64,000 nt of DNA from Actinobacillus seminis. GTDB taxonomy: Bacteria > Pseudomonadota > Gammaproteobacteria > Enterobacterales > Pasteurellaceae. The DNA lies in the NCBI RefSeq assembly GCF_002263215.1, contig NZ_NLFK01000002.1:62001-126000 (forward strand), in the 5' to 3' direction. Below the pieces are notes generated by a model. The model was not told the DNA's origin. It ran no database searches and saw nothing but the letters and a program-made list of their open reading frames with translations. Below are positions 1 to 64,000 of the stretch, in pieces. Numbering within the stretch: position 1 is the stretch's first letter; each line of letters starts with the position of its first letter. Both the position numbers and the translations under genes were made by a program.

Positions 1-11
1 GTTTTAAATTG

Positions 12-20
12 ACCGCACTT
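12..20. repeat. DNA uptake signal sequence (Haemophilus-type hUSS), family representative
   Basis: The 9-mer ACCGCACTT here is one copy of a repeat seen on both strands throughout the window, for example at 3049-3057, 11748-11756, 22392-22400, 34622-34630 and 60430-60438. In Pasteurellaceae this 9-mer is the uptake signal recognised during natural transformation. Many copies lie inside genes (argB end, selA start, selB), and several occur as inverted pairs that form terminators. The family identifies the organism group better than any single gene here. Confidence 0.9.
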
Positions 21-39
21 TTGTGTATTGGGACATTGA

Positions 40-1185
40 TTATTGGCAAAATTGAGCAATCAATTTGCGCAGTAAATCCTGAGTCGGTTGGACAAAATCA
101 GTTGATAAATATTCATCCGGTTGATGGGCTTGTTCAATTGAACCGGGACCTAGTACCAAAGTTGGGCAAAGCTGCTGGATAAATGGCGCTTCGGTACAAT
201 AATTCACTGCTTCGCATTTTTCACCCAACAATTTTTCTACCACTTGGACAATTTGCGCAGAATGATCGCATTCATAACCCGGCGTCGCTGCATGTAAAGA
301 ACGTAAACTAATACGGTCTCCCCAGCGTTCAAACATTGGCGCCAGTTTTTGTTGCAACATTTCGCTTAAATCTTCCAGCTTAATATTAGGCAACGGGCGA
401 ATATCAAATTGTAATTCGCAGCACGCACAAATACGATTAACCGCGTCGCCACCGTAAATCGAACCGAAATTCATGGTCGGGTAAGGAATTTCAAAGGCGG
501 CGTGGTGATATTTTCGTTTAAGTTCATCACGCATTTGCATTAAATAATCCGTGGCTTCATGCATCAATTCAATAGCATTAATGCCTTTTTCCGGATCGCT
601 GGAATGTCCGCTTTTCCCCACGATTTGCAAGGCTTCGCCGATATGTCCTTTGTGCGCACGCACCGGTTTGAGCGAAGTTGGCTCGCCTATGATGGCGCAA
701 TCCGGACGAATGTGTGCATGTTGAATGAAGGTACGAGCGCCGAGCATGGTGGTTTCTTCGTCGGCAGTGGCTAAAATGCGTAGCGGTTTGCTTAATTGGC
801 TTAAATCCAACTGACGGATCGTATCCACTACAAAAGCAAAAAAGCCTTTCATATCGGCAGTACCTAAGCCATAAAAACGCCCTTGATGTTCGGTTAATTT
901 GAATGGATCGAAATTCCAACGTCCATCATCAAATGGAACAGTATCCGTATGTCCGGCGAGCAGCAAGCCGCCTTCTCCCTCTCCGTAAGTCGCCAACAAA
1001 TTAAATTTTTGATGACTGCCTTCCACCGCAATAATGTCGGTTTTAAAGCCAAGCGTTTGTAGCCAATCCGCCAATAATTCGATTAAAGTGCGGTTACTTT
1101 GATCGAATTTTTCTTCAATGTGGCTAATCGTTGGTAGCGCAATTAATTGTGAATACATATCAATAAAGGAAGGAAGTTTTTTCAT
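40..1185 (-). CDS. argE: Acetylornithine deacetylase ArgE
   Basis: Removes the acetyl group from N2-acetyl-L-ornithine to give ornithine, the fifth step of arginine biosynthesis in the cytoplasm. The 381-residue protein is an M20-family metallopeptidase of normal length. Visible motifs are the first metal-site signature around H79 and D81 (AGHTDTVP), D111 in GTADMKG, and the catalytic/metal pair E143-E144 (ADEET). It is transcribed divergently from argC across tandem ARG boxes, so both units are probably repressed by ArgR with arginine. The ATG at 1185 is the only sensible start and matches the family N terminus. Confidence 0.95.
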
Positions 1186-1218
1186 GGTCTTAGTCCTGTA
1201 TAAAAATAATCGTTGCTT

Positions 1219-1257
1219 TATGTATAATTATGCATAATAATGGCATAATTAATCAAT
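1219..1257. promoter_or_regulatory. Tandem ARG boxes (ArgR operator) between argE and argC
   Basis: Two 18-bp sites at 1219-1236 and 1240-1257 match the ARG box consensus (WNTGAATWWWWATTCANW) at about 16 and 15 of 18 positions. They are separated by 3 bp, the spacing typical of ArgR hexamer operators. The pair lies between divergent argE and argC, so one operator could control both directions. The match is read directly; ArgR binding is inferred. Confidence 0.8.
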
Positions 1258-1301
1258 TTATTTCTTTTTATTATAAGGCATATTATAAGGCACAACAGGT
1301 T

Positions 1302-2309
1302 ATGCAGAAAACCATTATTGTTGGTGCAAGCGGTTATACCGGCGCGGAACTCGCCCGAATTCTAACATTGCACCCGAAATTTGAATTGAACGGATTATAT
1401 GTATCAACACAAAGTGCGGATGCGAATAAGCGCATTTCCGATTTATATCCACAATTAAAGCAACTTTGCGATCTGCCGTTGTTGCCTTTACCGGTGGATA
1501 TTAGCGAAATTGCGACGCAAGCGGATATGGTTTTTTTAGCCACTGCCCATGAAGTGAGCCACGATTTAGCGCCGATTTTTTTAGCCCATCAATGTAAAGT
1601 GTTTGATTTATCCGGCGCATTTCGGCTGAATAAAGCGGAATTTTACCCGCAATTTTATGGATTTTCCCACCAACATCCGCACTTATTACAACAAGCGGTG
1701 TACGGACTGGCGGAATGGAATACCGATGAAATTCGCCACACGGATTTGGTCGCGGTTGCCGGTTGCTATCCGACTGTGTCGCAATTGAGCTTAAAACCCT
1801 TGATTGAGCAAGACTTATTGGATCTTAACCAACTACCGATTATTAATGCGGTCAGTGGTGTGAGCGGTGCGGGGCGTAAAGCATCTTTGACCAGTAGTTT
1901 TTGCGAGGTGAGTTTAAATGCCTATGGGGTATTTCATCATCGTCATCAACCGGAAATTGCTATGCATTTAGGTACAGAAGTGATTTTTACACCGCATTTG
2001 GGCAATTTTAAACGCGGTATTTTAGCGACGATCACCGCAAAGTTAAAAACCGGTGTGACCGATCAGCAACTTCACCAAGCCTATCAACAGGCTTATCGAG
2101 GACGTCCGTTAGTACGGGTTTACGAGCAGGAGTTGCCGAGCATTAAAGCGGTGGAATTTACACCTTATTGCGATATTGGATTTGCGACCCATAACGGGCA
2201 TATTGTTATTGTCGGTGCGGAAGATAATTTATTAAAAGGCGCGGCGGCGCAAGCGGTACAATGTGCGAATATTCGTTTTAATTTAGATGAAACCTTAGGC
2301 TTGATTTAG
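1302..2309 (+). CDS. argC: N-acetyl-gamma-glutamyl-phosphate reductase ArgC
   Basis: NADPH-dependent reduction of N-acetylglutamyl phosphate to the semialdehyde, third step of arginine synthesis. I place the start at 1302, giving 335 residues. The in-frame ATG at 1230 would lie inside the ARG boxes, and the family begins with the Rossmann motif seen at residues 8-14 (GASGYTG). The catalytic cysteine is C155 in AGCYPT. An AGG precedes the chosen ATG by a few bases. It is followed 13 bp later by argB with a GGAAGG ribosome site, so argCBH look like one operon. Confidence 0.95.
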
Positions 2310-2322
2310 GAAGGAAGAAAAA

Positions 2323-3096
2323 ATGCGACCTTTAGTGATTAAATTAGGCGGCGTTCTGTTGGATACGCCGGCGGCAATGGAAAATTTATTTGTTGCGTTA
2401 GCGGATTATCAAAAAAATTTCGACCGCCCTTTATTGATTGTGCATGGCGGCGGTTGTGTGGTGGATGAGTTGATGAAACGTTTGAATTTGCCGGTGCAAA
2501 AGAAAAATGGGTTGCGTGTTACGCCAAGCGATCAAATCGAGATTATTGTGGGGGCATTGGCGGGTATTGCCAATAAAACCTTGGTAGCGCAGGCAGCAAA
2601 ATTTGGCTTAAACCCGGTTGGGTTATGCTTGGCGGATGGAAATATGACGCAAGCGACACAATTTGACGTGGAATTAGGTCATGTGGCAAATGTGGCAGGT
2701 AAAAAACCGACTCTACTCAATACCTTATTAGGCGACACTTTTTTGCCGATTATCAGTTCTATTGCAGTGGATGATGCAGGGCGTTTGATGAATGTGAACG
2801 CCGATCAAGCGGCAACCGTGATTGCCGCATTATTGCAAGCGGATTTGGTGATGTTGTCTGATGTGGATGGGGTGTTGGATCAAAATAAACAAGTGATTTC
2901 ACAACTTAATTCTGCGCAAATTGCGCAATTGATTGAAACCAATGTGATCACTGATGGTATGATTGTCAAGGTGAATGCGGCGTTGGACGCGGCGAAAATA
3001 CTGCGTCGCGGAGTGGATATTGCCAACTGGAAATATCCGGAAAAATTGACCGCACTTTTTGCCGGTGAGATAATAGGAACACGTATTAATCCGTAA
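2323..3096 (+). CDS. argB: Acetylglutamate kinase ArgB
   Basis: Phosphorylates N-acetylglutamate with ATP, second and usually controlling step of arginine synthesis. The 257 residues match the length of the E. coli enzyme. The amino-acid-kinase fold is shown by KLGG at residues 7-10 and the glycine loop HGGG at 41-44; the C-terminal part holds the conserved NVNADQAA and SDVDGVLD segments. It starts 13 bp after argC. A hairpin lies between argB and argH, so argH may be transcribed at a lower or separately controlled level. Confidence 0.95.
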
Positions 3097-3117
3097 TCAG
3101 CGGACCGATAAATAGCA

Positions 3118-3141
3118 GGTGGACAAGGATCCACCCTTTTT
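3118..3141 (+). terminator. Hairpin plus T-run between argB and argH
   Basis: GGTGGA at 3118-3123 pairs with TCCACC at 3130-3135, followed by CTTTTT. The stem is only 6 bp, so it may be a partial terminator that reduces read-through into argH. Confidence 0.55.
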
Positions 3142-3167
3142 AATTTTAAATAGATAAAGGAAGAAAT

Positions 3168-4541
3168 ATGGCACTTTGGGGCGGACGTTTTACACAAGCT
3201 GCAGATAAGCGTTTTAAAGATTTTAATGATTCATTGCGTTTTGATTATCGCTTAGCCGAACAGGATATTGAAGGATCAATCGGTTGGTCAAAAGCGTTGG
3301 TTACTGTCGGCGTGTTAAGTGCTGATGAGCAACAACAACTTGAGCGTGCGTTGGACGAATTGTTGATTGAAGTGAGGTCAAATCCGCAAGCAATTTTGCA
3401 AGATGATGCGGAGGATATTCATAGTTGGGTTGAAAGTAAACTGATTGATAAAGTGGGCAATTTGGGTAAAAAATTGCATACCGGTCGTAGCCGCAATGAC
3501 CAAGTGGCGTTGGATATTAAAATGTGGTGTAAACAACGGGTAACCGAATTGCAATATTCCGTGCGCCAACTACAAGCCAAATTAGTGGAAACTGCTGAGC
3601 AAAATCAACACGCGATGATGCCGGGTTATACCCATTTGCAACGCGCTCAACCCATTACTTTTGCCCATTGGTGTATGGCGTATGTGGAAATGTTGGAGCG
3701 CGATTATTCTCGCTTAAGTGATGCCTATCAACGTATGAATACTTGTCCGCTTGGTAGTGGCGCGCTTGCCGGAACTGCCTATGCCATTGATCGTGAACAA
3801 TTAGCGGCAGATTTAGGATTTGCCATGGCGACGCGCAATAGTCTGGACAGCGTTTCTGATCGCGACCATATTATTGAATTGCTTTCAACCGCTTCATTAA
3901 GCATGGTGCATTTATCGCGTTTTGCTGAAGATATGATCATTTTCAACAGTGGCGAAGCGGATTTTGTCGAACTTTCCGATCGCGTCACCTCAGGCTCCTC
4001 GTTGATGCCACAAAAGAAAAACCCGGACGCGTGCGAATTAATTCGTGGTAAAGCCGGTCGCGTAGTTGGCGCTTTAAGCGGAATGTTGATGACATTGAAA
4101 GGCTTGCCTTTGGCATATAACAAAGATATGCAAGAAGATAAAGAAGGGATTTTTGATGCCTTGGATACATGGCAAGATTGCGTGGATATGGCGGCATTTG
4201 TTTTGGAAGATATTCAAGTGAATGTTGAACGGACACGTGAAGCGGCATTGAAAGGTTATTCAAATGCTACGGAATTGGCAGATTATTTGGTTGCCAAAGG
4301 CGTTCCGTTCCGTGATTCTCACCATATTGTCGGCGAAACTGTAGTGTATGCGATTAAAGTACACAAAGGCTTGGAGGATTTGAGTTTGGACGAGTTTCGC
4401 AGGTTTAGCGATGTAGTCGAACAGGATGTGTATGACATTCTTTCATTGCAATCTTGTTTGGATAAGCGTTGTGCAAAAGGCGGCGTATCTCCGTTACGTA
4501 TTGCGGAGGCTATTGCCGAGGCAAAAGCACGCTTGCAATAA
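3168..4541 (+). CDS. argH: Argininosuccinate lyase ArgH
   Basis: Cleaves argininosuccinate to arginine and fumarate, the last step of the pathway. The 457-residue length is that of E. coli ArgH. It belongs to the fumarase/aspartase superfamily, whose signature loop [12 protein letters not shown] is at residues 276-287; the catalytic-base region ([11 protein letters not shown]-like: [12 protein letters not shown]) is near residue 157. The gene follows argB by 71 bp with an AAGGAAG ribosome site and is closed by a strong terminator. No argG or argF lies in this window, so those steps are encoded elsewhere. Confidence 0.96.
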
Positions 4542-4565
4542 CCACATGAATTCATTAAGAGAAAT

Positions 4566-4597
4566 AAAAAAAGAGTTGGGATGTCAACTCTTTTTTT
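4566..4597 (+). terminator. Terminator of the argCBH operon
   Basis: AAGAGTTG (4571-4578) pairs with CAACTCTT (4585-4592) around a 6-nt loop, with an upstream A-run and a downstream T-run. This is a typical Rho-independent, possibly bidirectional, terminator. Confidence 0.85.
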
Positions 4598-5000
4598 GAT
4601 CTGGTAGAAATTAAATAGAAATTGAAGGAAAGTCCTTTGATATCAAGCAAGGTACGAACAATAGCGGGGAAATTCTGACCGCACTTGCCGGCAGCACTTA
4701 CTTTACTTGGGATCGTTCATATCGATAATCCATTAATCCGCTTTTACTGCGTATTTTCCGTAACCTAAGAACATAATGGAAAAATGTTCCAATTGGTTCA
4801 ACTGCCCAACCGCCTATGCTCAACCCTCTACTTTACTTAATGCGACAGATTTCCTTGCCCTATAATAGGTATTAAAAAATCTTAGGTGAGATTGCCATTT
4901 ATTTGATAAAAACTAAAAATTTCCGTTAGTTATCATAAAATTTGACACTCATCCCGCTCCCCCCTATTATTCTTTTTATTCTGATGATTTATCAATTATG
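4598..5000. other. Long intergenic stretch with possible degenerate coding remnants
   Basis: About 400 bp without an intact gene, with one uptake-signal 9-mer near 4679. A plus-strand frame (about 4614-4729) reads IEIEGKSFDIKQ...TYFTWDRSYR then stop. A minus-strand frame over about 4700-4830 reads LSIGGWAVEPIGTFFHYV and onward for some 40 residues. Neither has a convincing start and I recognise no family. They could be tail ends of lost genes or chance open frames. Confidence 0.3.
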
Positions 5001-5059
5001 GTAAGGGCGCACCAGCTGTGTCCGTTTAACATTTTTCGGACACGGCGGCCGTGTCCCTA
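5001..5059. repeat. Dispersed palindromic element, copy 1 (upstream of metH)
   Basis: A compound inverted repeat. GTGTCCG (5018-5024) pairs with CGGACAC (5037-5043), and the outer segments begin GTAAGGG and end CCCTAT. Similar sequence with the same ends (GTAGGGACAC...GTGTCCG) is found in the fba-pgk gap at 61627-61683. The short length, palindromic form and gap location suggest a REP- or MITE-like repeat. Here it ends 12 bp before the metH ATG, so it sits in the mRNA leader. Confidence 0.6.
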
Positions 5060-5071
5060 TAAGGTCTTTTT

Positions 5072-8000
5072 ATGCAACACAACAAAACTAATCAATTAAA
5101 AACCGCTCTTTCGCAACGTATTTTAATCTTAGATGGTGCGATGGGTACGATGATCCAAAAATATAAACTGATGGAAGCGGATTTTCGTGGGGAGCGTTTT
5201 AAAGATAGCCGGATTGATCTACGTGGCAACAACGATTTACTCACTCTCACTCAGCCGCTGCTGATTTTCGCTATTCATGAAAAATACCTTGAAGCCGGGG
5301 CGGATATTATTGAAACCAATACTTTCAGCGCGACTACCATTGCTCAGGCGGATTACAACTTACAATCTATTGCCTATGAACTTAATTTTGCAGGGGCGAA
5401 GCTGGCACGTATGGCGGTGGATAAATACAGCACGCCTGAAAAACCACGTTTCGTAGCGGGGATTTTAGGACCAACTAATAGAACAGCCTCTATTTCACCA
5501 AATGTAAATGATCCCGGTTTCCGCAATGTGACCTTTATGGAGTTGGTGGAAGCCTATGCGGAAGCTACTCGTGGCTTAATCAAGGGCGGTTCGGATCTGA
5601 TTATGATCGAAACCATTTTCGACACACTGAATGCTAAAGCGGCAGCGTTCGCTATTGCTCAAGTGTTTGAAGAGTTGAGTGTGGAACTGCCGATTATGAT
5701 TTCAGGCACGATTACTGACGCCTCTGGGCGTACGTTGTCAGGGCAAACTACCGAAGCTTTTTACAACTCCCTTCGCCACGCCAAACCGATTAGTTTTGGC
5801 TTGAATTGTGCTCTTGGTCCGAAAGAGCTGCGCCCTTATGTGGAAGTGATGTCGAAAATCTCGGAAACCTATGTGTCCGTACACCCCAATGCCGGCTTGC
5901 CGAATGCCTTTGGCGGTTATGATTTGGAGGCTGGTGAGATGGCGGAATATATCAAAGAATGGGCGGAAAGCGGTTTCTTAAACATTGTAGGAGGCTGTTG
6001 CGGTACTACGCCTGAACATATCAAAGCCTTTGCGGATGTGGTGGCGGGCATTCCACCACGCAAATTGCCTGAAATCAAAACCGCAATGCGTTTATCGGGT
6101 TTAGAACCGTTGAACATTGATGATGAAAGCCTGTTTGTGAACGTGGGTGAACGTAATAATGTGACGGGTTCGGCGAAGTTTAAACGCTTGATTAAAGAAG
6201 AAAAATTCGCTGAAGCCATTGAAATTGCCATTGACCAAGTGGAAAACGGTGCTCAAGTGATTGATGTCAATATGGACGAAGCCTTGCTTGACTCGCAAAA
6301 ATGTATGACCCGTTTTTTGAACATTATGGCGACCGAACCTGATGCGGCAAAAGTGCCTGTGATGATCGATTCAAGTAAATGGGAAGTAATTGAAGCAGGC
6401 TTACAATCGGTGCAAGGCAAAGGGATTGTGAACTCCATTTCCCTGAAAGAAGGCGAAGAAAAATTTATTCATCAAGCGAAGCTGGTTCGCCGTTATGGTG
6501 CGGCGACGGTGGTAATGGCGTTTGACGAAGTGGGGCAAGCGGACACCGAAGAACGCAAGGTGGAAATTTGTACTCGGGCTTACCACATTCTTGTGAACCA
6601 AGTGGGCTTTCCGCCTGAAGACATTATTTTCGACCCGAACATTTTTGCCATTGGTACGGGGATTGAAGAACACAACAACTACGGTGTGGACTTTATCAAC
6701 GCCACAGGTCGCATTAAACGCACGCTGCCGCATGCCAAAATTTCGGGCGGTGTGTCGAATGTGTCGTTTTCTTTCCGTGGCAACAATGTGATGCGTGAAG
6801 CCGTTCACGCCGTGTTCCTCTACCATGCTATCAAGCAAGGCATGGATATGGGGATCGTAAACGCAGGACAACTGGCGATTTATGACGATCTCGATCCTGA
6901 ATTGCGTAATGTCATTGAAGATGCGGTGTTAAACCGTGTGCCGGATAGCACAGATCGCCTGTTGGAAATTGCAGAAAAATACAAAAATGTGATCGCTGGC
7001 GAAGCGGATAATGGCGTGGCGGAATGGCGAACTTGGTCTGTGGAAGAGCGGTTGAAACACGCCCTTGTAAAAGGCATTACAACCCATATTATCGAAGACA
7101 CCGAAGAAGCGCGTCAACAATTCCCAACACCGCTTGAAGTGATCGAGGGACCGTTAATGGCAGGTATGGACGTGGTGGGGGATTTGTTTGGTGATGGTAA
7201 AATGTTCCTACCGCAAGTGGTCAAATCTGCGCGCGTGATGAAGCAGTCCGTTGCCCATTTAGAGCCATTTATTAACGCAGCCAAGCAACAAGGCGCCTCT
7301 AGCGGGAAAGTAGTGATTGCTACTGTGAAAGGTGATGTGCACGACATTGGCAAAAACATTGTGAGCGTGGTGCTGCAATGTAATAACTTTGAAGTGATCG
7401 ACTTAGGCGTGATGGTGCCGGCGGATAAAATCATTCAAACAGCGATTGATGAAAAAGCTGATATTATTGGCTTGAGTGGCTTGATTACACCGTCTTTGGA
7501 CGAAATGGAGTATTTTTTAGGCGAAATGAACCGCTTGAATTTGAACATTCCTGTGCTGATTGGCGGTGCGACCACTTCGAAAGAACATACAGCGATTAAG
7601 CTCTATCCAAAATATAAACACGAAGTGATTTACACGACTAATGCATCTCGTGCGGTGACGGTTTGTGCGGCGTTGATGAACCCTGAAACCAAAGCGGAAT
7701 TGTGGGAACGTACCAAGAAAGAGTACGAGCAAATTCAGCATGCTTTCGCCAACAAAAAAGTACCACGCAAGCAGTTGCCGATTGCAGAAGCACGAGCGAA
7801 TGCCTTTGATGCGTTCAGTGGCGACTGGGCGAATTACCAAGTGCCAACGCCAAAACAAACAGGTATTGTGGAATACAAAAACGTACCGATTGCCACCTTA
7901 CGCCGGTTTATCGACTGGGCGCCATTCTTCAGACTTTGGGGCTTAATGGGTGGCTATCCTGACGCTTTCGACTACCCGGAAGGCGGTGAAGAAGCTCGCC

Positions 8001-8758
8001 GCGTGTACAATGATGCTCAAAAAGTGTTGGACGAATTGGAGCAAAATCGCAAGCTCAACCCAAGCGGCATCATGGGCATTTTCCCTGCCAACAGCATAGG
8101 CGATGATATTGAAATTTATCAAAACTCTGACCGCACTTTAGTAGCAGGCAAAGTCTATAACCTCCGCCAACAGGGTGAACGCGGTAAAAACAGCAAAAGC
8201 CCGTACAACCTTTGCTTGAGCGACTTTATCGCAAGCAAAGCAAGCGGAAAACAAGACTGGTTCGGAATGTTCGCTGTTTGTGCCGGCATTGAAGAACACG
8301 ATTTAGTGGAAAGCTACAAAGCCGCCGAGGACGACTACAACGCAATCCTACTCCAAGCCGTCGGTGACCGTTTAGCCGAAGCCATGGCGGAGTACTTGCA
8401 CTTTGAACTGCGTACCAAAGTTTGGGGCTACACCGACGAAAGTTTAGACAACGACCGTTTAATCCGTGAAGAATACATCGGTATCCGCCCAGCCCCAGGC
8501 TACCCAAGCTGCCCAGAACACACGGAAAAACAGATCATTTGGGATTTACTGGAAGTAGAACAACGCATCGGAATGAAACTCACCGAAAGCTACGCAATGT
8601 GGCCAGCGGCAAGCGTCTGCGGCTGGTACTTCACCCACCCAGCGAGTAATTATTTTACGTTAGGGCGTATTGATGAAGATCAAGCGGTCGATTATGCGAA
8701 ACGCAAAGGGTGGAATGAGAGAGAGATGGTGAAGTGGTTGGGAGTGGCGATGAAGTAG
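5072..8758 (+). CDS. metH: Cobalamin-dependent methionine synthase MetH
   Basis: Transfers a methyl group from 5-methyltetrahydrofolate via cobalamin to homocysteine, making methionine. The 1228 residues match the E. coli enzyme (1227) across all modules. These are: homocysteine domain to about 325, with zinc ligands C309-C310 in GGCCGTTP; pterin domain about 350-620; cobalamin cap and Rossmann module about 650-890, with axial ligand H757 in DVHDIGKN; and the reactivation domain with [15 protein letters not shown] near the end. It is a single-gene unit. I see no cobalamin riboswitch in the leader, only the palindromic repeat. The ORF is intact over 3.7 kb, a useful control for sequence quality. 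Confidence 0.97.
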
Positions 8759-8794
8759 GCTAAATTCCCCATTTCATCTCTCAAAATGAATAAG

Positions 8795-8824
8795 TGGTCA
8801 GTATTCTTGCTCAGGAACTGACCA
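8795..8824. terminator. Hairpin between convergent metH and the XRE gene
   Basis: TGGTCAG (8795-8801) pairs with CTGACCA (8818-8824), followed by TCATTTTA. The loop is 16 nt. It lies between two converging genes and could act on both, though the T-run is weak. Confidence 0.5.
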
Positions 8825-8829
8825 TCATT

Positions 8830-9069
8830 TTACTTCAATTTTTCGTTCAAAATTTCTTCGGTTTCTTGAATAAGCGTACTTGCAGAGCAATTTAAGCCAT
8901 TTGCTAATTTAAAAATAGTTGTGAGTGAAGGTTGCTGTTGCCCTAATTCTAACTTACTCACATAAATTCGTTGTATATCAGCCTCAAATCCAAGTTGCTC
9001 TTGCGTAAGCTCTTGAGCCTTTCTTCTTTGTCTAATAGCTTTACCAAATGCTTTAATAATTTCGTCCAA
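8830..9069 (-). CDS. XRE-family helix-turn-helix regulator
   Basis: A 79-residue DNA-binding protein made of one HTH_3/Cro-CI domain. The pattern TQEQLGFEADI followed by YVSKLELGQQQPS covers the recognition helices, near residues 22-50. There is no ligand or oligomerisation domain beyond it. The start codon is TTG at 9067-9069 with an AGG 7 nt upstream; an in-frame TGA lies just before and there is no internal Met, so no other start is available. It is divergent from a secreted-protein gene, with a perfect 24-bp palindrome between. By analogy with small controller proteins it probably represses or activates that promoter and its own. Confidence 0.85.
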   Translation of the reverse strand: MDEIIKAFGKAIRQRRKAQELTQEQLGFEADIQRIYVSKLELGQQQPSLTTIFKLANGLNCSASTLIQETEEILNEKLK

Positions 9070-9085
9070 AATTCAGCCTATTTTA

Positions 9086-9109
9086 AAATTCCTACAATTG
9101 TAGGAATTT
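9086..9109. promoter_or_regulatory. Perfect 24-bp palindrome, probable operator of the XRE regulator
   Basis: The 24 bases (half-site AAATTCCTACAA) are a perfect inverted repeat with no spacer. On the plus strand it contains TTGTAG (9098-9103), exactly 17 bp before a TAAAAT at 9121-9126. The palindrome therefore overlaps the -35 of the promoter reading into the secreted-protein gene. On the minus strand a TAAAAT at 9085-9080 touches its edge. Geometry is read directly; the binding protein is inferred. Confidence 0.7.
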
Positions 9110-9126
9110 CATCAGTATGCTAAAAT
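9098..9126 (+). promoter_or_regulatory. Promoter of the secreted-protein gene
   Basis: TTGTAG and TAAAAT separated by 17 bp, with TG one base before the -10 (extended -10 form, TGCTAAAAT). The -35 is inside the 24-bp palindrome. Confidence 0.6.
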
Positions 9127-9175
9127 TTAGTCTTCATATAGAAATATGAATTAACTTAAAATTGGAGTTTTAATG

Positions 9176-9553
9176 ATGAAATTTACAAGAAATCTATTAG
9201 TAATTACTACCTTATTACCTACATTCAGTACAGCATTTGCTCAATGCTATGGTTCAGATTCTTATCAAACTTGCTATGATAATAATACTGGAAACCAATA
9301 TAATGTTCGACGATACGGTAATAGCACCTATGTTGATGGATACAACTCAAATACTGGTTCTAATTGGTCTCAAACATCTAGAACCTACGGCAATACCACC
9401 TATCAAGATGGATATGATTCCAATGGAAACTCTTGGAATCAAACTATCCAACGTAACGGTAATCAAACAACATATTCAGGGACAGACTCTCAAGGAAATA
9501 GTTTCTATAAAACTTGTACAACTAACTACGACGGTTCTCAAAACTGTTATTAG
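9176..9553 (+). CDS. Small secreted Asn/Tyr/Gly-rich repeat protein, unknown function
   Basis: I do not recognise a family. The product is about 125 residues. A signal peptide (KFTRN, hydrophobic core, STAFA) probably cleaves before QCYGSD. The mature part has three imperfect repeats of about 23 residues with a pattern like RxYGNxTYxDGYxSNxGxxW, a beta-prone composition and four cysteines (CYG, CYD, CTT, CY) near the two ends, suggesting a disulphide-tied periplasmic or surface protein. ATG at 9173 is also possible; 9176 gives better spacing (8 nt) from GGAG at 9164-9167. It is divergent from an XRE regulator with a palindrome in the promoter. A second open frame overlapping it is a shadow. 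Confidence 0.7.
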   Translation: MKFTRNLLVITTLLPTFSTAFAQCYGSDSYQTCYDNNTGNQYNVRRYGNSTYVDGYNSNTGSNWSQTSRTYGNTTYQDGYDSNGNSWNQTIQRNGNQTTYSGTDSQGNSFYKTCTTNYDGSQNCY

Positions 9554-9872
9554 AAACTAACTCATTAAATTCCCTAGTGCTTACCTCTTAGGTTAAGCAT
9601 AGTATCACCCCCTGGCACGAAAACCTAACTTGCTCCAGCGGAGCAATATTATACCTAACCCACGGCGTAAGCCGTGGGCTATTCAGTTATCCGGAATTTC
9701 CAGATAACTTCTACAAATTAACCTAATTGTAATTTTGAAAGCGATTTTAACCGCTTGTAAGCCATTCCTACATTTTTCTATTTTGCGATCTCCATCGAAA
9801 AATCCCTCATTTCCATTCGACAATTCCCCTCCAAGCGGTTACATTTATCCAAAATATTGTAAGGAATAACTT
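9554..9872. other. Gap with twin hairpins before the RhuM gene
   Basis: Some 320 bp without a gene. Apart from the two hairpins listed separately (9630-9678) it is ordinary AT-rich sequence. A weak GGAATA ribosome site precedes the next gene. Confidence 0.6.
9630..9678. mobile_element. Twin stem-loops, possible IS200/IS605 end remnant
   Basis: TTGCTCC-AGC-GGAGCAA (9630-9646) and CCCACGGC-GTAA-GCCGTGGG (9659-9678) are perfect hairpins in tandem, each preceded by CCTAAC. Subterminal hairpins of this type are used by IS200/IS605 transposases, and a TnpA relic lies elsewhere in the window (48606-48760). No transposase sequence is next to these. The first hairpin could instead be a terminator, though no T-run follows. 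Confidence 0.4.
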
Positions 9873-10565
9873 ATGACTAAACTTATTCGTAACAGCACCG
9901 CTGAATTTTTGATTTTTACCAACCAAACAGGCGATCAAAGTATTGAAGTTCGTTATGAAAATGGCGAAATTTGGCTAACACAGAAACGTATTGCAGAACT
10001 TTTTGAATGTTCTAGCGATAATGTTTCTCTCCATTTAAAAAATATCTTTAAAGAGGGGGAGTTAGATCCTTTTTCAGTTACCGAGATTTTCTCGGCAACT
10101 GCCACTGACGGTAAAAACTACAACACCAAACACTACAATCTTGATGCGGTAATTTCTGTTGGTTATCGAGTAAACTCGGTGCGAGCCACGCAATTTCGTC
10201 AATGGGTAACACAGATTTTGTGTGAGTTTTCGATGAAAGGTTATGTGTTGGATCGAGAACGAATGGAAAACGGGACTTTCTTAGGGGAAGATTACTTTGA
10301 ACGTTTATTGGAAGAAATCCGTGGAATTCGCCTGTCCAAACGCCGTGCAAGATGGCAAATTCCGATGGCAATGGAAGATTGGGCAAAGCGGTTAGCTATT
10401 TTCTTAAATGCGGACGATTTGCCAATTTTAGACAGCAAAGGAAAAATCAGCTTTGATGAAGCGAAACTTTATGTTGAAACTGAATTTGAAAAATATCGCG
10501 TCATTCAAGATCGCAATTTTGAAAGTGATTTTGAGCGCTTGTTGAAAAGCCAATCTGAAAATTAG
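9873..10565 (+). CDS. RhuM-family protein with an internal deletion
   Basis: The N-terminal about 155 residues (WLTQKRIAELFECSSDNVSLHLKNIFKEGEL, FRQWVTQIL, then EDYFERLLEEIRGIRLS) follow the RhuM/virulence-protein family, whose biochemical role is unknown. Family members are usually about 330-345 residues; this one has 230. The central part seems removed in frame: RLSKRR runs straight into the family's C-terminal block (IPMAMEDWAKRL, FEKYR, ESDFERLL). The product may be a shortened but stable protein or a dying gene. It is followed 11 bp later by the DUF72 gene. Confidence 0.75.
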   Translation: MTKLIRNSTAEFLIFTNQTGDQSIEVRYENGEIWLTQKRIAELFECSSDNVSLHLKNIFKEGELDPFSVTEIFSATATDGKNYNTKHYNLDAVISVGYRVNSVRATQFRQWVTQILCEFSMKGYVLDRERMENGTFLGEDYFERLLEEIRGIRLSKRRARWQIPMAMEDWAKRLAIFLNADDLPILDSKGKISFDEAKLYVETEFEKYRVIQDRNFESDFERLLKSQSEN

Positions 10566-10576
10566 AATAGGATAAA

Positions 10577-11416
10577 ATGCACACACCCCATATTTACATC
10601 GGCACAGGCGGCTATAGCGATACGGATTTAGTCGGAACGCTCTACCCTTATGGCATGGACAAAGCTGATTTTCTGTCGATTTATAGCCGGCATTACGATA
10701 CCATTGAGATTAATAGCACTTTTCACGCGCCGATTGGCTATAAGGCATTGCAAGGTATGGTGGAGAAAGCGGAAGGGCGGTTGCAGTTTTCAGTGAAGCT
10801 GCATCAGGATTTTAGCCATAAACGCACCGCCACTTCAGAACAGGCTCAACTATTTTTAGTGGCATTGGAAGCCTTGCGCAAGAACGATTGTTTAGCCAAT
10901 TTATTTGTGCAGTTTCCCACTAATTTTGAACGCTCGCTTGCCAACCGTTATTACCTTGCGGAGCTGGTGTCGTGGTTTAGCGGCTATCCGCTTGCGATAG
11001 AATTTCGCCACGCCGGTTGGCATACGCAGTCGGTGCTGGATTATTTTCAAGGTAAGGATAATCTGATTTGGTGTAATGTCGATTACCCACAAAACATTGG
11101 TTTGCCAGCCTTTCACTTTTATGCAAACCAACGCACCGCTTATTTGCGATTGCACGGTCGTAATCCGAACTGGCGGAAAGCGCAATCAGCACAAGAACGC
11201 CACGATTATCGTTATAGCGAAACGGAGTTACAACAGTTGGCTGCCTTGTTAAATCAGCGAAAAGCGGAATTTGACCGTCTTTATCTCTACTTTCAAAACA
11301 CCACAAAAAGCCATTCTTTCTATAATATTGAAAGTTTGAAAGAGTATTTAGCGGAAGTGGGATTTGAGGTAAAAGCAAAGCCTGAATTTTTAAGTGGACA
11401 ACAGAGTTTATTTTAA
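10577..11416 (+). CDS. DUF72 / YecE-like protein
   Basis: A 279-residue cytoplasmic TIM-barrel-like protein of the DUF72 family, of unknown catalytic role. Family signs are the N-terminal IGTGGYSD, the FLSIYSRHYDTIEINSTFH segment with conserved Glu-Asn, AIEFRHAGW near residue 142, YLRLHGRN near 188 and LYLYFQNTTKSHS near the C terminus. Length is normal. It is 11 bp downstream of the RhuM-like gene and could be cotranscribed, but the pairing need not be functional. Confidence 0.85.
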   Translation: MHTPHIYIGTGGYSDTDLVGTLYPYGMDKADFLSIYSRHYDTIEINSTFHAPIGYKALQGMVEKAEGRLQFSVKLHQDFSHKRTATSEQAQLFLVALEALRKNDCLANLFVQFPTNFERSLANRYYLAELVSWFSGYPLAIEFRHAGWHTQSVLDYFQGKDNLIWCNVDYPQNIGLPAFHFYANQRTAYLRLHGRNPNWRKAQSAQERHDYRYSETELQQLAALLNQRKAEFDRLYLYFQNTTKSHSFYNIESLKEYLAEVGFEVKAKPEFLSGQQSLF

Positions 11417-11519
11417 ATCTTCATCTTACGTTGAGATATAGTATAATTCAGAGAAGTCAGTATTTACAAGGGGTTTGAGGGGATTTTGTTGATGTCGGTT
11501 GAAGTGGGGTTATATAAAG

Positions 11520-11614
11520 TGGCGGAAGATCATGGGAGTTGAACCCACCCAAGATTGCTGGCAACCTTAACAGGATTTGAAGTCCTGTCGCTTCACCGGA
11601 AACGACGATCTTCC
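11520..11614 (-). tRNA. selC: tRNA-Sec (UCA anticodon)
   Basis: A 95-nt tRNA on the minus strand that starts GGAAGATCGTCG and ends GATCTTCCGCCA. The acceptor arm has 8 bp (GGAAGATC/GATCTTCC). The anticodon TCA lies in the loop CTTCAAA, complement of 11578-11580. There is a long variable arm, and CCA is encoded (complement of 11520-11522). Length, 8-bp acceptor and UCA anticodon are diagnostic of bacterial tRNA-Sec. It is divergent from selA, so the three selenocysteine genes form a compact cluster. Confidence 0.97.
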
Positions 11615-11744
11615 GTAAATTTTGAGGTGAACTTTAACGTAAATTGTAAGATTGTTCAAGTAGTTTAAAATATTTGGTAGAAAAAAGAAAAACGAGTATT
11701 ATTTTATATTTAACCGATAAATTTAAACGAAAATGAGGCAAAAA

Positions 11745-13130
11745 ATGACCGCACTTTTTCAGCAACTTCCTTCCGTTGATAAATTACTCAAAACGCCTGA
11801 GGGGGGAAATTTGGTAGCGGAATTTGGGCATAGTGCTGTGGTGAAGGGGATTCGCCAATTGTTGCAGCAAGCAAGAGCGCAGATAAAACAACAAAATAAA
11901 TTACCGCACTTTTGGGCGGATTTCGGATTGACCGTCCGCGAAATTCAACGCCATCTTTCTCTCCAACAACAAGTAAAAATTCAATCTGTACATAATTTAA
12001 CCGGGACAGTGTTGCACACCAACCTGGGACGCGCCTTATGGTCGGAAGCCGCGCAGCAAGCGGGGTTGAATGCCATGCGGCAAAATGTGGCATTGGAATA
12101 TGATTTAAACGAAGGCAAACGCGGACATCGAGATAATTATATTAGCGAATTGTTGCAAGAGTTAACCGGTGTGGAAGCGGCATGTGTGGTGAACAATAAT
12201 GCGGCAGCGGTGTTGTTGATGCTGGCAACCTTTGCGAAAGATAAGGAAGTGATTATTTCGCGTGGCGAGTTGATTGAAATCGGTGGCGCGTTTCGGATTC
12301 CGGATATTATGCAACAAGCCGGTTGTAAATTAGTGGAAGTGGGGACGACCAATCGTACCCATTTAAGCGATTATCGTCGCGCAATCAATGAAAATACCGC
12401 TTTTTTGTTGAAAGTTCACAGCAGTAATTATCAAATTTGCGGTTTTACCGATTGCGTCAGCGAGCAAGAGTTGGTGACATTGGGGCAGGAATTTAATTTG
12501 CCGGTGATCACCGATCTTGGCAGTGGCGCTTTGGTGGATTTAGCGCAATATGGATTGCCGAGCGAGCCGACGGTGCAGGAAAAGTGGCAGCAAGGCGTGG
12601 ATCTCATTTCATTTTCAGGTGATAAACTGCTTGGTGGGGTGCAAGCGGGGATTATTGTGGGCAAAAAAGAATGGATTGCCCAATTGCAAGCGCATCCGTT
12701 AAAGCGCGTATTGCGTTGTGATAAGGTGATTTTAGCCGGTTTGGAAGCGACATTGCGTTTGTATTTGCAGCCGGAAAAATTGAGTCAACAATTGACAACT
12801 TTGAATTTGCTTACGCGTCCGCTGGCGCAATTAACTCAGCAAGCAGAACAATTGAAAGTGCAATTGGAAAAAAGATTAGCGGAAGATTACCTCATCCGGA
12901 TCGAAGCCAGTTCGGCACAAATCGGCAGCGGATCGCAGCCGTTAGCCGAAATTCCGTCGGTGGCTGTGACGTTGCAAGCGAAAACATCAGGAAATTTGAC
13001 CGCACTTTTAACGCGTTTTAAAACCTTACCGCAGCCGATTATCGGGCGGGTTGAGCAACGGCGAATTTGGTTAGATTTAAGAAGCGTGGCGGATTTTGGT
13101 GCGCTGCAAATGACATTGGAGGCGTTATGA
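11745..13130 (+). CDS. selA: L-seryl-tRNA(Sec) selenium transferase SelA
   Basis: A PLP enzyme that converts seryl-tRNA-Sec to selenocysteinyl-tRNA-Sec using selenophosphate. About 461 residues, near the E. coli length. The PLP lysine is K294 in [21 protein letters not shown] and the NNNAAAVLL loop are family blocks. Two ATGs are possible. I prefer 11745 because GAGG (11735-11738) sits 6 nt upstream; the ATG at 11733 has no clear ribosome site. An uptake-signal 9-mer forms codons 2-4. Its stop overlaps the selB start (ATGA), which indicates translational coupling. Confidence 0.95.
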
Positions 13131-14986
13131 TTATTGTCACTTCAGGACACGTGGATCATGGTAAAAGCGCATTGTTGCAAGCCTTAACCGGCAAGCATAC
13201 CGCGCATTTGCCGGAGGAGAAAAAGCGCGGCATGACCATTGATTTAGGTTATGCCTATTTGCCTTTGCAAGATAAAATTTTGGGTTTTATTGATGTGCCG
13301 GGACATGAGCGTTTTTTGTCCAATATGCTGGCGGGATTAGGCGGTATTCATTACGCTATGTTGATTGTTGCAGCGGATGAGGGGGTGCAGCCGCAAACGG
13401 AAGAACATTTGGCAATTTTGCGTTTGTTGCATATTGAAAAAATGATGTTGGTGATCACCAAAGCTGATCGTGAAGATGCCGATAAAATCCAGCAACTTGT
13501 GGCACAAATTCAGCAAAAATACTCCTTTTTAGCGCCATCGCCAGTTTTTATTACGTCAGCGACAACGCAGCAAGGCATTGCCGAATTGCGCGATTATCTT
13601 GCTCAATTACCTAATTTAGCCGAGCCATATCGCCCGTTCCGCTATGCCATTGACCGGGTGTTTAGTGTGAAAGGTGCGGGAACGGTGGTAACCGGTACTG
13701 CCTTTGCCGGCAAGGTGTCGCAAGATGATGAGCTTTATTTATCCAACGGGAAAAAAGTGCGGGTGAAAAATATTCATGCGCAAAATCAAAGCACGACTGT
13801 TGGTGTTGCCGGACAACGTTTAGCGTTAAATATTAGTGCCGATTTAGACCGCACTTTAATCGAGCGGGGTGATTGGATATTTTCTCGTCCGCCATTCGAG
13901 CCAACTGAACGCTTGACCGTTTGGGTGGAAAGCGAAGTGTTGTTGAATGAAAGTCAGTCGGTGCATATTTATCACGCGGCAGTGCGCACCACGGGAAAAT
14001 TAACCTTGCTTACCGCTAAACAATTGCCAGCGCGATCTTTCGCGTTGGCAGAGTTGGTATTGGATAAACCGCTGTTTTTGGTGTATGGCGATAAGTTAAT
14101 TTTACGCAGTGGTGATGCAAAAAGTCTGATTGCCGGCGCAGGTGTGGTGGACGTGTATTCGCCAAGACGCTATAAACGCACTGAAGTGCGGTTGAATTTT
14201 TTACAACATTTATTGCAAGTAAATAAGGTGGCACAACGGATAAAATGTTATTTGCAATCGCGCGCGGAATCGGTGGAAAAACTTTGTTGGATTGAGCAAT
14301 TAAGCGAAGCACAATTGCGGGCGTTGGTTGCCGAAAATCAAGGGATTTTATACCAAGATTGGGCATTTAATGCCGATTACCGACAACAACAAACTGAGAA
14401 TATTTTGACCGCACTTGCTGAATATCATCAACAACATAGCGATCAACTTGGATTGAGTAAAGCGCGTTTGTATCGAATTGCCGCCTTGGCGCAGCCGGAA
14501 AAATTAATTTACCATTTTATTGATGTGTTACTACAAGAACAACGTTTGCAGCAAACCCGTGGTTGGTTACATTTGCCAAGCCATAAAATTCAATTTAGTG
14601 ATGAAGAACAGGCATTGTGGCAACGCGTGCTGGATGAGTTTGAACGGCAACACGGGCAAGCGTTATGGGTGCGTGATGTGGCAAATCGCCTTGAACAAGA
14701 GGAAACCGCTATGCGCAATTTCTTGTATAAAGCGGGAAAATTGGGCTACTTGATGCCGGTGGTGAAAGATCGTTTTTTCTTAACGGAAAATATTTATGCC
14801 TATGCCCGTTTGATTAAGCAATATATCGCGGAACATGGAGAAATTTCGGCAAATCAATTGCGCGATCAGCTCAATTGGGGGCGTAAATTGACCGTGCAAT
14901 TGTTGGAATATTACGATCGTTGCGGCTTTTTGCGGCGCAAGGGTAATGTGCATCTTTTGCGTGACGGTGATGTGTTTGATTGGTAA
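13127..14986 (+). CDS. selB: Selenocysteine-specific elongation factor SelB
   Basis: A GTPase that brings Sec-tRNA to in-frame UGA codons by binding the SECIS hairpin. 619 residues, close to the E. coli length (614). The P-loop GHVDHGKS is at residues 7-14, DVPGHERF is the G3 region and TKAD is G4; EF-Tu-like domains II/III follow. The C-terminal about 250 residues are winged-helix repeats for SECIS binding ([18 protein letters not shown] at the end). The start is ATG 13127, overlapping the selA stop; an upstream GTG start inside selA is unlikely. No selenoprotein gene is seen in this window. Confidence 0.95.
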
Positions 14987-15077
14987 TTCATTGGCGTTCA
15001 TGTAACCGTGTTTTTACGTGCAGTGCACAATTAAATCGACTTATATTGAGTATATTAAATGAGGTAGCAAATAAAGT

Positions 15078-15101
15078 TGGCTACTTTAATTACGGTAGCC
15101 A
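15078..15101 (-). terminator. Hairpin downstream of the receptor relic
   Basis: TGGCTAC (15078-15084) pairs with GTAGCCA (15095-15101). Read on the minus strand it is followed by ACTTTATTT. It probably terminated the receptor transcript. Confidence 0.5.
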
Positions 15102-15135
15102 TCAAATTTGATCTCTTCATTTGGGATATATACGC

Positions 15136-17560
15136 TTAAAATTTTGCTTCTACAGACAGTGCAAAGTTACGTCCGGGGGCAGTATAACGTTCAATTCCTT
15201 CGCCACTATCCCAAGTATCTCCTTTCGCGCCATTATACTTGACTTGCCGTAAATCATCCCATGTACTGTATTTACGGTTAAGTAAGTTAAATATACCTGC
15301 GTTAATTGTAAAATGATTATTTACTCGGTATTGTGCAGTAAAATCAAACACAAAATAGCTTCCACTTAAATATCTATGTGGCTTTGCAACTTCTTCTCCA
15401 AGTATTATTTTTCCAGTTTGTTTGTCAACATCTAATTTTAAAGAATTTGCAACTGAAATATCCATTGCATCCTTTGTTCGTTTTTTTGCAACATAACGAC
15501 CGGTAAATAAAAGATTCCATTTGTCGTTGCTAGATTGATAGCCTAATCCTAAAATAGCGCTAAAAGGTTGTATGGCAAGCAAAGATGTACCATCATTTTT
15601 GTGACCTTGGGTATAAGTCGCTTTAAATGTGGTATAAAATGTTTCAGGTAACCCAAATAGTTCACCGTTTGTCCGGATATTAAAATCAATTCCTTTCACA
15701 TAAGCATTTTCAATATTAATTTGTTAATAATTAACACCGTCTAAGACATATTCCTTATATATGTCGCCAGTTGACCAATTCTTGCGAGCACGCGTACCTA
15801 TGATAGGTTGATAACCCGGAGCAATAAAATCACGATATTGAGTATAAAATAAACTTATACTCAGAACATAACGTTCTTTTTCTGTATTGAATGTCAATTC
15901 ATGAGTTTGTACTTTTTCCGGCTTTAAATCAGGGTTTTGCATATAATTAATATTACTACGACCTCTCATATCAAAATACATTTCTTCCACTTTTGGGGCT
16001 TTAAGCCCACTGGAAATGTTATAACTTAGCGTAGTATCATCATTAATAAAGTAATTTAGATCAAAAGAGTAATTAAAGGATGAAAATTTCTTTTTGGGCG
16101 CGACAGCAATGCGTTCATCTTCTTTTGTATTTTCATATTTTAAATGGCTCAATTGGGGCTTATAACGGTATTGATCGATTCGAATTCCAGTATTCATACC
16201 AAATTTATCATTAATCATAATTATCATTAATCATAATGTTATCTTTGATATATCCGTAAATAAGCTGAGTTTTCACCGGCTGTTGAATTGTAAATTTTTT
16301 TGTAGTTGTTTGTTTTGAATAAGCATTATATTTGTGTTCAACATTTCGGTTCGTGAGCTTTCCTATATGAAAACCCGAACCGAAAGTAAGGCTATGGGTG
16401 GTTGAAAGTACTTGGAAGTCTGTCGTTTTTAATTCGGTATCAAATTGATAACGATTTTGTTGAAATTCGTAAACCCTTGTATCAGTAATTAAATTCCAAT
16501 CCGGAGTAGGGTTGTAGGTTATTTTAATACCGGTTCCATATTGAAAGGAATTTGATTTTTGATATACCTCTTGATGAGTAAATTGTAAACCTAGCCTGTG
16601 CAGCCAAGTATTTTCCGGGGTATATTCGTATATAAGACCATAACGCCGATAAGGGGTAGTATCACTGACTTTTTGACGATTAGCTAAATAAAAACTTTTT
16701 TCTTCAATATTACGATCTTGATGAAGATCTTCGTAAAAACTTGAAATAAAATGAGTTGAATTAAAACGATAACCTAATTTTGCTAACCAAGACGTAGTAT
16801 TATAATCCATATTATCTGGTAATAATCGCCCCCTGCCACAGACGTTCGGATAAGCTATTCTCAAATCTAAATACGCAACTTCATTACTCGGATATGGAAT
16901 GATCCCGCAATGCGCTATATCATCTATTTTTCCGCTGTAATAGTTTTTGGTTTCTTTGGCTTTTCGTCGGGTAAACTGAACCAATGCTTCAAGCCAACAC
17001 CTAGACCTAATACTTGCCTAAATTCATTGTTTTTAGAAGCATAGCCACTTTTGCTATATAACCCTACTGAATTACCGGGCAAAACCAAATCTTGCGGATT
17101 TTTAGTTCTCATCACTACGCTACCGCCAAGCGCGCCACTTCCACCGGAAAAGACTGTTTGCGCCCTTAGTAAAATCAATTGCAGCTAAGTTTTCAATTTC
17201 TGTACTGTTACGGTTTCCATTATAAAACCCTTTAATATAATAAAATCGAGGCATATAACTTTCAATTGCGGAGACATTATCGATTGATATTTGTACGCGA
17301 TCACTATCAACACCACGCATGGTATATCCATTTGTACCGGCTCGCCCACCTTCTGTCACCGTAATGCCTGTTTGATTACGAATAAGATCTCTTTCATCCC
17401 AAACTAATCCTCGTCTAATATAGTCTGAATTTACTTGAGTATTTTTGGTCAATACATTATTGGTTTCTACATTAATAGTTTCCAGTGTTAAAAAATCAGG
17501 TTCTTTTGCATAACTTGTACGTAATGCTAATAGAAAAGTAGAAAAAGAAATAAATAGCAA
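15136..17560 (-). pseudogene. TonB-dependent haemoglobin-type receptor, decayed
   Basis: Pieces in several frames join into one outer-membrane receptor of about 800 residues. In order they are: signal peptide (FSTFLLALRTSYA), plug (IRNQTGITVTEGGR, MRGVDSDRVQ), barrel, and the C-terminal signature GIFNLLNRKYSTWDDLR with final NFALSVEAKF. Disruptions, 5' to 3', are: a 1-nt-type frameshift near 17155 (KGANS to VFSGGSGALGG), another near 16985-17000 (GVGLK to ALVQFTRRK), a 16-bp tandem duplication at 16206-16237, and an in-frame TAA at 15724-15726. Closest by motif to the haemoglobin/haptoglobin receptors of Pasteurellaceae; the ligand cannot be fixed from sequence. A Fur-like box and A15 tract lie upstream. 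Confidence 0.9.
16206..16237. repeat. 16-bp perfect tandem duplication inside the receptor relic
   Basis: The unit TATCATTAATCATAAT occurs at 16206-16221 and again at 16222-16237. Sixteen is not a multiple of three, so this event alone breaks the frame. It looks like replication slippage. Confidence 0.9.
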
Positions 17561-17607
17561 CTGTGTTGTTTTAACGAAAGAAAGTTTAGTTTTATAATTT
17601 AATTATA

Positions 17608-17627
17608 AATAGTAATCATTATCATTT
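17608..17627 (-). promoter_or_regulatory. Fur-like box upstream of the receptor relic
   Basis: On the minus strand the sequence contains GATAATGATTACTATT, which agrees with the first half of the Fur consensus GATAATGATAATCATTATC. It lies about 50 bp before the relic's start, where an iron-regulated operator is expected. Confidence 0.6.
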
Positions 17628-17956
17628 AAATTATATTGAATATAGTCGTGGAGGCAAGGCACACAGGGGATAGGAAAAAAAAAAAAAAAGAATATTAAGA
17701 TATATTGAAATAGTTATGCTCAACTAACGTACAGATTATGGGGAAGATTATCCCCAAAAGACAATCGCAATTAAAAGTAGATAAGAAAAATACAATAGAG
17801 AAAGAAGAAAGCGCGGTGGAATGCTCTTTGATTTTGGATAATAAAGTAAAAAAGACAATAAGATTGCAGGAGAAATTACCCCAAAAATTAATCAGTAACA
17901 TTGAGTTAATCGTATATTTGATAATGACTGAAACCAAGACAGGCGCAAACTTTTCA
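17628..17956. other. Gap between receptor relic and cysE with an A15 tract
   Basis: The main feature is an uninterrupted run of 15 A at 17675-17689. A short GGGGA/TCCCC hairpin lies at 17740-17755. Two overlapping short open frames here (one per strand) have no recognisable domain, no good ribosome site and an AT-rich composition; I treat them as chance. Confidence 0.5.
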
Positions 17957-18754
17957 TTAAATATTTAAGTTTATTGCATCATCAATAAAATATTGATTCA
18001 TCTCAAATGCCGGTTTGGCTTCTTTATCTCTGCTAACGATTTTCGACGGTATGCCGGCGACCGTGGTATATTCCGGAACTGGTTGCAATACAACGGAGTT
18101 GGCGCCAATTTTGGCGTAGCGACCGATTTCAATATTTCCAAGGATTTTCGCTCCGGCGCCGATCATCACGCCTTCGCGCACTTTTGGATGGCGATCGCCG
18201 CTTTCTTTTCCCGTGCCGCCGAGGGTTACGCCTTGCAAAATAGAAACGTCGTTTTCGATAATCGAGGTTTCGCCGACAACAATACCGGTCGCATGGTCAA
18301 ACATAATACCATAGCCAATGCGTGCCGCAGGATGAATATCCACATCAAAGGCAACGGAAATTTGATTTTGTAAATATAAGGCAAGGGACTTGCGTTTTTG
18401 TTGCCATAAAAAATGGGTGATGCGATAACTTTGTAAGGCATGAAAACCTTTTAAATAAAGCAATGGCGTTGACCAATATTCTACCGCCGGGTCGCGTTGA
18501 CGCACTGCGCGAATATCCATAGCGCCGCTTTCGATAATACTCGGTTGAGTATGATAGGCTTCTTCGATAATTTCTCGCAGGGCGATTGCCGGCATGATGG
18601 GATTTGCCAATTTGTTGGCTAAAATATAACTTAATGCGCTGCCGAGATTATGATGTTTTAAGATCGTGGAATGAAAAAAACTGGCGAGCATTGGCTCACA
18701 TTCGGCTAGTGCTTTGGCTTCTTGGCGGATTAAACCCCAAACTTCAATTGACAT
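17957..18754 (-). CDS. cysE: Serine acetyltransferase CysE
   Basis: Makes O-acetylserine from serine and acetyl-CoA, the first step of cysteine synthesis. 265 residues. An N-terminal helical part is followed by left-handed beta-helix hexapeptide repeats (IGYGIMFDHATGIVVG, VSILQGVTLGG, VMIGAGAKILGNIEIG). The catalytic histidine is in FDHATG and the conserved DRHPKV loop is present. It is 3 bp downstream of gpsA. yibN, secB, gpsA and cysE lie in the same order as in E. coli, so they form one block, although a hairpin separates secB from gpsA. Confidence 0.96.
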   Translation of the reverse strand: MSIEVWGLIRQEAKALAECEPMLASFFHSTILKHHNLGSALSYILANKLANPIMPAIALREIIEEAYHTQPSIIESGAMDIRAVRQRDPAVEYWSTPLLYLKGFHALQSYRITHFLWQQKRKSLALYLQNQISVAFDVDIHPAARIGYGIMFDHATGIVVGETSIIENDVSILQGVTLGGTGKESGDRHPKVREGVMIGAGAKILGNIEIGRYAKIGANSVVLQPVPEYTTVAGIPSKIVSRDKEAKPAFEMNQYFIDDAINLNI

Positions 18755-18757
18755 ACG

Positions 18758-19774
18758 TTATTCTCCTTTTCGTTCACGTCCTAGTAACGTCATGGCGACA
18801 TCTTCCGCTTTTTTATCGCAAAATAACACTTGATAAACTTGTTCACTGATCGGCATTTCGATGCCTTGTCGCAGGGCTAATAAATGAGTTTCTTTGGTAT
18901 TATAAAATCCTTCTACTACTTGTCCGATTTCTTCCATGGCGGCTTGTGCATCAATGCCTTGTCCCAGCATTAAACCGAAACGACGGTTGCGGGATTGATT
19001 ATCGGTACAGGTCAATACCAAATCGCCCAGCCCTGACATTCCCATAAAGGTTTTCGGATCCGCGCCTAGTGATACACCCAAACGACTGATTTCGGCGATA
19101 CCGCGAGTAATCAAGGCGGTTCTGGCGTTAGCACCAAACCCCATCCCGTCAGACATCCCGGCGCCTATCGCAATCACATTTTTAATCGCACCGCCTAATT
19201 GTACGCCCACCATATCATGATTAATATACACGCGAAAATGTTTGCTGCAATGAATTCTGGCTTGGAATTCAAGAGCAAATTGTTCATTATTTGCCGCCAG
19301 CGCAATGGCAGTCGGCATCCCCATTGCTAATTCTTTGGCAAAGGTGGGACCGGATAATACCGCCAGTGGATAGGATTTACCTAATTGTTGTTCTACGACT
19401 TCTTGTAGCAAGCGTCCGCTATTTCGTTCCAACCCTTTGGTTGCCCATGCGATCCGACTGTCGGGACGTAAGTGCGGTTTAATTTTAGTAATTATTTCAC
19501 CGAAAACATGACTGGGAACCACGATCAATAAATCGCGCGAACGTTGGATAGCAGTAGCGAGATCCGTTTCAATTTGTAAGGCTTCGGGAAAGGGAATATC
19601 CGGTAAAAATGCCTGATTTTTGCGCGCCGTTGCTAAACGTTGCATATGGTCGGGATTGTAGCCCCAAAGATAGGTGGGATAGCCGTTGCGGGAAAACGCA
19701 ATGGCGAGAGCGGTTCCGTATGAGCCGGCACCGACGACTGTAATTGGTGTAGTAGAGATTGTCGAATTCATCAT
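18758..19774 (-). CDS. gpsA: Glycerol-3-phosphate dehydrogenase [NAD(P)+] GpsA
   Basis: Reduces dihydroxyacetone phosphate to sn-glycerol 3-phosphate for phospholipid synthesis. 338 residues, normal length. The Rossmann motif [10 protein letters not shown] is at residues 15-24. SGPTFAKEL, the catalytic-lysine block [13 protein letters not shown] and GLGDLVLTC are all conserved. It lies between secB and cysE, with cysE starting 3 bp after its stop. Confidence 0.96.
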
Positions 19775-19814
19775 TTATGCTCCCAAATGGCGAAATTAGA
19801 CAAGAAATAACGAC

Positions 19815-19838
19815 AAAAAGAGGCGCAATCGCGCCCTC
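19815..19838 (-). terminator. Terminator after secB
   Basis: Read on the minus strand, GAGGGCGC and GCGCCTC pair around GATT with one bulged base, followed by TTTTT. It probably separates yibN-secB from gpsA-cysE to some extent. Confidence 0.65.
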
Positions 19839-19843
19839 GTTGA

Positions 19844-20353
19844 TTAATGTACGTCTTTATTTTCTTCCTGTTGTACAGATTCCGCTTGTTGACGTTCTAA
19901 ATAATCCATAAATAACGCGTCAAAGTTTACCGGAGAAATGTTTAATGCCGGGAAAGTACCGCGGTTGACTAAACTGGAAATCAGCTCGCGGGCATAAGGG
20001 AAAAGAATATTAGGGCATTGTGAAGTTAAACAATGCGCCATTTGCATTTCTTCCAGTCCACTGATAGCAAAGATGCCCGCTTGTTTGACTTCACAAATAA
20101 ACGCGACATCGGCGCTGTCTTCCATGGTGGTCTCTGTGGAGATGTTTAAGCACACTTCATACAAATCTTCGCCAATTTGTTTCGCTTCGGTGCTTAAATC
20201 AAAACTTAATTTCGGTTTCCACTCTTGTTGGAAAATGTGTGGTAAATTAGGTGCTTCGAATGAAACATCTTTTACATAAATACGTTGAATTTGTAAAACC
20301 GCTTGGTTTTCTTGTGCTTCACTTTTGGCAATATCTTGATTTTTTTCAGACAT
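19844..20353 (-). CDS. secB: Protein-export chaperone SecB
   Basis: A cytosolic tetrameric chaperone that keeps preproteins unfolded and delivers them to SecA. 169 residues, slightly longer than E. coli SecB (155) because of both tails. The family core is clear: [20 protein letters not shown], a central [13 protein letters not shown], and [14 protein letters not shown], then [12 protein letters not shown]. It lies 10 bp downstream of the rhodanese gene. Confidence 0.96.
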
Positions 20354-20363
20354 TTTTCAATCC

Positions 20364-20810
20364 TTATTTGTGTTTTTTGACTAAAGGTAAATTTGCAGAA
20401 CGCCAGCCGGCAATTCCTTCTTTTAACATATATACTCGGCTAAACCCTTGTTTCGCCAATAATTCTGCAGACGCACCGGCAGATAAACCGCTGGCACAGG
20501 CTACAATCACCGGGGTGGTTTTATGATGTTCGATTTTACCCAAATTCTGGCTTTTAATTTCAGAAGGTAATACGTTAACACTGTTAATAATATGTCCGCG
20601 TTCAAATTCATCTAGTGTACGCAAATCAAGCACAACGGCATCTTCGTTATTCATTAAACGGGTCGCTTCTGCATTTTCCACAGTAGTCACTTTGCTGGTT
20701 GCCGATTTGATAAAAGTGTAAAGCACCGTAAAAAAGACCGCAAACCAAGCTACCACCATCAGCGTATGATTTTTGGCAAACGCTGTTGCCATGGGAATAA
20801 ATTCTTGCAT
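20364..20810 (-). CDS. yibN: YibN-like membrane-anchored rhodanese-domain protein
   Basis: 148 residues from ATG 20810; an in-frame TTG four codons upstream is less likely. One N-terminal transmembrane segment ([17 protein letters not shown]) is followed by a single rhodanese domain. The domain includes [17 protein letters not shown], the possible active-site cysteine in [10 protein letters not shown], and LKEGIAGW. Sulphur-transfer activity is not proven for this family. Its position directly before secB is conserved in gamma-proteobacteria, including E. coli yibN. Confidence 0.88.
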
Positions 20811-21052
20811 ATGATTTCTCAATAAAAAACATTTAGGTTAAACATAAAATTAAAGCGTTAAGTATAACCGCACTTTACGTATCTTTCAAAATAAACTATC
20901 ACAAATTATTGATCTATATTATGGATAAGCCATTCATTTATTGTTATATTTGCACCGAATTTACAGGGGGGAGAGAAAAACCGTCTGTTAATCGGAGATC
21001 TCTCTATATTTTTAGGGGATTTATTGTTATAAATTATCAAAGGGGTTAAACA

Positions 21053-22366
21053 ATGTTTTTTGTTCAATTTGCTATCGTTTTAGTTTGTATCCTCGTGGGT
21101 GCACGAATCGGTGGTATTGGCTTGGGCGTTATGGGGGGCTTAGGACTTGCGATCTTAGCCTTTGGTTTTGGTATTCAACCGGCAGGGTTGCCAATTGATG
21201 TGATGTTCATGATCATGGCGGTAGTTTCTGCCGCCGCCGCGATGCAAGCCGCAGGCGGTTTAGATTACATGATCAAAATTGCGACCAATATTTTGCGTAA
21301 AAATCCAAAGTATATCACCTTTATCGCACCGGCAGTAACTTGGTTATTTACCGTACTTGCCGGTACGGGGCACGTAGCCTATTCCGTTTTACCGGTCATT
21401 GCCGAAGTGAGTCGTCATAACGGTATTCGCCCGGAACGTCCGCTTTCTATGGCAGTCATTGCATCACAATTTGCGATTGTTGCCAGCCCAATTGCAGCGG
21501 CGGTTGTAGCAGTGGTTAACTTTCTTGAACCGCAAGGTATTCATTTAGGTGATGTGCTTATCGTTACCATGCCATCTACCATCTTGGGGATTGCATTAGC
21601 TTGTGTTTTCGTGAATAAAATGGGCAAAGAATTAAAAGATGATCCGCATTATCAACGTTTATTACAAGATCCGGAATACGTGAAAGCAAATTCTGTTGTA
21701 ACGACTGACAACAATGTTGAAATTAGTAAAAATGCAAAAATGTCTGTAGGATTATTCTTATTCGGTGCATTATTAGTGGTTGTCATGGGGGCATTTCCGG
21801 CTTTACGTCCGGCATTCGACGGTAAATCGATGGGGATGGCACACACCATTGAAATCGTGATGTTAGGTGTTGGTGCATTAATTATTTTGGTCTGTAAACC
21901 AAATGGAAATGCGATCACACAAGGTTCCGTGTTTCATGCCGGTATGCGCGCGGTTATCGCCATTTTCGGTATTGCCTGGTTGGGTGACAGCTTAATGCAA
22001 GCACATATGGGGGAAATTAAGGAAAGCGTCAAAGTGTTGGTTGAAACTGCACCTTGGACGTTCGCTTTTGCCTTGTTCTTACTTTCTGTATTGGTGAATA
22101 GCCAAGGAGCAACCGTTGCAACCTTATTTCCACTGGGGATTGGTTTGGGTATTCCGCCGGAAATCTTAATCGGGGTATTTGTTGCGGTAAACGGTTATTT
22201 TTTCGTGCCGAACTATGGTCCGATCATTGCGTCTATCGACTTTGACACCACCGGCACAACCCGTATCGGTAAATATATTTTCAACCACAGTTTTATGTTA
22301 CCGGGTTTATTAAGTATGGTATTTAGTTTAGCTTTCGGCTTGCTCTTTGCTCAATTATTCCTCTAA
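21053..22366 (+). CDS. dcuB: Anaerobic C4-dicarboxylate transporter, DcuA/DcuB family
   Basis: An inner-membrane antiporter that takes up fumarate, malate or aspartate and exports succinate during fumarate respiration. 437 residues with about 10-12 hydrophobic segments. The family blocks are visible: [17 protein letters not shown] at the N terminus, [21 protein letters not shown], and the C-terminal [30 protein letters not shown]. Whether it is DcuA or DcuB cannot be settled by eye; I chose DcuB because that is the common Pasteurellaceae gene. Ribosome site AGGGG. It ends with an inverted uptake-signal terminator. Confidence 0.88.
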
Positions 22367-22391
22367 GTTTTATAAAACTGACAATATTTCT

Positions 22392-22427
22392 ACCGCACTT
22401 TTATTCAGTAAAAGTGCGGTATTTTTT
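22392..22427 (+). terminator. Inverted uptake-signal terminator after dcuB
   Basis: ACCGCACTTTTA (22392-22403) pairs with TAAAAGTGCGGT (22409-22420) around 5 nt, followed by ATTTTTTT. Two head-to-head uptake signals form the stem. Confidence 0.9.
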
Positions 22428-22662
22428 TATGGTATTTTCTCTGCTAAAGGCAATATTTCTTACCATTCTTGCTCAATAGTAACGGGTTAAAGCTTATTTC
22501 GTTTCATCCGAAGGAAAGGCTTAATCGTAAATCTATATCTATTTTAACTTGATGGTGCTGCATGGTTGTTAATTTTATTCCGCTTAAAATTGCTAGACTT
22601 TTGAGCATAATTGCTTACAATCGGAAGCAGTTTATGTATTTTTTATGTTTTAGGAAAGCAAA

Positions 22663-23946
22663 ATGGAAAATATTATTGTGGTCGGAGGTGGAGCCGGCGG
22701 TTTGGAGTTGGTAACTTATTTAGGCAATAAATTGGGGCGTAAAAATAAGGCGCGGGTAATATTGATTGATCGAAATAGCGCACATTTATGGAAACCCTTA
22801 TTACACGAAGTAGCAACCGGATCCTTGGATGATGATATGGATGCAGTGAGCTATCGTGCACATGCTAAAAATCATGGCTTTGAGTTTCATCAAGGTTCCT
22901 TAACCGCAGTCAATCGTGAACAAAAAAACGTGATTTTAGCGCCGATTTATAATGCGGAAAATGAATTATTGGTGCCGGAACGAACCATTCCCTATGATAA
23001 ATTAGTCTTGGCAATTGGCAGTAAATCCAATGATTTCGGCACGCCTGGCGTATCGGAGCATTGTATTTTTTTAGATAGCACGGATCAGGCAAAATTATTC
23101 CATCAACAAATGATGGAGCTGTTTTTAAAATTTGCCAATAACGACGAAAAAGATGTACATATTGCGATTGTTGGCGGCGGTGCTACGGGGATTGAACTGT
23201 CCGCCGAGCTTTATAATGCCGCAACGCATTTAAACCATTACGGATTTGGCAAATTAAATAGCGCCAGCCTAAAAGTCACTTTGTTGGAAGCCGGTTCGCG
23301 CTTATTGCCGGCATTGTCTGACCGTATTTCAGTTTCGGCGGAAGCGGAATTGCGGCGGTTAGGCGTAGATGTGCGCACGAATACCGCAGTAACCAAAGCT
23401 ATTGCTAATGGATTAGTGACCAAAGATGGAGAAACTATTTTTGCGGATTTAATGGTGTGGGCTGCGGGCGTCAAAGCTTCTGACATGACCAAAAATTTTG
23501 GCTTTGAAACCAATCGATTAAATCAAATTGAAGTCAAAAATACATTGCAAACCACTGTGGATGAAAATGTGTACGTGATTGGTGATTGTGCGGCATTGTT
23601 GCAAGAAAACGGTAAACCGGTACCGCCACGCGCACAATCGGCACATCAAATGGCGACCGTGTGTGGCAAAAATATTGTAGCACAATTGAATCATCAGTCA
23701 TTGAAGTCTTTTGTGTATAATGATCGCGGTTCGCTGGTATCTTTCTCACGTTTTGGTACCGTGGGAAGTTTGATGGGTAATTTAACTAAAGGCTCCATGT
23801 TTATTGAAGGTCGGATTGCGCGTTTAGCGTATTTGTCGTTATATCGTATGCACCAAGCGGCGTTGCACGGTTGTTTTAAGACCGGTTTGATTATCCTTGT
23901 AGGACGTATTAATCGCTTGCTACGTCCCTCTATGAAGCTGCATTAA
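22663..23946 (+). CDS. ndh: Type II NADH:quinone dehydrogenase Ndh
   Basis: A peripheral membrane flavoprotein that passes electrons from NADH to quinone without pumping protons. 427 residues. The FAD-binding GGGAGGLE is near residue 8 and the NAD-binding [14 protein letters not shown] near residue 170; GDCAAL is the second FAD motif. The C-terminal amphipathic segment ([27 protein letters not shown]) is the membrane anchor of this family. It stands alone between two inverted uptake-signal terminators. Confidence 0.94.
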
Positions 23947-23949
23947 GCT

Positions 23950-23982
23950 AAAAAGTGCGGTTAAAAAATACCGCACTTTTTT
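23950..23982 (+). terminator. Inverted uptake-signal terminator after ndh
   Basis: AAAAAGTGCGGT and ACCGCACTTTTTT flank TAAAAAAT, four bases after the ndh stop. Confidence 0.9.
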
Positions 23983-24043
23983 CTATCTACAAAAGGCGTA
24001 AAATCAAAATTCGTTTGTTTTGTTTACTATTAAGGAAAGAGGA

Positions 24044-24505
24044 ATGTTACTGTATTTTGTTATTATTGCATTTTGTGCCGGTATCGCGCTGGCAATTCAA
24101 GCGGCAATTAATACGCAATTGGCAGCGGCGTTCGCCGGTCAATCTGTGATTGCGGCATTCGTTTCTTTCACCGTCGGCGCCTTGTTGCTGTTTTTAATTT
24201 GCTTATGGAAAACCGATTTGTTTGTCGCCTTACAGGAAATTCCTAGGCAGCCTTGGTGGAAAATTATCGGCGGTCCGCTCGGTGCTATGGTTGTGTTTAC
24301 CACGATTTTCCTTGCGCCGAAAATGGGCGTAACCAATATGTTGTTTTTTATTATTGTTGGGCAATTGATCACTGCTATGGTGATCGATCATTTTGGCTTG
24401 ATCGGCATGGCGCAACGCTCCGTTAACCTCTGGCAAATTATTGGCGTTTTAGTGATTGGCTTGGGGTTGACACTCTTTTTCTTCGGTAAAAAATTTTTCG
24501 GTTAA
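24044..24505 (+). CDS. DMT-superfamily YdcZ-like (DUF606) membrane protein
   Basis: About 153 residues with five hydrophobic segments, typical of the short DUF606/YdcZ family in the drug/metabolite transporter group. The N-terminal block FCAGIALAIQAAINTQLA and the central GGPLGAMVVFTTIFLAPKMGV are family features. The substrate is unknown. I start at ATG 24044, which has AAGGA upstream and begins directly with the first membrane helix; the open frame reaches back to a TTG at 24020. It is flanked by terminators, so monocistronic. Confidence 0.8.
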   Translation: MLLYFVIIAFCAGIALAIQAAINTQLAAAFAGQSVIAAFVSFTVGALLLFLICLWKTDLFVALQEIPRQPWWKIIGGPLGAMVVFTTIFLAPKMGVTNMLFFIIVGQLITAMVIDHFGLIGMAQRSVNLWQIIGVLVIGLGLTLFFFGKKFFG

Positions 24506-24522
24506 TTGCCTTAAAATCGGAT

Positions 24523-24569
24523 AAAAAACACCGCACTTTTCAACTTGGTGTAAAAGTGCGGTGTTTTTT
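24523..24569. terminator. Bidirectional inverted uptake-signal terminator
   Basis: AAAAAACACCGCACTTTT (24523-24540) is the inverse complement of AAAAGTGCGGTGTTTTTT (24552-24569). It lies between the convergent YdcZ-like gene and the psuT-like relic and can serve both. Confidence 0.92.
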
Positions 24570-24582
24570 CATGTGATTTTAA

Positions 24583-25415
24583 TTAAAGTACTGCTCCAGC
24601 GATGCCGATAAATAATCCGGCAATAGCTCCGCTCATGAGATTAGATAGTGAGCCGGCAATTACTGTGCGTAACCCCATGCGGGCGACATCACTGCGTCGA
24701 TTAGGAGCCATACTGCCCAGTCCGCCGACTAAAATAGCGATAGAACCTAAATTAGCAAATCCACATAAGGCGAAAGTGCCGATAGCAATAGTTTTAGGGC
24801 TAAGTTGTGTTTCTGCATTTGAGCTTAGGTAGTTGGTGAAATCTACGTAGGCGATAAATTCGTTTAGGATTAATTTTTCTCCAATTAATGCGCCGGAGAT
24901 TTGAGCTTCATCCCAAGGGACACCGATTGACCAAGCTATCGGGCGGAAAAGATAGCCTAGTAACGATTGTAAAGTAACGCCATCTTGTCCGATAAATCCG
25001 GCGATAGCGGAGATAATCCAGTTCAACATTGCGATTAAGGCAATGAAAGCAATTAACATTGCGCCAATATTGATAGCTAATTATGCACCGGAGGCGGCAC
25101 CGGTTGCAGCCGCTTCTATCACATTACTTGGTCTTTCGTTTTCGTTGGACAGTTTTATATCATCAACAGGTATTTCTGTTTGTGGATATAATAATTTAGC
25201 AAACAATAACTCTCAGGGTACTGCCATAAAGGAAGCGGCAATTAAATAAGGAAGCGGAATACCAAACCCAACATAGCCGGCTAATGACGCACCGGCAATA
25301 GAAGCAAGTCCACCAACCATCACCGCAAATAATTCTGATTTGGTCATTTGTTAGATAAAAGGCTTTACTAATAGAGTAAGACAAATATACCGAATAAACT
25401 ATTTAGTACACTCAT
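24583..25415 (-). pseudogene. psuT: PsuT/NupC-type nucleoside transporter, deleted and interrupted
   Basis: A relic of a concentrative nucleoside transporter (CNT family) placed after psuG, where E. coli has psuT in the same cluster. The start survives: ATG 25415 with AAGGAG and MSVLNSLFGIFVLL. A TAG follows at 25370, and the sequence jumps to [22 protein letters not shown]. About 160 residues of the family are missing. In-frame TGA (25213-25215) and TAA (25081-25083) interrupt the rest. The last 159 residues are uninterrupted (LIGEKLILNEFIAYVDF, FALCGFANLGSIAI, LSNLMSGAIAG). It cannot make a working transporter. Confidence 0.88.
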
Positions 25416-25432
25416 GAAAATCTCCTTATATT

Positions 25433-25467
25433 AAAAGACCGTCCGGTTGCAAACCTAACGGTCTTTT
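25433..25467 (-). terminator. Terminator between psuG and the psuT-like relic
   Basis: AAAAGACCGT (25433-25442) pairs with ACGGTCTTTT (25458-25467), giving a 10-bp stem with T-run on the minus strand after psuG. Confidence 0.75.
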
Positions 25468-25476
25468 TCAGGGATG

Positions 25477-26388
25477 TTATAAATTGAAATAATTAACTGC
25501 CAGTTGTGCACCGACTTTGGCATTATGTTTAACAAGATGAATATTGGCTTGTAGGCTTTTTCCTTCGGTTAATTCCACAATTTTTCCAAGTAAAAATGGG
25601 GTAATATTTTTTCCTGTAATGCCTTTTTCTTCCGCTTCTTTAACTGCTGCTTCAATGATACTGTTAATGTATTCAGGAGATAAGGCGTGCTCTTCTTCAA
25701 TTGGGTTAGCTACGACAACTCCGCCCTGTAATCCCAGCTCCCATTTGGTTTTGATCATATCTGCAATACGCTGTAAATCATCTGAAGAAAGAGGCAGTGC
25801 TAAACCGCTATCACGACAGAAAAACGCCGGTAAATTTTCTGTTTTATAACCAATAACAGGTACCCCTTTTGTTTCTAGATATTCCAGCGTTGCCGGCAAA
25901 TCTAAAATAGATTTTGCTCCTGCGCAAATAACGGTCACACTGGTTTGTGCCAGCTCTTCTAAGTCGGCGGAAATATCTAAGTTATGTTCCCAACCACGAT
26001 GAACGCCGCCTAAGCCTCCGGTAACAAAGAATTTTATTCCTGCTAATTCTGCTGCAATCATAGTTGAGGCGACGGTTGTCGCTCCTAATTTTTTAGACGC
26101 AACAATATCAGCCAAGTCACGACGAGAAACTTTAGCAATCCCTTTGCTGCTACCAAACATTTCTAATTCCTCATCAGACAAGCCGATTTTAATTTTTCCA
26201 TCCACGATAGCAATTGTCGCCGGTACTGCGCCATTATCACGGATAATTTGCTCTACTTCCCGCGCCATTGAAACATTTTGCGGATAAGGCATGCCATGGG
26301 AAATAATAGTAGATTCAAGTGCAATAATCGGTAATCCTTTTGCCATACCGTCTTGGACTTCTTGAGATAATACTAGATAATTATTCAT
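25477..26388 (-). CDS. psuG: Pseudouridine-5'-phosphate glycosidase PsuG
   Basis: Splits pseudouridine 5'-phosphate into uracil and ribose 5-phosphate, a metal-dependent reaction that breaks a C-C glycosidic bond. 303 residues, normal for the family (about 310). Characteristic blocks are [17 protein letters not shown] near residue 22, [11 protein letters not shown] near 122 and [12 protein letters not shown] near 226. It begins 2 bp after the kinase gene stop, so the two are cotranscribed. The enzyme itself is intact although both of its partners (kinase, transporter) are damaged. Confidence 0.93.
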
Positions 26389-26390
26389 AA

Positions 26391-27487
26391 TTAATAAGTC
26401 TCCATTTCGATTTCCAGTTGGTTTTTTGTTAAATTAGGACGAACGGTAAATTCAGATTGAATCGTATGGTACGCATTTGTCATACCTGCCAATACGCATT
26501 CGTCTTCCGTTTTGTTTTCCAGCCAAGCATCAATAAATGCCGCACTGAAAGAATCTCCCGCGCCGGTAACATCAATAATTTTATCTGATGCTACTGCCTT
26601 AACAGGATACCATTTATAGTATTTTCCGGAGGCTAATAAGATGCCTTTTGCCCCGGATGTAAGAATAATTTTATTAACTCCCATTTGTAATACTTCGTTT
26701 ATGGCAGCGCGTAATGCTTCTTCGGTATCCAAAATTTTCTCGGTAAATGTGGCTAATTCACCTTTATTAATGAACAAACAATCAACGCCGGCTAGTTGTT
26801 TTGGTAAATGTGTCATTTTAGGCTCGGAAACCGCAATAACCGCAAGCTTAATTTGTTGTTTTTGTGCATAGGCACACAAGAATTCAAGGGTTTCTTTCGG
26901 GCAATTAAGATCTACCACAATACATTTCGCTTTATGTAAGAAGGCTTGTTTTTTTATTAAACATTCTGCAGTAAAATGATCGTAAATTGACATATCGGCA
27001 AGACCAAGATACATTTCACCTTCTTTATCAAGTAAAGCTGTATAGCAGCCTGTAGATTGATTTTCCATAACAATGACGCCCTCCGTATTCATAAATGGGG
27101 AGGAAAAGGCTTTTATCCTTGCCCATTCGGGATCATTTCCTACGGCAGAGATAAAAATAACATCCTGTTCCAGTCTTCCTAAGTTTTCAGCAACATTGCG
27201 TGCAACTCCGCCAATAGATACGGTGGACGTAATAGGATTTGAGGTGTAACCTTGTAGCTCCGCTTCTGTTTTAATTTTTCTGTCCAGATTGGCGGCACCG
27301 ATACAAATAATGCTATTTCGCTCATTAAGGATATAGGCTTTACCCAGCAGAAAGTTTTTCTTCACAAGCGCGGAAATAATATTTGCTACAGCGGGCGAGA
27401 TAATGCAACTTTGTCTGCAAGTTCTTGTTGAGAGATAAAAGGATTTTGACGAATGAGGTCAAGGATTAATCGCTCGTTATCCGTCAT
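26391..27487 (-). pseudogene. psuK: Winged-HTH/PfkB pseudouridine kinase (PsuK/YeiI type), frameshifted
   Basis: The PfkB kinase part (26391-27365) is intact: IGGVARNVAENLGRL near its N terminus and VTGAGDSFSAAFIDA, the catalytic-Asp motif, near its C terminus. Upstream, from ATG 27487, lies a helix-turn-helix domain: MTDNERLILDLIRQNP, FISQQELADKVALSRP. In the database-typical form this would run on as VANIISALVKKNFLLGKA, but one base is missing near 27389-27394 and a stop follows. The correct frame would give about 365 residues, like E. coli YeiI-type fusions. A GTG at 27365 could still start a kinase without its HTH. So the gene is either regulator-dead and kinase-alive, or fully dead. Confidence 0.8.
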
Positions 27488-27505
27488 AGTATGTCCTCCT
27501 TTTGA

Positions 27506-27542
27506 CTTAAACATAAGTTTTTAATTTAAACTTATGTTTAAG
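27506..27542. promoter_or_regulatory. 15-bp inverted repeat, probable operator of the psu genes
   Basis: CTTAAACATAAGTTT (27506-27520) and AAACTTATGTTTAAG (27528-27542) are perfect inverse complements separated by 7 bp. The repeat starts 18 bp upstream of the kinase-gene ATG, in the gap to the nucleoside hydrolase gene. A large AT-rich dyad next to a gene that encodes its own HTH suggests autoregulation; it could also fold as a hairpin. Confidence 0.65.
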
Positions 27543-27636
27543 ATTCTAAGCTAATTATTTAAGAACACAAGGAACAATAACTGGATTTGTGCACAAGATC
27601 ACAAATCCGGTTTAATTAGTCTCAATGTCATTGTAA

Positions 27637-28572
27637 TTACACTGTTAAATTTTTAATGGCTTGGATAACCAAGTCCCAAAATTCTTTGTGCTTTAATTTA
27701 GTTGCAACTTGCGTATTACAAGGTTTAGGAGGATAACGAAAATCAGCTACTGTCATACCTAAAGTATGAGTACCGGTTAATTCAATACTCACAGGTACTT
27801 TGACTGTCTCAATTAAATCCGGGTTGATAACATAAGCGACGGCACAAGCATCATGTACCGGAGGATTGTCAAATCCTTGAGATTTTTTATACATTTTTCC
27901 AAAAAACTCAAGTAATTCGACTACAAATTTTGCCGACACAGTTCCTATTGCCTCAATTTGACTAACCACTTCAGGTGTTGCCAGAGCTTGATGTGTTAGA
28001 TCAAGCCCCACCATGGTAACTTTCCATCCGGCGCTGAAAACGATATGTGCCGCTTCCGGATCAATTTTAATATTAAATTCTGCAACCGCACTCCAATTTC
28101 CAACATGATATCCACCGCCCATGAGTACAACCTCTTTTACACGATCAATAATACGAGGTTCTAAACGAGCTGCTAAAGCGATATTGGTTAATCCTCCTGT
28201 TGGCACGAGAGTAATGGTTTTTTCCGGATGTGACATAATTAAATCAATAATTAATAATGCCGCATGCTTGTCACAGAATGTTTGGGTGGGAACGGGTAAA
28301 TTTGGACCATCTAACCCACTATCCCCATGAATATCCGGTGCATTTTCAATTGCTCTGATTAAAGGGCTGCATGCCCCTTTCGCAAAAGGAATTCCGCGAA
28401 TGTTGGCTATTTCGGCAACGGCAAGAGCGTTATACGACACTTTCTCTAATGTTTGATTGCCAACGACGGTTGTAATGGCGAGTAAGTCAATATCAGGATT
28501 GCCCCAAGCTAACATCATTGCTATCGCATCATCATGACCAGGATCACAATCTAAAATAATTTTTTTCTTCAC
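27637..28572 (-). CDS. Ribonucleoside hydrolase, RihA/RihB type
   Basis: Hydrolyses N-glycosidic bonds of ribonucleosides to free base and ribose, for salvage. 311 residues. The family hallmark CDPGHDDA is at residues 9-16, where aspartates bind calcium; TLVPTGGLTNIA, VLMGGGYHVGN, AEFNIKIDPEAA and VHDACAVAYVINPDL follow as expected. It resembles RihA/RihB more than RihC by eye, and I do not assign a symbol. It lies upstream of psuK-psuG on the same strand across the inverted repeat, so it probably belongs to the same regulon. Confidence 0.9.
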   Translation of the reverse strand: MKKKIILDCDPGHDDAIAMMLAWGNPDIDLLAITTVVGNQTLEKVSYNALAVAEIANIRGIPFAKGACSPLIRAIENAPDIHGDSGLDGPNLPVPTQTFCDKHAALLIIDLIMSHPEKTITLVPTGGLTNIALAARLEPRIIDRVKEVVLMGGGYHVGNWSAVAEFNIKIDPEAAHIVFSAGWKVTMVGLDLTHQALATPEVVSQIEAIGTVSAKFVVELLEFFGKMYKKSQGFDNPPVHDACAVAYVINPDLIETVKVPVSIELTGTHTLGMTVADFRYPPKPCNTQVATKLKHKEFWDLVIQAIKNLTV

Positions 28573-28656
28573 TATGTTTCTCCTTTGATATCATAAAAAT
28601 ACACTAATTTACTTGCTATTATTGATGTGTTCGTTTGATTTTTTTGAGCAAAATCA

Positions 28657-30021
28657 CTACAAAATCATTTTTACCAATTTATCTGCTTTGACACGGGCAA
28701 ATTTTTTCAGCAACTTTTGGACTGGTGCAGGATATTGATCCATGTCTTCCAGCTCACTGTAATGGCTTAATCTTTGCGTATTGCGGCGGATATGCGCCAA
28801 TTCTTGTAAAACTTGCCGGCGTAATTCCTGTTTTGGATCATGAATAAACAATCCATTTTCCGCATCTAAGCGCCAAGCGCGAGGATTTAAATTATTGCCG
28901 GTGAGCAAAATGTAACGATCGTCCACCCATACACCTTTTAAATGGTAGGTGTTATCTTGATCTTTCCAAGTACGGATTACCAATTGCCCTTGCTTAATTT
29001 GTGTTTCAAATTTTTGACTGAAGCGACGTAAATTGCTTTCATACAAATAAGGTAAGGCGCCCACCATTTTGAATGGCTCGGAAGGGGGAATATAAAAATC
29101 GTTGGCAATTTTATCGCCCACAATAATTTCAACTTGTTTCCCATTGGCAAGTAAATGGCGAATTTTTTGTTTTAAGGAGCGCGGTAAATTGAAATATGGT
29201 GTACAAATTACTAAATTGTTTTCCACTAATTGAAACAAATCTTCAATGGTTCGATTGAGAATATTGTTATTTCCCAATCCAAAGAGTGGAGAAATAGTTA
29301 AACTGTCGTTTAACGTAATCACATTAGGTATATGATATTGCGCCTGCGCCATTAAATTTTTACGAAATTGTCGAATAGAAGGACGAAAGCTTTTTGTCTG
29401 CGGACGTTGATATCGATCCAAGGGTAACACCGCGCTCGGATCGGATAAATAATTACACACAAAATTCACCATAATATCTGCCAGTGCAGCGTTGGTAATT
29501 TTGTGATAACGATCGTAACGGTATTTTTCTTTTTGGTGCAGATAAACATTGTTAATGCTGGCACCGCTGTAGAGCAATGTGTCATCAAAAACAAAGCCTT
29601 TAATATGCAGCACGCCAAACACTTCGCGCGTATTAATCGGGATACCAAAAAACATGGATGTTGCTTGCTCGCCGGCAAGTTTTGCTTGTTGCTCACAATA
29701 CCAATCGGCGTTGGTGGCGGATTTTTCAGCGCCTAATAAATTGCGTTGTGCGCGATGCCAATCCACGAAAATCTTTACTTCCAGCTCTGGGTTGGCTTGT
29801 TTGGCGCGATAAACTTCCGCTAAAATTTCTTGCCCGGCTTCGTCATTTTGCCAGTAAAGTGCGGTAATATAAATCCTTTTTTGCGCTTGGCGGATCAATT
29901 GAATAATGCGTTGTTTAAAGTCCGCAGAGCAATAAATAAATTCCACTTGATCCGCGCTTAAAGGCAAACAAGCCAAACGGTCAAGATTTTGTCGTGCACG
30001 TTTTGTTTTATTAATCAACAT
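28657..30021 (-). CDS. pssA: CDP-diacylglycerol-serine O-phosphatidyltransferase PssA
   Basis: Makes phosphatidylserine from CDP-diacylglycerol and serine, leading to phosphatidylethanolamine. 454 residues, as in E. coli PssA (451). It belongs to the phospholipase D superfamily, with two HKD motifs: HIKGFVFDDTLLYSGASINN in the first half and HLKGVWVDDRYILLTGNN in the second. It is a ribosome- and membrane-associated enzyme with no transmembrane helix, as here. It is divergent from the TrmH-family gene. Confidence 0.94.
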   Translation of the reverse strand: MLINKTKRARQNLDRLACLPLSADQVEFIYCSADFKQRIIQLIRQAQKRIYITALYWQNDEAGQEILAEVYRAKQANPELEVKIFVDWHRAQRNLLGAEKSATNADWYCEQQAKLAGEQATSMFFGIPINTREVFGVLHIKGFVFDDTLLYSGASINNVYLHQKEKYRYDRYHKITNAALADIMVNFVCNYLSDPSAVLPLDRYQRPQTKSFRPSIRQFRKNLMAQAQYHIPNVITLNDSLTISPLFGLGNNNILNRTIEDLFQLVENNLVICTPYFNLPRSLKQKIRHLLANGKQVEIIVGDKIANDFYIPPSEPFKMVGALPYLYESNLRRFSQKFETQIKQGQLVIRTWKDQDNTYHLKGVWVDDRYILLTGNNLNPRAWRLDAENGLFIHDPKQELRRQVLQELAHIRRNTQRLSHYSELEDMDQYPAPVQKLLKKFARVKADKLVKMIL

Positions 30022-30189
30022 AAATCTGCTCTATTTTTCTTCTTCGAGAACTAATCCGTTAGTTTACAATATTTAGTTGTGAACTTGGTAGAAAAAAGGT
30101 ATTTTTTCGTTATAATGCTTAAAAAACTCCATAAAGTGCGGTCATTTTTCGCTCACTTTATCCCTTTTACGACTTATTGGCAAATAAAT

Positions 30190-31242
30190 ATGAATACAAA
30201 AAAAACAACTTTCCAACACGCAAATCAATCTTCCCGTTTTAGTGAGCGTGTGGTCGGTGAAAAAATGTCGCAAAATCGACCGCACTTTGAGCGCTATAAA
30301 CGAGATGAAAAAGCCCATTTTAAGCAAGATAAACGCGCAGGACGTCCGTTTGAGAAAAAAGCGCTAACGCCTTCCGTGCGCACGGTGACAGAATGTACAA
30401 TGGAAAACGCCGGCGGTCGAGGGCAAGTGAAAGTGGTGGTGAAACGTTCGGAAAATGATGCGGTACGCGCAAAGAAAACCGGACCGTTATCACCGCGAGC
30501 GCCGGAAAAAATCAAGAAAAACCGTCTAGAAGAAATGAAAGTATATGGCGAAAATGCCTGTTTGGCGTTGTTTGCGCAACGTCCGGAAAGCATTGTGCGG
30601 GTTTGGACGACGGTAGAAATGGCGCATTGCGTGGGCGATTTGTTCCGTTATTTGGCGGCGAATAAAAAAGTTTATCATGTGGTGGATACGCAAGAATTAG
30701 CCTTAGTTAGCGGTTCTGAACATCATGGCGGGATTTGTATGTTAGTGAAAAAATCTCGTCCGTTTACGCTTTCCGGCTATTTGGATATTCCGCGTAATGC
30801 AGATTGTTTGGTCTTACTTAACAAAATTCATAATACCTACAATATCGGCGGTATTGTACGTACCTGTGCTTATTATGGTGTGAAAGGCGTGATTGTTGAG
30901 GATGGCGAGCGTTTAAATTCAGCGGTGGCAATGCGCGTGGCGGAAGGCGGCATGGAATATATTCGTCCATTGCAAATCAATACCATTCCAACCGCGTTGC
31001 AACAATTGCGTCAAGCCGGTTATCAAATTGTACATTTGACCAATAATAAGCAAGCGACAGACTTTGCTAAAGTGCGGTTGGAAAACAAGGTGGTTTTTGT
31101 GTTAAGTGATGTGCCGGATGATAATCTTGTGCAAGATAACGACGTTGTTGCTAATCTTTCTTATGCCAACCCGCTGAAACACGGTTTGAATGTCGCGGTT
31201 GCCTGTGGTGTTGTATTGGCAAAATGGACGATGCCATCATAA
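30190..31242 (+). CDS. TrmH/SpoU-family RNA methyltransferase (YfiF-like)
   Basis: A SAM-dependent RNA 2'-O-methyltransferase of the SPOUT class; the target is not established for this subfamily. From ATG 30190 it has 350 residues. A basic, low-complexity N-terminal region of about 110 residues precedes a substrate-binding domain (YGENACLALFAQRPESIVRVW, SGSEHHGGICM) and the SPOUT knot (NTYNIGGIVRTCAYYGVKGV, then GLNVAVACGVVLAKW). The start is uncertain: an in-frame start at 30079 adds 37 residues containing an uptake signal, which I judge non-coding. E. coli YfiF has the same layout. Confidence 0.87.
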   Translation: MNTKKTTFQHANQSSRFSERVVGEKMSQNRPHFERYKRDEKAHFKQDKRAGRPFEKKALTPSVRTVTECTMENAGGRGQVKVVVKRSENDAVRAKKTGPLSPRAPEKIKKNRLEEMKVYGENACLALFAQRPESIVRVWTTVEMAHCVGDLFRYLAANKKVYHVVDTQELALVSGSEHHGGICMLVKKSRPFTLSGYLDIPRNADCLVLLNKIHNTYNIGGIVRTCAYYGVKGVIVEDGERLNSAVAMRVAEGGMEYIRPLQINTIPTALQQLRQAGYQIVHLTNNKQATDFAKVRLENKVVFVLSDVPDDNLVQDNDVVANLSYANPLKHGLNVAVACGVVLAKWTMPS

Positions 31243-31283
31243 AAGTGCGGTCAAAAATGTGCGTTTTATGCCACCGGGAATGG

Positions 31284-31589
<306 letters not shown>

Positions 31590-31616
31590 TCAAGATAAAA
31601 ATTAAATAGGAATTTT

Positions 31617-32315
31617 ATGAAGCAAAAACAAATCATTCAATTATCGCTTTTTGTGATTGTCTTTTTTATGTTTTTATTGGCAGGCTGGTATTTTTTTGCG
31701 AAACGGAAAGAAGCGGTTTGGGTGACAGTGGATCGTAACTATGATTATATTATGAAAAACGATCCGATTGGACAGAATGCCTCAGCAAAGTTTCATTATT
31801 ATACCTTGGTGTTATCTTGGTCGCCGGCATTTTGTGATGTACAACGTCGGCGTTATGGCGATAAATTACCGGATTCGTTGGAATTGCAATGCGGTAATAC
31901 GCAAAATTTTGGTTGGGTCATTCATGGTTTATGGCCACAAAATCAGCAAGCACGTCGCGTTTCTGATCACCCGCGTTTTTGTCAAGGCGATTTGCCGCGC
32001 GTGGATCAAGAGTTGATTGAGGAATTTTTACCGGATAGCCCTAGCGCCTATTTGTTACAAGGTGAATGGGAAAAACATGGAGCTTGCGCGTTTCCGGATG
32101 CTAGAAGTTATTTTGAAAAAGGGCGTGAGTTATTTAAATCGTTGATTTTGCCGGATTATGAATTAGATACGCGTAATGAATTATTTCGTTGGATTCGTAA
32201 TAATAATCCGCAGTTAGAACATGCCTTTTTAGGCGCTAATCGCAATGAATTATTTATTTGTTACGGTTTGGATTGGCGTGTGATTGATTGTCCGCGCAGT
32301 CGTATTGGTTATTAA
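31617..32315 (+). CDS. rna: Ribonuclease I (RNase T2 family)
   Basis: A periplasmic or envelope endoribonuclease with low base specificity. 232 residues. An N-terminal hydrophobic segment (LSLFVIVFFMFLLAGWYFF) acts as signal peptide or anchor. The two RNase T2 active-site blocks are complete: WVIHGLWPQ with the first catalytic histidine, and EWEKHGAC with the glutamate, lysine and second histidine. Six to seven cysteines suggest disulphides. It is a single-gene unit. Confidence 0.9.
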   Translation: MKQKQIIQLSLFVIVFFMFLLAGWYFFAKRKEAVWVTVDRNYDYIMKNDPIGQNASAKFHYYTLVLSWSPAFCDVQRRRYGDKLPDSLELQCGNTQNFGWVIHGLWPQNQQARRVSDHPRFCQGDLPRVDQELIEEFLPDSPSAYLLQGEWEKHGACAFPDARSYFEKGRELFKSLILPDYELDTRNELFRWIRNNNPQLEHAFLGANRNELFICYGLDWRVIDCPRSRIGY

Positions 32316-32406
32316 TTTTGAAGAAAAAAGCACATCAAGGGCGATTTACCCTCCCTTTAAAAAAGGGGAAACTAAACAACCGACTAATTAAGATGTGGTT
32401 TTTTTT
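32316..32406. other. Post-rna gap with a weak terminator-like fold
   Basis: AAAAAAGCACATC near 32325 can pair imperfectly with GATGTGGTTTTTTTT near 32392-32407, enclosing a small CCCTTT/AAGGGG hairpin. This may end the rna transcript. It runs into the IS-like relic. Confidence 0.4.
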
Positions 32407-32578
32407 ATGACTAAATACAACCAAGCTTTTCAAACAACAATTGATTGATTTTTATCTTAAAAATGGTAAAAATTCGCCGGGCTGTTGGAATTTTCAGCTT
32501 ATAAAAACGACGCTAAAACAACGGATATAACCAATATAATCATCATGGAAAAATGGGTTATCTGTTTTAGTCAAATAA
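32407..32578 (+). pseudogene. IS3-family OrfA (helix-turn-helix) transposase relic
   Basis: Reading across one frameshift gives MTKYNQAF then KQQLIDFYLKNGKN, FQLIKTTLKQRI and SSWKNGLSVLVK. This follows the N-terminal helix-turn-helix part of IS150/IS3-type OrfA proteins of Pasteurellaceae. In-frame stops (after QRI and PI) and a frameshift near 32432 show it is dead. No OrfB or terminal repeats are visible, so only a fragment of the element remains. Confidence 0.6.
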
Positions 32579-32607
32579 CTACCGCTTCCCTACGGTCGTT
32601 GCTGAAT

Positions 32608-32640
32608 CCAAAAAACGTTAAAATTAATTACGTTTTTTGG
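32608..32640. terminator. Terminator downstream of typA
   Basis: CCAAAAAACGT (32608-32618) pairs with ACGTTTTTTGG (32630-32640) around 11 nt. The stem is symmetrical, so it can terminate from either side. Confidence 0.7.
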
Positions 32641-32732
32641 GATTTCCTATTTATAGAGCAAAGTCCTTAGATTTTTCTTTTGCAACTTTCTGTAGAGTGT
32701 TTTTACCTGACAATTTATCATTTTACGATAAA

Positions 32733-34583
32733 CTAATGTGTGCTGGTGCTTGTCGTGGTGCGGTTGGCACGTTTACGATCATTTTCTGTCAGCAATTTTT
32801 TGCGGATGCGAATTGATGTTGGGGTAACTTCAACTAATTCGTCATCATCAATAAATTCAATCGCTTGCTCCAGCGAGAATTTCACCGGTGTAGTCAACTG
32901 AATGGCATCATCTTTGCCGGAAGCGCGCATATTGGTTAATTTTTTACCTTGTAAACAGTTAACCGTTAAATCATTTGAGCGGCTGTGAATACCGATAATT
33001 TGCCCCTCGTACACTTCCAGCCCATGCTCAATCATCAATTTACCGCGTTCTTGCAAGCCCCATAACGCATATGCTAATGCTTTACCGGTCGCATTGGATA
33101 TTAAAACCCCGTTTTTACGCTGACCAATTTCGCCCGGTTTGATATCATCATAATGGCTAAAGCTGGAATATAATAAACCGGTACCGGAGGTCATGGTCAT
33201 AAATTCATTACGGAAACCAATCAAACCGCGGCTTGGGATCACGTATTCTAAACGTGTACGCCCCTTTCCGTCCGGAATCATGTCTTTCACTTCGCCTTTA
33301 CGAATGCCCAACGCTTCCATTACCGCGCCTTGATGTTGTTCTTCAATATCAATGGTCACTTGCTCGAATGGCTCTTGTTTACGGCCATCGATTTGTTTAA
33401 AAATGACTTTTGGACGAGAAACCGCTAATTCGTAACCTTCACGACGCATATTTTCAATTAATACAGATAAATGCAATTCGCCACGACCGGAAACACGAAA
33501 CGCATCCGGATCTTCGGTTTCTTCCACGCGCAATGCCACGTTGTGAATCAATTCTTTTTTCAAACGTTCCAAGATTTGGCGTGAGGTGACATATTTTCCT
33601 TCTTTACCACAGAATGGCGAGGTATTGACGCAGAAGAACATGGTCACCGTCGGCTCATCAACACTTAATGCCGGTAAGGCTTCTACATTGTTAATGTCGC
33701 AAATCGTATCGGAAATATTTAAATCACCCAAACCGGTAATCGCAATAATGTCGCCGGCAAAAGCTTCTTGTGCTTCATAACGTTGTAAGCCAAGATGTCC
33801 CAACACTTGACCAATACGTCCGTTACGAGTTTTTCCATCCGACCCGATTAAGGTAACCGCTTGATTCGGTTTCACGGAACCGCGTTTAATACGCCCAATG
33901 CCGATAACACCGACATAGTTGTTGTAATCCAATTGAGAAATTTGCATTTGGAACGGTTCATCTAAGTGAACTTCCGGCGGCGCAACGTGTTTAACGATCG
34001 CTTCAAATAATGGCGTCATATCCGGTGCTAAATCTTCGTGATCTGAACCTGCAACCCCATTTAACGCGGAAGCATAGATAATCGGGAAATCTAATTGTTC
34101 GTCAGTTGCACCTAAATTTACAAATAAATCAAATACTTGATCTACAACCCAATCCGGTCTCGCGCCCGGTCTATCCACTTTATTGATTACTACAATCGGT
34201 TTTAAACCGTGAGAGAAAGCTTTTTGTGTCACGAAACGGGTTTGCGGCATTGGACCGTCGAAAGCATCAACGATCAATAATACGGAATCCACCATGGATA
34301 ACACGCGTTCCACTTCGCCACCAAAATCCGCGTGTCCCGGAGTATCTACAATGTTAATACGATAATCGTTCCAGTTAATCGCAGTATTTTTGGCTAAAAT
34401 TGTGATACCACGTTCTTTTTCCAAGTCGTTAGAATCCATTATACGTTCGTCAACGTCTCCGCGTGTTTCACCCAATGTGCCGGATTGTTGCAATAATTTG
34501 TCAACAAGGGTGGTTTTACCGTGGTCAACGTGAGCAATAATTGCGATATTGCGCAATTTGTTAATATCAATTTTGTTTGTCAT
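32733..34583 (-). CDS. typA: Ribosome-binding GTPase TypA/BipA
   Basis: A translational GTPase of the EF-G group that binds 70S ribosomes and supports 50S assembly and stress growth. 616 residues. G1 is [10 protein letters not shown] near residue 17, G3 [13 protein letters not shown]4 NKVDRPGA; domain II, EF-G-like domains and the TypA-specific C-terminal domain ([24 protein letters not shown]) are complete. It is divergent from glnA, as in E. coli where bipA neighbours glnA. Confidence 0.97.
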
Positions 34584-34942
34584 TTGAGAAATTCTTAAGC
34601 TATAAAAAGTAAAAAATTATAACCGCACTTTGCACCGAAAATACGAAAGGTCGTGGATTATACAACTTTTTACAAAAATGAGCTATTAAATAATCGTAAG
34701 GAAATCTAGCGGAAATCAGATAATTTTCAATTTTAATTGTCCAAAACAGATTAAATCTAAATGAAATATAATTTTTATCTCATTTATTAGTTAATAAATG
34801 CAAAATTAAAAGTTTTTATTAAATATTTTAGAAAAAATACTTGTTTTTTGTAAATGATATGTTATTTTGAGTTCTGTGATTTATAATAATGCACAACATC
34901 AAAATCTTACACGTAACTGTTTTTAACTCTGAGAGGTTTATT
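34584..34942. promoter_or_regulatory. Divergent typA-glnA control region
   Basis: About 360 AT-rich bases between two divergent genes. An uptake signal lies at 34622-34630. TATAAT at 34882-34887 is a candidate -10 for glnA, but no good -35 is at the right spacing, so activation may be needed. I see no clear NtrC-type site. A GAGAGG ribosome site precedes glnA at about 34931-34936. Confidence 0.4.
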
Positions 34943-36358
34943 ATGCCAAATACGGCTGTTGCAAACGTATTTAAGTTAATTGAAGAAAACAATATTAAAT
35001 TCGTACTTCTTCGTTTTACAAATATTAAAGGTAAAGAACATGGCGTTTCCATTCCGGTGAGTCAAATTGATGAAGATCTATTTGAAGATGGTAAAATGTT
35101 CGACGGTTCTTCCGTAGAAGGTTGGAAAGCGATTAATAAAGCAGATATGTTGTTAATGCCAATCGCGGAAACCGCTGTGGTCGATCCGTTTGCGCAAATT
35201 CCAACGCTTTCCATTCGCTGTAGTGTTTATGAGCCGAGTACCATGCAAAGTTATGATCGCGATCCTCGCTCAATTGCGATGCGCGCAGAGAGCTATATGC
35301 GTTCAACCGGCGTGGCAGACAATGTGTTCTTTGGACCGGAACCGGAATTCTTCTTGTTTGACGATGTACGTTTCGATATTTCTATGAATGGTAACTCTTA
35401 TGTTATTGACGATATTGAAGCGGCGTGGAATACCAATAAACAATACGAAGGCGGTAACAATGCTTATCGTCCGTTGAAAAAAGGCGGTTATTGCGCGGTG
35501 GCACCAAACGATAGCGCTCACGACATTCGTTCTGAAATGTGCTTAATTTTAGAAGAAATGGGCTTGGTCATTGAAGCACACCACCATGAAGTAGCGACTG
35601 CCGGACAAAATGAGATTGCAACTCGCTTTAATTCTTTAACCTTAAAGGCGGATGAAACTCAAATTTATAAATACGTGGTGCAAAATGTAGCCGCGGAACA
35701 TGGTAAAACAGCGTGCTTTATGCCAAAACCGATCACCGGCGATAACGGTTCCGGTATGCACTGTAATATGTCGTTAAGCAAAGACGGAAAAAATATTTTC
35801 CAAGGAGATAAATATGCTGGTCTTTCTGAAACCGCGCTTTATTATATCGGCGGTATTATTAAACACGCAAAAGCCTTAAATGCGTTTACCAACCCGTCCA
35901 CCAACTCATACAAACGTTTAGTACCGGGATTTGAAGCGCCGGTATTATTGGCTTATTCTGCAAGTAACCGTTCTGCGTCAATTCGTATTCCGGCAGTTAC
36001 CAGCCCGAAAGCTATCCGTATTGAAGCACGCTTCCCGGATCCGCTGGCGAACCCATATTTAGCATTCTCCGCGTTGTTGATGGCAGGTTTAGATGGTGTG
36101 CTCAACAAAATTCACCCGGGTGATGCAATGGATAAAAACTTATACGATTTGCCGCCGGAAGAATTAAAAGAAATTCCGGCAGTATCAAGCTCTTTAGGTG
36201 AAGCCTTAGATAATCTTGAAAAAGATTATGAATTCCTAACCCAAGGCGGCGTATTCACAAAAGACTTTATTGACGTCTTTATTGAAATGAAACGTAAAGA
36301 GGTAGAACGTCTAAACATGACACCACATCCGGTTGAATTTGAAATGTATTATGCATAG
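34943..36358 (+). CDS. glnA: Glutamine synthetase GlnA (type I-beta)
   Basis: ATP-dependent ligation of ammonium to glutamate; a dodecamer in the cytoplasm. 471 residues from ATG 34943, which follows GAGAGG; the upstream in-frame ATG at 34889 has none and lies beyond the family's N terminus. Conserved blocks are [20 protein letters not shown], the ATP-site [12 protein letters not shown], and NRSASIRIP. The adenylylation tyrosine is present at Y401 in NLYDLPPEE, so activity is probably controlled by GlnE. With gltBD at 42-48 kb it makes the GS-GOGAT route. Confidence 0.97.
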
Positions 36359-36394
36359 TTGATTGAATAGGAATAATATAGTTATAAACTTAAT

Positions 36395-36425
36395 ATAGGC
36401 GGCTACATAGGTCGCCTATTGTTTT
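36395..36425 (+). terminator. Terminator after glnA
   Basis: ATAGGCG (36395-36401) pairs with CGCCTAT (36413-36419), followed by TGTTTTAT. Confidence 0.7.
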
Positions 36426-36531
36426 ATACTAAATCAGTAATGTTGGCAAATTAATCGGCTAATAATTTAATTTACTTGCTTCAATATTTCTTCGATTTTT
36501 GCAGATCTGATGATTAAATTAGCAAAAAATA

Positions 36532-36550
36532 ATTATTGATAATCATTATC
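36532..36550 (+). promoter_or_regulatory. Fur box upstream of the sitABCD-like operon
   Basis: The 19 bases ATTATTGATAATCATTATC match the Fur consensus GATAATGATAATCATTATC at about 16 positions and contain the perfect inner dyad GATAATCATTATC. It lies about 50 bp before the operon's first ATG, consistent with Fur repression when iron is high. MntR-type control cannot be excluded. Confidence 0.8.
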
Positions 36551-36601
36551 AGTTAATATAAGATATGTCTGCATTTATAGTCAATAACACGAGGAGAATT
36601 T

Positions 36602-37483
36602 ATGCGTTTACTTATTGCAATTAGTTTGATGCTTGGAACACTATTCAGTCTACCCGGCTATGCTAAATTTAAGGTGATTACCACTTTTACTGTCATTCAA
36701 GACATTGCACAAAATGTTGCAGGTGATGCAGCCGTCGTTGAGTCGATTACTAAACCGGGAGCGGAAATTCATGATTATGAGCCAACTCCTAAAGACATTG
36801 CTAAAGCGCAGTCGGCTGATTTAATTTTGTGGAATGGATTAAATTTGGAACGTTGGTTTGAGCGTTTTTTCCAGAATATAAATAAGAATGTTCCTTCGGT
36901 TGTAGTAACAGAGGGGATAAAACCTATTTCTATTTCTGAAGGTCCGTATCAAGGTATGCCTAATCCTCATGCATGGATGTCGGCGTCTAATGCCTTAATC
37001 TATATTGAGAACATTAAGCAAGCATTTATCAAATATGATCCGAAAAATGCAGATATTTACCAAAAAAATGCCAGTGCTTATGCGGAAAAAATTAAAGAAC
37101 TGGATAAACCTTTGCGTGAAAAACTTATGCAAGTGCCTGAAAATCAACGTTGGTTAGCAACAAGTGAAGGTGCATTCAGCTATTTGGCTCATGACTATGG
37201 ATTTAAAGAAATTTATTTATGGCCAATTAATGCGGAGCAACAAGGTACACCGCAGCAAGTTCGCAAATTGATTGATTTAGTACGGAAGAATAATGTTCCG
37301 GTGGTCTTTAGTGAAAGCACTATTTCACCTAAACCGGCTCAACAAGTAGCAAAAGAAAGCGGAGCAAAATATGGTGGTGTGCTCTATGTTGATTCATTAT
37401 CAGCTGCTGATGGCCCGGTTCCAACTTATATTGATTTATTAAAAACAACTGTTACTACTATTGTTAAAGGATTTGAAAAATAA
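36602..37483 (+). CDS. sitA: Mn/Fe ABC transporter periplasmic binding protein (SitA/YfeA type)
   Basis: Cluster A-I substrate-binding protein that captures Mn(II)/Fe(II) for the permease. 293 residues with a cleavable signal peptide ([18 protein letters not shown]). The four expected metal ligands are visible: His in GAEIHDYEP, His in NPHAWMS, Glu in [10 protein letters not shown], and Asp in VDSLSAADG. The operon order is binding protein, ATPase, two permeases, as in sitABCD/yfeABCD and Haemophilus mntABCD-like loci. Its stop shares a base with the next start. Which metal is preferred cannot be told from sequence. Confidence 0.92.
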
Positions 37484-38370
37484 TGCACTCTCCGATTCCC
37501 GTATCAATTGATGTACAAAATGTTACCGTTAGATACAATAACGGGCATAAAGCGATTTATGATGTTTCTTTTAGTTTACAAGGAGGAACTACTTGTGCAT
37601 TGGTCGGAGTAAACGGGAGCGGAAAATCAACATTATTTAAGAGCCTAATGGGATTACTTAAACCACAGCAGGGAAACATCCACCTCTGTGGTTTACCTAT
37701 CCGGCAAGCCTTAAAACAAAATTTAGTTTCCTACGTTCCTCAAACAGAAGAAGTCGATTGGCAGTTTCCTGTTTCTGTTTATGATGTTGTCATGATGGGG
37801 CGTTATGGATATATGAATTTTTTGCGTAGACCTAAGACGTCAGATAAGGAACAAGTATTACAGGCAATGCAGCGTGTTGGTATTGAGCATTTAGCTGACC
37901 GTCAAATAGGTGAACTTTCCGGAGGACAGAAAAAAAGAGTATTCCTAGCTCGTACATTAGCACAACAAAGCAGAATTATTCTCTTAGATGAACCTTTTAC
38001 CGGAGTAGACGTACAAACAGAAAATGCAATCATGAGTCTATTGACAAAATTACGTAGTGAAGGCTATTTAATTTTAGTTTCGACCCATAATTTAGGTTCT
38101 ATACCGGATTACTGTGATCAAGTTGTCATGATTAATCGAACAGTATTGGCATCAGGCACGACACCAACGACATTTACGCAAAAAAATTTAGAGTTAGTCT
38201 TTGGCGGTGTATTGCGCCATATTAAGTTGTTAGGTAGTGATTTACATAATGATGCGGATGAGCGTTCTGTGACTGTATTAGCTGACGATGAATTACCTGC
38301 TGTGTTTTATGGTCAAACTAAAGATGATCCTCCGGCACCAATGAGTAAACCAACATTGAGTAAAAAGTAA
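37483..38370 (+). CDS. sitB: Mn/Fe ABC transporter ATP-binding protein (SitB/YfeB type)
   Basis: The cytoplasmic ATPase of the metal importer. 295 residues. Walker A is [10 protein letters not shown] near residue 38, the ABC signature is LSGGQKKR, and Walker [13 protein letters not shown] follows. The C-terminal extension of about 50 residues after the nucleotide-binding domain is usual in the Yfe/Sit subfamily. TAATG overlap with the binding-protein gene indicates coupling. Confidence 0.94.
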
Positions 38371-38394
38371 AAAGGCGCTGTTTAGGAAATTATT

Positions 38395-39249
38395 ATGGTA
38401 GCAATGTTGTTAGAGCCTTTTAGCTATGAGTACATGGTAAAAGCAATAATAGTCAGTGCGGCAGTAGGCGGAATTTGTGCTTTTTTATCTGCATATTTGA
38501 TGTTGAAAGGTTGGTCACTAATCGGTGATGCCTTATCCCATTCCGTCGTACCCGGAGTGGCAATTGCCTATTCTCTGGCTTTGCCATATTCTTTCGGCGC
38601 ATTTTTTTCCGGAATTTTAGCCGCACTTTCTATTATTTGGATAAAATCTATCACAAAATTACGTGAAGATGCCATCATCGGTTTTATTTTTACGACATTT
38701 TTTGCGCTCGGATTATTTATTATTTCGATTAACCCGACGGCAGTCAATGTACAAGAAATTATTTTAGGCAACATATTAGGTATTGCGGATGAAGATATTA
38801 TGCAAGTAGCCTGTATTATTTGTGTTTGTCTGGGCTTATTACTGATCTTTTGGAAAGATTTGGTATTAGTTTTCTTTGATGAAATCCATGCCACTTCTGT
38901 GGGATTGTCCATTAACCGCTATAAAGTTCTTTTTTTCACTTTACTCAGTGCTTGTGTTGTCGCGGCACTTCAAACAGTCGGAGCAATTTTGGTAATTGCA
39001 ATGGTGGTTACACCCGGGGCTACAGCCTATTTGTTAACGGATCGTTTCAGCGTATTGGTAAAAATCGCTGTGTGTCTGGGGACACTCACTAGCGGTATCG
39101 GAGTCTATCTAAGCTATTTCCTTGACGGAGCAACCGGAGGAGTTATTGTTTGTTTACAAACACTGTTATTCCTAATGTCATTCTGTTTTTCACCTAAATA
39201 TGGTTTGTTGACAAGACGCAAAATACACAGGGAGGAGACTAATGGATAG
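38395..39249 (+). CDS. sitC: Mn/Fe ABC transporter permease (SitC/YfeC type)
   Basis: An ABC-3 family inner-membrane permease with about eight helices, 284 residues. Family blocks: LKGWSLIGDALSHSVVPGVAIAY near residue 38, and ALQTVGAILVIAMVVTPGATAYLL near residue 195. It overlaps the next permease by 8 bp (GGAGGAGAC...ATG), so the pair is translated together as a heterodimer. Confidence 0.94.
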   Translation: MVAMLLEPFSYEYMVKAIIVSAAVGGICAFLSAYLMLKGWSLIGDALSHSVVPGVAIAYSLALPYSFGAFFSGILAALSIIWIKSITKLREDAIIGFIFTTFFALGLFIISINPTAVNVQEIILGNILGIADEDIMQVACIICVCLGLLLIFWKDLVLVFFDEIHATSVGLSINRYKVLFFTLLSACVVAALQTVGAILVIAMVVTPGATAYLLTDRFSVLVKIAVCLGTLTSGIGVYLSYFLDGATGGVIVCLQTLLFLMSFCFSPKYGLLTRRKIHREETNG

Positions 39250-40036
39250 CTTTGTTGCTTGGTTTTTAGAACCGATAGCGTATCCGTTTATGCAAAATGC
39301 GTTATTGACTGCCCTGATTGTTGCATTAATTTGTGCAGTATTATCCTGTTATTTAGTATTGAAAGGTTGGGCATTGATGGGGGATGCGGTATCTCATGCG
39401 GTTTTACCGGGAATTATTCTTGCTTATTTACTCGGACTGCCATTGTTATTTGGTGCATTTTGCGCCGGTGTGACCTGTACATTAAGTATCGGGTATTTAA
39501 AAGAAAATAGTCGAATTAAAGAAGATACCGCAATGGGAATTGTATTCTCCGGTATGTTTGCTTTGGGGCTGGTTTTGTTTACCAAAGTAAAAACGGATCA
39601 ACATCTTTCCCACATTCTGTTTGGTAACTTACTCGGTATAAGTGCATTAGAACTCATTCAAACTGCAATTGTTTCAGCCATTATTTTTGCAATTATTTTA
39701 TTAAAACGACGGGATTTTTTACTATATTGTTTCGATCCCAGCCATACCAGAGTCGCAGGCTTATCGCCTAAATTATTGCATTATGGACTGTTAACATTAC
39801 TGGCATTAACAATTATCACTGCAATGCAAGTAGTTGGCGTAATCTTGGTTGTTGCAATGCTTATTTCACCGGGAATTATTGCTTATATATTAACCAAAAG
39901 CTTTGATAAAATGCTGGTAATTGCCATTTGCGTATCGGTGTTCTGTAGCATTTTCGGTGTAATTTTAAGTTATCATTTAGATTCGGCACCCGGTGCTACA
40001 ATCATTTTATTACAAGCAAAAAAAAAAAAAAATTAA
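39242..40036 (+). CDS. sitD: Mn/Fe ABC transporter permease (SitD/YfeD type)
   Basis: Second ABC-3 permease, 264 residues, with LKGWALMGDAVSHAVLPGIILAY and the central MQVVGVILVVAMLISPG. It ends in an A15 run (40018-40032) that codes the lysine tail and then the stop. A slip of one base would replace the last residues with a short different tail but not affect the membrane part. It lies 28 bp before asnB. Confidence 0.92.
   Translation: MDSFVAWFLEPIAYPFMQNALLTALIVALICAVLSCYLVLKGWALMGDAVSHAVLPGIILAYLLGLPLLFGAFCAGVTCTLSIGYLKENSRIKEDTAMGIVFSGMFALGLVLFTKVKTDQHLSHILFGNLLGISALELIQTAIVSAIIFAIILLKRRDFLLYCFDPSHTRVAGLSPKLLHYGLLTLLALTIITAMQVVGVILVVAMLISPGIIAYILTKSFDKMLVIAICVSVFCSIFGVILSYHLDSAPGATIILLQAKKKKN
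40018..40032 (+). repeat. A15 tract at the 3' end of the sitD-like gene
   Basis: Fifteen A in a row inside the coding sequence, directly before the final AAT-TAA. A run of this length is prone to slippage in replication or transcription. Confidence 0.9.
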
Positions 40037-40064
40037 TAATTTTATGTGCTTTTAGGAAAATATT

Positions 40065-41645
40065 ATGTGCGGATTTGTTTTTTCATCATCTTTACCATCA
40101 GATGACTTCAATCGAGGATTTAATAGTCTAACTCATCGTGGTCCTGATCATCAAAGTCTTACCACCGAGTATGGTTGTACTTGGGGATTTCATCGCCTAT
40201 CAATTATGGACTTGAGCGACAAAGGCAACCAGCCATTCCAACATTGTGGCGTACAACTGGTATGTAATGGCGAAATTTATAACTATCAACAACTGAGAAC
40301 CTTGCTGGAAAATGGTTACACATTCCATTCCGGTAGCGATTGTGAAGTTCTTATTCCCCTTTATGAACGCATGGGCATTGAGATCATGATGAAGATGCTG
40401 GACGCGGAATTTGCGTTAGTTTTAATGGATAGCAAAACCGGACAAATTTATGCCGGACGGGATCCAATGGGTATTCGCCCCATGTTTTATGGTTATGATA
40501 AACAAACCGGCGGTATTGCATTTGCTTCTGAAGCCAAAGCCTTAGTGCCATTTTGTCGCGACATTATGCCATTCCCGCCGGGACATTATTATGCTGATGG
40601 CAAATTTATTTGCTACAACGATTTGGCGGATCCAAAAATAGTAGTCGAACAAGATGTTGATACTATCGCTCGGCATTTACGCCGCAAATTAGAAGACGGC
40701 GTCATTAAACGCTTAAGTGCTGATGCGCCGCTCGGCTTCTTATTAAGCGGCGGTTTGGATTCCTCTTTAGTTTGTGCCATTGCACAAAAACAGTTGGATA
40801 AACCAATTAAAACCTTTGCAATCGGTATGGATACTGATCCAATTGATCTCAAATACGCCAAAGAAGTGGCTGATTTTTTAGGCACGGAACATACTGAAGT
40901 GATCATGACCAAAGACGATATACTTGACGCCGTGGAAAAAGTCATTTGGCATTTGGAAACTTGGGATATAACTACCGTGCGCGCCAGTATCGGGATGTAT
41001 TTAGTGTGCAAATATATTCGTCAACATACGGATTTAAAAGTCTTACTCACAGGGGAAGTAAGTGACGAGATTTTCGGTTACAAATATACCGACTTCGCAC
41101 CGAACGCCGCCGAATTCCAAAAAGAAGCACAGAAACGTATTCGTGAACTTTATATGTACGACGTATTACGCGCTGATCGTTGCCTTGCCGCACATTCTTT
41201 AGAAGCACGCGTTCCATTCAGCGATATCGATTTCGTGGATTACGCCATGAGCATCAACCCGGAACGCAAAATGAATGTGTATAACAAAGGGAAATATTTG
41301 CTACGTAAAGCCTTTGAAGGATTAAACTATTTACCGGATAGTATTTTATATCGTGAAAAAGCGGCGTTTAGTGATGCGGTAGGACATTCAATGGTGGATT
41401 ATCTGAAAGCATTTGCTGAAGCACAATATTCGGATAGCGATTTAGCGGATGCCAAAAATAAATATCCATATGGCACACCATTTACCAAAGAATCCTTGCT
41501 TTACCGTGACATCTTTGAAAAATTCTACCCGGGTCAAGCACACTGGATCAAAGATTTCTGGATGCCAAATAAAGAATGGCAAGGTTGCAACGTCAACGAC
41601 CCAAGCGCCCGCGTCCTCGGCAACTATGGTGATAGCGGCAAATAA
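40065..41645 (+). CDS. asnB: Asparagine synthetase B (glutamine-hydrolysing)
   Basis: Makes asparagine from aspartate, ATP and glutamine. 526 residues. The N-terminal class II glutaminase begins at catalytic Cys2 (MCGF) with LTHRGPDH and NGEIYNY. The synthetase domain has the PP-loop LLSGGLDSSLV near residue 229 and LLTGEVSDEIFGYKY, the expected aspartate-binding and Mg sites. Slightly shorter than E. coli AsnB (554). It follows the metal importer by 28 bp but is unrelated in function; its own promoter was not identified. Confidence 0.93.
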   Translation: MCGFVFSSSLPSDDFNRGFNSLTHRGPDHQSLTTEYGCTWGFHRLSIMDLSDKGNQPFQHCGVQLVCNGEIYNYQQLRTLLENGYTFHSGSDCEVLIPLYERMGIEIMMKMLDAEFALVLMDSKTGQIYAGRDPMGIRPMFYGYDKQTGGIAFASEAKALVPFCRDIMPFPPGHYYADGKFICYNDLADPKIVVEQDVDTIARHLRRKLEDGVIKRLSADAPLGFLLSGGLDSSLVCAIAQKQLDKPIKTFAIGMDTDPIDLKYAKEVADFLGTEHTEVIMTKDDILDAVEKVIWHLETWDITTVRASIGMYLVCKYIRQHTDLKVLLTGEVSDEIFGYKYTDFAPNAAEFQKEAQKRIRELYMYDVLRADRCLAAHSLEARVPFSDIDFVDYAMSINPERKMNVYNKGKYLLRKAFEGLNYLPDSILYREKAAFSDAVGHSMVDYLKAFAEAQYSDSDLADAKNKYPYGTPFTKESLLYRDIFEKFYPGQAHWIKDFWMPNKEWQGCNVNDPSARVLGNYGDSGK

Positions 41646-41736
41646 TCTCTCATCTCAACAGTTACCGAAAATTTCGGTAACTGTTTTTACTTAAATGTAC
41701 GTTAACAAAAATGAGTGAAAAATCGACCGCTCTTTT

Positions 41737-41949
41737 ATTCCTCATGAAGAAAACAAACAGTCCATTATTGCCGCTTATCGCAGCGGAAGTTGCGGTTCTT
41801 GCAAAACCAAAGTAATCAGTGGCGACTATGAAACCACCGGTCAAGTTGGTTTAACTGAACAAGAAATCGCTGAGTGCTACGTCCTTGCTTGTAACTGACA
41901 ATGAAAGGGCGACATCAGCGTGGATTTATTGCCGGATCAATCTCATTAA
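41737..41949 (+). pseudogene. 2Fe-2S ferredoxin-domain remnant
   Basis: A 70-codon frame reads IPHEENKQSIIAAYRSGSCG, then SCKTKVISGDYETTGQVGLT, EQEIAECYVLACN, TGA, Q, TGA, and KGDISVDLLPDQSH. This is the C-terminal plant-type ferredoxin domain found in Hcr-like and related NADH reductases (Cys-x2-Cys, then a fourth Cys in YVLAC). The first Cys of the cluster motif is missing (YRSGSCG in place of C-x4-C), two in-frame TGA codons interrupt the end, and the flavin/NAD part is absent. A dead tail of a lost gene. Confidence 0.75.
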
Positions 41950-41958
41950 TCCTAAAAA

Positions 41959-42003
41959 AGTGCGGTCAATTTTTACTGATTTTCGCAAAAAAATAGCCGC
42001 ACT
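41959..42003 (-). terminator. Inverted uptake-signal pair after gltD
   Basis: AAAGTGCGG and CCGCACTTT flank about 25 nt, just downstream of the gltD stop on the minus strand. The long loop makes it a weaker terminator than the others. Confidence 0.55.
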
Positions 42004-42021
42004 TTTCGTTATCGTTTAAGT

Positions 42022-43476
<1,455 letters not shown>

Positions 43477-43483
43477 CTATGAA

Positions 43484-43532
43484 AGTGCGGTCAATTTTGC
43501 CAAAATTTCGAAAAAAAACACCGCACTTTTCG
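43484..43532 (-). terminator. Inverted uptake-signal pair between gltB and gltD
   Basis: GAAAGTGCGGT and ACCGCACTTTTC are separated by about 28 nt. On the minus strand the first arm is followed by a T8 run (TGTTTTTTTTCG). It may attenuate transcription between gltB and gltD. Confidence 0.45.
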
Positions 43533-43547
43533 CTCTCGATTGATGTC

Positions 43548-46500
43548 TTATTGAATCACTTCACCCAATTCGGTAACTGTACGACGTTTATGCCCTAATA
43601 ACGCATTCACATCATTAGCTTTTGGTTTCACCAGCACAAAACGTGCCACATAGCTATCCCAATTTGCCAAAATACGTTCTCCGATTGCACTATGGGTTAA
43701 TTCAACGTGACGAGAAATTAAGCCCCGTAAATGCTCCTGATGCGTCGGTAACTCATTGATTGATAAACCCTCTACCAACTCCGGATTTAAACGTCCGGCA
43801 AATTTACCGTCCACGTCTAAAACGTAAGCAAACCCACCGGTCATACCGGCACCGAAGTTGATCCCGGTTTTGCCTAACACCGTCACAACCCCGCCGGTCA
43901 TGTATTCACAACCGTTATCGCCGATACCTTCAACCACTGCAATCGCGCCTGAGTTACGTACCGCAAAACGTTCACCTGCGCGTCCGGAGGCAAACAATTC
44001 TCCACCGGTCGCACCATATAAACAGGTATTCCCTGCAATAGCGGCATCTTCTGCTTTGAAGGCGACGCCATTATGCGGTTTGATCACAATGCGACCACCT
44101 GCCATGCCTTTACCCACATAGTCGTTAGCATCCCCGGTTAAGGTTAAATTCACCCCGCCGGCTAACCATACGCCTAAACTTTGTCCGGCGGTACCGGTTA
44201 AGTTAATATTAAATTCTTGCAACGAATTGCCGCGATTACCATAACGTGCCGCCACTAAACCGGATAAAGTTGCCCCCACCGAACGATCCACGTTTGTAAT
44301 CTCTAAATCCATGCTGCTGCACAGTCCGCTTTCAAAGGCATTTTGCGCTTGGGCGACAATATTTTTGTTTAATAAACCTTGATCAAACGTTGGGTTGGAT
44401 TGAGTGCAATAACGACTGCTTCCATCCGGCACTTTTGGCGAATAAAGCAATTTACTTAAATCCAAGCCACGTTGTCTGCCGGTTTCTCCTTCAATAATTT
44501 CCAATAATTCCGTACGCCCGATTAAGTCCGTCAATTTTTCCACGCCGAGTTGCGCAAGAATTTCGCGCACATCTTGGGCAATAAATTTGAAGTAATTCAT
44601 CGCTTTTTCCGGCAATCCGTGATAATGCTTATTGCGCAAGGTATCGTCTTGGGTGGCGATACCGGTCGCACAATTGTTTAGATGACAAATCCGCAAATAA
44701 CGACAACCTAATGCCACCATTGGCGCGGTACCGAAACCAAAACTTTCCGCCCCTAAAATTGCCGCTTTAACAATATCCAAGCCGGTTTTTAAACCGCCAT
44801 CCACTTGCAAGCGCACTTTATGACGCAAGTTATTTTCCACCAGCGCTTGTTGTGCTTCAGCAAGCCCTAATTCCCATGGTGAGCCACAATATTTCACGCT
44901 GCTCAACGGGCTGGCACCCGTACCGCCATCATAACCGGCAATAGTAATTAAATCGGCATAGGCTTTGGCAACACCGGTGGCGATAGTACCAACACCGGGT
45001 AAGGATACTAATTTTACCGAGATTAAGGCTTTCGGATTAACTTGTTTTAAGTCGAAAATCAATTGTGCTAAATCTTCGATAGAATAAATATCATGATGCG
45101 GCGGTGGCGAAATTAAGGTCGATCCCGGCACAGCATAGCGTAATTGCGCAATATACGGAGTGACTTTGTCACCCGGTAGCTGACCGCCTTCACCCGGTTT
45201 CGCTCCTTGTGCAACTTTAATTTGGATCACTTCCGCACTCATTAAATACGCCGGTGTCACACCAAAACGACCGGAGGCCACTTGTTTAATTTTTGAGACT
45301 TTTTCTGTTCCGTAACGTTTCGGATCTTCGCCACCCTCGCCGGAGTTGGAATAACCTCCTAAACGGTTCATGGCAACCGCTAAGGCCTCATGGGCTTCCG
45401 GACTTAATGCTCCTATGGACATTGCTGCACTGTCAAAACGTTTATACAGATGTTCCGCCGGTTCCACTCGTTCAATATTGATAGCTTTTCCATCTTCCAC
45501 TTTTAGGCGCAACATATCGCGAATCGTTGTAATCGGACGTTGATTAACCGCATCACGAAACGCGCGATAGCCGGCATAATCGCCACTGTTTACTGCTGCT
45601 TGTAAACGGTTCACCACTTCCGGATTATATGCATGGTATTCGCCTTGCGGTTTATATTTGAGATAACCACCCATCTCTAAATCTTGACTTGGACGCCATG
45701 CCCGTTTACGAGCGCTATTGAGTTGTTGATGTAAATCAGCAAAACTTGCCCCTTCAATTCGGTTGATAATCCCTGGGAAGCAAAGTGCGGTGATTTCTGA
45801 GCTTAAACCGACCACTTCAAATAGGCGGGCGCAGCGATAGGAGGAAATACAAGAAATCCCCATTTTGGACATAATTTTGTACAGCCCTTTGTTAATCCCA
45901 TTGCGAAAGTTGCCAATCACTACGCGTAACGGTTTATTGATGGCACCGGATTGCACCATGTGCGCCAAGGTTTCATATGCCAAATAAGGATAAATTGCTG
46001 TTGCCCCTAAGCCTAAAAGAACCGCGAAATGGTGTGGATTACGCGCTTCCGCAGTTTGCACGATAATATTGGTATCACAACGTAAATTAGCATCAACTAA
46101 GCAATTTTGTAATGCTCCGACCGCTAACGCACTCGGAATCGGTTGACGTTCTTTGTTAATATTGCGATCGGAAATGATCAACAATACTGCATTTTCCCAT
46201 ACCGCCTGCTTTGCCTGCTCACATAACTGCTCGATCGCCTGTTTTAAATCTTGCTCATTTGGATTATAAGTCGCGTCAAGTATAGTATTTTTGTAGTGTT
46301 CTTCCGGGAGGCGTAAAATTTGTTGCATATCGGAATAAACCAAAATCGGTGATTTAAAGTTCACTCGGCTGGACATCCCTTCCGCTTCAAAGAAAACGCT
46401 CATTTCGCGTCCGATACTGGTTGCCAAGGTCATTACGTGTGCTTCACGTAACGGGTCAATTGGCGGGTTGGTAACCTGCGCAAAATATTGACGGAAATAA

Positions 46501-48014
46501 TCGAATAATAAGCGCGGACGTTCGCTAAGTACCGCAAAAGGTGTATCGTCTCCCATGGAGCCAACCGGCTCCTGACCGTTTTCGCCCAAGACCCGAATGA
46601 TGCTTTCTAATTCTTCGTTATCATATAAAAATTGTTTTTGATACACTTTCAACGCGCTTTCATCCATAGTCGTTTCGCCTACTTCGTTTTCCGGCAATTG
46701 CTCAAACGGAATTAAGCGTTGAACGTGTTTATTTAACCATTCGCGATATGGATGACGTGCTTTGACTTCATTATCGATTTCGTCGGAATGTAACAATTTG
46801 CCTTTTTTAGTATCAATAACCAATAATTGTCCCGGTCCGACGCGTCCTTTTTCAACCACTTCATCCGGCGCATAATTCCAAATACCTACTTCAGAAGCAA
46901 TGGTAATGAGGCGATCTTCAGTGATCACATAACGCGCCGGGCGTAATCCGTTACGGTCAAGATTACAAGCCGCATAACGCCCATCCGTTAACACGATCCC
47001 TGCAGGACCGTCCCAAGGCTCCATATGCATAGAGTTAAAATCATAGAAGGCGCGTAAATCGTCGTCCATGTCCGGGTTTTGTTGCCATGCCGGTGGAACC
47101 AATAAACGCATAGCGCGGAATAAATCCATCCCACCGCTAACAAAAAGCTCCAACATATTATCCAATGAACTGGAATCTGAACCGGTTTCATTCACAAAAG
47201 GCGCCGCACTTTGTAAATCCGGAATTAACGGCGTACGATATTTATAGCCACGTGCCTTTGCCCAAGCGCGGTTACCGGAAATGGTATTAATTTCGCCATT
47301 ATGCGCCAAATAACGGAACGGTTGCGCTAATTTCCAGCGCGGTTGCGTATTCGTTGAGAAACGTTGATGGAATAAACAAATTGCGGTTTGCATCCGTAAA
47401 TCTGCCAAATCCAAATAAAATTTCGGCAAATCTTTCGGCATACAAAGCCCTTTGTACACAATCGTCTGATTTGAAAAACTACAAATATAAAAATCCGGAT
47501 GCTCAATGCGTTTTTCAATACGACGACGCGCGACAAATAAACGGCGTTGCAAATCCTGCACTCGCCAGCCGCTCGGTGCATTAATAAACACTTGTTTAAT
47601 CGTCGGCATATCTGCCAACGCGATCGAACCTAACACCGTCGGATTGGTCGGCACATCACGCCAAGCCGGAACGCCTAAGGTTTCATAGGTTAATTCTTCG
47701 TTGATAATTTCGATATATTCTTGCGCTAATTTTTCATCACGCGGTAAAAAAATCTGCCCTACACCAAAGATTTTTGCTAATGAAAATCCGCTTTCCGCCG
47801 CAATTGCACGAAAAAAGCCCTCCGGCATTTGTAAGGATAATCCGCAACCGTCACCGGTTTTCCCATCTGCTAAAATCGCCCCGCGATGCTGCATACGGGA
47901 AAGCCCTAAGATCCCATTACGAACCACTTTATGGCTTTGTACACCATCAAGGTTGGCAATCAAACCAAATCCACAGTTTTCTCGTTCAAAAGAACGATCA
48001 TAAAGTTTTTCCAT
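43548..48014 (-). CDS. gltB: Glutamate synthase large subunit GltB
   Basis: Makes two glutamates from glutamine and 2-oxoglutarate. 1488 residues from ATG 48014; a GTG three codons upstream abuts the AGGAA ribosome site and is less likely. A short propeptide (about 13 residues, ending RSFEREN) precedes the catalytic Cys of the glutaminase domain (CGFG). The FMN domain follows, with 3Fe-4S cysteines in CRYLRICHLNNCATG. The C-terminal beta-helix (GxxxG repeats) ends the protein. It is intact over 4.5 kb. The order gltB-gltD matches enteric bacteria. Confidence 0.96.
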   Translation of the reverse strand: MEKLYDRSFERENCGFGLIANLDGVQSHKVVRNGILGLSRMQHRGAILADGKTGDGCGLSLQMPEGFFRAIAAESGFSLAKIFGVGQIFLPRDEKLAQEYIEIINEELTYETLGVPAWRDVPTNPTVLGSIALADMPTIKQVFINAPSGWRVQDLQRRLFVARRRIEKRIEHPDFYICSFSNQTIVYKGLCMPKDLPKFYLDLADLRMQTAICLFHQRFSTNTQPRWKLAQPFRYLAHNGEINTISGNRAWAKARGYKYRTPLIPDLQSAAPFVNETGSDSSSLDNMLELFVSGGMDLFRAMRLLVPPAWQQNPDMDDDLRAFYDFNSMHMEPWDGPAGIVLTDGRYAACNLDRNGLRPARYVITEDRLITIASEVGIWNYAPDEVVEKGRVGPGQLLVIDTKKGKLLHSDEIDNEVKARHPYREWLNKHVQRLIPFEQLPENEVGETTMDESALKVYQKQFLYDNEELESIIRVLGENGQEPVGSMGDDTPFAVLSERPRLLFDYFRQYFAQVTNPPIDPLREAHVMTLATSIGREMSVFFEAEGMSSRVNFKSPILVYSDMQQILRLPEEHYKNTILDATYNPNEQDLKQAIEQLCEQAKQAVWENAVLLIISDRNINKERQPIPSALAVGALQNCLVDANLRCDTNIIVQTAEARNPHHFAVLLGLGATAIYPYLAYETLAHMVQSGAINKPLRVVIGNFRNGINKGLYKIMSKMGISCISSYRCARLFEVVGLSSEITALCFPGIINRIEGASFADLHQQLNSARKRAWRPSQDLEMGGYLKYKPQGEYHAYNPEVVNRLQAAVNSGDYAGYRAFRDAVNQRPITTIRDMLRLKVEDGKAINIERVEPAEHLYKRFDSAAMSIGALSPEAHEALAVAMNRLGGYSNSGEGGEDPKRYGTEKVSKIKQVASGRFGVTPAYLMSAEVIQIKVAQGAKPGEGGQLPGDKVTPYIAQLRYAVPGSTLISPPPHHDIYSIEDLAQLIFDLKQVNPKALISVKLVSLPGVGTIATGVAKAYADLITIAGYDGGTGASPLSSVKYCGSPWELGLAEAQQALVENNLRHKVRLQVDGGLKTGLDIVKAAILGAESFGFGTAPMVALGCRYLRICHLNNCATGIATQDDTLRNKHYHGLPEKAMNYFKFIAQDVREILAQLGVEKLTDLIGRTELLEIIEGETGRQRGLDLSKLLYSPKVPDGSSRYCTQSNPTFDQGLLNKNIVAQAQNAFESGLCSSMDLEITNVDRSVGATLSGLVAARYGNRGNSLQEFNINLTGTAGQSLGVWLAGGVNLTLTGDANDYVGKGMAGGRIVIKPHNGVAFKAEDAAIAGNTCLYGATGGELFASGRAGERFAVRNSGAIAVVEGIGDNGCEYMTGGVVTVLGKTGINFGAGMTGGFAYVLDVDGKFAGRLNPELVEGLSINELPTHQEHLRGLISRHVELTHSAIGERILANWDSYVARFVLVKPKANDVNALLGHKRRTVTELGEVIQ

Positions 48015-48354
48015 AGTAATCACTTCCTATAATAATTTTAATGTTGTGTTATAAATTTAAGGATTTTAAGGATATTGAGAGTTATCACATAATCATGAGT
48101 TTAAATATAAATTACATTTATGCAATATAACAGGAGAAATATTTTAAAATCAAGTCAATTAATTGAATAAAATCCAATAAGTTAACAATTAAATAAATTT
48201 TTTCAAAATAAATTCCTTGTCTGCACAAAAAAGTCTGATAACTATCTGACTGATAAGCTCTCTTTACTTTTTTGCATTACAATGCCTAATAAGAATTATG
48301 ATCATTAAAATATTTTTTACGTTTTATGTTTATTACAAAAAAGAAAGTAAATAA
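48015..48354. promoter_or_regulatory. Upstream region of gltB
   Basis: About 340 very AT-rich bases. No clear operator recognised. The strong AT bias and length would fit control by global factors such as Lrp, but I see no defined site. Confidence 0.3.
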
Positions 48355-48573
48355 TGCAACATTTTTATTAAAAAATGCTTAATTATATGGGTTGGAAGTA
48401 CAATAGCTACGCTACTTTGTGCCAAAGATTCTTCTCAACCTGCCTCAACAATAAGACCAGTCATTGAACACAAAACGAGAACAATCACAGAACTGTTTAA
48501 TGCGGCGGATTTGCTCGCCGTTTGGCATTATTTAGAACTTAAGTCTTTGCGCAGCGACATTGACAAGGTTTAG
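48355..48573 (+). other. Possible lipoprotein-like coding remnant
   Basis: A 72-codon open frame with no usual start codon reads KKCLIIWVGSTIATLLCAKD, then SSQPASTIRPVIEHKTRTIT, ELFNAADLLAVWHYLELKSL and a short tail to TAG. The charged start, hydrophobic core and Cys before KDSSQPAS look like a degenerate lipoprotein signal. No family recognised. It may be a dead gene or chance. Confidence 0.3.
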
Positions 48574-48605
48574 AATGTGATTTTCCCACATTTTACCCTT
48601 GGTCT

Positions 48606-48760
48606 ATGAAAAAAGAAACTGAGGCAGACATTGTGCTTTTAATATGTACGTTCACTTAGTCTTTGTAACAAAATACCGCTGTGATGTTTTTACGAAAGCG
48701 ATTTTAGACGAGTTCAAATTGATTTTTATATCTCCGCTCTGAAGGACGGGGATGGTACGG
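48606..48760 (+). mobile_element. IS200/IS605-family relic with TnpA fragment
   Basis: A frame at about 48629-48742 reads GRHCAFNMYVHLVFVTKYRC, then DVFTKAILDEFKL, the diagnostic N-terminal block of TnpA Y1 transposases (normally HLVFVTKYRR-VFT). The upstream start (ATGAAAAAAGAAACTGAG) is out of frame by one, so there is a frameshift. After DEFKL the sequence jumps to CTCCGCTCTGAAGGACGGGG, a typical right-end hairpin. The HUH motif region and catalytic tyrosine are mostly lost, so the element cannot move itself. Confidence 0.75.
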
Positions 48761-48845
48761 AGTTGATAAAATTCCTACAAAAGATAATCTTGACAGCATG
48801 ATAAAGTACTGCAAAAACAAGGTCGTTTTCAAGCTAATTTTAAAA

Positions 48846-48878
48846 CCATAAAAAGAGTTGTTAAAACTCTTTTTATGG
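48846..48878. terminator. Strong bidirectional terminator downstream of sodA
   Basis: CCATAAAAAGAGTT (48846-48859) pairs perfectly with AACTCTTTTTATGG (48865-48878) around 5 nt. Confidence 0.85.
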
Positions 48879-48934
48879 ATAGAAGATCCGTTAGAAATTA
48901 ACATAATTGCTAATTTATGTTAGTCTCAAACATA

Positions 48935-49579
48935 TTATTTAGCACAATTACCGTTGGTAGATTTTTTCTCAAAGCGTTCAGCCACATAATCCCAGTTGAC
49001 CACATTCCAAAATGCTTTGATATAATCCGGGCGACGGTTCTGATATTTTAAATAGTAAGAATGTTCCCAAACATCTAAACATAAAAGAGGGAATCCTTCG
49101 CAACCGGCAATGTCTTTCCCCATTAACGGACTATCTTGATTTGCGGTTGATACTATGGCTAATTTACCTTCAGCGGTCAATACTAACCACGCCCAACCTG
49201 ATCCAAAGCGGGTCGCTGCTGCTTTTTCAAATTCGGCTTGAAATGCTTCAACAGAACCGAAATCACGGACAATAGCATCTTTTAATGCACCTTGTAATGT
49301 GGTATCGGTTTTTAAACATTTCCAGAACAAACTGTGGTTTACGTGTCCACCAACATTATTGCGTACTGCTGTACGCTTATCTGCCGGAACTTCTGCCAAT
49401 TTAGTCAGTAATTCACCCGGACATAAGTTAGCAAACTGTGGCAAGGTTTCAACTACCGCACTTGCATTATTTGCGTAAGTTTGGTGATGTTTACTGTGGT
49501 GAATTTCCATCGTTTGAGCATCAAAATAAGGCTCTAATGCATCATAGGTATAACTGAGTTGTGGTAAAGTATAAGCCAT
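48935..49579 (-). CDS. sodA: Superoxide dismutase SodA (Mn type)
   Basis: Removes superoxide in the cytoplasm. 214 residues, the length of E. coli SodA-type enzymes. Metal ligands are seen in HHSKHHQTY (N-terminal helix, H27), [10 protein letters not shown], and [11 protein letters not shown] with Asp and His. Residues around GSGWAW and the later NQDSPLM favour the Mn or cambialistic class over Fe. Monocistronic, with a strong terminator and an uptake signal inside the gene. Confidence 0.93.
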
Positions 49580-49810
49580 GATTAGTTTCCTTCATTTATT
49601 TTTATGAGTAAAAAGCACAGTCATTTTAGCAAAAAATTTGATTAAGATCATTAAATCTTTCTTTTTTGGTTGGGAAATATACTATTTTCCCCTTTAATTT
49701 ATTGCGCTTAAGAAAATTATGTGTTGCTTACTATGTACTTAACCGTAAATTTGAATACGATAATAAAAAACGCATTTTTTATTCTTCAATCTCAACTTAA
49801 CTTGCAACAA

Positions 49811-49839
49811 AAAGCCCAACGACGTTCTCGTTGAGCTTT
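49811..49839 (-). terminator. Terminator after maeB
   Basis: AAAGCCCAACGA and TCGTTGAGCTTT pair (one mismatch) around CGTTC; a T-run follows on the minus strand. Confidence 0.75.
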
Positions 49840-49866
49840 CATAGTGATTATATCAAATAGAACCAA

Positions 49867-52134
49867 TTAACTTTGTTGTGCTTTTACTGCGGCTACGGCA
49901 ACCAAATTGATGATCCGACGGACAGAAGACGCCGAAGTCATAATATACGCAGTTTTGTTCATCCCCATTAAAATCGGTCCAATAGTGATTGGTGTTGTCG
50001 TTCCTTGTAATAAATTCAAACTAATTCGAGCAACTTCCATATTTGGCATAATCAAAATATTGGCTGAGCCTTTAAGCGGGCTATCTGGCATTACTTCGTC
50101 ACGCAAACTTTGCGACAGCGCTACGTCACAATGCATTTCGCCATCAATGATCAACTCCGGTGATTGTTCTTTTACCAATTGCAAAACGTTGCGCATTTTG
50201 ACCGCACTTGGATCATCCAAAGTACCATAATTAGAATGGGAAACTAACGCCACTTTTGGCTCGATACCGAAACGTTTCACCACTTTTGCAGACATCAAAG
50301 TAATTTGCGCCAATTCTTCCGCGCTCGGATTTTGATTAACAAAAGTATCGGCAATAAACAAATTACCGGTCGGCAACACCAATCCGTTAATGGTAGCGGC
50401 AATCCCTCCATCTTTCACACCAATCACTTGTTTCACATTATGTAAATGGGAATTATAAGGTCCAACCAAACCGCATAACATTGCGTCTACTTTATCCAAA
50501 TCCAATAACACCGAACCAAGTGCGGTTGGATTATGCATCATTTTTCGCTTCGCACCTGCGGGAGTCATCCCTTGGCGTTTCAATTTGTCATAATACGCTT
50601 TCCAGCATTCTTCAAAATATGGATTATTTTCAATATCAACAATATCGAAATCTTGCCCCTGTTCAATATGCAAGCCCAATTTTTTAATCAAACGCTTGAT
50701 TTCTTCTGTCCGTCCAAGTAATACCGGATGCGCAATCCCTAAGGTTGCAATTTCCTGCACGGCATGAAGCACTTTACTTTCTTCTCCGTCCGTCAATAAT
50801 ACTCGTTTTTTATCCTGTTTGGCTTGTGAAAATACCGGTTTCATAAACAAATTAGTTTTATACACAAACTGAGTCAATTTTTCGATATAAGCCTCAAAAT
50901 CTTCAATTGGACGAGTTGCCACGCCGCTATCCATTGCAGCTTTTGCTACCGCCGGCGCAATTTTCACGATCAAACGCGGATCAAACGGTTTTGGAATAAT
51001 ATAATCCGGACCGAAACTCACCTCCCCGTCGCCATAAGCAGATGTCACCACATCACTTTGCTCGGCAAGCGCCAAATCTGCGATAGCATAAACCGCCGCC
51101 AATTTCATTTCTTCATTAATGGTGGTTGCACTTACATCCAACGCGCCGCGGAAAATAAAAGGGAAACAAAGCACATTGTTTACTTGGTTCGGATAGTCGG
51201 AACGACCGGTACACACAATCGCATCCGGACGAACCGCTTTTGCCAATGGCGGAAGAATTTCCGGCTCAGGGTTTGCCAAGGCTAAAATTAACGGGCTTGG
51301 TCCCATGGTTTTTACCATCTCTTGCGTCAAGGCGCCCGCTGCAGAACAACCCAAGAAGATATCCGCATCCGGAATAGCATCAGCTAAAGTACGTTGACCG
51401 TTATCCGAGATCGCATATAATTTTTTGGTTTCATCCATACGATCATCACGCCCTTGATAAATCACGCCTTTGGAGTCACACACCGTGATATTTTCCCGTT
51501 TCATACCCAATGACACCAATAAATTCAAGCACGCAATCGACGCCGCCCCGGCACCGGACGCCACCAAACGCACCTCTTCAATTCTTTTATTTACAATGCG
51601 TAAACCGTTAATCACTGCTGCTGCAGAAATAATCGCAGTACCATGTTGATCATCATGGAAGACCGGAATTTTCATTCTTTCGCGTAATTTTTTCTCAATG
51701 TAGAAACATTCCGGCGCTTTAATATCTTCTAGGTTAATCCCACCGAATGTCGGCTCCAACGAAGCAATAATGTCCACTAATTTATCCGGATCGCGTTCAT
51801 CAATTTCAATATCAAATACGTTTACCCCGGCAAATTTTTTAAATAATACACCCTTTCCTTCCATCACGGGCTTACCTGCCAATGCACCGATATTCCCTAA
51901 CCCTAATACTGCCGACCCGTTTGAAATCACTGCAACTAAATTACCGCGGGAAGTATAACGATAGGCATTCGCCGGATCCGCTTGAATTTCCAAACACGGT
52001 TCTGCCACCCCCGGAGAATATGCCAAGGCTAAATCCCGTTGGGTTGCCAATGATTTGGTCGGGGTCACTTCAATTTTCCCCGGTTGTGGAAATTCGTGAA
52101 AATCTAATGCGGCTTGTCGTAACTGTACATCCAT
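49867..52134 (-). CDS. maeB: NADP-dependent malic enzyme MaeB with phosphotransacetylase-like domain
   Basis: Oxidative decarboxylation of malate to pyruvate with NADP+. 755 residues, close to E. coli MaeB (759). The malic enzyme part occupies residues 1 to about 410, with FHDDQHGTA near 160 and VASGAGAASIACLNLL as the nucleotide site. The C-terminal about 320 residues resemble phosphate acetyltransferase and act as an allosteric domain (acetyl-CoA control) in this family. Monocistronic. With dcuB it links C4-dicarboxylate uptake to pyruvate. Confidence 0.94.
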   Translation of the reverse strand: MDVQLRQAALDFHEFPQPGKIEVTPTKSLATQRDLALAYSPGVAEPCLEIQADPANAYRYTSRGNLVAVISNGSAVLGLGNIGALAGKPVMEGKGVLFKKFAGVNVFDIEIDERDPDKLVDIIASLEPTFGGINLEDIKAPECFYIEKKLRERMKIPVFHDDQHGTAIISAAAVINGLRIVNKRIEEVRLVASGAGAASIACLNLLVSLGMKRENITVCDSKGVIYQGRDDRMDETKKLYAISDNGQRTLADAIPDADIFLGCSAAGALTQEMVKTMGPSPLILALANPEPEILPPLAKAVRPDAIVCTGRSDYPNQVNNVLCFPFIFRGALDVSATTINEEMKLAAVYAIADLALAEQSDVVTSAYGDGEVSFGPDYIIPKPFDPRLIVKIAPAVAKAAMDSGVATRPIEDFEAYIEKLTQFVYKTNLFMKPVFSQAKQDKKRVLLTDGEESKVLHAVQEIATLGIAHPVLLGRTEEIKRLIKKLGLHIEQGQDFDIVDIENNPYFEECWKAYYDKLKRQGMTPAGAKRKMMHNPTALGSVLLDLDKVDAMLCGLVGPYNSHLHNVKQVIGVKDGGIAATINGLVLPTGNLFIADTFVNQNPSAEELAQITLMSAKVVKRFGIEPKVALVSHSNYGTLDDPSAVKMRNVLQLVKEQSPELIIDGEMHCDVALSQSLRDEVMPDSPLKGSANILIMPNMEVARISLNLLQGTTTPITIGPILMGMNKTAYIMTSASSVRRIINLVAVAAVKAQQS

Positions 52135-52398
52135 AAATTTAATATCTCCTTATTTGGTAAATTAACGAGTAAAAATATCATTGTTGTTAAATGTTAAAAT
52201 CCTTGCAACGTTTTATTATAAATCAAATAACAAATAATTCTGTGACATTGAACACATTTATTGACATTTTTCTATAAATTTTGACCGCACTTTAGTATGC
52301 AATAGATTTCGTTTTTTTAGACGGTTTATAGTAAAATGCTCAATAGCCCGCTCGTTTACATAACATCAAGCAATTTTCTTTTTTAGCAAGGTAACCCC

Positions 52399-53109
52399 AT
52401 GAGATTAGACAAATTTTTATCCGAACATACACAATTAACCCGCTCCCAAGCAACCAAAGCCTTACGCCAAAGTGCGGTCACAATTAATGGAAAAATTGAA
52501 AAAAGCGGCGCCACCAAAGTTAGCTCGGAAGATGAAATTTATTTTGCCGGCGAAAAATTAACTTGGCTTGAGCGCGGACAATATTTTATGTTGTATAAAC
52601 CGGAGGGCTATGTCTGTAGTCATGATGATGGAGATTACCCAACCATCTATCAATTTTTCGATTATCCTATCGCTGCCAAACTACATTGCGCCGGCAGATT
52701 GGATGTAGATACGACCGGATTGGTTTTACTTACCGACGACGGACAATGGTCACACCGCGTAACTTCGCCAAAACACCGCTGCGACAAAACCTATCTCGTC
52801 ACCCTTGCCGATCCGGTAGAAGACTTCTATCAAGCGGAAATCGAAAAAGGCATTTTATTGCGCGGCGAAAAGACGCCAACTAAACCGGCAACGCTTGAAA
52901 TCTTAGACGACTACAATGTGAATTTAACCATCAGCGAAGGACGTTATCATCAAGTCAAACGAATGTTTGCCGCGCTGGGCAACAAAGTGGTCGATTTGCA
53001 CCGTTGGAAAATTGGTGCCATCATGCTGGATGACAATTTATCGGATGGCGAGTTTCGCCCATTAAGTGAAGCGGAAATTGCTGTTTTTAATCAAGGATCA
53101 AGATCGTGA
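52399..53109 (+). CDS. rsuA: 16S rRNA pseudouridine(516) synthase RsuA
   Basis: Isomerises uridine 516 of 16S rRNA. 236 residues, near E. coli length (231). An N-terminal S4 RNA-binding domain (MRLDKFLSEHTQLTRSQATK) and the catalytic aspartate D102 in GRLDVDTTGLVLLT are present, as is the late GRYHQVKRMFAALGN block. An uptake signal lies within the S4 domain. It is the last gene before the transferrin locus on this strand. Confidence 0.95.
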   Translation: MRLDKFLSEHTQLTRSQATKALRQSAVTINGKIEKSGATKVSSEDEIYFAGEKLTWLERGQYFMLYKPEGYVCSHDDGDYPTIYQFFDYPIAAKLHCAGRLDVDTTGLVLLTDDGQWSHRVTSPKHRCDKTYLVTLADPVEDFYQAEIEKGILLRGEKTPTKPATLEILDDYNVNLTISEGRYHQVKRMFAALGNKVVDLHRWKIGAIMLDDNLSDGEFRPLSEAEIAVFNQGSRS

Positions 53110-53423
53110 ATCAAACAATTGAAGCCGGCTTTATCTAACCGTGCCGTAAATCAGTGCCACAGATGTACCGGCTCGCTACGATCTTTGGTGATTTGGGTCA
53201 TATTTAATCCGTGAACCGATAGAAAGCCGTATTGATATCCAAACAATAGCAGAAAACACCTTGATAAAATACCTAATATCTATAATAATGATTACCATTT
53301 TGATTTAGGCTGTAGCAGGCTCAGTGTCTATGCTTATTCTGGGATGTCGCTTGCATAGCCGCTACCGGTTACGTACTTGTACCCCAAATTCGGCTATCCA
53401 TGCTATAAAAAAGGATTGAAATA
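53110..53423. promoter_or_regulatory. Leader of the slam-tbpBA locus with a Fur-like box
   Basis: A 314-bp gap. TATAATAATGATTACCATTTT at 53281-53301 resembles a Fur box (core TAATGATTACCATT against the consensus), about 125 bp before the slam ATG. The remaining sequence shows no gene. This gap is also where uptake-signal 9-mers stop. Confidence 0.45.
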
Positions 53424-54881
53424 ATGAAACTCACTTTATCAGCCATTCTTCTTCTTTTTCCGGTTTCCGTACTGGCGCACAGTCCCAAAAGTCCGAGCGA
53501 ACATTTGGACGATCACCGCATTGCAGATGAGCGGGTACGTGAAAACATTCAAGATGCCTTGCCGACACAACCTACACAAACCGTTGTGCCGAACATTCAG
53601 CCACAGCAAACGGTTGCATTAAGCGAAAGCCAGTTACAGCAACATCCTGATTTACTTGAGCGTGCCTTGATGGCGGCTTTATTGCAAGGCAATGGAGAGA
53701 ATACCTTTTTGCTGTTGCCGCACTATCAAAAGTTACCTAAAAACCTGCAAGACCCCACTTTTCACCTTTGGGCAAAAGCCCTGATTGCGCGTTGGCGTCA
53801 TCAATATACACAGTCCGTGCGTTTATACCGCCAAGCCTTAGCACAACAACCTGATTGGTCGGTTTTGCGTTTACAGACCGCCGCCGCCTTATTGTCCAAT
53901 AAAGAATTCGATGCGGCAGAAGCTCAGTTTCGCAAGGTGCAAAGCGAAAATCAGCTACCCGCCGGACTTGCCCAAGAAATTGAAGCGGTTTTGCTGTATA
54001 TCCATCGACAGAGTCATTGGCAATTCAGCGGTAATACAACGTATATCAACGACAAAAATATTAACAACGCTCCTAAAAATCCTGATTTGGGCGGAGGTTG
54101 GCGAGGTGATCAGGCTGAGTCAGGTCAAGGGTTAGCCGTCAATCTGGGCATAAACAAAAAATGGTTTTGGAAAAATGGGTTATTTAACGAATGGCGTTTA
54201 GACAGCAACAGTAAATTTTATTGGAACAACAAACGATTCAACGAAGTCAATGTGCGTGCTTCAATAGGTATCGGTTATCAAAATGCTAAAAATAGCATTA
54301 CTGTTCTGCCATTTTTTGAGCAAGCGTGGTATGCAGGGGGCAAGAAAGGCAATGAAACCTTACGACGTTTTTCCAACAGTCGTGGCATTGCATTGGAAGC
54401 GACGCACACATTCAGTCCCAAATGGCAGGGGAGTCTGAAAGCTGAAACGGCACAAAATCGTTATCGGACACGTAAGCATTTAAACGGTAATACGCACTTT
54501 GTTTCTTTATCGGCGGTGTATCAACACAATCCGAGTCAAGCTTGGTTTGGAGGAATAGACTGGCATCGCAATAACGCACGAGATGGCGATGATTCTTTTG
54601 ACCGTATCGGGGTACGGGCGGGCTGGTTGCAAGACTGGAAAGGACTTTCCACACGCTTGATTACTTCTTATGGCAAAAAAAACTATCGCAGTGCAGGCTT
54701 TTTCAACAAAACCCAACGTAATCGAGAGTTGGGCGTACAGGTCAGCGTATGGCATCGTGCCCTACACTGGCAAGGTTTAACACCACGGTTAACATGGTCA
54801 TACACTAAAACGGATAGTAACATACCATTGTTCCGTTACAACAAACAGCGCCTGTTTCTGGAAATTAATAAGCAGTTTTGA
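53424..54881 (+). CDS. slam: Slam-family outer-membrane lipoprotein exporter (DUF560)
   Basis: Slam proteins move surface lipoproteins such as TbpB to the outer face of the outer membrane. 485 residues with a signal peptide (KLTLSAILLLFPVSVLA). An N-terminal TPR-like helical domain spans about 70-190 (FHLWAKALIARWRHQYTQSV, RLYRQALAQQPDW). A C-terminal 14-strand-like barrel follows from about 200 (HWQFSGNTTYINDKN, then alternating aromatic strands) to a terminal Phe (LFLEINKQF). It lies directly before tbpB, its expected client. It is intact, although the client gene is broken. Confidence 0.88.
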   Translation: MKLTLSAILLLFPVSVLAHSPKSPSEHLDDHRIADERVRENIQDALPTQPTQTVVPNIQPQQTVALSESQLQQHPDLLERALMAALLQGNGENTFLLLPHYQKLPKNLQDPTFHLWAKALIARWRHQYTQSVRLYRQALAQQPDWSVLRLQTAAALLSNKEFDAAEAQFRKVQSENQLPAGLAQEIEAVLLYIHRQSHWQFSGNTTYINDKNINNAPKNPDLGGGWRGDQAESGQGLAVNLGINKKWFWKNGLFNEWRLDSNSKFYWNNKRFNEVNVRASIGIGYQNAKNSITVLPFFEQAWYAGGKKGNETLRRFSNSRGIALEATHTFSPKWQGSLKAETAQNRYRTRKHLNGNTHFVSLSAVYQHNPSQAWFGGIDWHRNNARDGDDSFDRIGVRAGWLQDWKGLSTRLITSYGKKNYRSAGFFNKTQRNRELGVQVSVWHRALHWQGLTPRLTWSYTKTDSNIPLFRYNKQRLFLEINKQF

Positions 54882-55022
54882 ATACAGGCAAAACAGCACG
54901 CTCTAATTGCTCTGACCGTTGTGTCGTTACAATAACCGCGACCGTTTAAGGAAATTAATAAGCGGCATTGTTTTTTCGGTAGGAGGGATTTTTTAAAAAA
55001 CTTTTGTAATTATTTAAAAATG

Positions 55023-55040
55023 AAAAAAAAAAAAAAAAAA
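55023..55040. repeat. A18 tract upstream of tbpB
   Basis: Eighteen consecutive A, ending 44 bp before the tbpB ATG, next to TCATTATTATTTATATATTATTTTATAAG. Length changes could alter promoter geometry. It is the longest homopolymer in the window. Confidence 0.9.
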
Positions 55041-55084
55041 TCATTATTATTTATATATTATTTTATAAGAAAGGATATAGATAA

Positions 55085-57023
55085 ATGACCTCTTTCAAAT
55101 TATTAGGCTTTTCGGTATTGAGTGTGGCTTTGCTCTCTGCCTGCTCTTCCGGCAAAGGTAGCTTTGATTTAGACGACGTCGAGCATACCTCTCCCTCCTC
55201 GGGTAGTTCCAGTCCCACTTATCAAGATGTTCCGACCAAACAACGGCAGCAAGAAACAGTAGAAGAAATCAACCAACCCGCCCTGGTTATGCGACAGAGA
55301 TTCCGCGTAGGAATGTGTTTTTAAAGGCAAAACAAGATAAAGTACCCATTGGTCAAGTTGAATCTATTCATCATGCATTAAACCAAATTCCTACAGTTTT
55401 TTCTGAAAAAATAAAAAAATGCCAAAATTTGATAAAAACAACACGGAGTTGGGAGATGAAGGCATTATATATTCTCATAATGAAAAACAGCCTAACCAAC
55501 GATCACTGACCTATGTTCGCTCTGGTTATGTTTTAGGATCTAATAAATTTGATATAAGGGTGAAAGAAAATACACAATATAATGCAGGGTTAATGGGGTA
55601 TGTTTTTTATCAAGGACATCAGCCTTCGACCCGTATGCCTACGCAAACAGCCACTTATACAGGTTATTGGGATTTTGTTAGCGATGCTTCTAATGAACGA
55701 AGATCAATTGCTGGTGACTTTTCCCCTTACGTTTATAGTAATACAGTGGGTAATCATGTGGGAGCGACATCTTTGGATGAACGGGTAAATCGCAAGTTCA
55801 AAGATAAACCTATGGAGCATTGGGCGACTTTTGAGGCGAATTTTGGGAATAAAAAATTAACTGGGAAATTGATCAGTAATGGTGAGATAATTGATTCCTC
55901 TACTAATCCAAAGCCAACAGAGCGCTACACCATTGAGGCAAAGATTCACGGCAACCGTTTTGTCGGTTCAGCAATGGCAACAGAAAAAGATCACACCATT
56001 TTCGGTAAAGATGCTAAAAGCCGTCTAGAGGGCGGGTTCTTTGGTCCCAAAGCCGAGGAACTGGCAGGTAAATTCTTGACGGATGACAATTCCCTGTTTG
56101 TTGTCTTCGGTGCAAAACGTGAGACAAAAAATGGCGGTACAGATGTACCGGTGGAAACCTTATTTGATGCCGTTAAAATCAGTACGGATAATCCGGAAAA
56201 TGGTAGTGAGTTCCTGAAAAGAACCGATATGGATACTTTCGGCAATGCGGCGTATTTAGTGTTGGACGGCAGACACTTCCCCTTGTTGCCACAGGATACA
56301 GCCAATAACACGACCGGCAACGGCACAAACGCAAACAACGCAGGTAAGAATGATTTTATTACCACCATAGACGGTAGCAAGCTAAGCAAGAACAACCATG
56401 AAAACCACAAAAAATACAAAGTTACCGTATGTTGCAGTAATTTGGCGTATGTGAAATTCGGCAGCTATGGGGAACAAACAACAGAAAACAATGCTTCAAA
56501 CAGCTCTATCTCCATATTTAAAAACGGTTATCTCTTCCTAACGGGCGAACGTACTTCGCTTGCCGATATGGCGAAACAAAAAGGCAACGCAAAATACCTT
56601 GGTACATGGCAAGCTTATTTTTCAAGTAAGGATAACAAAGTAGGTACTGTCGATCCTGGCGATTCTCGTAACGGCAATCATGCTAAAAGCCGTGCTGAAT
56701 TTGATGTTGATTTTGGTGGTAAGACAGTTGCAGGCAAATTTTTTGATGCCGACGGTATTACCCCTGCACTCACGTTAGACGGTGGCACGATTACAGATAA
56801 CGGCTTCTCCGGCATGGCTAAAACCCAAAATGACGGCTTTCAGTTAGATAAAGGCAGTATAGCTGGTGGTACCAAAGTAACCTTCGCCAATGCCAATATT
56901 GAGGGCGCATTCTACGGTCCGAATGCAGAAGAAATCGGCGGTACCATCACATCGAATGGCACGGGCGATAAAGTCGGCGGGGTGTTCGGTGCGAAACGCC
57001 AAGAACTATTGCAACAGAAATGA
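55085..57023 (+). pseudogene. tbpB: Transferrin-binding surface lipoprotein TbpB, two frameshifts
   Basis: TbpB binds iron-loaded transferrin and passes it to TbpA. The lipobox LLSAC has its lipid Cys at residue 20. After QPAL the next family residues GYATEIPRRN lie in another frame (one G missing near 55285). After SEKIKK the frame shifts again in an A-run near 55418-55424 to MPKFDKNNTE. From there 534 residues are open, covering both lobes. The repeated beta-barrel signatures are GPKAEELAGKF...VFGAKRE in the N lobe and GPNAEEIGG...GVFGAKRQE at the end. As written no full protein is made. Confidence 0.88.
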
Positions 57024-57036
57024 AATCTTAACTCTA

Positions 57037-57062
57037 GCTACCTGAAACATATTTCAGGTAGC
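57037..57062 (+). terminator. Inverted GCTACCTGAAA hairpin between tbpB and tbpA
   Basis: GCTACCTGAAA (57037-57047) and TTTCAGGTAGC (57052-57062) form an 11-bp stem with a 4-nt loop and no T-run. The 10-mer GCTACCTGAA equals the core of the Eikenella DNA-uptake-sequence dialect (AGGCTACCTGAA as I recall it). See findings. Confidence 0.7.
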
Positions 57063-57217
57063 AGGATGGGTATCTGCTGATATGCTCAACCTGCTTGAAA
57101 AAGTTTGTCAAATCCGCCGCCTGTCGTTGTTGACGGTGTGATGTTGCAGTGGTAAATCGCTCGGCTTTGTTGAGAAAGCATGACCCATCCGTCTTTTACT
57201 TACACGGAACGAAAAAA

Positions 57218-60040
57218 ATGTCTACAAAACCTTTGTTTAAACTTAAGCTGATAACATTGGCTGTCAGCACGATTTTTTTACCTTTTACTGAGGTGGTTGC
57301 CGATACTGAATCACCGAGTGGCAACACAGAAGCACTGCAGGAGTTGGACGCTATCCATGTGCAAGCCAAACACCATATCAGCAGACACGACAATGAAGTC
57401 ACCGGTTTGGGTAAGGTGGTCAAAAGCAGTGAAGACATTGATAAAGAACTGATTTTGAATATCCGCGACTTAACCCGTTATGATCCGGGAATTTCGGTGG
57501 TGGAGCAGGGGCGTGGCGCAACGTCAGGCTATGCGATGCGCGGTGTTGATAAAAACCGTGTTGCGATACTGGTGGACGGCTTGGGACAGGCGCAGTCGTA
57601 TTTGACCTTGGGGTCAGGTGCTAACGGCGGCGCGATTAATGAAATTGAATATGAGAATATTAAGTCGATTGAGTTGAGTAAAGGTTCCAGCTCGGCAGAA
57701 TACGGTAGCGGTGCTTTGGGTGGTGCGGTAGGTTTTCGTACCAAAGAGGCGGATGATGTGATTAAAGAGGGACAAAACTGGGGCTTGGACAGCAAAACGG
57801 CTTACAGCAGCAAAAACAGTCAGTTTACCCAATCTGTTGCCGGTGCGTTCCGTGTCGGCGGTTTTGACAGTTTGGCGATATTTACCCATCGTAAAGGGAA
57901 GGAAACTCGCGTGCATCCTGCCGCCGAAGAAGTGCAACATACTTACCGTCCGTTGGAGGGGTATTTTGACGAGTGGGATCTTCGTTCCAATGCTAATTCA
58001 GGTCAACGGTCGAATACGTATTACATCAATGCCGACGAATGTCCGTCTAAGGACATGAGTTGCCGCCGAGCCAAGGCTGAAGTGAATAACGACCGGCAGA
58101 AACCACGCTCGGAATTAAGCCCCGAAGAGCAGGCGCAGGCTGCTAAAATGCCGTATCCGACACGTACCGCCTCTGCCAAAGATTATACGGGTCCTGACCG
58201 CATCAGCCCTAATCCGATGGACTACCAAAGTCGCTCTTTCTTCTGGAAGGGCGGTTACCGTTTCTCGTCCAATCATTATGTCGGCGGTGTGTTGGAGCAT
58301 ACGAAGCAGCGTTATGATATTCACGATATGACCCAGCGTGCTTATTATACCTATGACGATGTTTGTCCGGACGGTAAGTGTCGAGACCTTCAAATCAAGA
58401 ATAAAGGGATAACTACTTCCTCCAATCCGTTAGAGGGATTGGTATTTGGTCTAGGGAATGGCGGGTTTCGTGGGGCGCGTTATGCCAGAGGCAAATTTTT
58501 TGACGAACGCCACACTAAAAATCGCTCCGGCGTTTTCTACCGTTATGAAAATCCTGAAAAAAATTCTTGGGTAGATAAGTTGACGGTGAGTTTTGATCAC
58601 CAAGATCTTCAATTAACCAGTCGCCTTCATGAAACCGCGTGTAGCGAATATCCACATGTAGAACGTTGTCGTGCCGACTTGGGAAAACCTTGGTCACGTT
58701 ACCGTACGGAGAAGAATAGCTATCAAGAGACTCTCAATCTGGTGCAATTAAACTGGGAAAAGGCGTTTAATTTGGGGGGGACGGCGCATAACTTGTCGGT
58801 GGCGGCAGGCTTCGGTACGCACAATTCCACTTTGAAACGCAGCGATTTTTATTCCGAATACGCTAAAATGCCGGACTATAAACACATAAGCGGCAAAGGT
58901 ACATATGATGACCCGAAGATTTACGAGCGTGAAAAAACATCTCCTACATTGGAAAGAATCAATCTCTGCAATAACGCAGAAGGCGATGAACGCGACTGCA
59001 CGCCACGTGCTATCAAAGGCAAGCAACATTATATTGCCTTGCGTGACCATATTGCCTTTGGTGATTACGTCGATTTGGGGCTAGGGGTACGTTATGACAG
59101 CCATAACTTTCGCGCTATCGACCTATGGACTAAAGGCGGCACCTACCGCAATTGGTCTTGGAATGCCGGACTCAGTATTTACCCCACTGAACACGTGACT
59201 GTGTCTTACCGAGTTTCCAACGGCTTCCGCGTCCCCGCTTTTTATGAACTCTACGGCGTACGTACAGGAGCTGCCGGAAAAGACAATCCGTACACTCAAG
59301 CAGAATTCTTGAACCGCAAACAGCTCGACGCCGAAAAAGCCTTTAACCAAGAAATTGGTTTGGCCGTTCAGGGCGATTTTGGTGTGATAGAGACCAGTTT
59401 CTTCCAAAACAACTATAAAAACCTGCTTGCCCGTGCAGATAAACATGTCAAGGGATTGGGTTATGTAACCGATTTTTACAGCACCCAAGAGGTAAAACTC
59501 AACGGCATCAATATTTTGGGCAAAATCGACTGGGCAGGTGTCAGCGACAAGCTGCCTGAAGGGTTATATTCCAATTTTGCCTATAACCGTGTCAAAATAA
59601 AAAAACGTAAGTTGTACGAAGGCTACATCATCGTTGCCGAACCGACATTGGAAGCTGTTCAGCCCGGTCGTTTTGTGGCAGGCATAGGTTATGACGACCC
59701 GGAGGGAAGATGGGGCTTTAATTTAAGTGCTACCTATTCTAAAGCTAAACGCAATGACGAATTGACCGGCAGTAAAGTGTACGGTGGGGGCAATACGGTT
59801 AAGATTAAAGGTAAACGCACCCGAGCTTGGTATATTTACGATTTGACGGCATACTACACTTGGAAAGAAAAATTCACGTTGAGAGCCGGTATCTATAATT
59901 TAACCAATCGTAAATATAGCACATGGGAAAGTGTGCGTCAGTCCGCTGCCAATGCCGTCAATCAAGACCGAGGCACGCATTCGGCACGTTTTGCCGCACC
60001 GGGCAGAAACTTTACGTTAAGTATGGAAATGAAGTTTTAA
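57218..60040 (+). CDS. tbpA: TonB-dependent transferrin receptor TbpA
   Basis: An outer-membrane channel that removes iron from transferrin and imports it with TonB energy. 940 residues from ATG 57218, which follows GGAA and starts a signal peptide; the GTG at 57149 is upstream of it and unlikely. Plug motifs: DNEVTGLGKVVK, IRDLTRYDPGISVVEQGRGA, MRGVDKNRV, INEIEYENIKSIELSKGSSS, GSGALGGAVGF. C-terminal signature: AGIYNLTNRKYSTWESVR, then APGRNFTLSMEMKF. The neighbours slam and tbpB support transferrin over lactoferrin. Intact, in contrast to tbpB; TbpA can import alone, less efficiently, in studied species. Confidence 0.9.
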   Translation: MSTKPLFKLKLITLAVSTIFLPFTEVVADTESPSGNTEALQELDAIHVQAKHHISRHDNEVTGLGKVVKSSEDIDKELILNIRDLTRYDPGISVVEQGRGATSGYAMRGVDKNRVAILVDGLGQAQSYLTLGSGANGGAINEIEYENIKSIELSKGSSSAEYGSGALGGAVGFRTKEADDVIKEGQNWGLDSKTAYSSKNSQFTQSVAGAFRVGGFDSLAIFTHRKGKETRVHPAAEEVQHTYRPLEGYFDEWDLRSNANSGQRSNTYYINADECPSKDMSCRRAKAEVNNDRQKPRSELSPEEQAQAAKMPYPTRTASAKDYTGPDRISPNPMDYQSRSFFWKGGYRFSSNHYVGGVLEHTKQRYDIHDMTQRAYYTYDDVCPDGKCRDLQIKNKGITTSSNPLEGLVFGLGNGGFRGARYARGKFFDERHTKNRSGVFYRYENPEKNSWVDKLTVSFDHQDLQLTSRLHETACSEYPHVERCRADLGKPWSRYRTEKNSYQETLNLVQLNWEKAFNLGGTAHNLSVAAGFGTHNSTLKRSDFYSEYAKMPDYKHISGKGTYDDPKIYEREKTSPTLERINLCNNAEGDERDCTPRAIKGKQHYIALRDHIAFGDYVDLGLGVRYDSHNFRAIDLWTKGGTYRNWSWNAGLSIYPTEHVTVSYRVSNGFRVPAFYELYGVRTGAAGKDNPYTQAEFLNRKQLDAEKAFNQEIGLAVQGDFGVIETSFFQNNYKNLLARADKHVKGLGYVTDFYSTQEVKLNGINILGKIDWAGVSDKLPEGLYSNFAYNRVKIKKRKLYEGYIIVAEPTLEAVQPGRFVAGIGYDDPEGRWGFNLSATYSKAKRNDELTGSKVYGGGNTVKIKGKRTRAWYIYDLTAYYTWKEKFTLRAGIYNLTNRKYSTWESVRQSAANAVNQDRGTHSARFAAPGRNFTLSMEMKF

Positions 60041-60100
60041 TTAAAAAAACTGCCTGCAATCGGGTTAAAAAACGGTTAAGATGATTTGTTCGTATAAATA

Positions 60101-60147
60101 AAGCTGCTTGAAGTCTTGTTATGCAGGTTCAAGCAGCTTTCGGTATT
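60101..60147 (+). terminator. Terminator after tbpA with inverted AAGCTGCTTGAA
   Basis: AAGCTGCTTGAA (60101-60112) pairs with TTCAAGCAGCTT (60128-60139), then TCGGTATTTTTTTA. The stem differs by one base from the Neisseriaceae DUS-like core GCTGCCTGAA. It is not an uptake-signal pair of the Pasteurellaceae type used elsewhere in the window. Confidence 0.8.
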
Positions 60148-60190
60148 TTTTTATTACTTATCGCTATCTTGACCATTAAGAGGAAAAATT

Positions 60191-60424
60191 ATGGCATTAG
60201 TTCGTTGTCCGGAATGTCGGCGTAAAATCAGTGAAAACGCACTCGCTTGTCCTCATTGCGGTTTTTCCTTTGCACCACAAGATTTGGAAATATATAAGCA
60301 AAAACTGGAGCAACGACGTTTAGCCAATCAAGAAATTAACCGCAAAAGCGTCAAATTGCATTTAACATGGCTGGCAATTTTTGTCTTTGTTATCGCCATT
60401 GCCGCCTTATGGCAACATGGATAA
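60191..60424 (+). CDS. Zinc-ribbon single-pass membrane protein, unknown function
   Basis: 77 residues. An N-terminal zinc ribbon (CPECRRKISENALACPHCG, residues 6-24) is followed by a short charged helical stretch (LEIYKQKLEQRRLANQEIN). A C-terminal transmembrane helix (LTWLAIFVFVIAIAALW) completes it. Such small proteins are annotated as zinc-ribbon domain proteins with no known task. GAGGAAAA ribosome site. It marks the return of uptake signals just after the tbp segment and is convergent with fba. Confidence 0.75.
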   Translation: MALVRCPECRRKISENALACPHCGFSFAPQDLEIYKQKLEQRRLANQEINRKSVKLHLTWLAIFVFVIAIAALWQHG

Positions 60425-60462
60425 CTCAAAAGTGCGGTCATTTTTTAACACGTTTTCATGCC

Positions 60463-60499
60463 AAAAAAAGGGTATCGATCAAAAATCAATACCCTTTTT
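60463..60499. terminator. Bidirectional terminator between the zinc-ribbon gene and fba
   Basis: AAAAAGGGTAT and ATACCCTTTTT pair around a 13-nt centre that itself contains GAT/ATC. Confidence 0.85.
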
Positions 60500-60518
60500 G
60501 TTAGCTCAAAAGCTGAAG

Positions 60519-61598
60519 TTATAATACGTTAACGCAATTCAAATCTTCAAAAGATTGTTCTAAGCGTTTAGACATGGATTCTTCCGCTTTGCGTAACCAC
60601 ACGCGTGGATCGTAGTATTTTTTATTCGGTGCATCAGGCCCTTCCGGGTTACCTAATTGACCTTGAAGATAGGCTTCGTTGGCTTTATAGTATTGAAGAA
60701 TACCATCCCATGTTGCCCATTGAGTATCGGTGTCGATATTCATTTTAATGGCACCATAGCTGATAGCTTCGCGAATTTCTTCTTGTGAAGAACCGGAACC
60801 GCCATGGAAAACGAAGTCGATAGATTTCGCCGGTAAATTACGTTCTTTAGATACGAACTCTTGTGACGCACCTAAGATAGACGGTTTTAATTTCACGTTA
60901 CCCGGCTTATACACGCCATGCACGTTACCGAATGCCGCTGCCACAGTGAAACGCGGGCTGATTGGGCTTAATTGGTCGTAAACATAAAGGACATCTTCCG
61001 GTTGAGTATAAAGTTTAGACTCATCCACGCCTGAATTATCAACACCATCTTCTTCACCACCGGTAATTCCGATTTCGATTTCAAGGGTCATGCCTAATTT
61101 ATCCATACGTGCAAGATATTCGCGACAAATCGCCATATTTTCTTCCATCGGTTCTTCCGAAAGATCCAACATATGAGAAGAGAACAAAGGTTTACCGGTT
61201 TCTGCAAAATATTTTTCGCCTGCCTCTAATAAACCGTCGATCCATGGTAATAATTTTTTCGCCGCATGGTCGGTATGTAAAATGACCGGCACACCATATT
61301 CTTCCGCTAAAGTATGAACATGTTTTGCACCGGCAATGGCACCTAACACATCAGCACGTGTACCGCCGGTTGGTTTAATTCCTTTACCGGCATAAAACGC
61401 GGCACCACCGTTTGAGAACTGAATAATCACCGGTGCTTTAACGCGCGCCGCTGTCTCTAAAACGGCATTCACGCTGTCAGTTCCCACGCAGTTTACCGCA
61501 GGAATAGCGAAGTTATTTGCTTTAGCATAAGCGAAGATTTTTTGAACGTCATCACCTGTCACTACACCCGGTTTTACAATGTCTAATAGTTTTGCCAT
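60519..61598 (-). CDS. fba: Fructose-bisphosphate aldolase, class II
   Basis: Zinc-dependent cleavage of fructose 1,6-bisphosphate in glycolysis and its reverse. 359 residues, identical in length to E. coli FbaA. Zn and active-site blocks: PVILHTDHAAK near residue 110, EIEIGITGGEEDGVDNSG near 180, and HGGSGSSQEEI near 265. It follows pgk on the same strand with a 91-bp gap that holds a palindromic repeat; pgk-fba linkage is common in gamma-proteobacteria. Confidence 0.97.
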   Translation of the reverse strand: MAKLLDIVKPGVVTGDDVQKIFAYAKANNFAIPAVNCVGTDSVNAVLETAARVKAPVIIQFSNGGAAFYAGKGIKPTGGTRADVLGAIAGAKHVHTLAEEYGVPVILHTDHAAKKLLPWIDGLLEAGEKYFAETGKPLFSSHMLDLSEEPMEENMAICREYLARMDKLGMTLEIEIGITGGEEDGVDNSGVDESKLYTQPEDVLYVYDQLSPISPRFTVAAAFGNVHGVYKPGNVKLKPSILGASQEFVSKERNLPAKSIDFVFHGGSGSSQEEIREAISYGAIKMNIDTDTQWATWDGILQYYKANEAYLQGQLGNPEGPDAPNKKYYDPRVWLRKAEESMSKRLEQSFEDLNCVNVL

Positions 61599-61626
61599 TT
61601 TTGTTTCCTTATGATGTTAACAATCA

Positions 61627-61683
61627 GTAGGGACACATTGCGTGTGTCCGTGGATATTTAAGTAGGGACACAATGTACCCTAC
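61627..61683. repeat. Dispersed palindromic element, copy 2 (pgk-fba gap)
   Basis: It begins GTAGGGACAC and ends ACCCTAC, with internal GTGTGTCCG. Its ends and the GGGACAC/GTGTCCG units are shared with the element at 5001-5059. Inside a cotranscribed gap it would form mRNA hairpins that could limit read-through from pgk to fba. Confidence 0.6.
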
Positions 61684-61689
61684 AAGAAA

Positions 61690-62859
61690 TTAACCGTTTG
61701 CACGTTTTTCTAAAATTTCAACCGCCGGTAATACTTTACCTTCTACAAACTCTAAGAACGCACCGCCACCGGTTGAAATATAAGAAATTTTATCCGCAAT
61801 ACCGAATAAATCGATCGCCGCCAAAGTATCGCCGCCGCCGGCAATAGAGAATGCACCATTTGCAGTGGCTTCAGCGATAGCATTTGAAATCACTTCAGTC
61901 CCTTTGCGGAAGTTCGGGAATTCAAATACACCTACCGGACCATTCCAAAGAATAGTTTTTGCAGATTTGATGATTTTCGCCAATTCTTCTGCTGATTTAT
62001 CGCCAATATCGAAGATAGATTCATCAGCTTGGACATCAGATACCGATTTTTCAGTGGCTGGCGCGCTGTCAGAGAATTCTGTACCCACACGCACATCTAC
62101 CGGCACAGGGATATTGGTAGCTTTTGCCAAGCGTTGTGCTTCAGGGATTAAATCTGCTTCGTATAAAGATTTACCTACGTTGTGCCCTTCCGCAGCGATA
62201 AAGGTATTGGCAATACCACCGCCCACAATTAATTGGTCGGCGATTTTTGAAAGACTATCCAGTACCGTTAATTTGGTGGACACTTTTGAACCGCCGACAA
62301 TTGCCAACATTGGACGTTGCGGTTCTTTTAATGCTTTACCCAGCGCCTCTAATTCCGCCGCTAATAAAGGACCGGCACAAGCTACCGGTGCAAATTGTGC
62401 CACGCCATAAGTTGAACCTTCCGCGCGGTGTGCCGTACCGAATGCGTCCATCACGAAGATATCACAAAGTGCGGCGTATTTTTTCGCTAATTCTTCAGAA
62501 TTTTTCTTCTCGCCTTTGTTTACGCGAACGTTTTCCAATACCACAACTTCACCATCAGCCACTTCAACGCCCTCTAAGTAATCTTGTACTAAACGCGCTT
62601 TGAAGCCGGCATTGTTCAAGTAATCAACAACAGGTTGTAAAGAATCTTCCGGTTTGAATTCCCCTTCCGTCGGACGACCTAAATGCGAAGTTACCATCAC
62701 TTTTGCACCTTTTTCCAATGCTAATTTCAATGTTGGGATGGTTGCACGAATACGTGCGTCAGATGTTACTTTGCCATCTTTTACCGGCACATTTAAATCC
62801 GCACGAATGAAAAGACGTTTACCTGCTAAATCTAAGTCGGTCATTTTAATTACTGACAT
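61690..62859 (-). CDS. pgk: Phosphoglycerate kinase Pgk
   Basis: Transfers phosphate from 1,3-bisphosphoglycerate to ADP. 389 residues (E. coli 387). [11 protein letters not shown] near residue 19, [10 protein letters not shown] near 57, VGGSKVSTK near 190, [11 protein letters not shown] near 310 and GGGDTLAA near 345 give the two-domain kinase. First gene of the pgk-fba unit. Confidence 0.97.
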
Positions 62860-63142
62860 AATTTACCTCTTTGCTTGATTAAGATTAAAATTTTACGAAA
62901 ACTGTTAGGCATTATACCCAGTTACGACTAGCTTGTAACTGGTCTAGATCAAATTATCACCATTATTTTTTTATTAAATAATTATTTCTTAAATATCCCC
63001 GCGCTAAAGGACGGGGCTTTACGGCACGATCAGGTAAAAAACGCTTGAAAGTCGGGGGGGGTGATAACATTCCGATTATTTTTCTTTGCCGACCGCACTT
63101 AGGTTCGGCACAACGCAATTACTATTCAATAAGAGAATTTCT
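62860..63142. other. Gap between pgk and the adhesin gene, with an IS200/IS605-type hairpin
   Basis: A 283-bp gap. CCCCG-(10 nt)-CGGGG at 62997-63016 has the form CCCCGCGCTAAAGGACGGGG, like the right-end hairpin of IS200/IS605 elements and like the relic at 48735-48755. An uptake signal follows near 63091. No transposase sequence is present. Confidence 0.5.
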
Positions 63143-64000
63143 ATGAACAAAATCTTCAAAACCAAATACGATGTAACAACGGGTCAAACCAAAGCCGTTT
63201 CTGAATTAGCCAGCAACCGCCAAGTGGCGAGCAGTTCGGGGGAAAAGCCGAAGTGCGATGTGTTTTTCGGCGGAAATTTAGGGGCGTTTAAAGTCTTACC
63301 ATTGGCGTTGTTGATGTTGGGGCTGTTGTCGAGTGTGGCGTATGGTGACAACGATAATGTGTATCATTGGGATCAAGGGGAAGGGTCTTACATTGCTCCA
63401 TATAAAGATGGTGTGCACGAAGGAAAAAACAAAGAATCTGTATTAATTACTAAAAAAGAAAATACCGCAGGGCTGGAGGTTAATAAAGCGCGCAAAAATA
63501 ATGCGAGCTTTAAACATACTGTTGCCGTAGGTTCACGTACTGTTGTTGGTGGACATGGTGCGACATCAATAGGATATAAAGCTATTGCGGGTAGCAATGT
63601 CAATAAAAGTAATGTTGATGATTATAATCAAGAAATGACAGCCATTGGGTATAGGGTTTTTGCTAATGGCGATAGTTCTACGGCGATAGGAAACGAAGCC
63701 ACTGCTTGGGGGGATAACTCTATTGCTATAGGTTCAGATAATGCCAAAGGAGATGGGAAAGATAACAGAGCAGAGCGTGCGTTAAGCTACGATGTTTGGA
63801 GGTTAGTACATGATAAACGAAAAGATTTCTTGTATACGGCTGATTATGCAACGACAAAAGAAGAAATAAATGATTATCAGAATTATCTCTCTTTTAAAAA
63901 TGGCGATCAAGAAAGTAAAAATAGATTAAAAAAATCCCATACTTGGGCAAGAGGTCATAATGCTATTTCTATTGGATCGAGAAGTATTGCCTACGGTAAT
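63143..64000 (+). CDS. Trimeric autotransporter adhesin, 5' part (cut by window end)
   Basis: The frame is open for 286 codons to the window edge. It begins with an extended signal peptide: a charged start (MNKIFKTKYDVTTGQTKAVS) and a hydrophobic core (LPLALLMLGLLSSVAYG), typical of type Vc proteins. Head repeats of the YadA/Hia type follow: TVAVGSRTVVGGHGATSIGY, MTAIGYRVFANGDSSTAIG, AWGDNSIAIGSDNA and AISIGSRSIAYGN. Stalk and anchor lie beyond the window. ATG 63143 has AAGAGAA upstream. Probably a surface adhesin; the binding target cannot be predicted. Confidence 0.9.
   Translation, partial: MNKIFKTKYDVTTGQTKAVSELASNRQVASSSGEKPKCDVFFGGNLGAFKVLPLALLMLGLLSSVAYGDNDNVYHWDQGEGSYIAPYKDGVHEGKNKESVLITKKENTAGLEVNKARKNNASFKHTVAVGSRTVVGGHGATSIGYKAIAGSNVNKSNVDDYNQEMTAIGYRVFANGDSSTAIGNEATAWGDNSIAIGSDNAKGDGKDNRAERALSYDVWRLVHDKRKDFLYTADYATTKEEINDYQNYLSFKNGDQESKNRLKKSHTWARGHNAISIGSRSIAYGN

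Follow-up and report, generated by a model that had tools for sequence, protein, structure and literature searches.

The question raised by this locus is whether a small XRE-type regulator and the small exported protein that it faces, here called NYG, form a unit of their own, or whether regulator and operator are a switch behind which the expressed gene may change. In the window, by which we mean the whole 64-kb stretch of DNA that was analysed, the regulator is surrounded by metH (recognised by eye), NYG, a RhuM-like gene and a DUF72 gene (Table 1), and the GC content is 34% for regulator and NYG, 47% for metH and 42% for the window itself. A profile search gave the regulator an HTH_3 match with an E-value of 3.1e-14, and its structure, predicted alone, reached a pLDDT of 65.7. 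The best match of the RhuM-like gene to its defence family ends at residue 159 and is followed by a second piece, which suggests an internal deletion, and its N-terminal part has a weak antirepressor match (phrog_463, 8e-6). This was the sole phage-like gene found between 4000 and 15000, where three reading frames were scanned with PHROGs, and no prophage was recognisable around NYG between metH and the DUF72 gene. Immediately 3' of NYG, positions 9554-9700 are strongly structured, with several hairpins (z -4.16); a search of the genome for second copies of 9560-9870 gave none and all Rfam matches stayed under the gathering score. The stretch may perhaps be a terminator, or else what is left of the end of an insertion sequence.

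Table 1. Coordinates of the features of the locus, with the related locus of a second genus in the last line.
Feature	Position	Strand	Remarks
XRE/HTH_3 regulator, 79 aa, TTG start, controller-protein-like	8830-9069	-	Open reading frame and profiles
Perfect 24-bp palindrome AAATTCCTACAATTGTAGGAATTT, predicted operator	9086-9109	none	Core TCCTnC..TTGTAnGA kept in five genomes
Candidate regulator promoter, TTTAGC-16-TACAAT	9097-9124	-	Weak, putative
Candidate cargo promoter, TTGTAG-17-TAAAAT, TGn extension (TGC)	9098-9126	+	-35 inside palindrome
Inverted repeat TTCATAT-agaa-ATATGAA	9133-9150	+	At predicted 5' end of cargo mRNA
NYG, 126-aa exported protein, counted from first ATG	9173-9553	+	Open reading frame, signal peptide by eye
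RhuM-like gene, 230 aa	9873-10565		PADLOC candidate defence family PDC-S05, 3.7e-82, profile 342
Regulator orthologue and lipoprotein-like FHBP_C gene of G115, sharing operator and promoter	L073:7936-9717		

The original prediction, made from the sequence of the window, described an HTH-only regulator with a TTG start that diverges from a secreted protein, a perfect 24-bp palindrome between the two genes, and an overlap of this palindrome with the -35 of an extended -10 promoter of 17-bp spacing. Both reading frames and the palindrome were confirmed, and the promoter is present, with hexamers at 9098-9103 and 9121-9126 separated by 17 bases; its -35 is weak, since TTGTAG agrees with TTGACA at three of six bases, and a promoter scanner needing four did not report it. 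The palindrome is the only perfect one with arms of at least 8 in the 64 kb; in windows simulated by a first-order Markov model, arms of 12 arise once per 40 windows (0.025 per window) and arms of 8 at 1.55 per window. Its 16-base core occurs, with up to 2 mismatches, at a single place in the 2.37-Mb genome. The distance from the palindrome is 16 bases to the start codon of the regulator and 63 bp to NYG. The candidate cargo promoter gains weight from the recurrence of its hexamer and 17-base spacing in two other genomes, G011 of the same genus and G115 of another genus. The candidate promoter of the regulator, found in the window and in G011 and absent in G115, has its -10 (9097-9102) within the palindrome and its -35 (9119-9124) on the cargo -10; because the two promoters nearly superimpose, there would be room for one polymerase only. 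The inverted repeat of the leader is kept in G011 and G115 (with one pair changed to G-U) and not in G058 and G065, two further carriers of the regulator, and as an RNA hairpin its fold was not above that of shuffled sequences (z -1.03). An alignment of the five intergenic regions showed that all of them share the core of the palindrome and, for the cargo promoter, the -35 and -10 regions with their 17-base spacing.

Among solved structures, the best relatives of the regulator by sequence are C.AhdI (9.3e-8) and C.BclI (1.8e-7), and PADLOC returned HTH_VI (4.2e-13) and Control_protein (4.6e-12). The regulator resembles the controllers of restriction-modification (R-M) systems (the class of C.AhdI, C.BclI and C.Esp1396I) in its size, in belonging to the HTH_3 family and in the place of its predicted operator, immediately ahead of the gene that encodes it. 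According to the accessible parts of PMC3115060, those controllers have two GACT..AGTC operators, whereas here we find one palindrome of 24 bp and of other sequence; the same parts indicate that other C-protein classes use other motifs. A further difference is the divergent exported cargo in place of an adjacent R-M gene: none lies beside the regulator in the window, and by eye none was recognised beside its orthologues in G011 or G115. The C-box half GACTATAGTCCGTCGAC, with up to 1 mismatch, is absent from the genome of the window and present in one of 398 genomes of the phylum. In view of the single palindrome of other sequence and the lack of an adjacent R-M gene, the regulator is not classed as an R-M controller; it probably works like one. 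C-boxes do stand upstream of distant relatives of the regulator in L101 (51% identity), L103 (45%) and L102, with a variant in L092 (49%). As to phage repressors, the HTH matches of the regulator remain under the curated cut-offs for RstR (45.6 of 80 bits) and DicA (37.9 of 101), and the only phage-type neighbour seen is the RhuM-like gene.

The distribution of the three elements was surveyed in 140 Pasteurellaceae genomes, including that of the window. The regulator was matched at E <= 1e-8 in seven of them, namely the window's genome, four with close orthologues (65-89% identity), and G118 and G137, which at 36-39% identity were left out of the close orthologues; beyond the family, a search of the order (394 genomes) and of the class (369 genomes) at E <= 1e-14 brought in just five more regulators, all distant. 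NYG was found at E <= 0.01 in five family genomes, four after removal of the spurious G048 (E 0.004, 46 residues within a 3301-aa reading frame). When as many as 3 mismatches were allowed, the operator pattern gave 31 distinct sites in 30/140 genomes, two sites matched on both strands being entered once, and 30 of these loci were fetched with about 1.5 kb on either side. All four sites with at most one mismatch adjoin a regulator orthologue (G000, G011, G065 and G115), as does one of three with 2 mismatches (G058; not G038 or G111) and none of the 23 fetched with 3; the last are largely noise, since a reversed control pattern also matches (in 7/140 genomes). The palindrome thus belongs with the regulator and not with NYG.

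These counts bear directly on the view that regulator, palindrome and NYG are co-inherited as a dedicated module, functional only jointly. It draws on the adjacency of the two divergent genes and their common operator, and it is made highly improbable by the fact that, with NYG in four and the regulator in five of the 140 genomes, only the window's genome has both. Moreover, in 33 loci with NYG homologues (29 distinct places, given the overlaps L002/L008/L077, L003/L078 and L004/L076, many of them just 2-3 kb long), the 18-base operator core was not found with up to 4 mismatches allowed, and there was one weak regulator-like match, of 29% identity, in L009. In viral contigs the 42-base operator-promoter pattern is absent and the 18-base core is present in 11. 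Relatives of the regulator on mobile elements amount to 1 phage record and 173 plasmid records, the latter all below 60% identity, and by eye the palindrome of the window was not seen upstream of those at five plasmid loci and L100-L104 (six plasmid loci opened). Of what had been predicted, the likeness to controller-protein circuits fits, as seen with C.AhdI, C.BclI and the Control_protein models, and regulator and palindrome do go together, but a conserved unit of regulator and secreted protein was not borne out: regulator and operator stand next to other cargo elsewhere, and NYG homologues occur without regulator and palindrome, an outcome that the prediction itself had named as counting against it. 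The suggestion of an accessory island survives in part, NYG and the RhuM-like gene being absent from the collinear G011, where the regulator is nevertheless present.

In this sister species a different gene stands behind the switch. The window and G011 share 87% DNA identity over 483 aligned positions, from 8701 (inside metH, where the query started) to 9181, and the identity stops nine bases into NYG; the order metH-regulator-DUF72 is unchanged, with NYG and the RhuM-like gene missing. The cargo of G011 is instead a 110-aa protein with a hydrophobic, membrane-type start judged by eye and no match in Pfam or NCBIfam; its gene begins about 215 bp past the operator, so that its link to the cargo promoter is loose. 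G115 has in this place a protein of 479 aa, which carries a lipobox (by eye) together with the C-terminal domain of the factor-H-binding protein, FHBP (FHBP_C, 4.1e-22). This recalls the Slam-dependent surface lipoproteins and FHBP; its slam_lipo match of 46.3 bits lies under the cut-off of 80, and NYG, in contrast, has no match to these families. Three intact regulators therefore face three different genes, the products of which look exported or membrane-bound; as a sample for cargo exchange, three regulators with three neighbours is small. Set side by side, the sequences establish that regulator, predicted operator and candidate promoter were conserved and the cargo was replaced.

The regulator match of the two remaining genomes, G058 and G065, is interrupted by stop codons in frame, and no reading frame of at least 60 aa was found downstream in the cargo direction. 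Such stop codons would suit an alternative in which NYG was inserted by chance next to the remnant of a former defence or restriction system, without any joint function, as would the nuclease-like candidate defence genes (PDC-S26 models, PADLOC) that adjoin the distant relatives with a C-box (L102) or its variant (L092). We nonetheless hold this improbable: between the window and G011 the regulator is under strong purifying selection (dN 0.05, dS 0.60), three species from two genera retain the cargo promoter and leader, and the two genomes that lack a following reading frame have a broken regulator.

The reading that we prefer, and whose chances we consider evenly balanced, is that of an orphan controller-type autorepressor that, from a shared operator, silences an exported protein acquired from the phage and plasmid pool. 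A dimer of the regulator would bind the 24-bp palindrome and so cover the divergent cargo promoter at its -35 and, likely, the regulator's own promoter at its -10, one site thus silencing both genes. The cargo would be expressed once the level of the regulator drops, whether by dilution, proteolysis or an antirepressor. What is inherited as a unit would be the regulator with its operator, together with the cargo promoter and the 5' leader, with the gene behind the leader being exchanged, and in the window this cargo would be NYG, an exported beta-repeat protein capable of forming disulphides. We infer binding, repression and the inducing signal; the repression of both genes is drawn from position only, the operator lying over the cargo -35 and the candidate regulator -10. 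C proteins are able to activate as well as repress, and promoters with a weak -35 and an extended -10 often need help. With its weak -35 and TGn-extended -10, and with C.AhdI and C.BclI among the relatives of the regulator, the locus could thus be read in the opposite sense, the regulator recruiting polymerase to the extended -10 promoter and activating the cargo as C proteins do at low concentration. We judge this unlikely, because the centre of the operator lies about 36 bases ahead of the predicted start, on the -35 itself, which favours occlusion, and because there is a single palindrome, in comparison with the pair of operators that the accessible parts of PMC3115060 describe for the C-box switch.

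The cargo of the window resisted assignment, as anticipated: nothing under E 0.06 was obtained in Pfam, NCBIfam, PHROGs or PADLOC (NCBIfam and PADLOC being run on the NYG protein of the window only), and the best match among PDB sequences had an E-value of 0.12. The four cysteines are at positions 25, 34, 115 and 125, and the repeats are three units of 23 residues, each a predicted beta-hairpin; a shift of 23 gives 20 identities, and the best shift was reached by 8 of 2000 shuffles. The AlphaFold model is confident (pLDDT 84.8) and all-beta, with ten strands in hairpins. Foldseek found no match to it at E <= 0.001 in PDB or BFVD, and the best VIA-align hit, with a Z of 8.8, was 3msw, of unknown function, followed by VDAC and porins, with designed barrels also listed; with no trusted structural relative from either program, an assignment based on fold was dropped. 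Compared with the copy in Pasteurellaceae bacterium LFhippo2, dN is 0.19 and dS was not computable and is read as saturated; the amino-acid sequence is therefore probably constrained. We infer that NYG is exported and most likely acts at the periplasm or the cell surface.

Relatives of NYG, with 26-77% identity, occur in two of 50,697 phage records (CBW1004C-Prop1 and Acidovorax phage AP1), in 12 of 72,556 plasmid records (7 from Cereibacter sphaeroides) and in 9 viral contigs, some near-identical, as well as in one contig of Moraxella cuniculi. In CBW1004C-Prop1 the relative adjoins a tail-fibre gene on the opposite strand, and in AP1 it lies directly behind the repressor. Tail-fibre genes stand on the strand opposite to NYG relatives in L015, L022 and L026, those of L015 and L022 being confirmed with PHROGs, and a CI-type repressor (phrog_4, 2.1e-38) lies directly ahead in L016. 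Placement beside tail-fibre or repressor genes is usual for accessory phage genes. Among the family genomes, G133 has a weak match to a terminase small subunit (8.7e-4) near the NYG relative, G122 and G049 have unnamed PHROG matches, and all three share neighbour genes, by eye, with the viral contig L028; on these weak or unnamed matches and the gene sharing seen by eye, the NYG neighbours in the three genomes look prophage-like. No clear phage neighbour was found for the Moraxella copy, and the gene that follows it (L009:3415-3927) encodes a surface-adhesin protein E domain (Adhesin_E, 6.4e-12). In two viral contigs (L022:3059-3361 and L026:4936-5238), a 100-aa gene, lipoprotein-like by eye, lies behind NYG in the same direction and is possibly its partner. 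Altogether, NYG most likely represents, judging from these neighbourhoods, a family of accessory genes of the 'moron' type in phages, prophage-like loci and plasmids. Moron or lysogenic-conversion genes are a general concept, with SieA of P22 as a named case; like them, the NYG relatives are small exported proteins by tail-fibre or CI-type repressor genes, but the NYG copy of the window is not inside a recognisable prophage. We know of no phenotype for the NYG family.

More distant relatives of NYG point to a different context. Across 398 genomes of the phylum, a search with a profile gave a match at E <= 1e-6 in 11: this genome, nine of the family f12, which we take to be Pseudomonadaceae, and the partial G275, which was left out of this Pseudomonas-like group (45 positions, E 3.8e-7). 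The motif GTTATANTATAAC, presumably the Zur box, has two perfect sites in each of eight of the nine f12 loci (L062-L068 and L070), and no perfect site was found in the ninth or in G275. According to Pfam, the NYG relative is flanked by amidase and cobW genes in L066 and by a gene of DksA type in L070; by eye, L065, L067 and L068 have similar flanking genes and L062-L064 partly other neighbours. The accessible parts of PMC4542158, PMC6103462 and PMC11761036 describe a zinc-starvation cluster of Pseudomonas to which AmiA, DksA2 and a protein of COG0523 belong; Zur sites lie there between PA5536 and PA5537. By this resemblance the distant relatives are probably zinc-starvation genes, and the f12 relative probably an undescribed exported protein of zinc starvation. 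The identity of the Pseudomonas-like gene with PA5537 was rejected, the latter being termed a glutamine synthetase in those same parts, as was Zur control of the NYG gene in the window, where GTTATANTATAAC is not found with up to 1 mismatch.

A pairing of a controller with an exported repeat protein was also noticed in a distant gammaproteobacterium (L106:110-715), where a C-box controller-type XRE gene diverges from a small exported protein with two 22-residue repeats, about 3 kb from a phage-type integrase gene. At E <= 0.001 this protein matched nothing among plasmids and phages, and homology with NYG was rejected (BLASTP E 2.2); the pair hints that such pairing arose more than once. No description of a controller paired with an exported cargo was found in the literature searched, which included the accessible parts of PMC5449769 and PMC3115060, and NYG, being nameless, is unsearchable there. 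Beyond the autorepressor that we propose for the window, it is conceivable, if doubtful, that we are dealing with a plug-in expression locus, in which an orphan controller with fixed operator, promoter and leader would receive exchanged genes for exported or surface proteins, each gaining a ready-made autorepressed switch. If true, the controller proteins of restriction-modification would double as portable switches controlling surface proteins, and a route to surface variation would be open where the surface gene is swapped while promoter and leader remain. As for NYG, its family, whose members lie on alpha-, beta- and gammaproteobacterial phages and plasmids and which has chromosomal relatives linked to Zur boxes, provides a testable entry into an exported protein family without assigned function.
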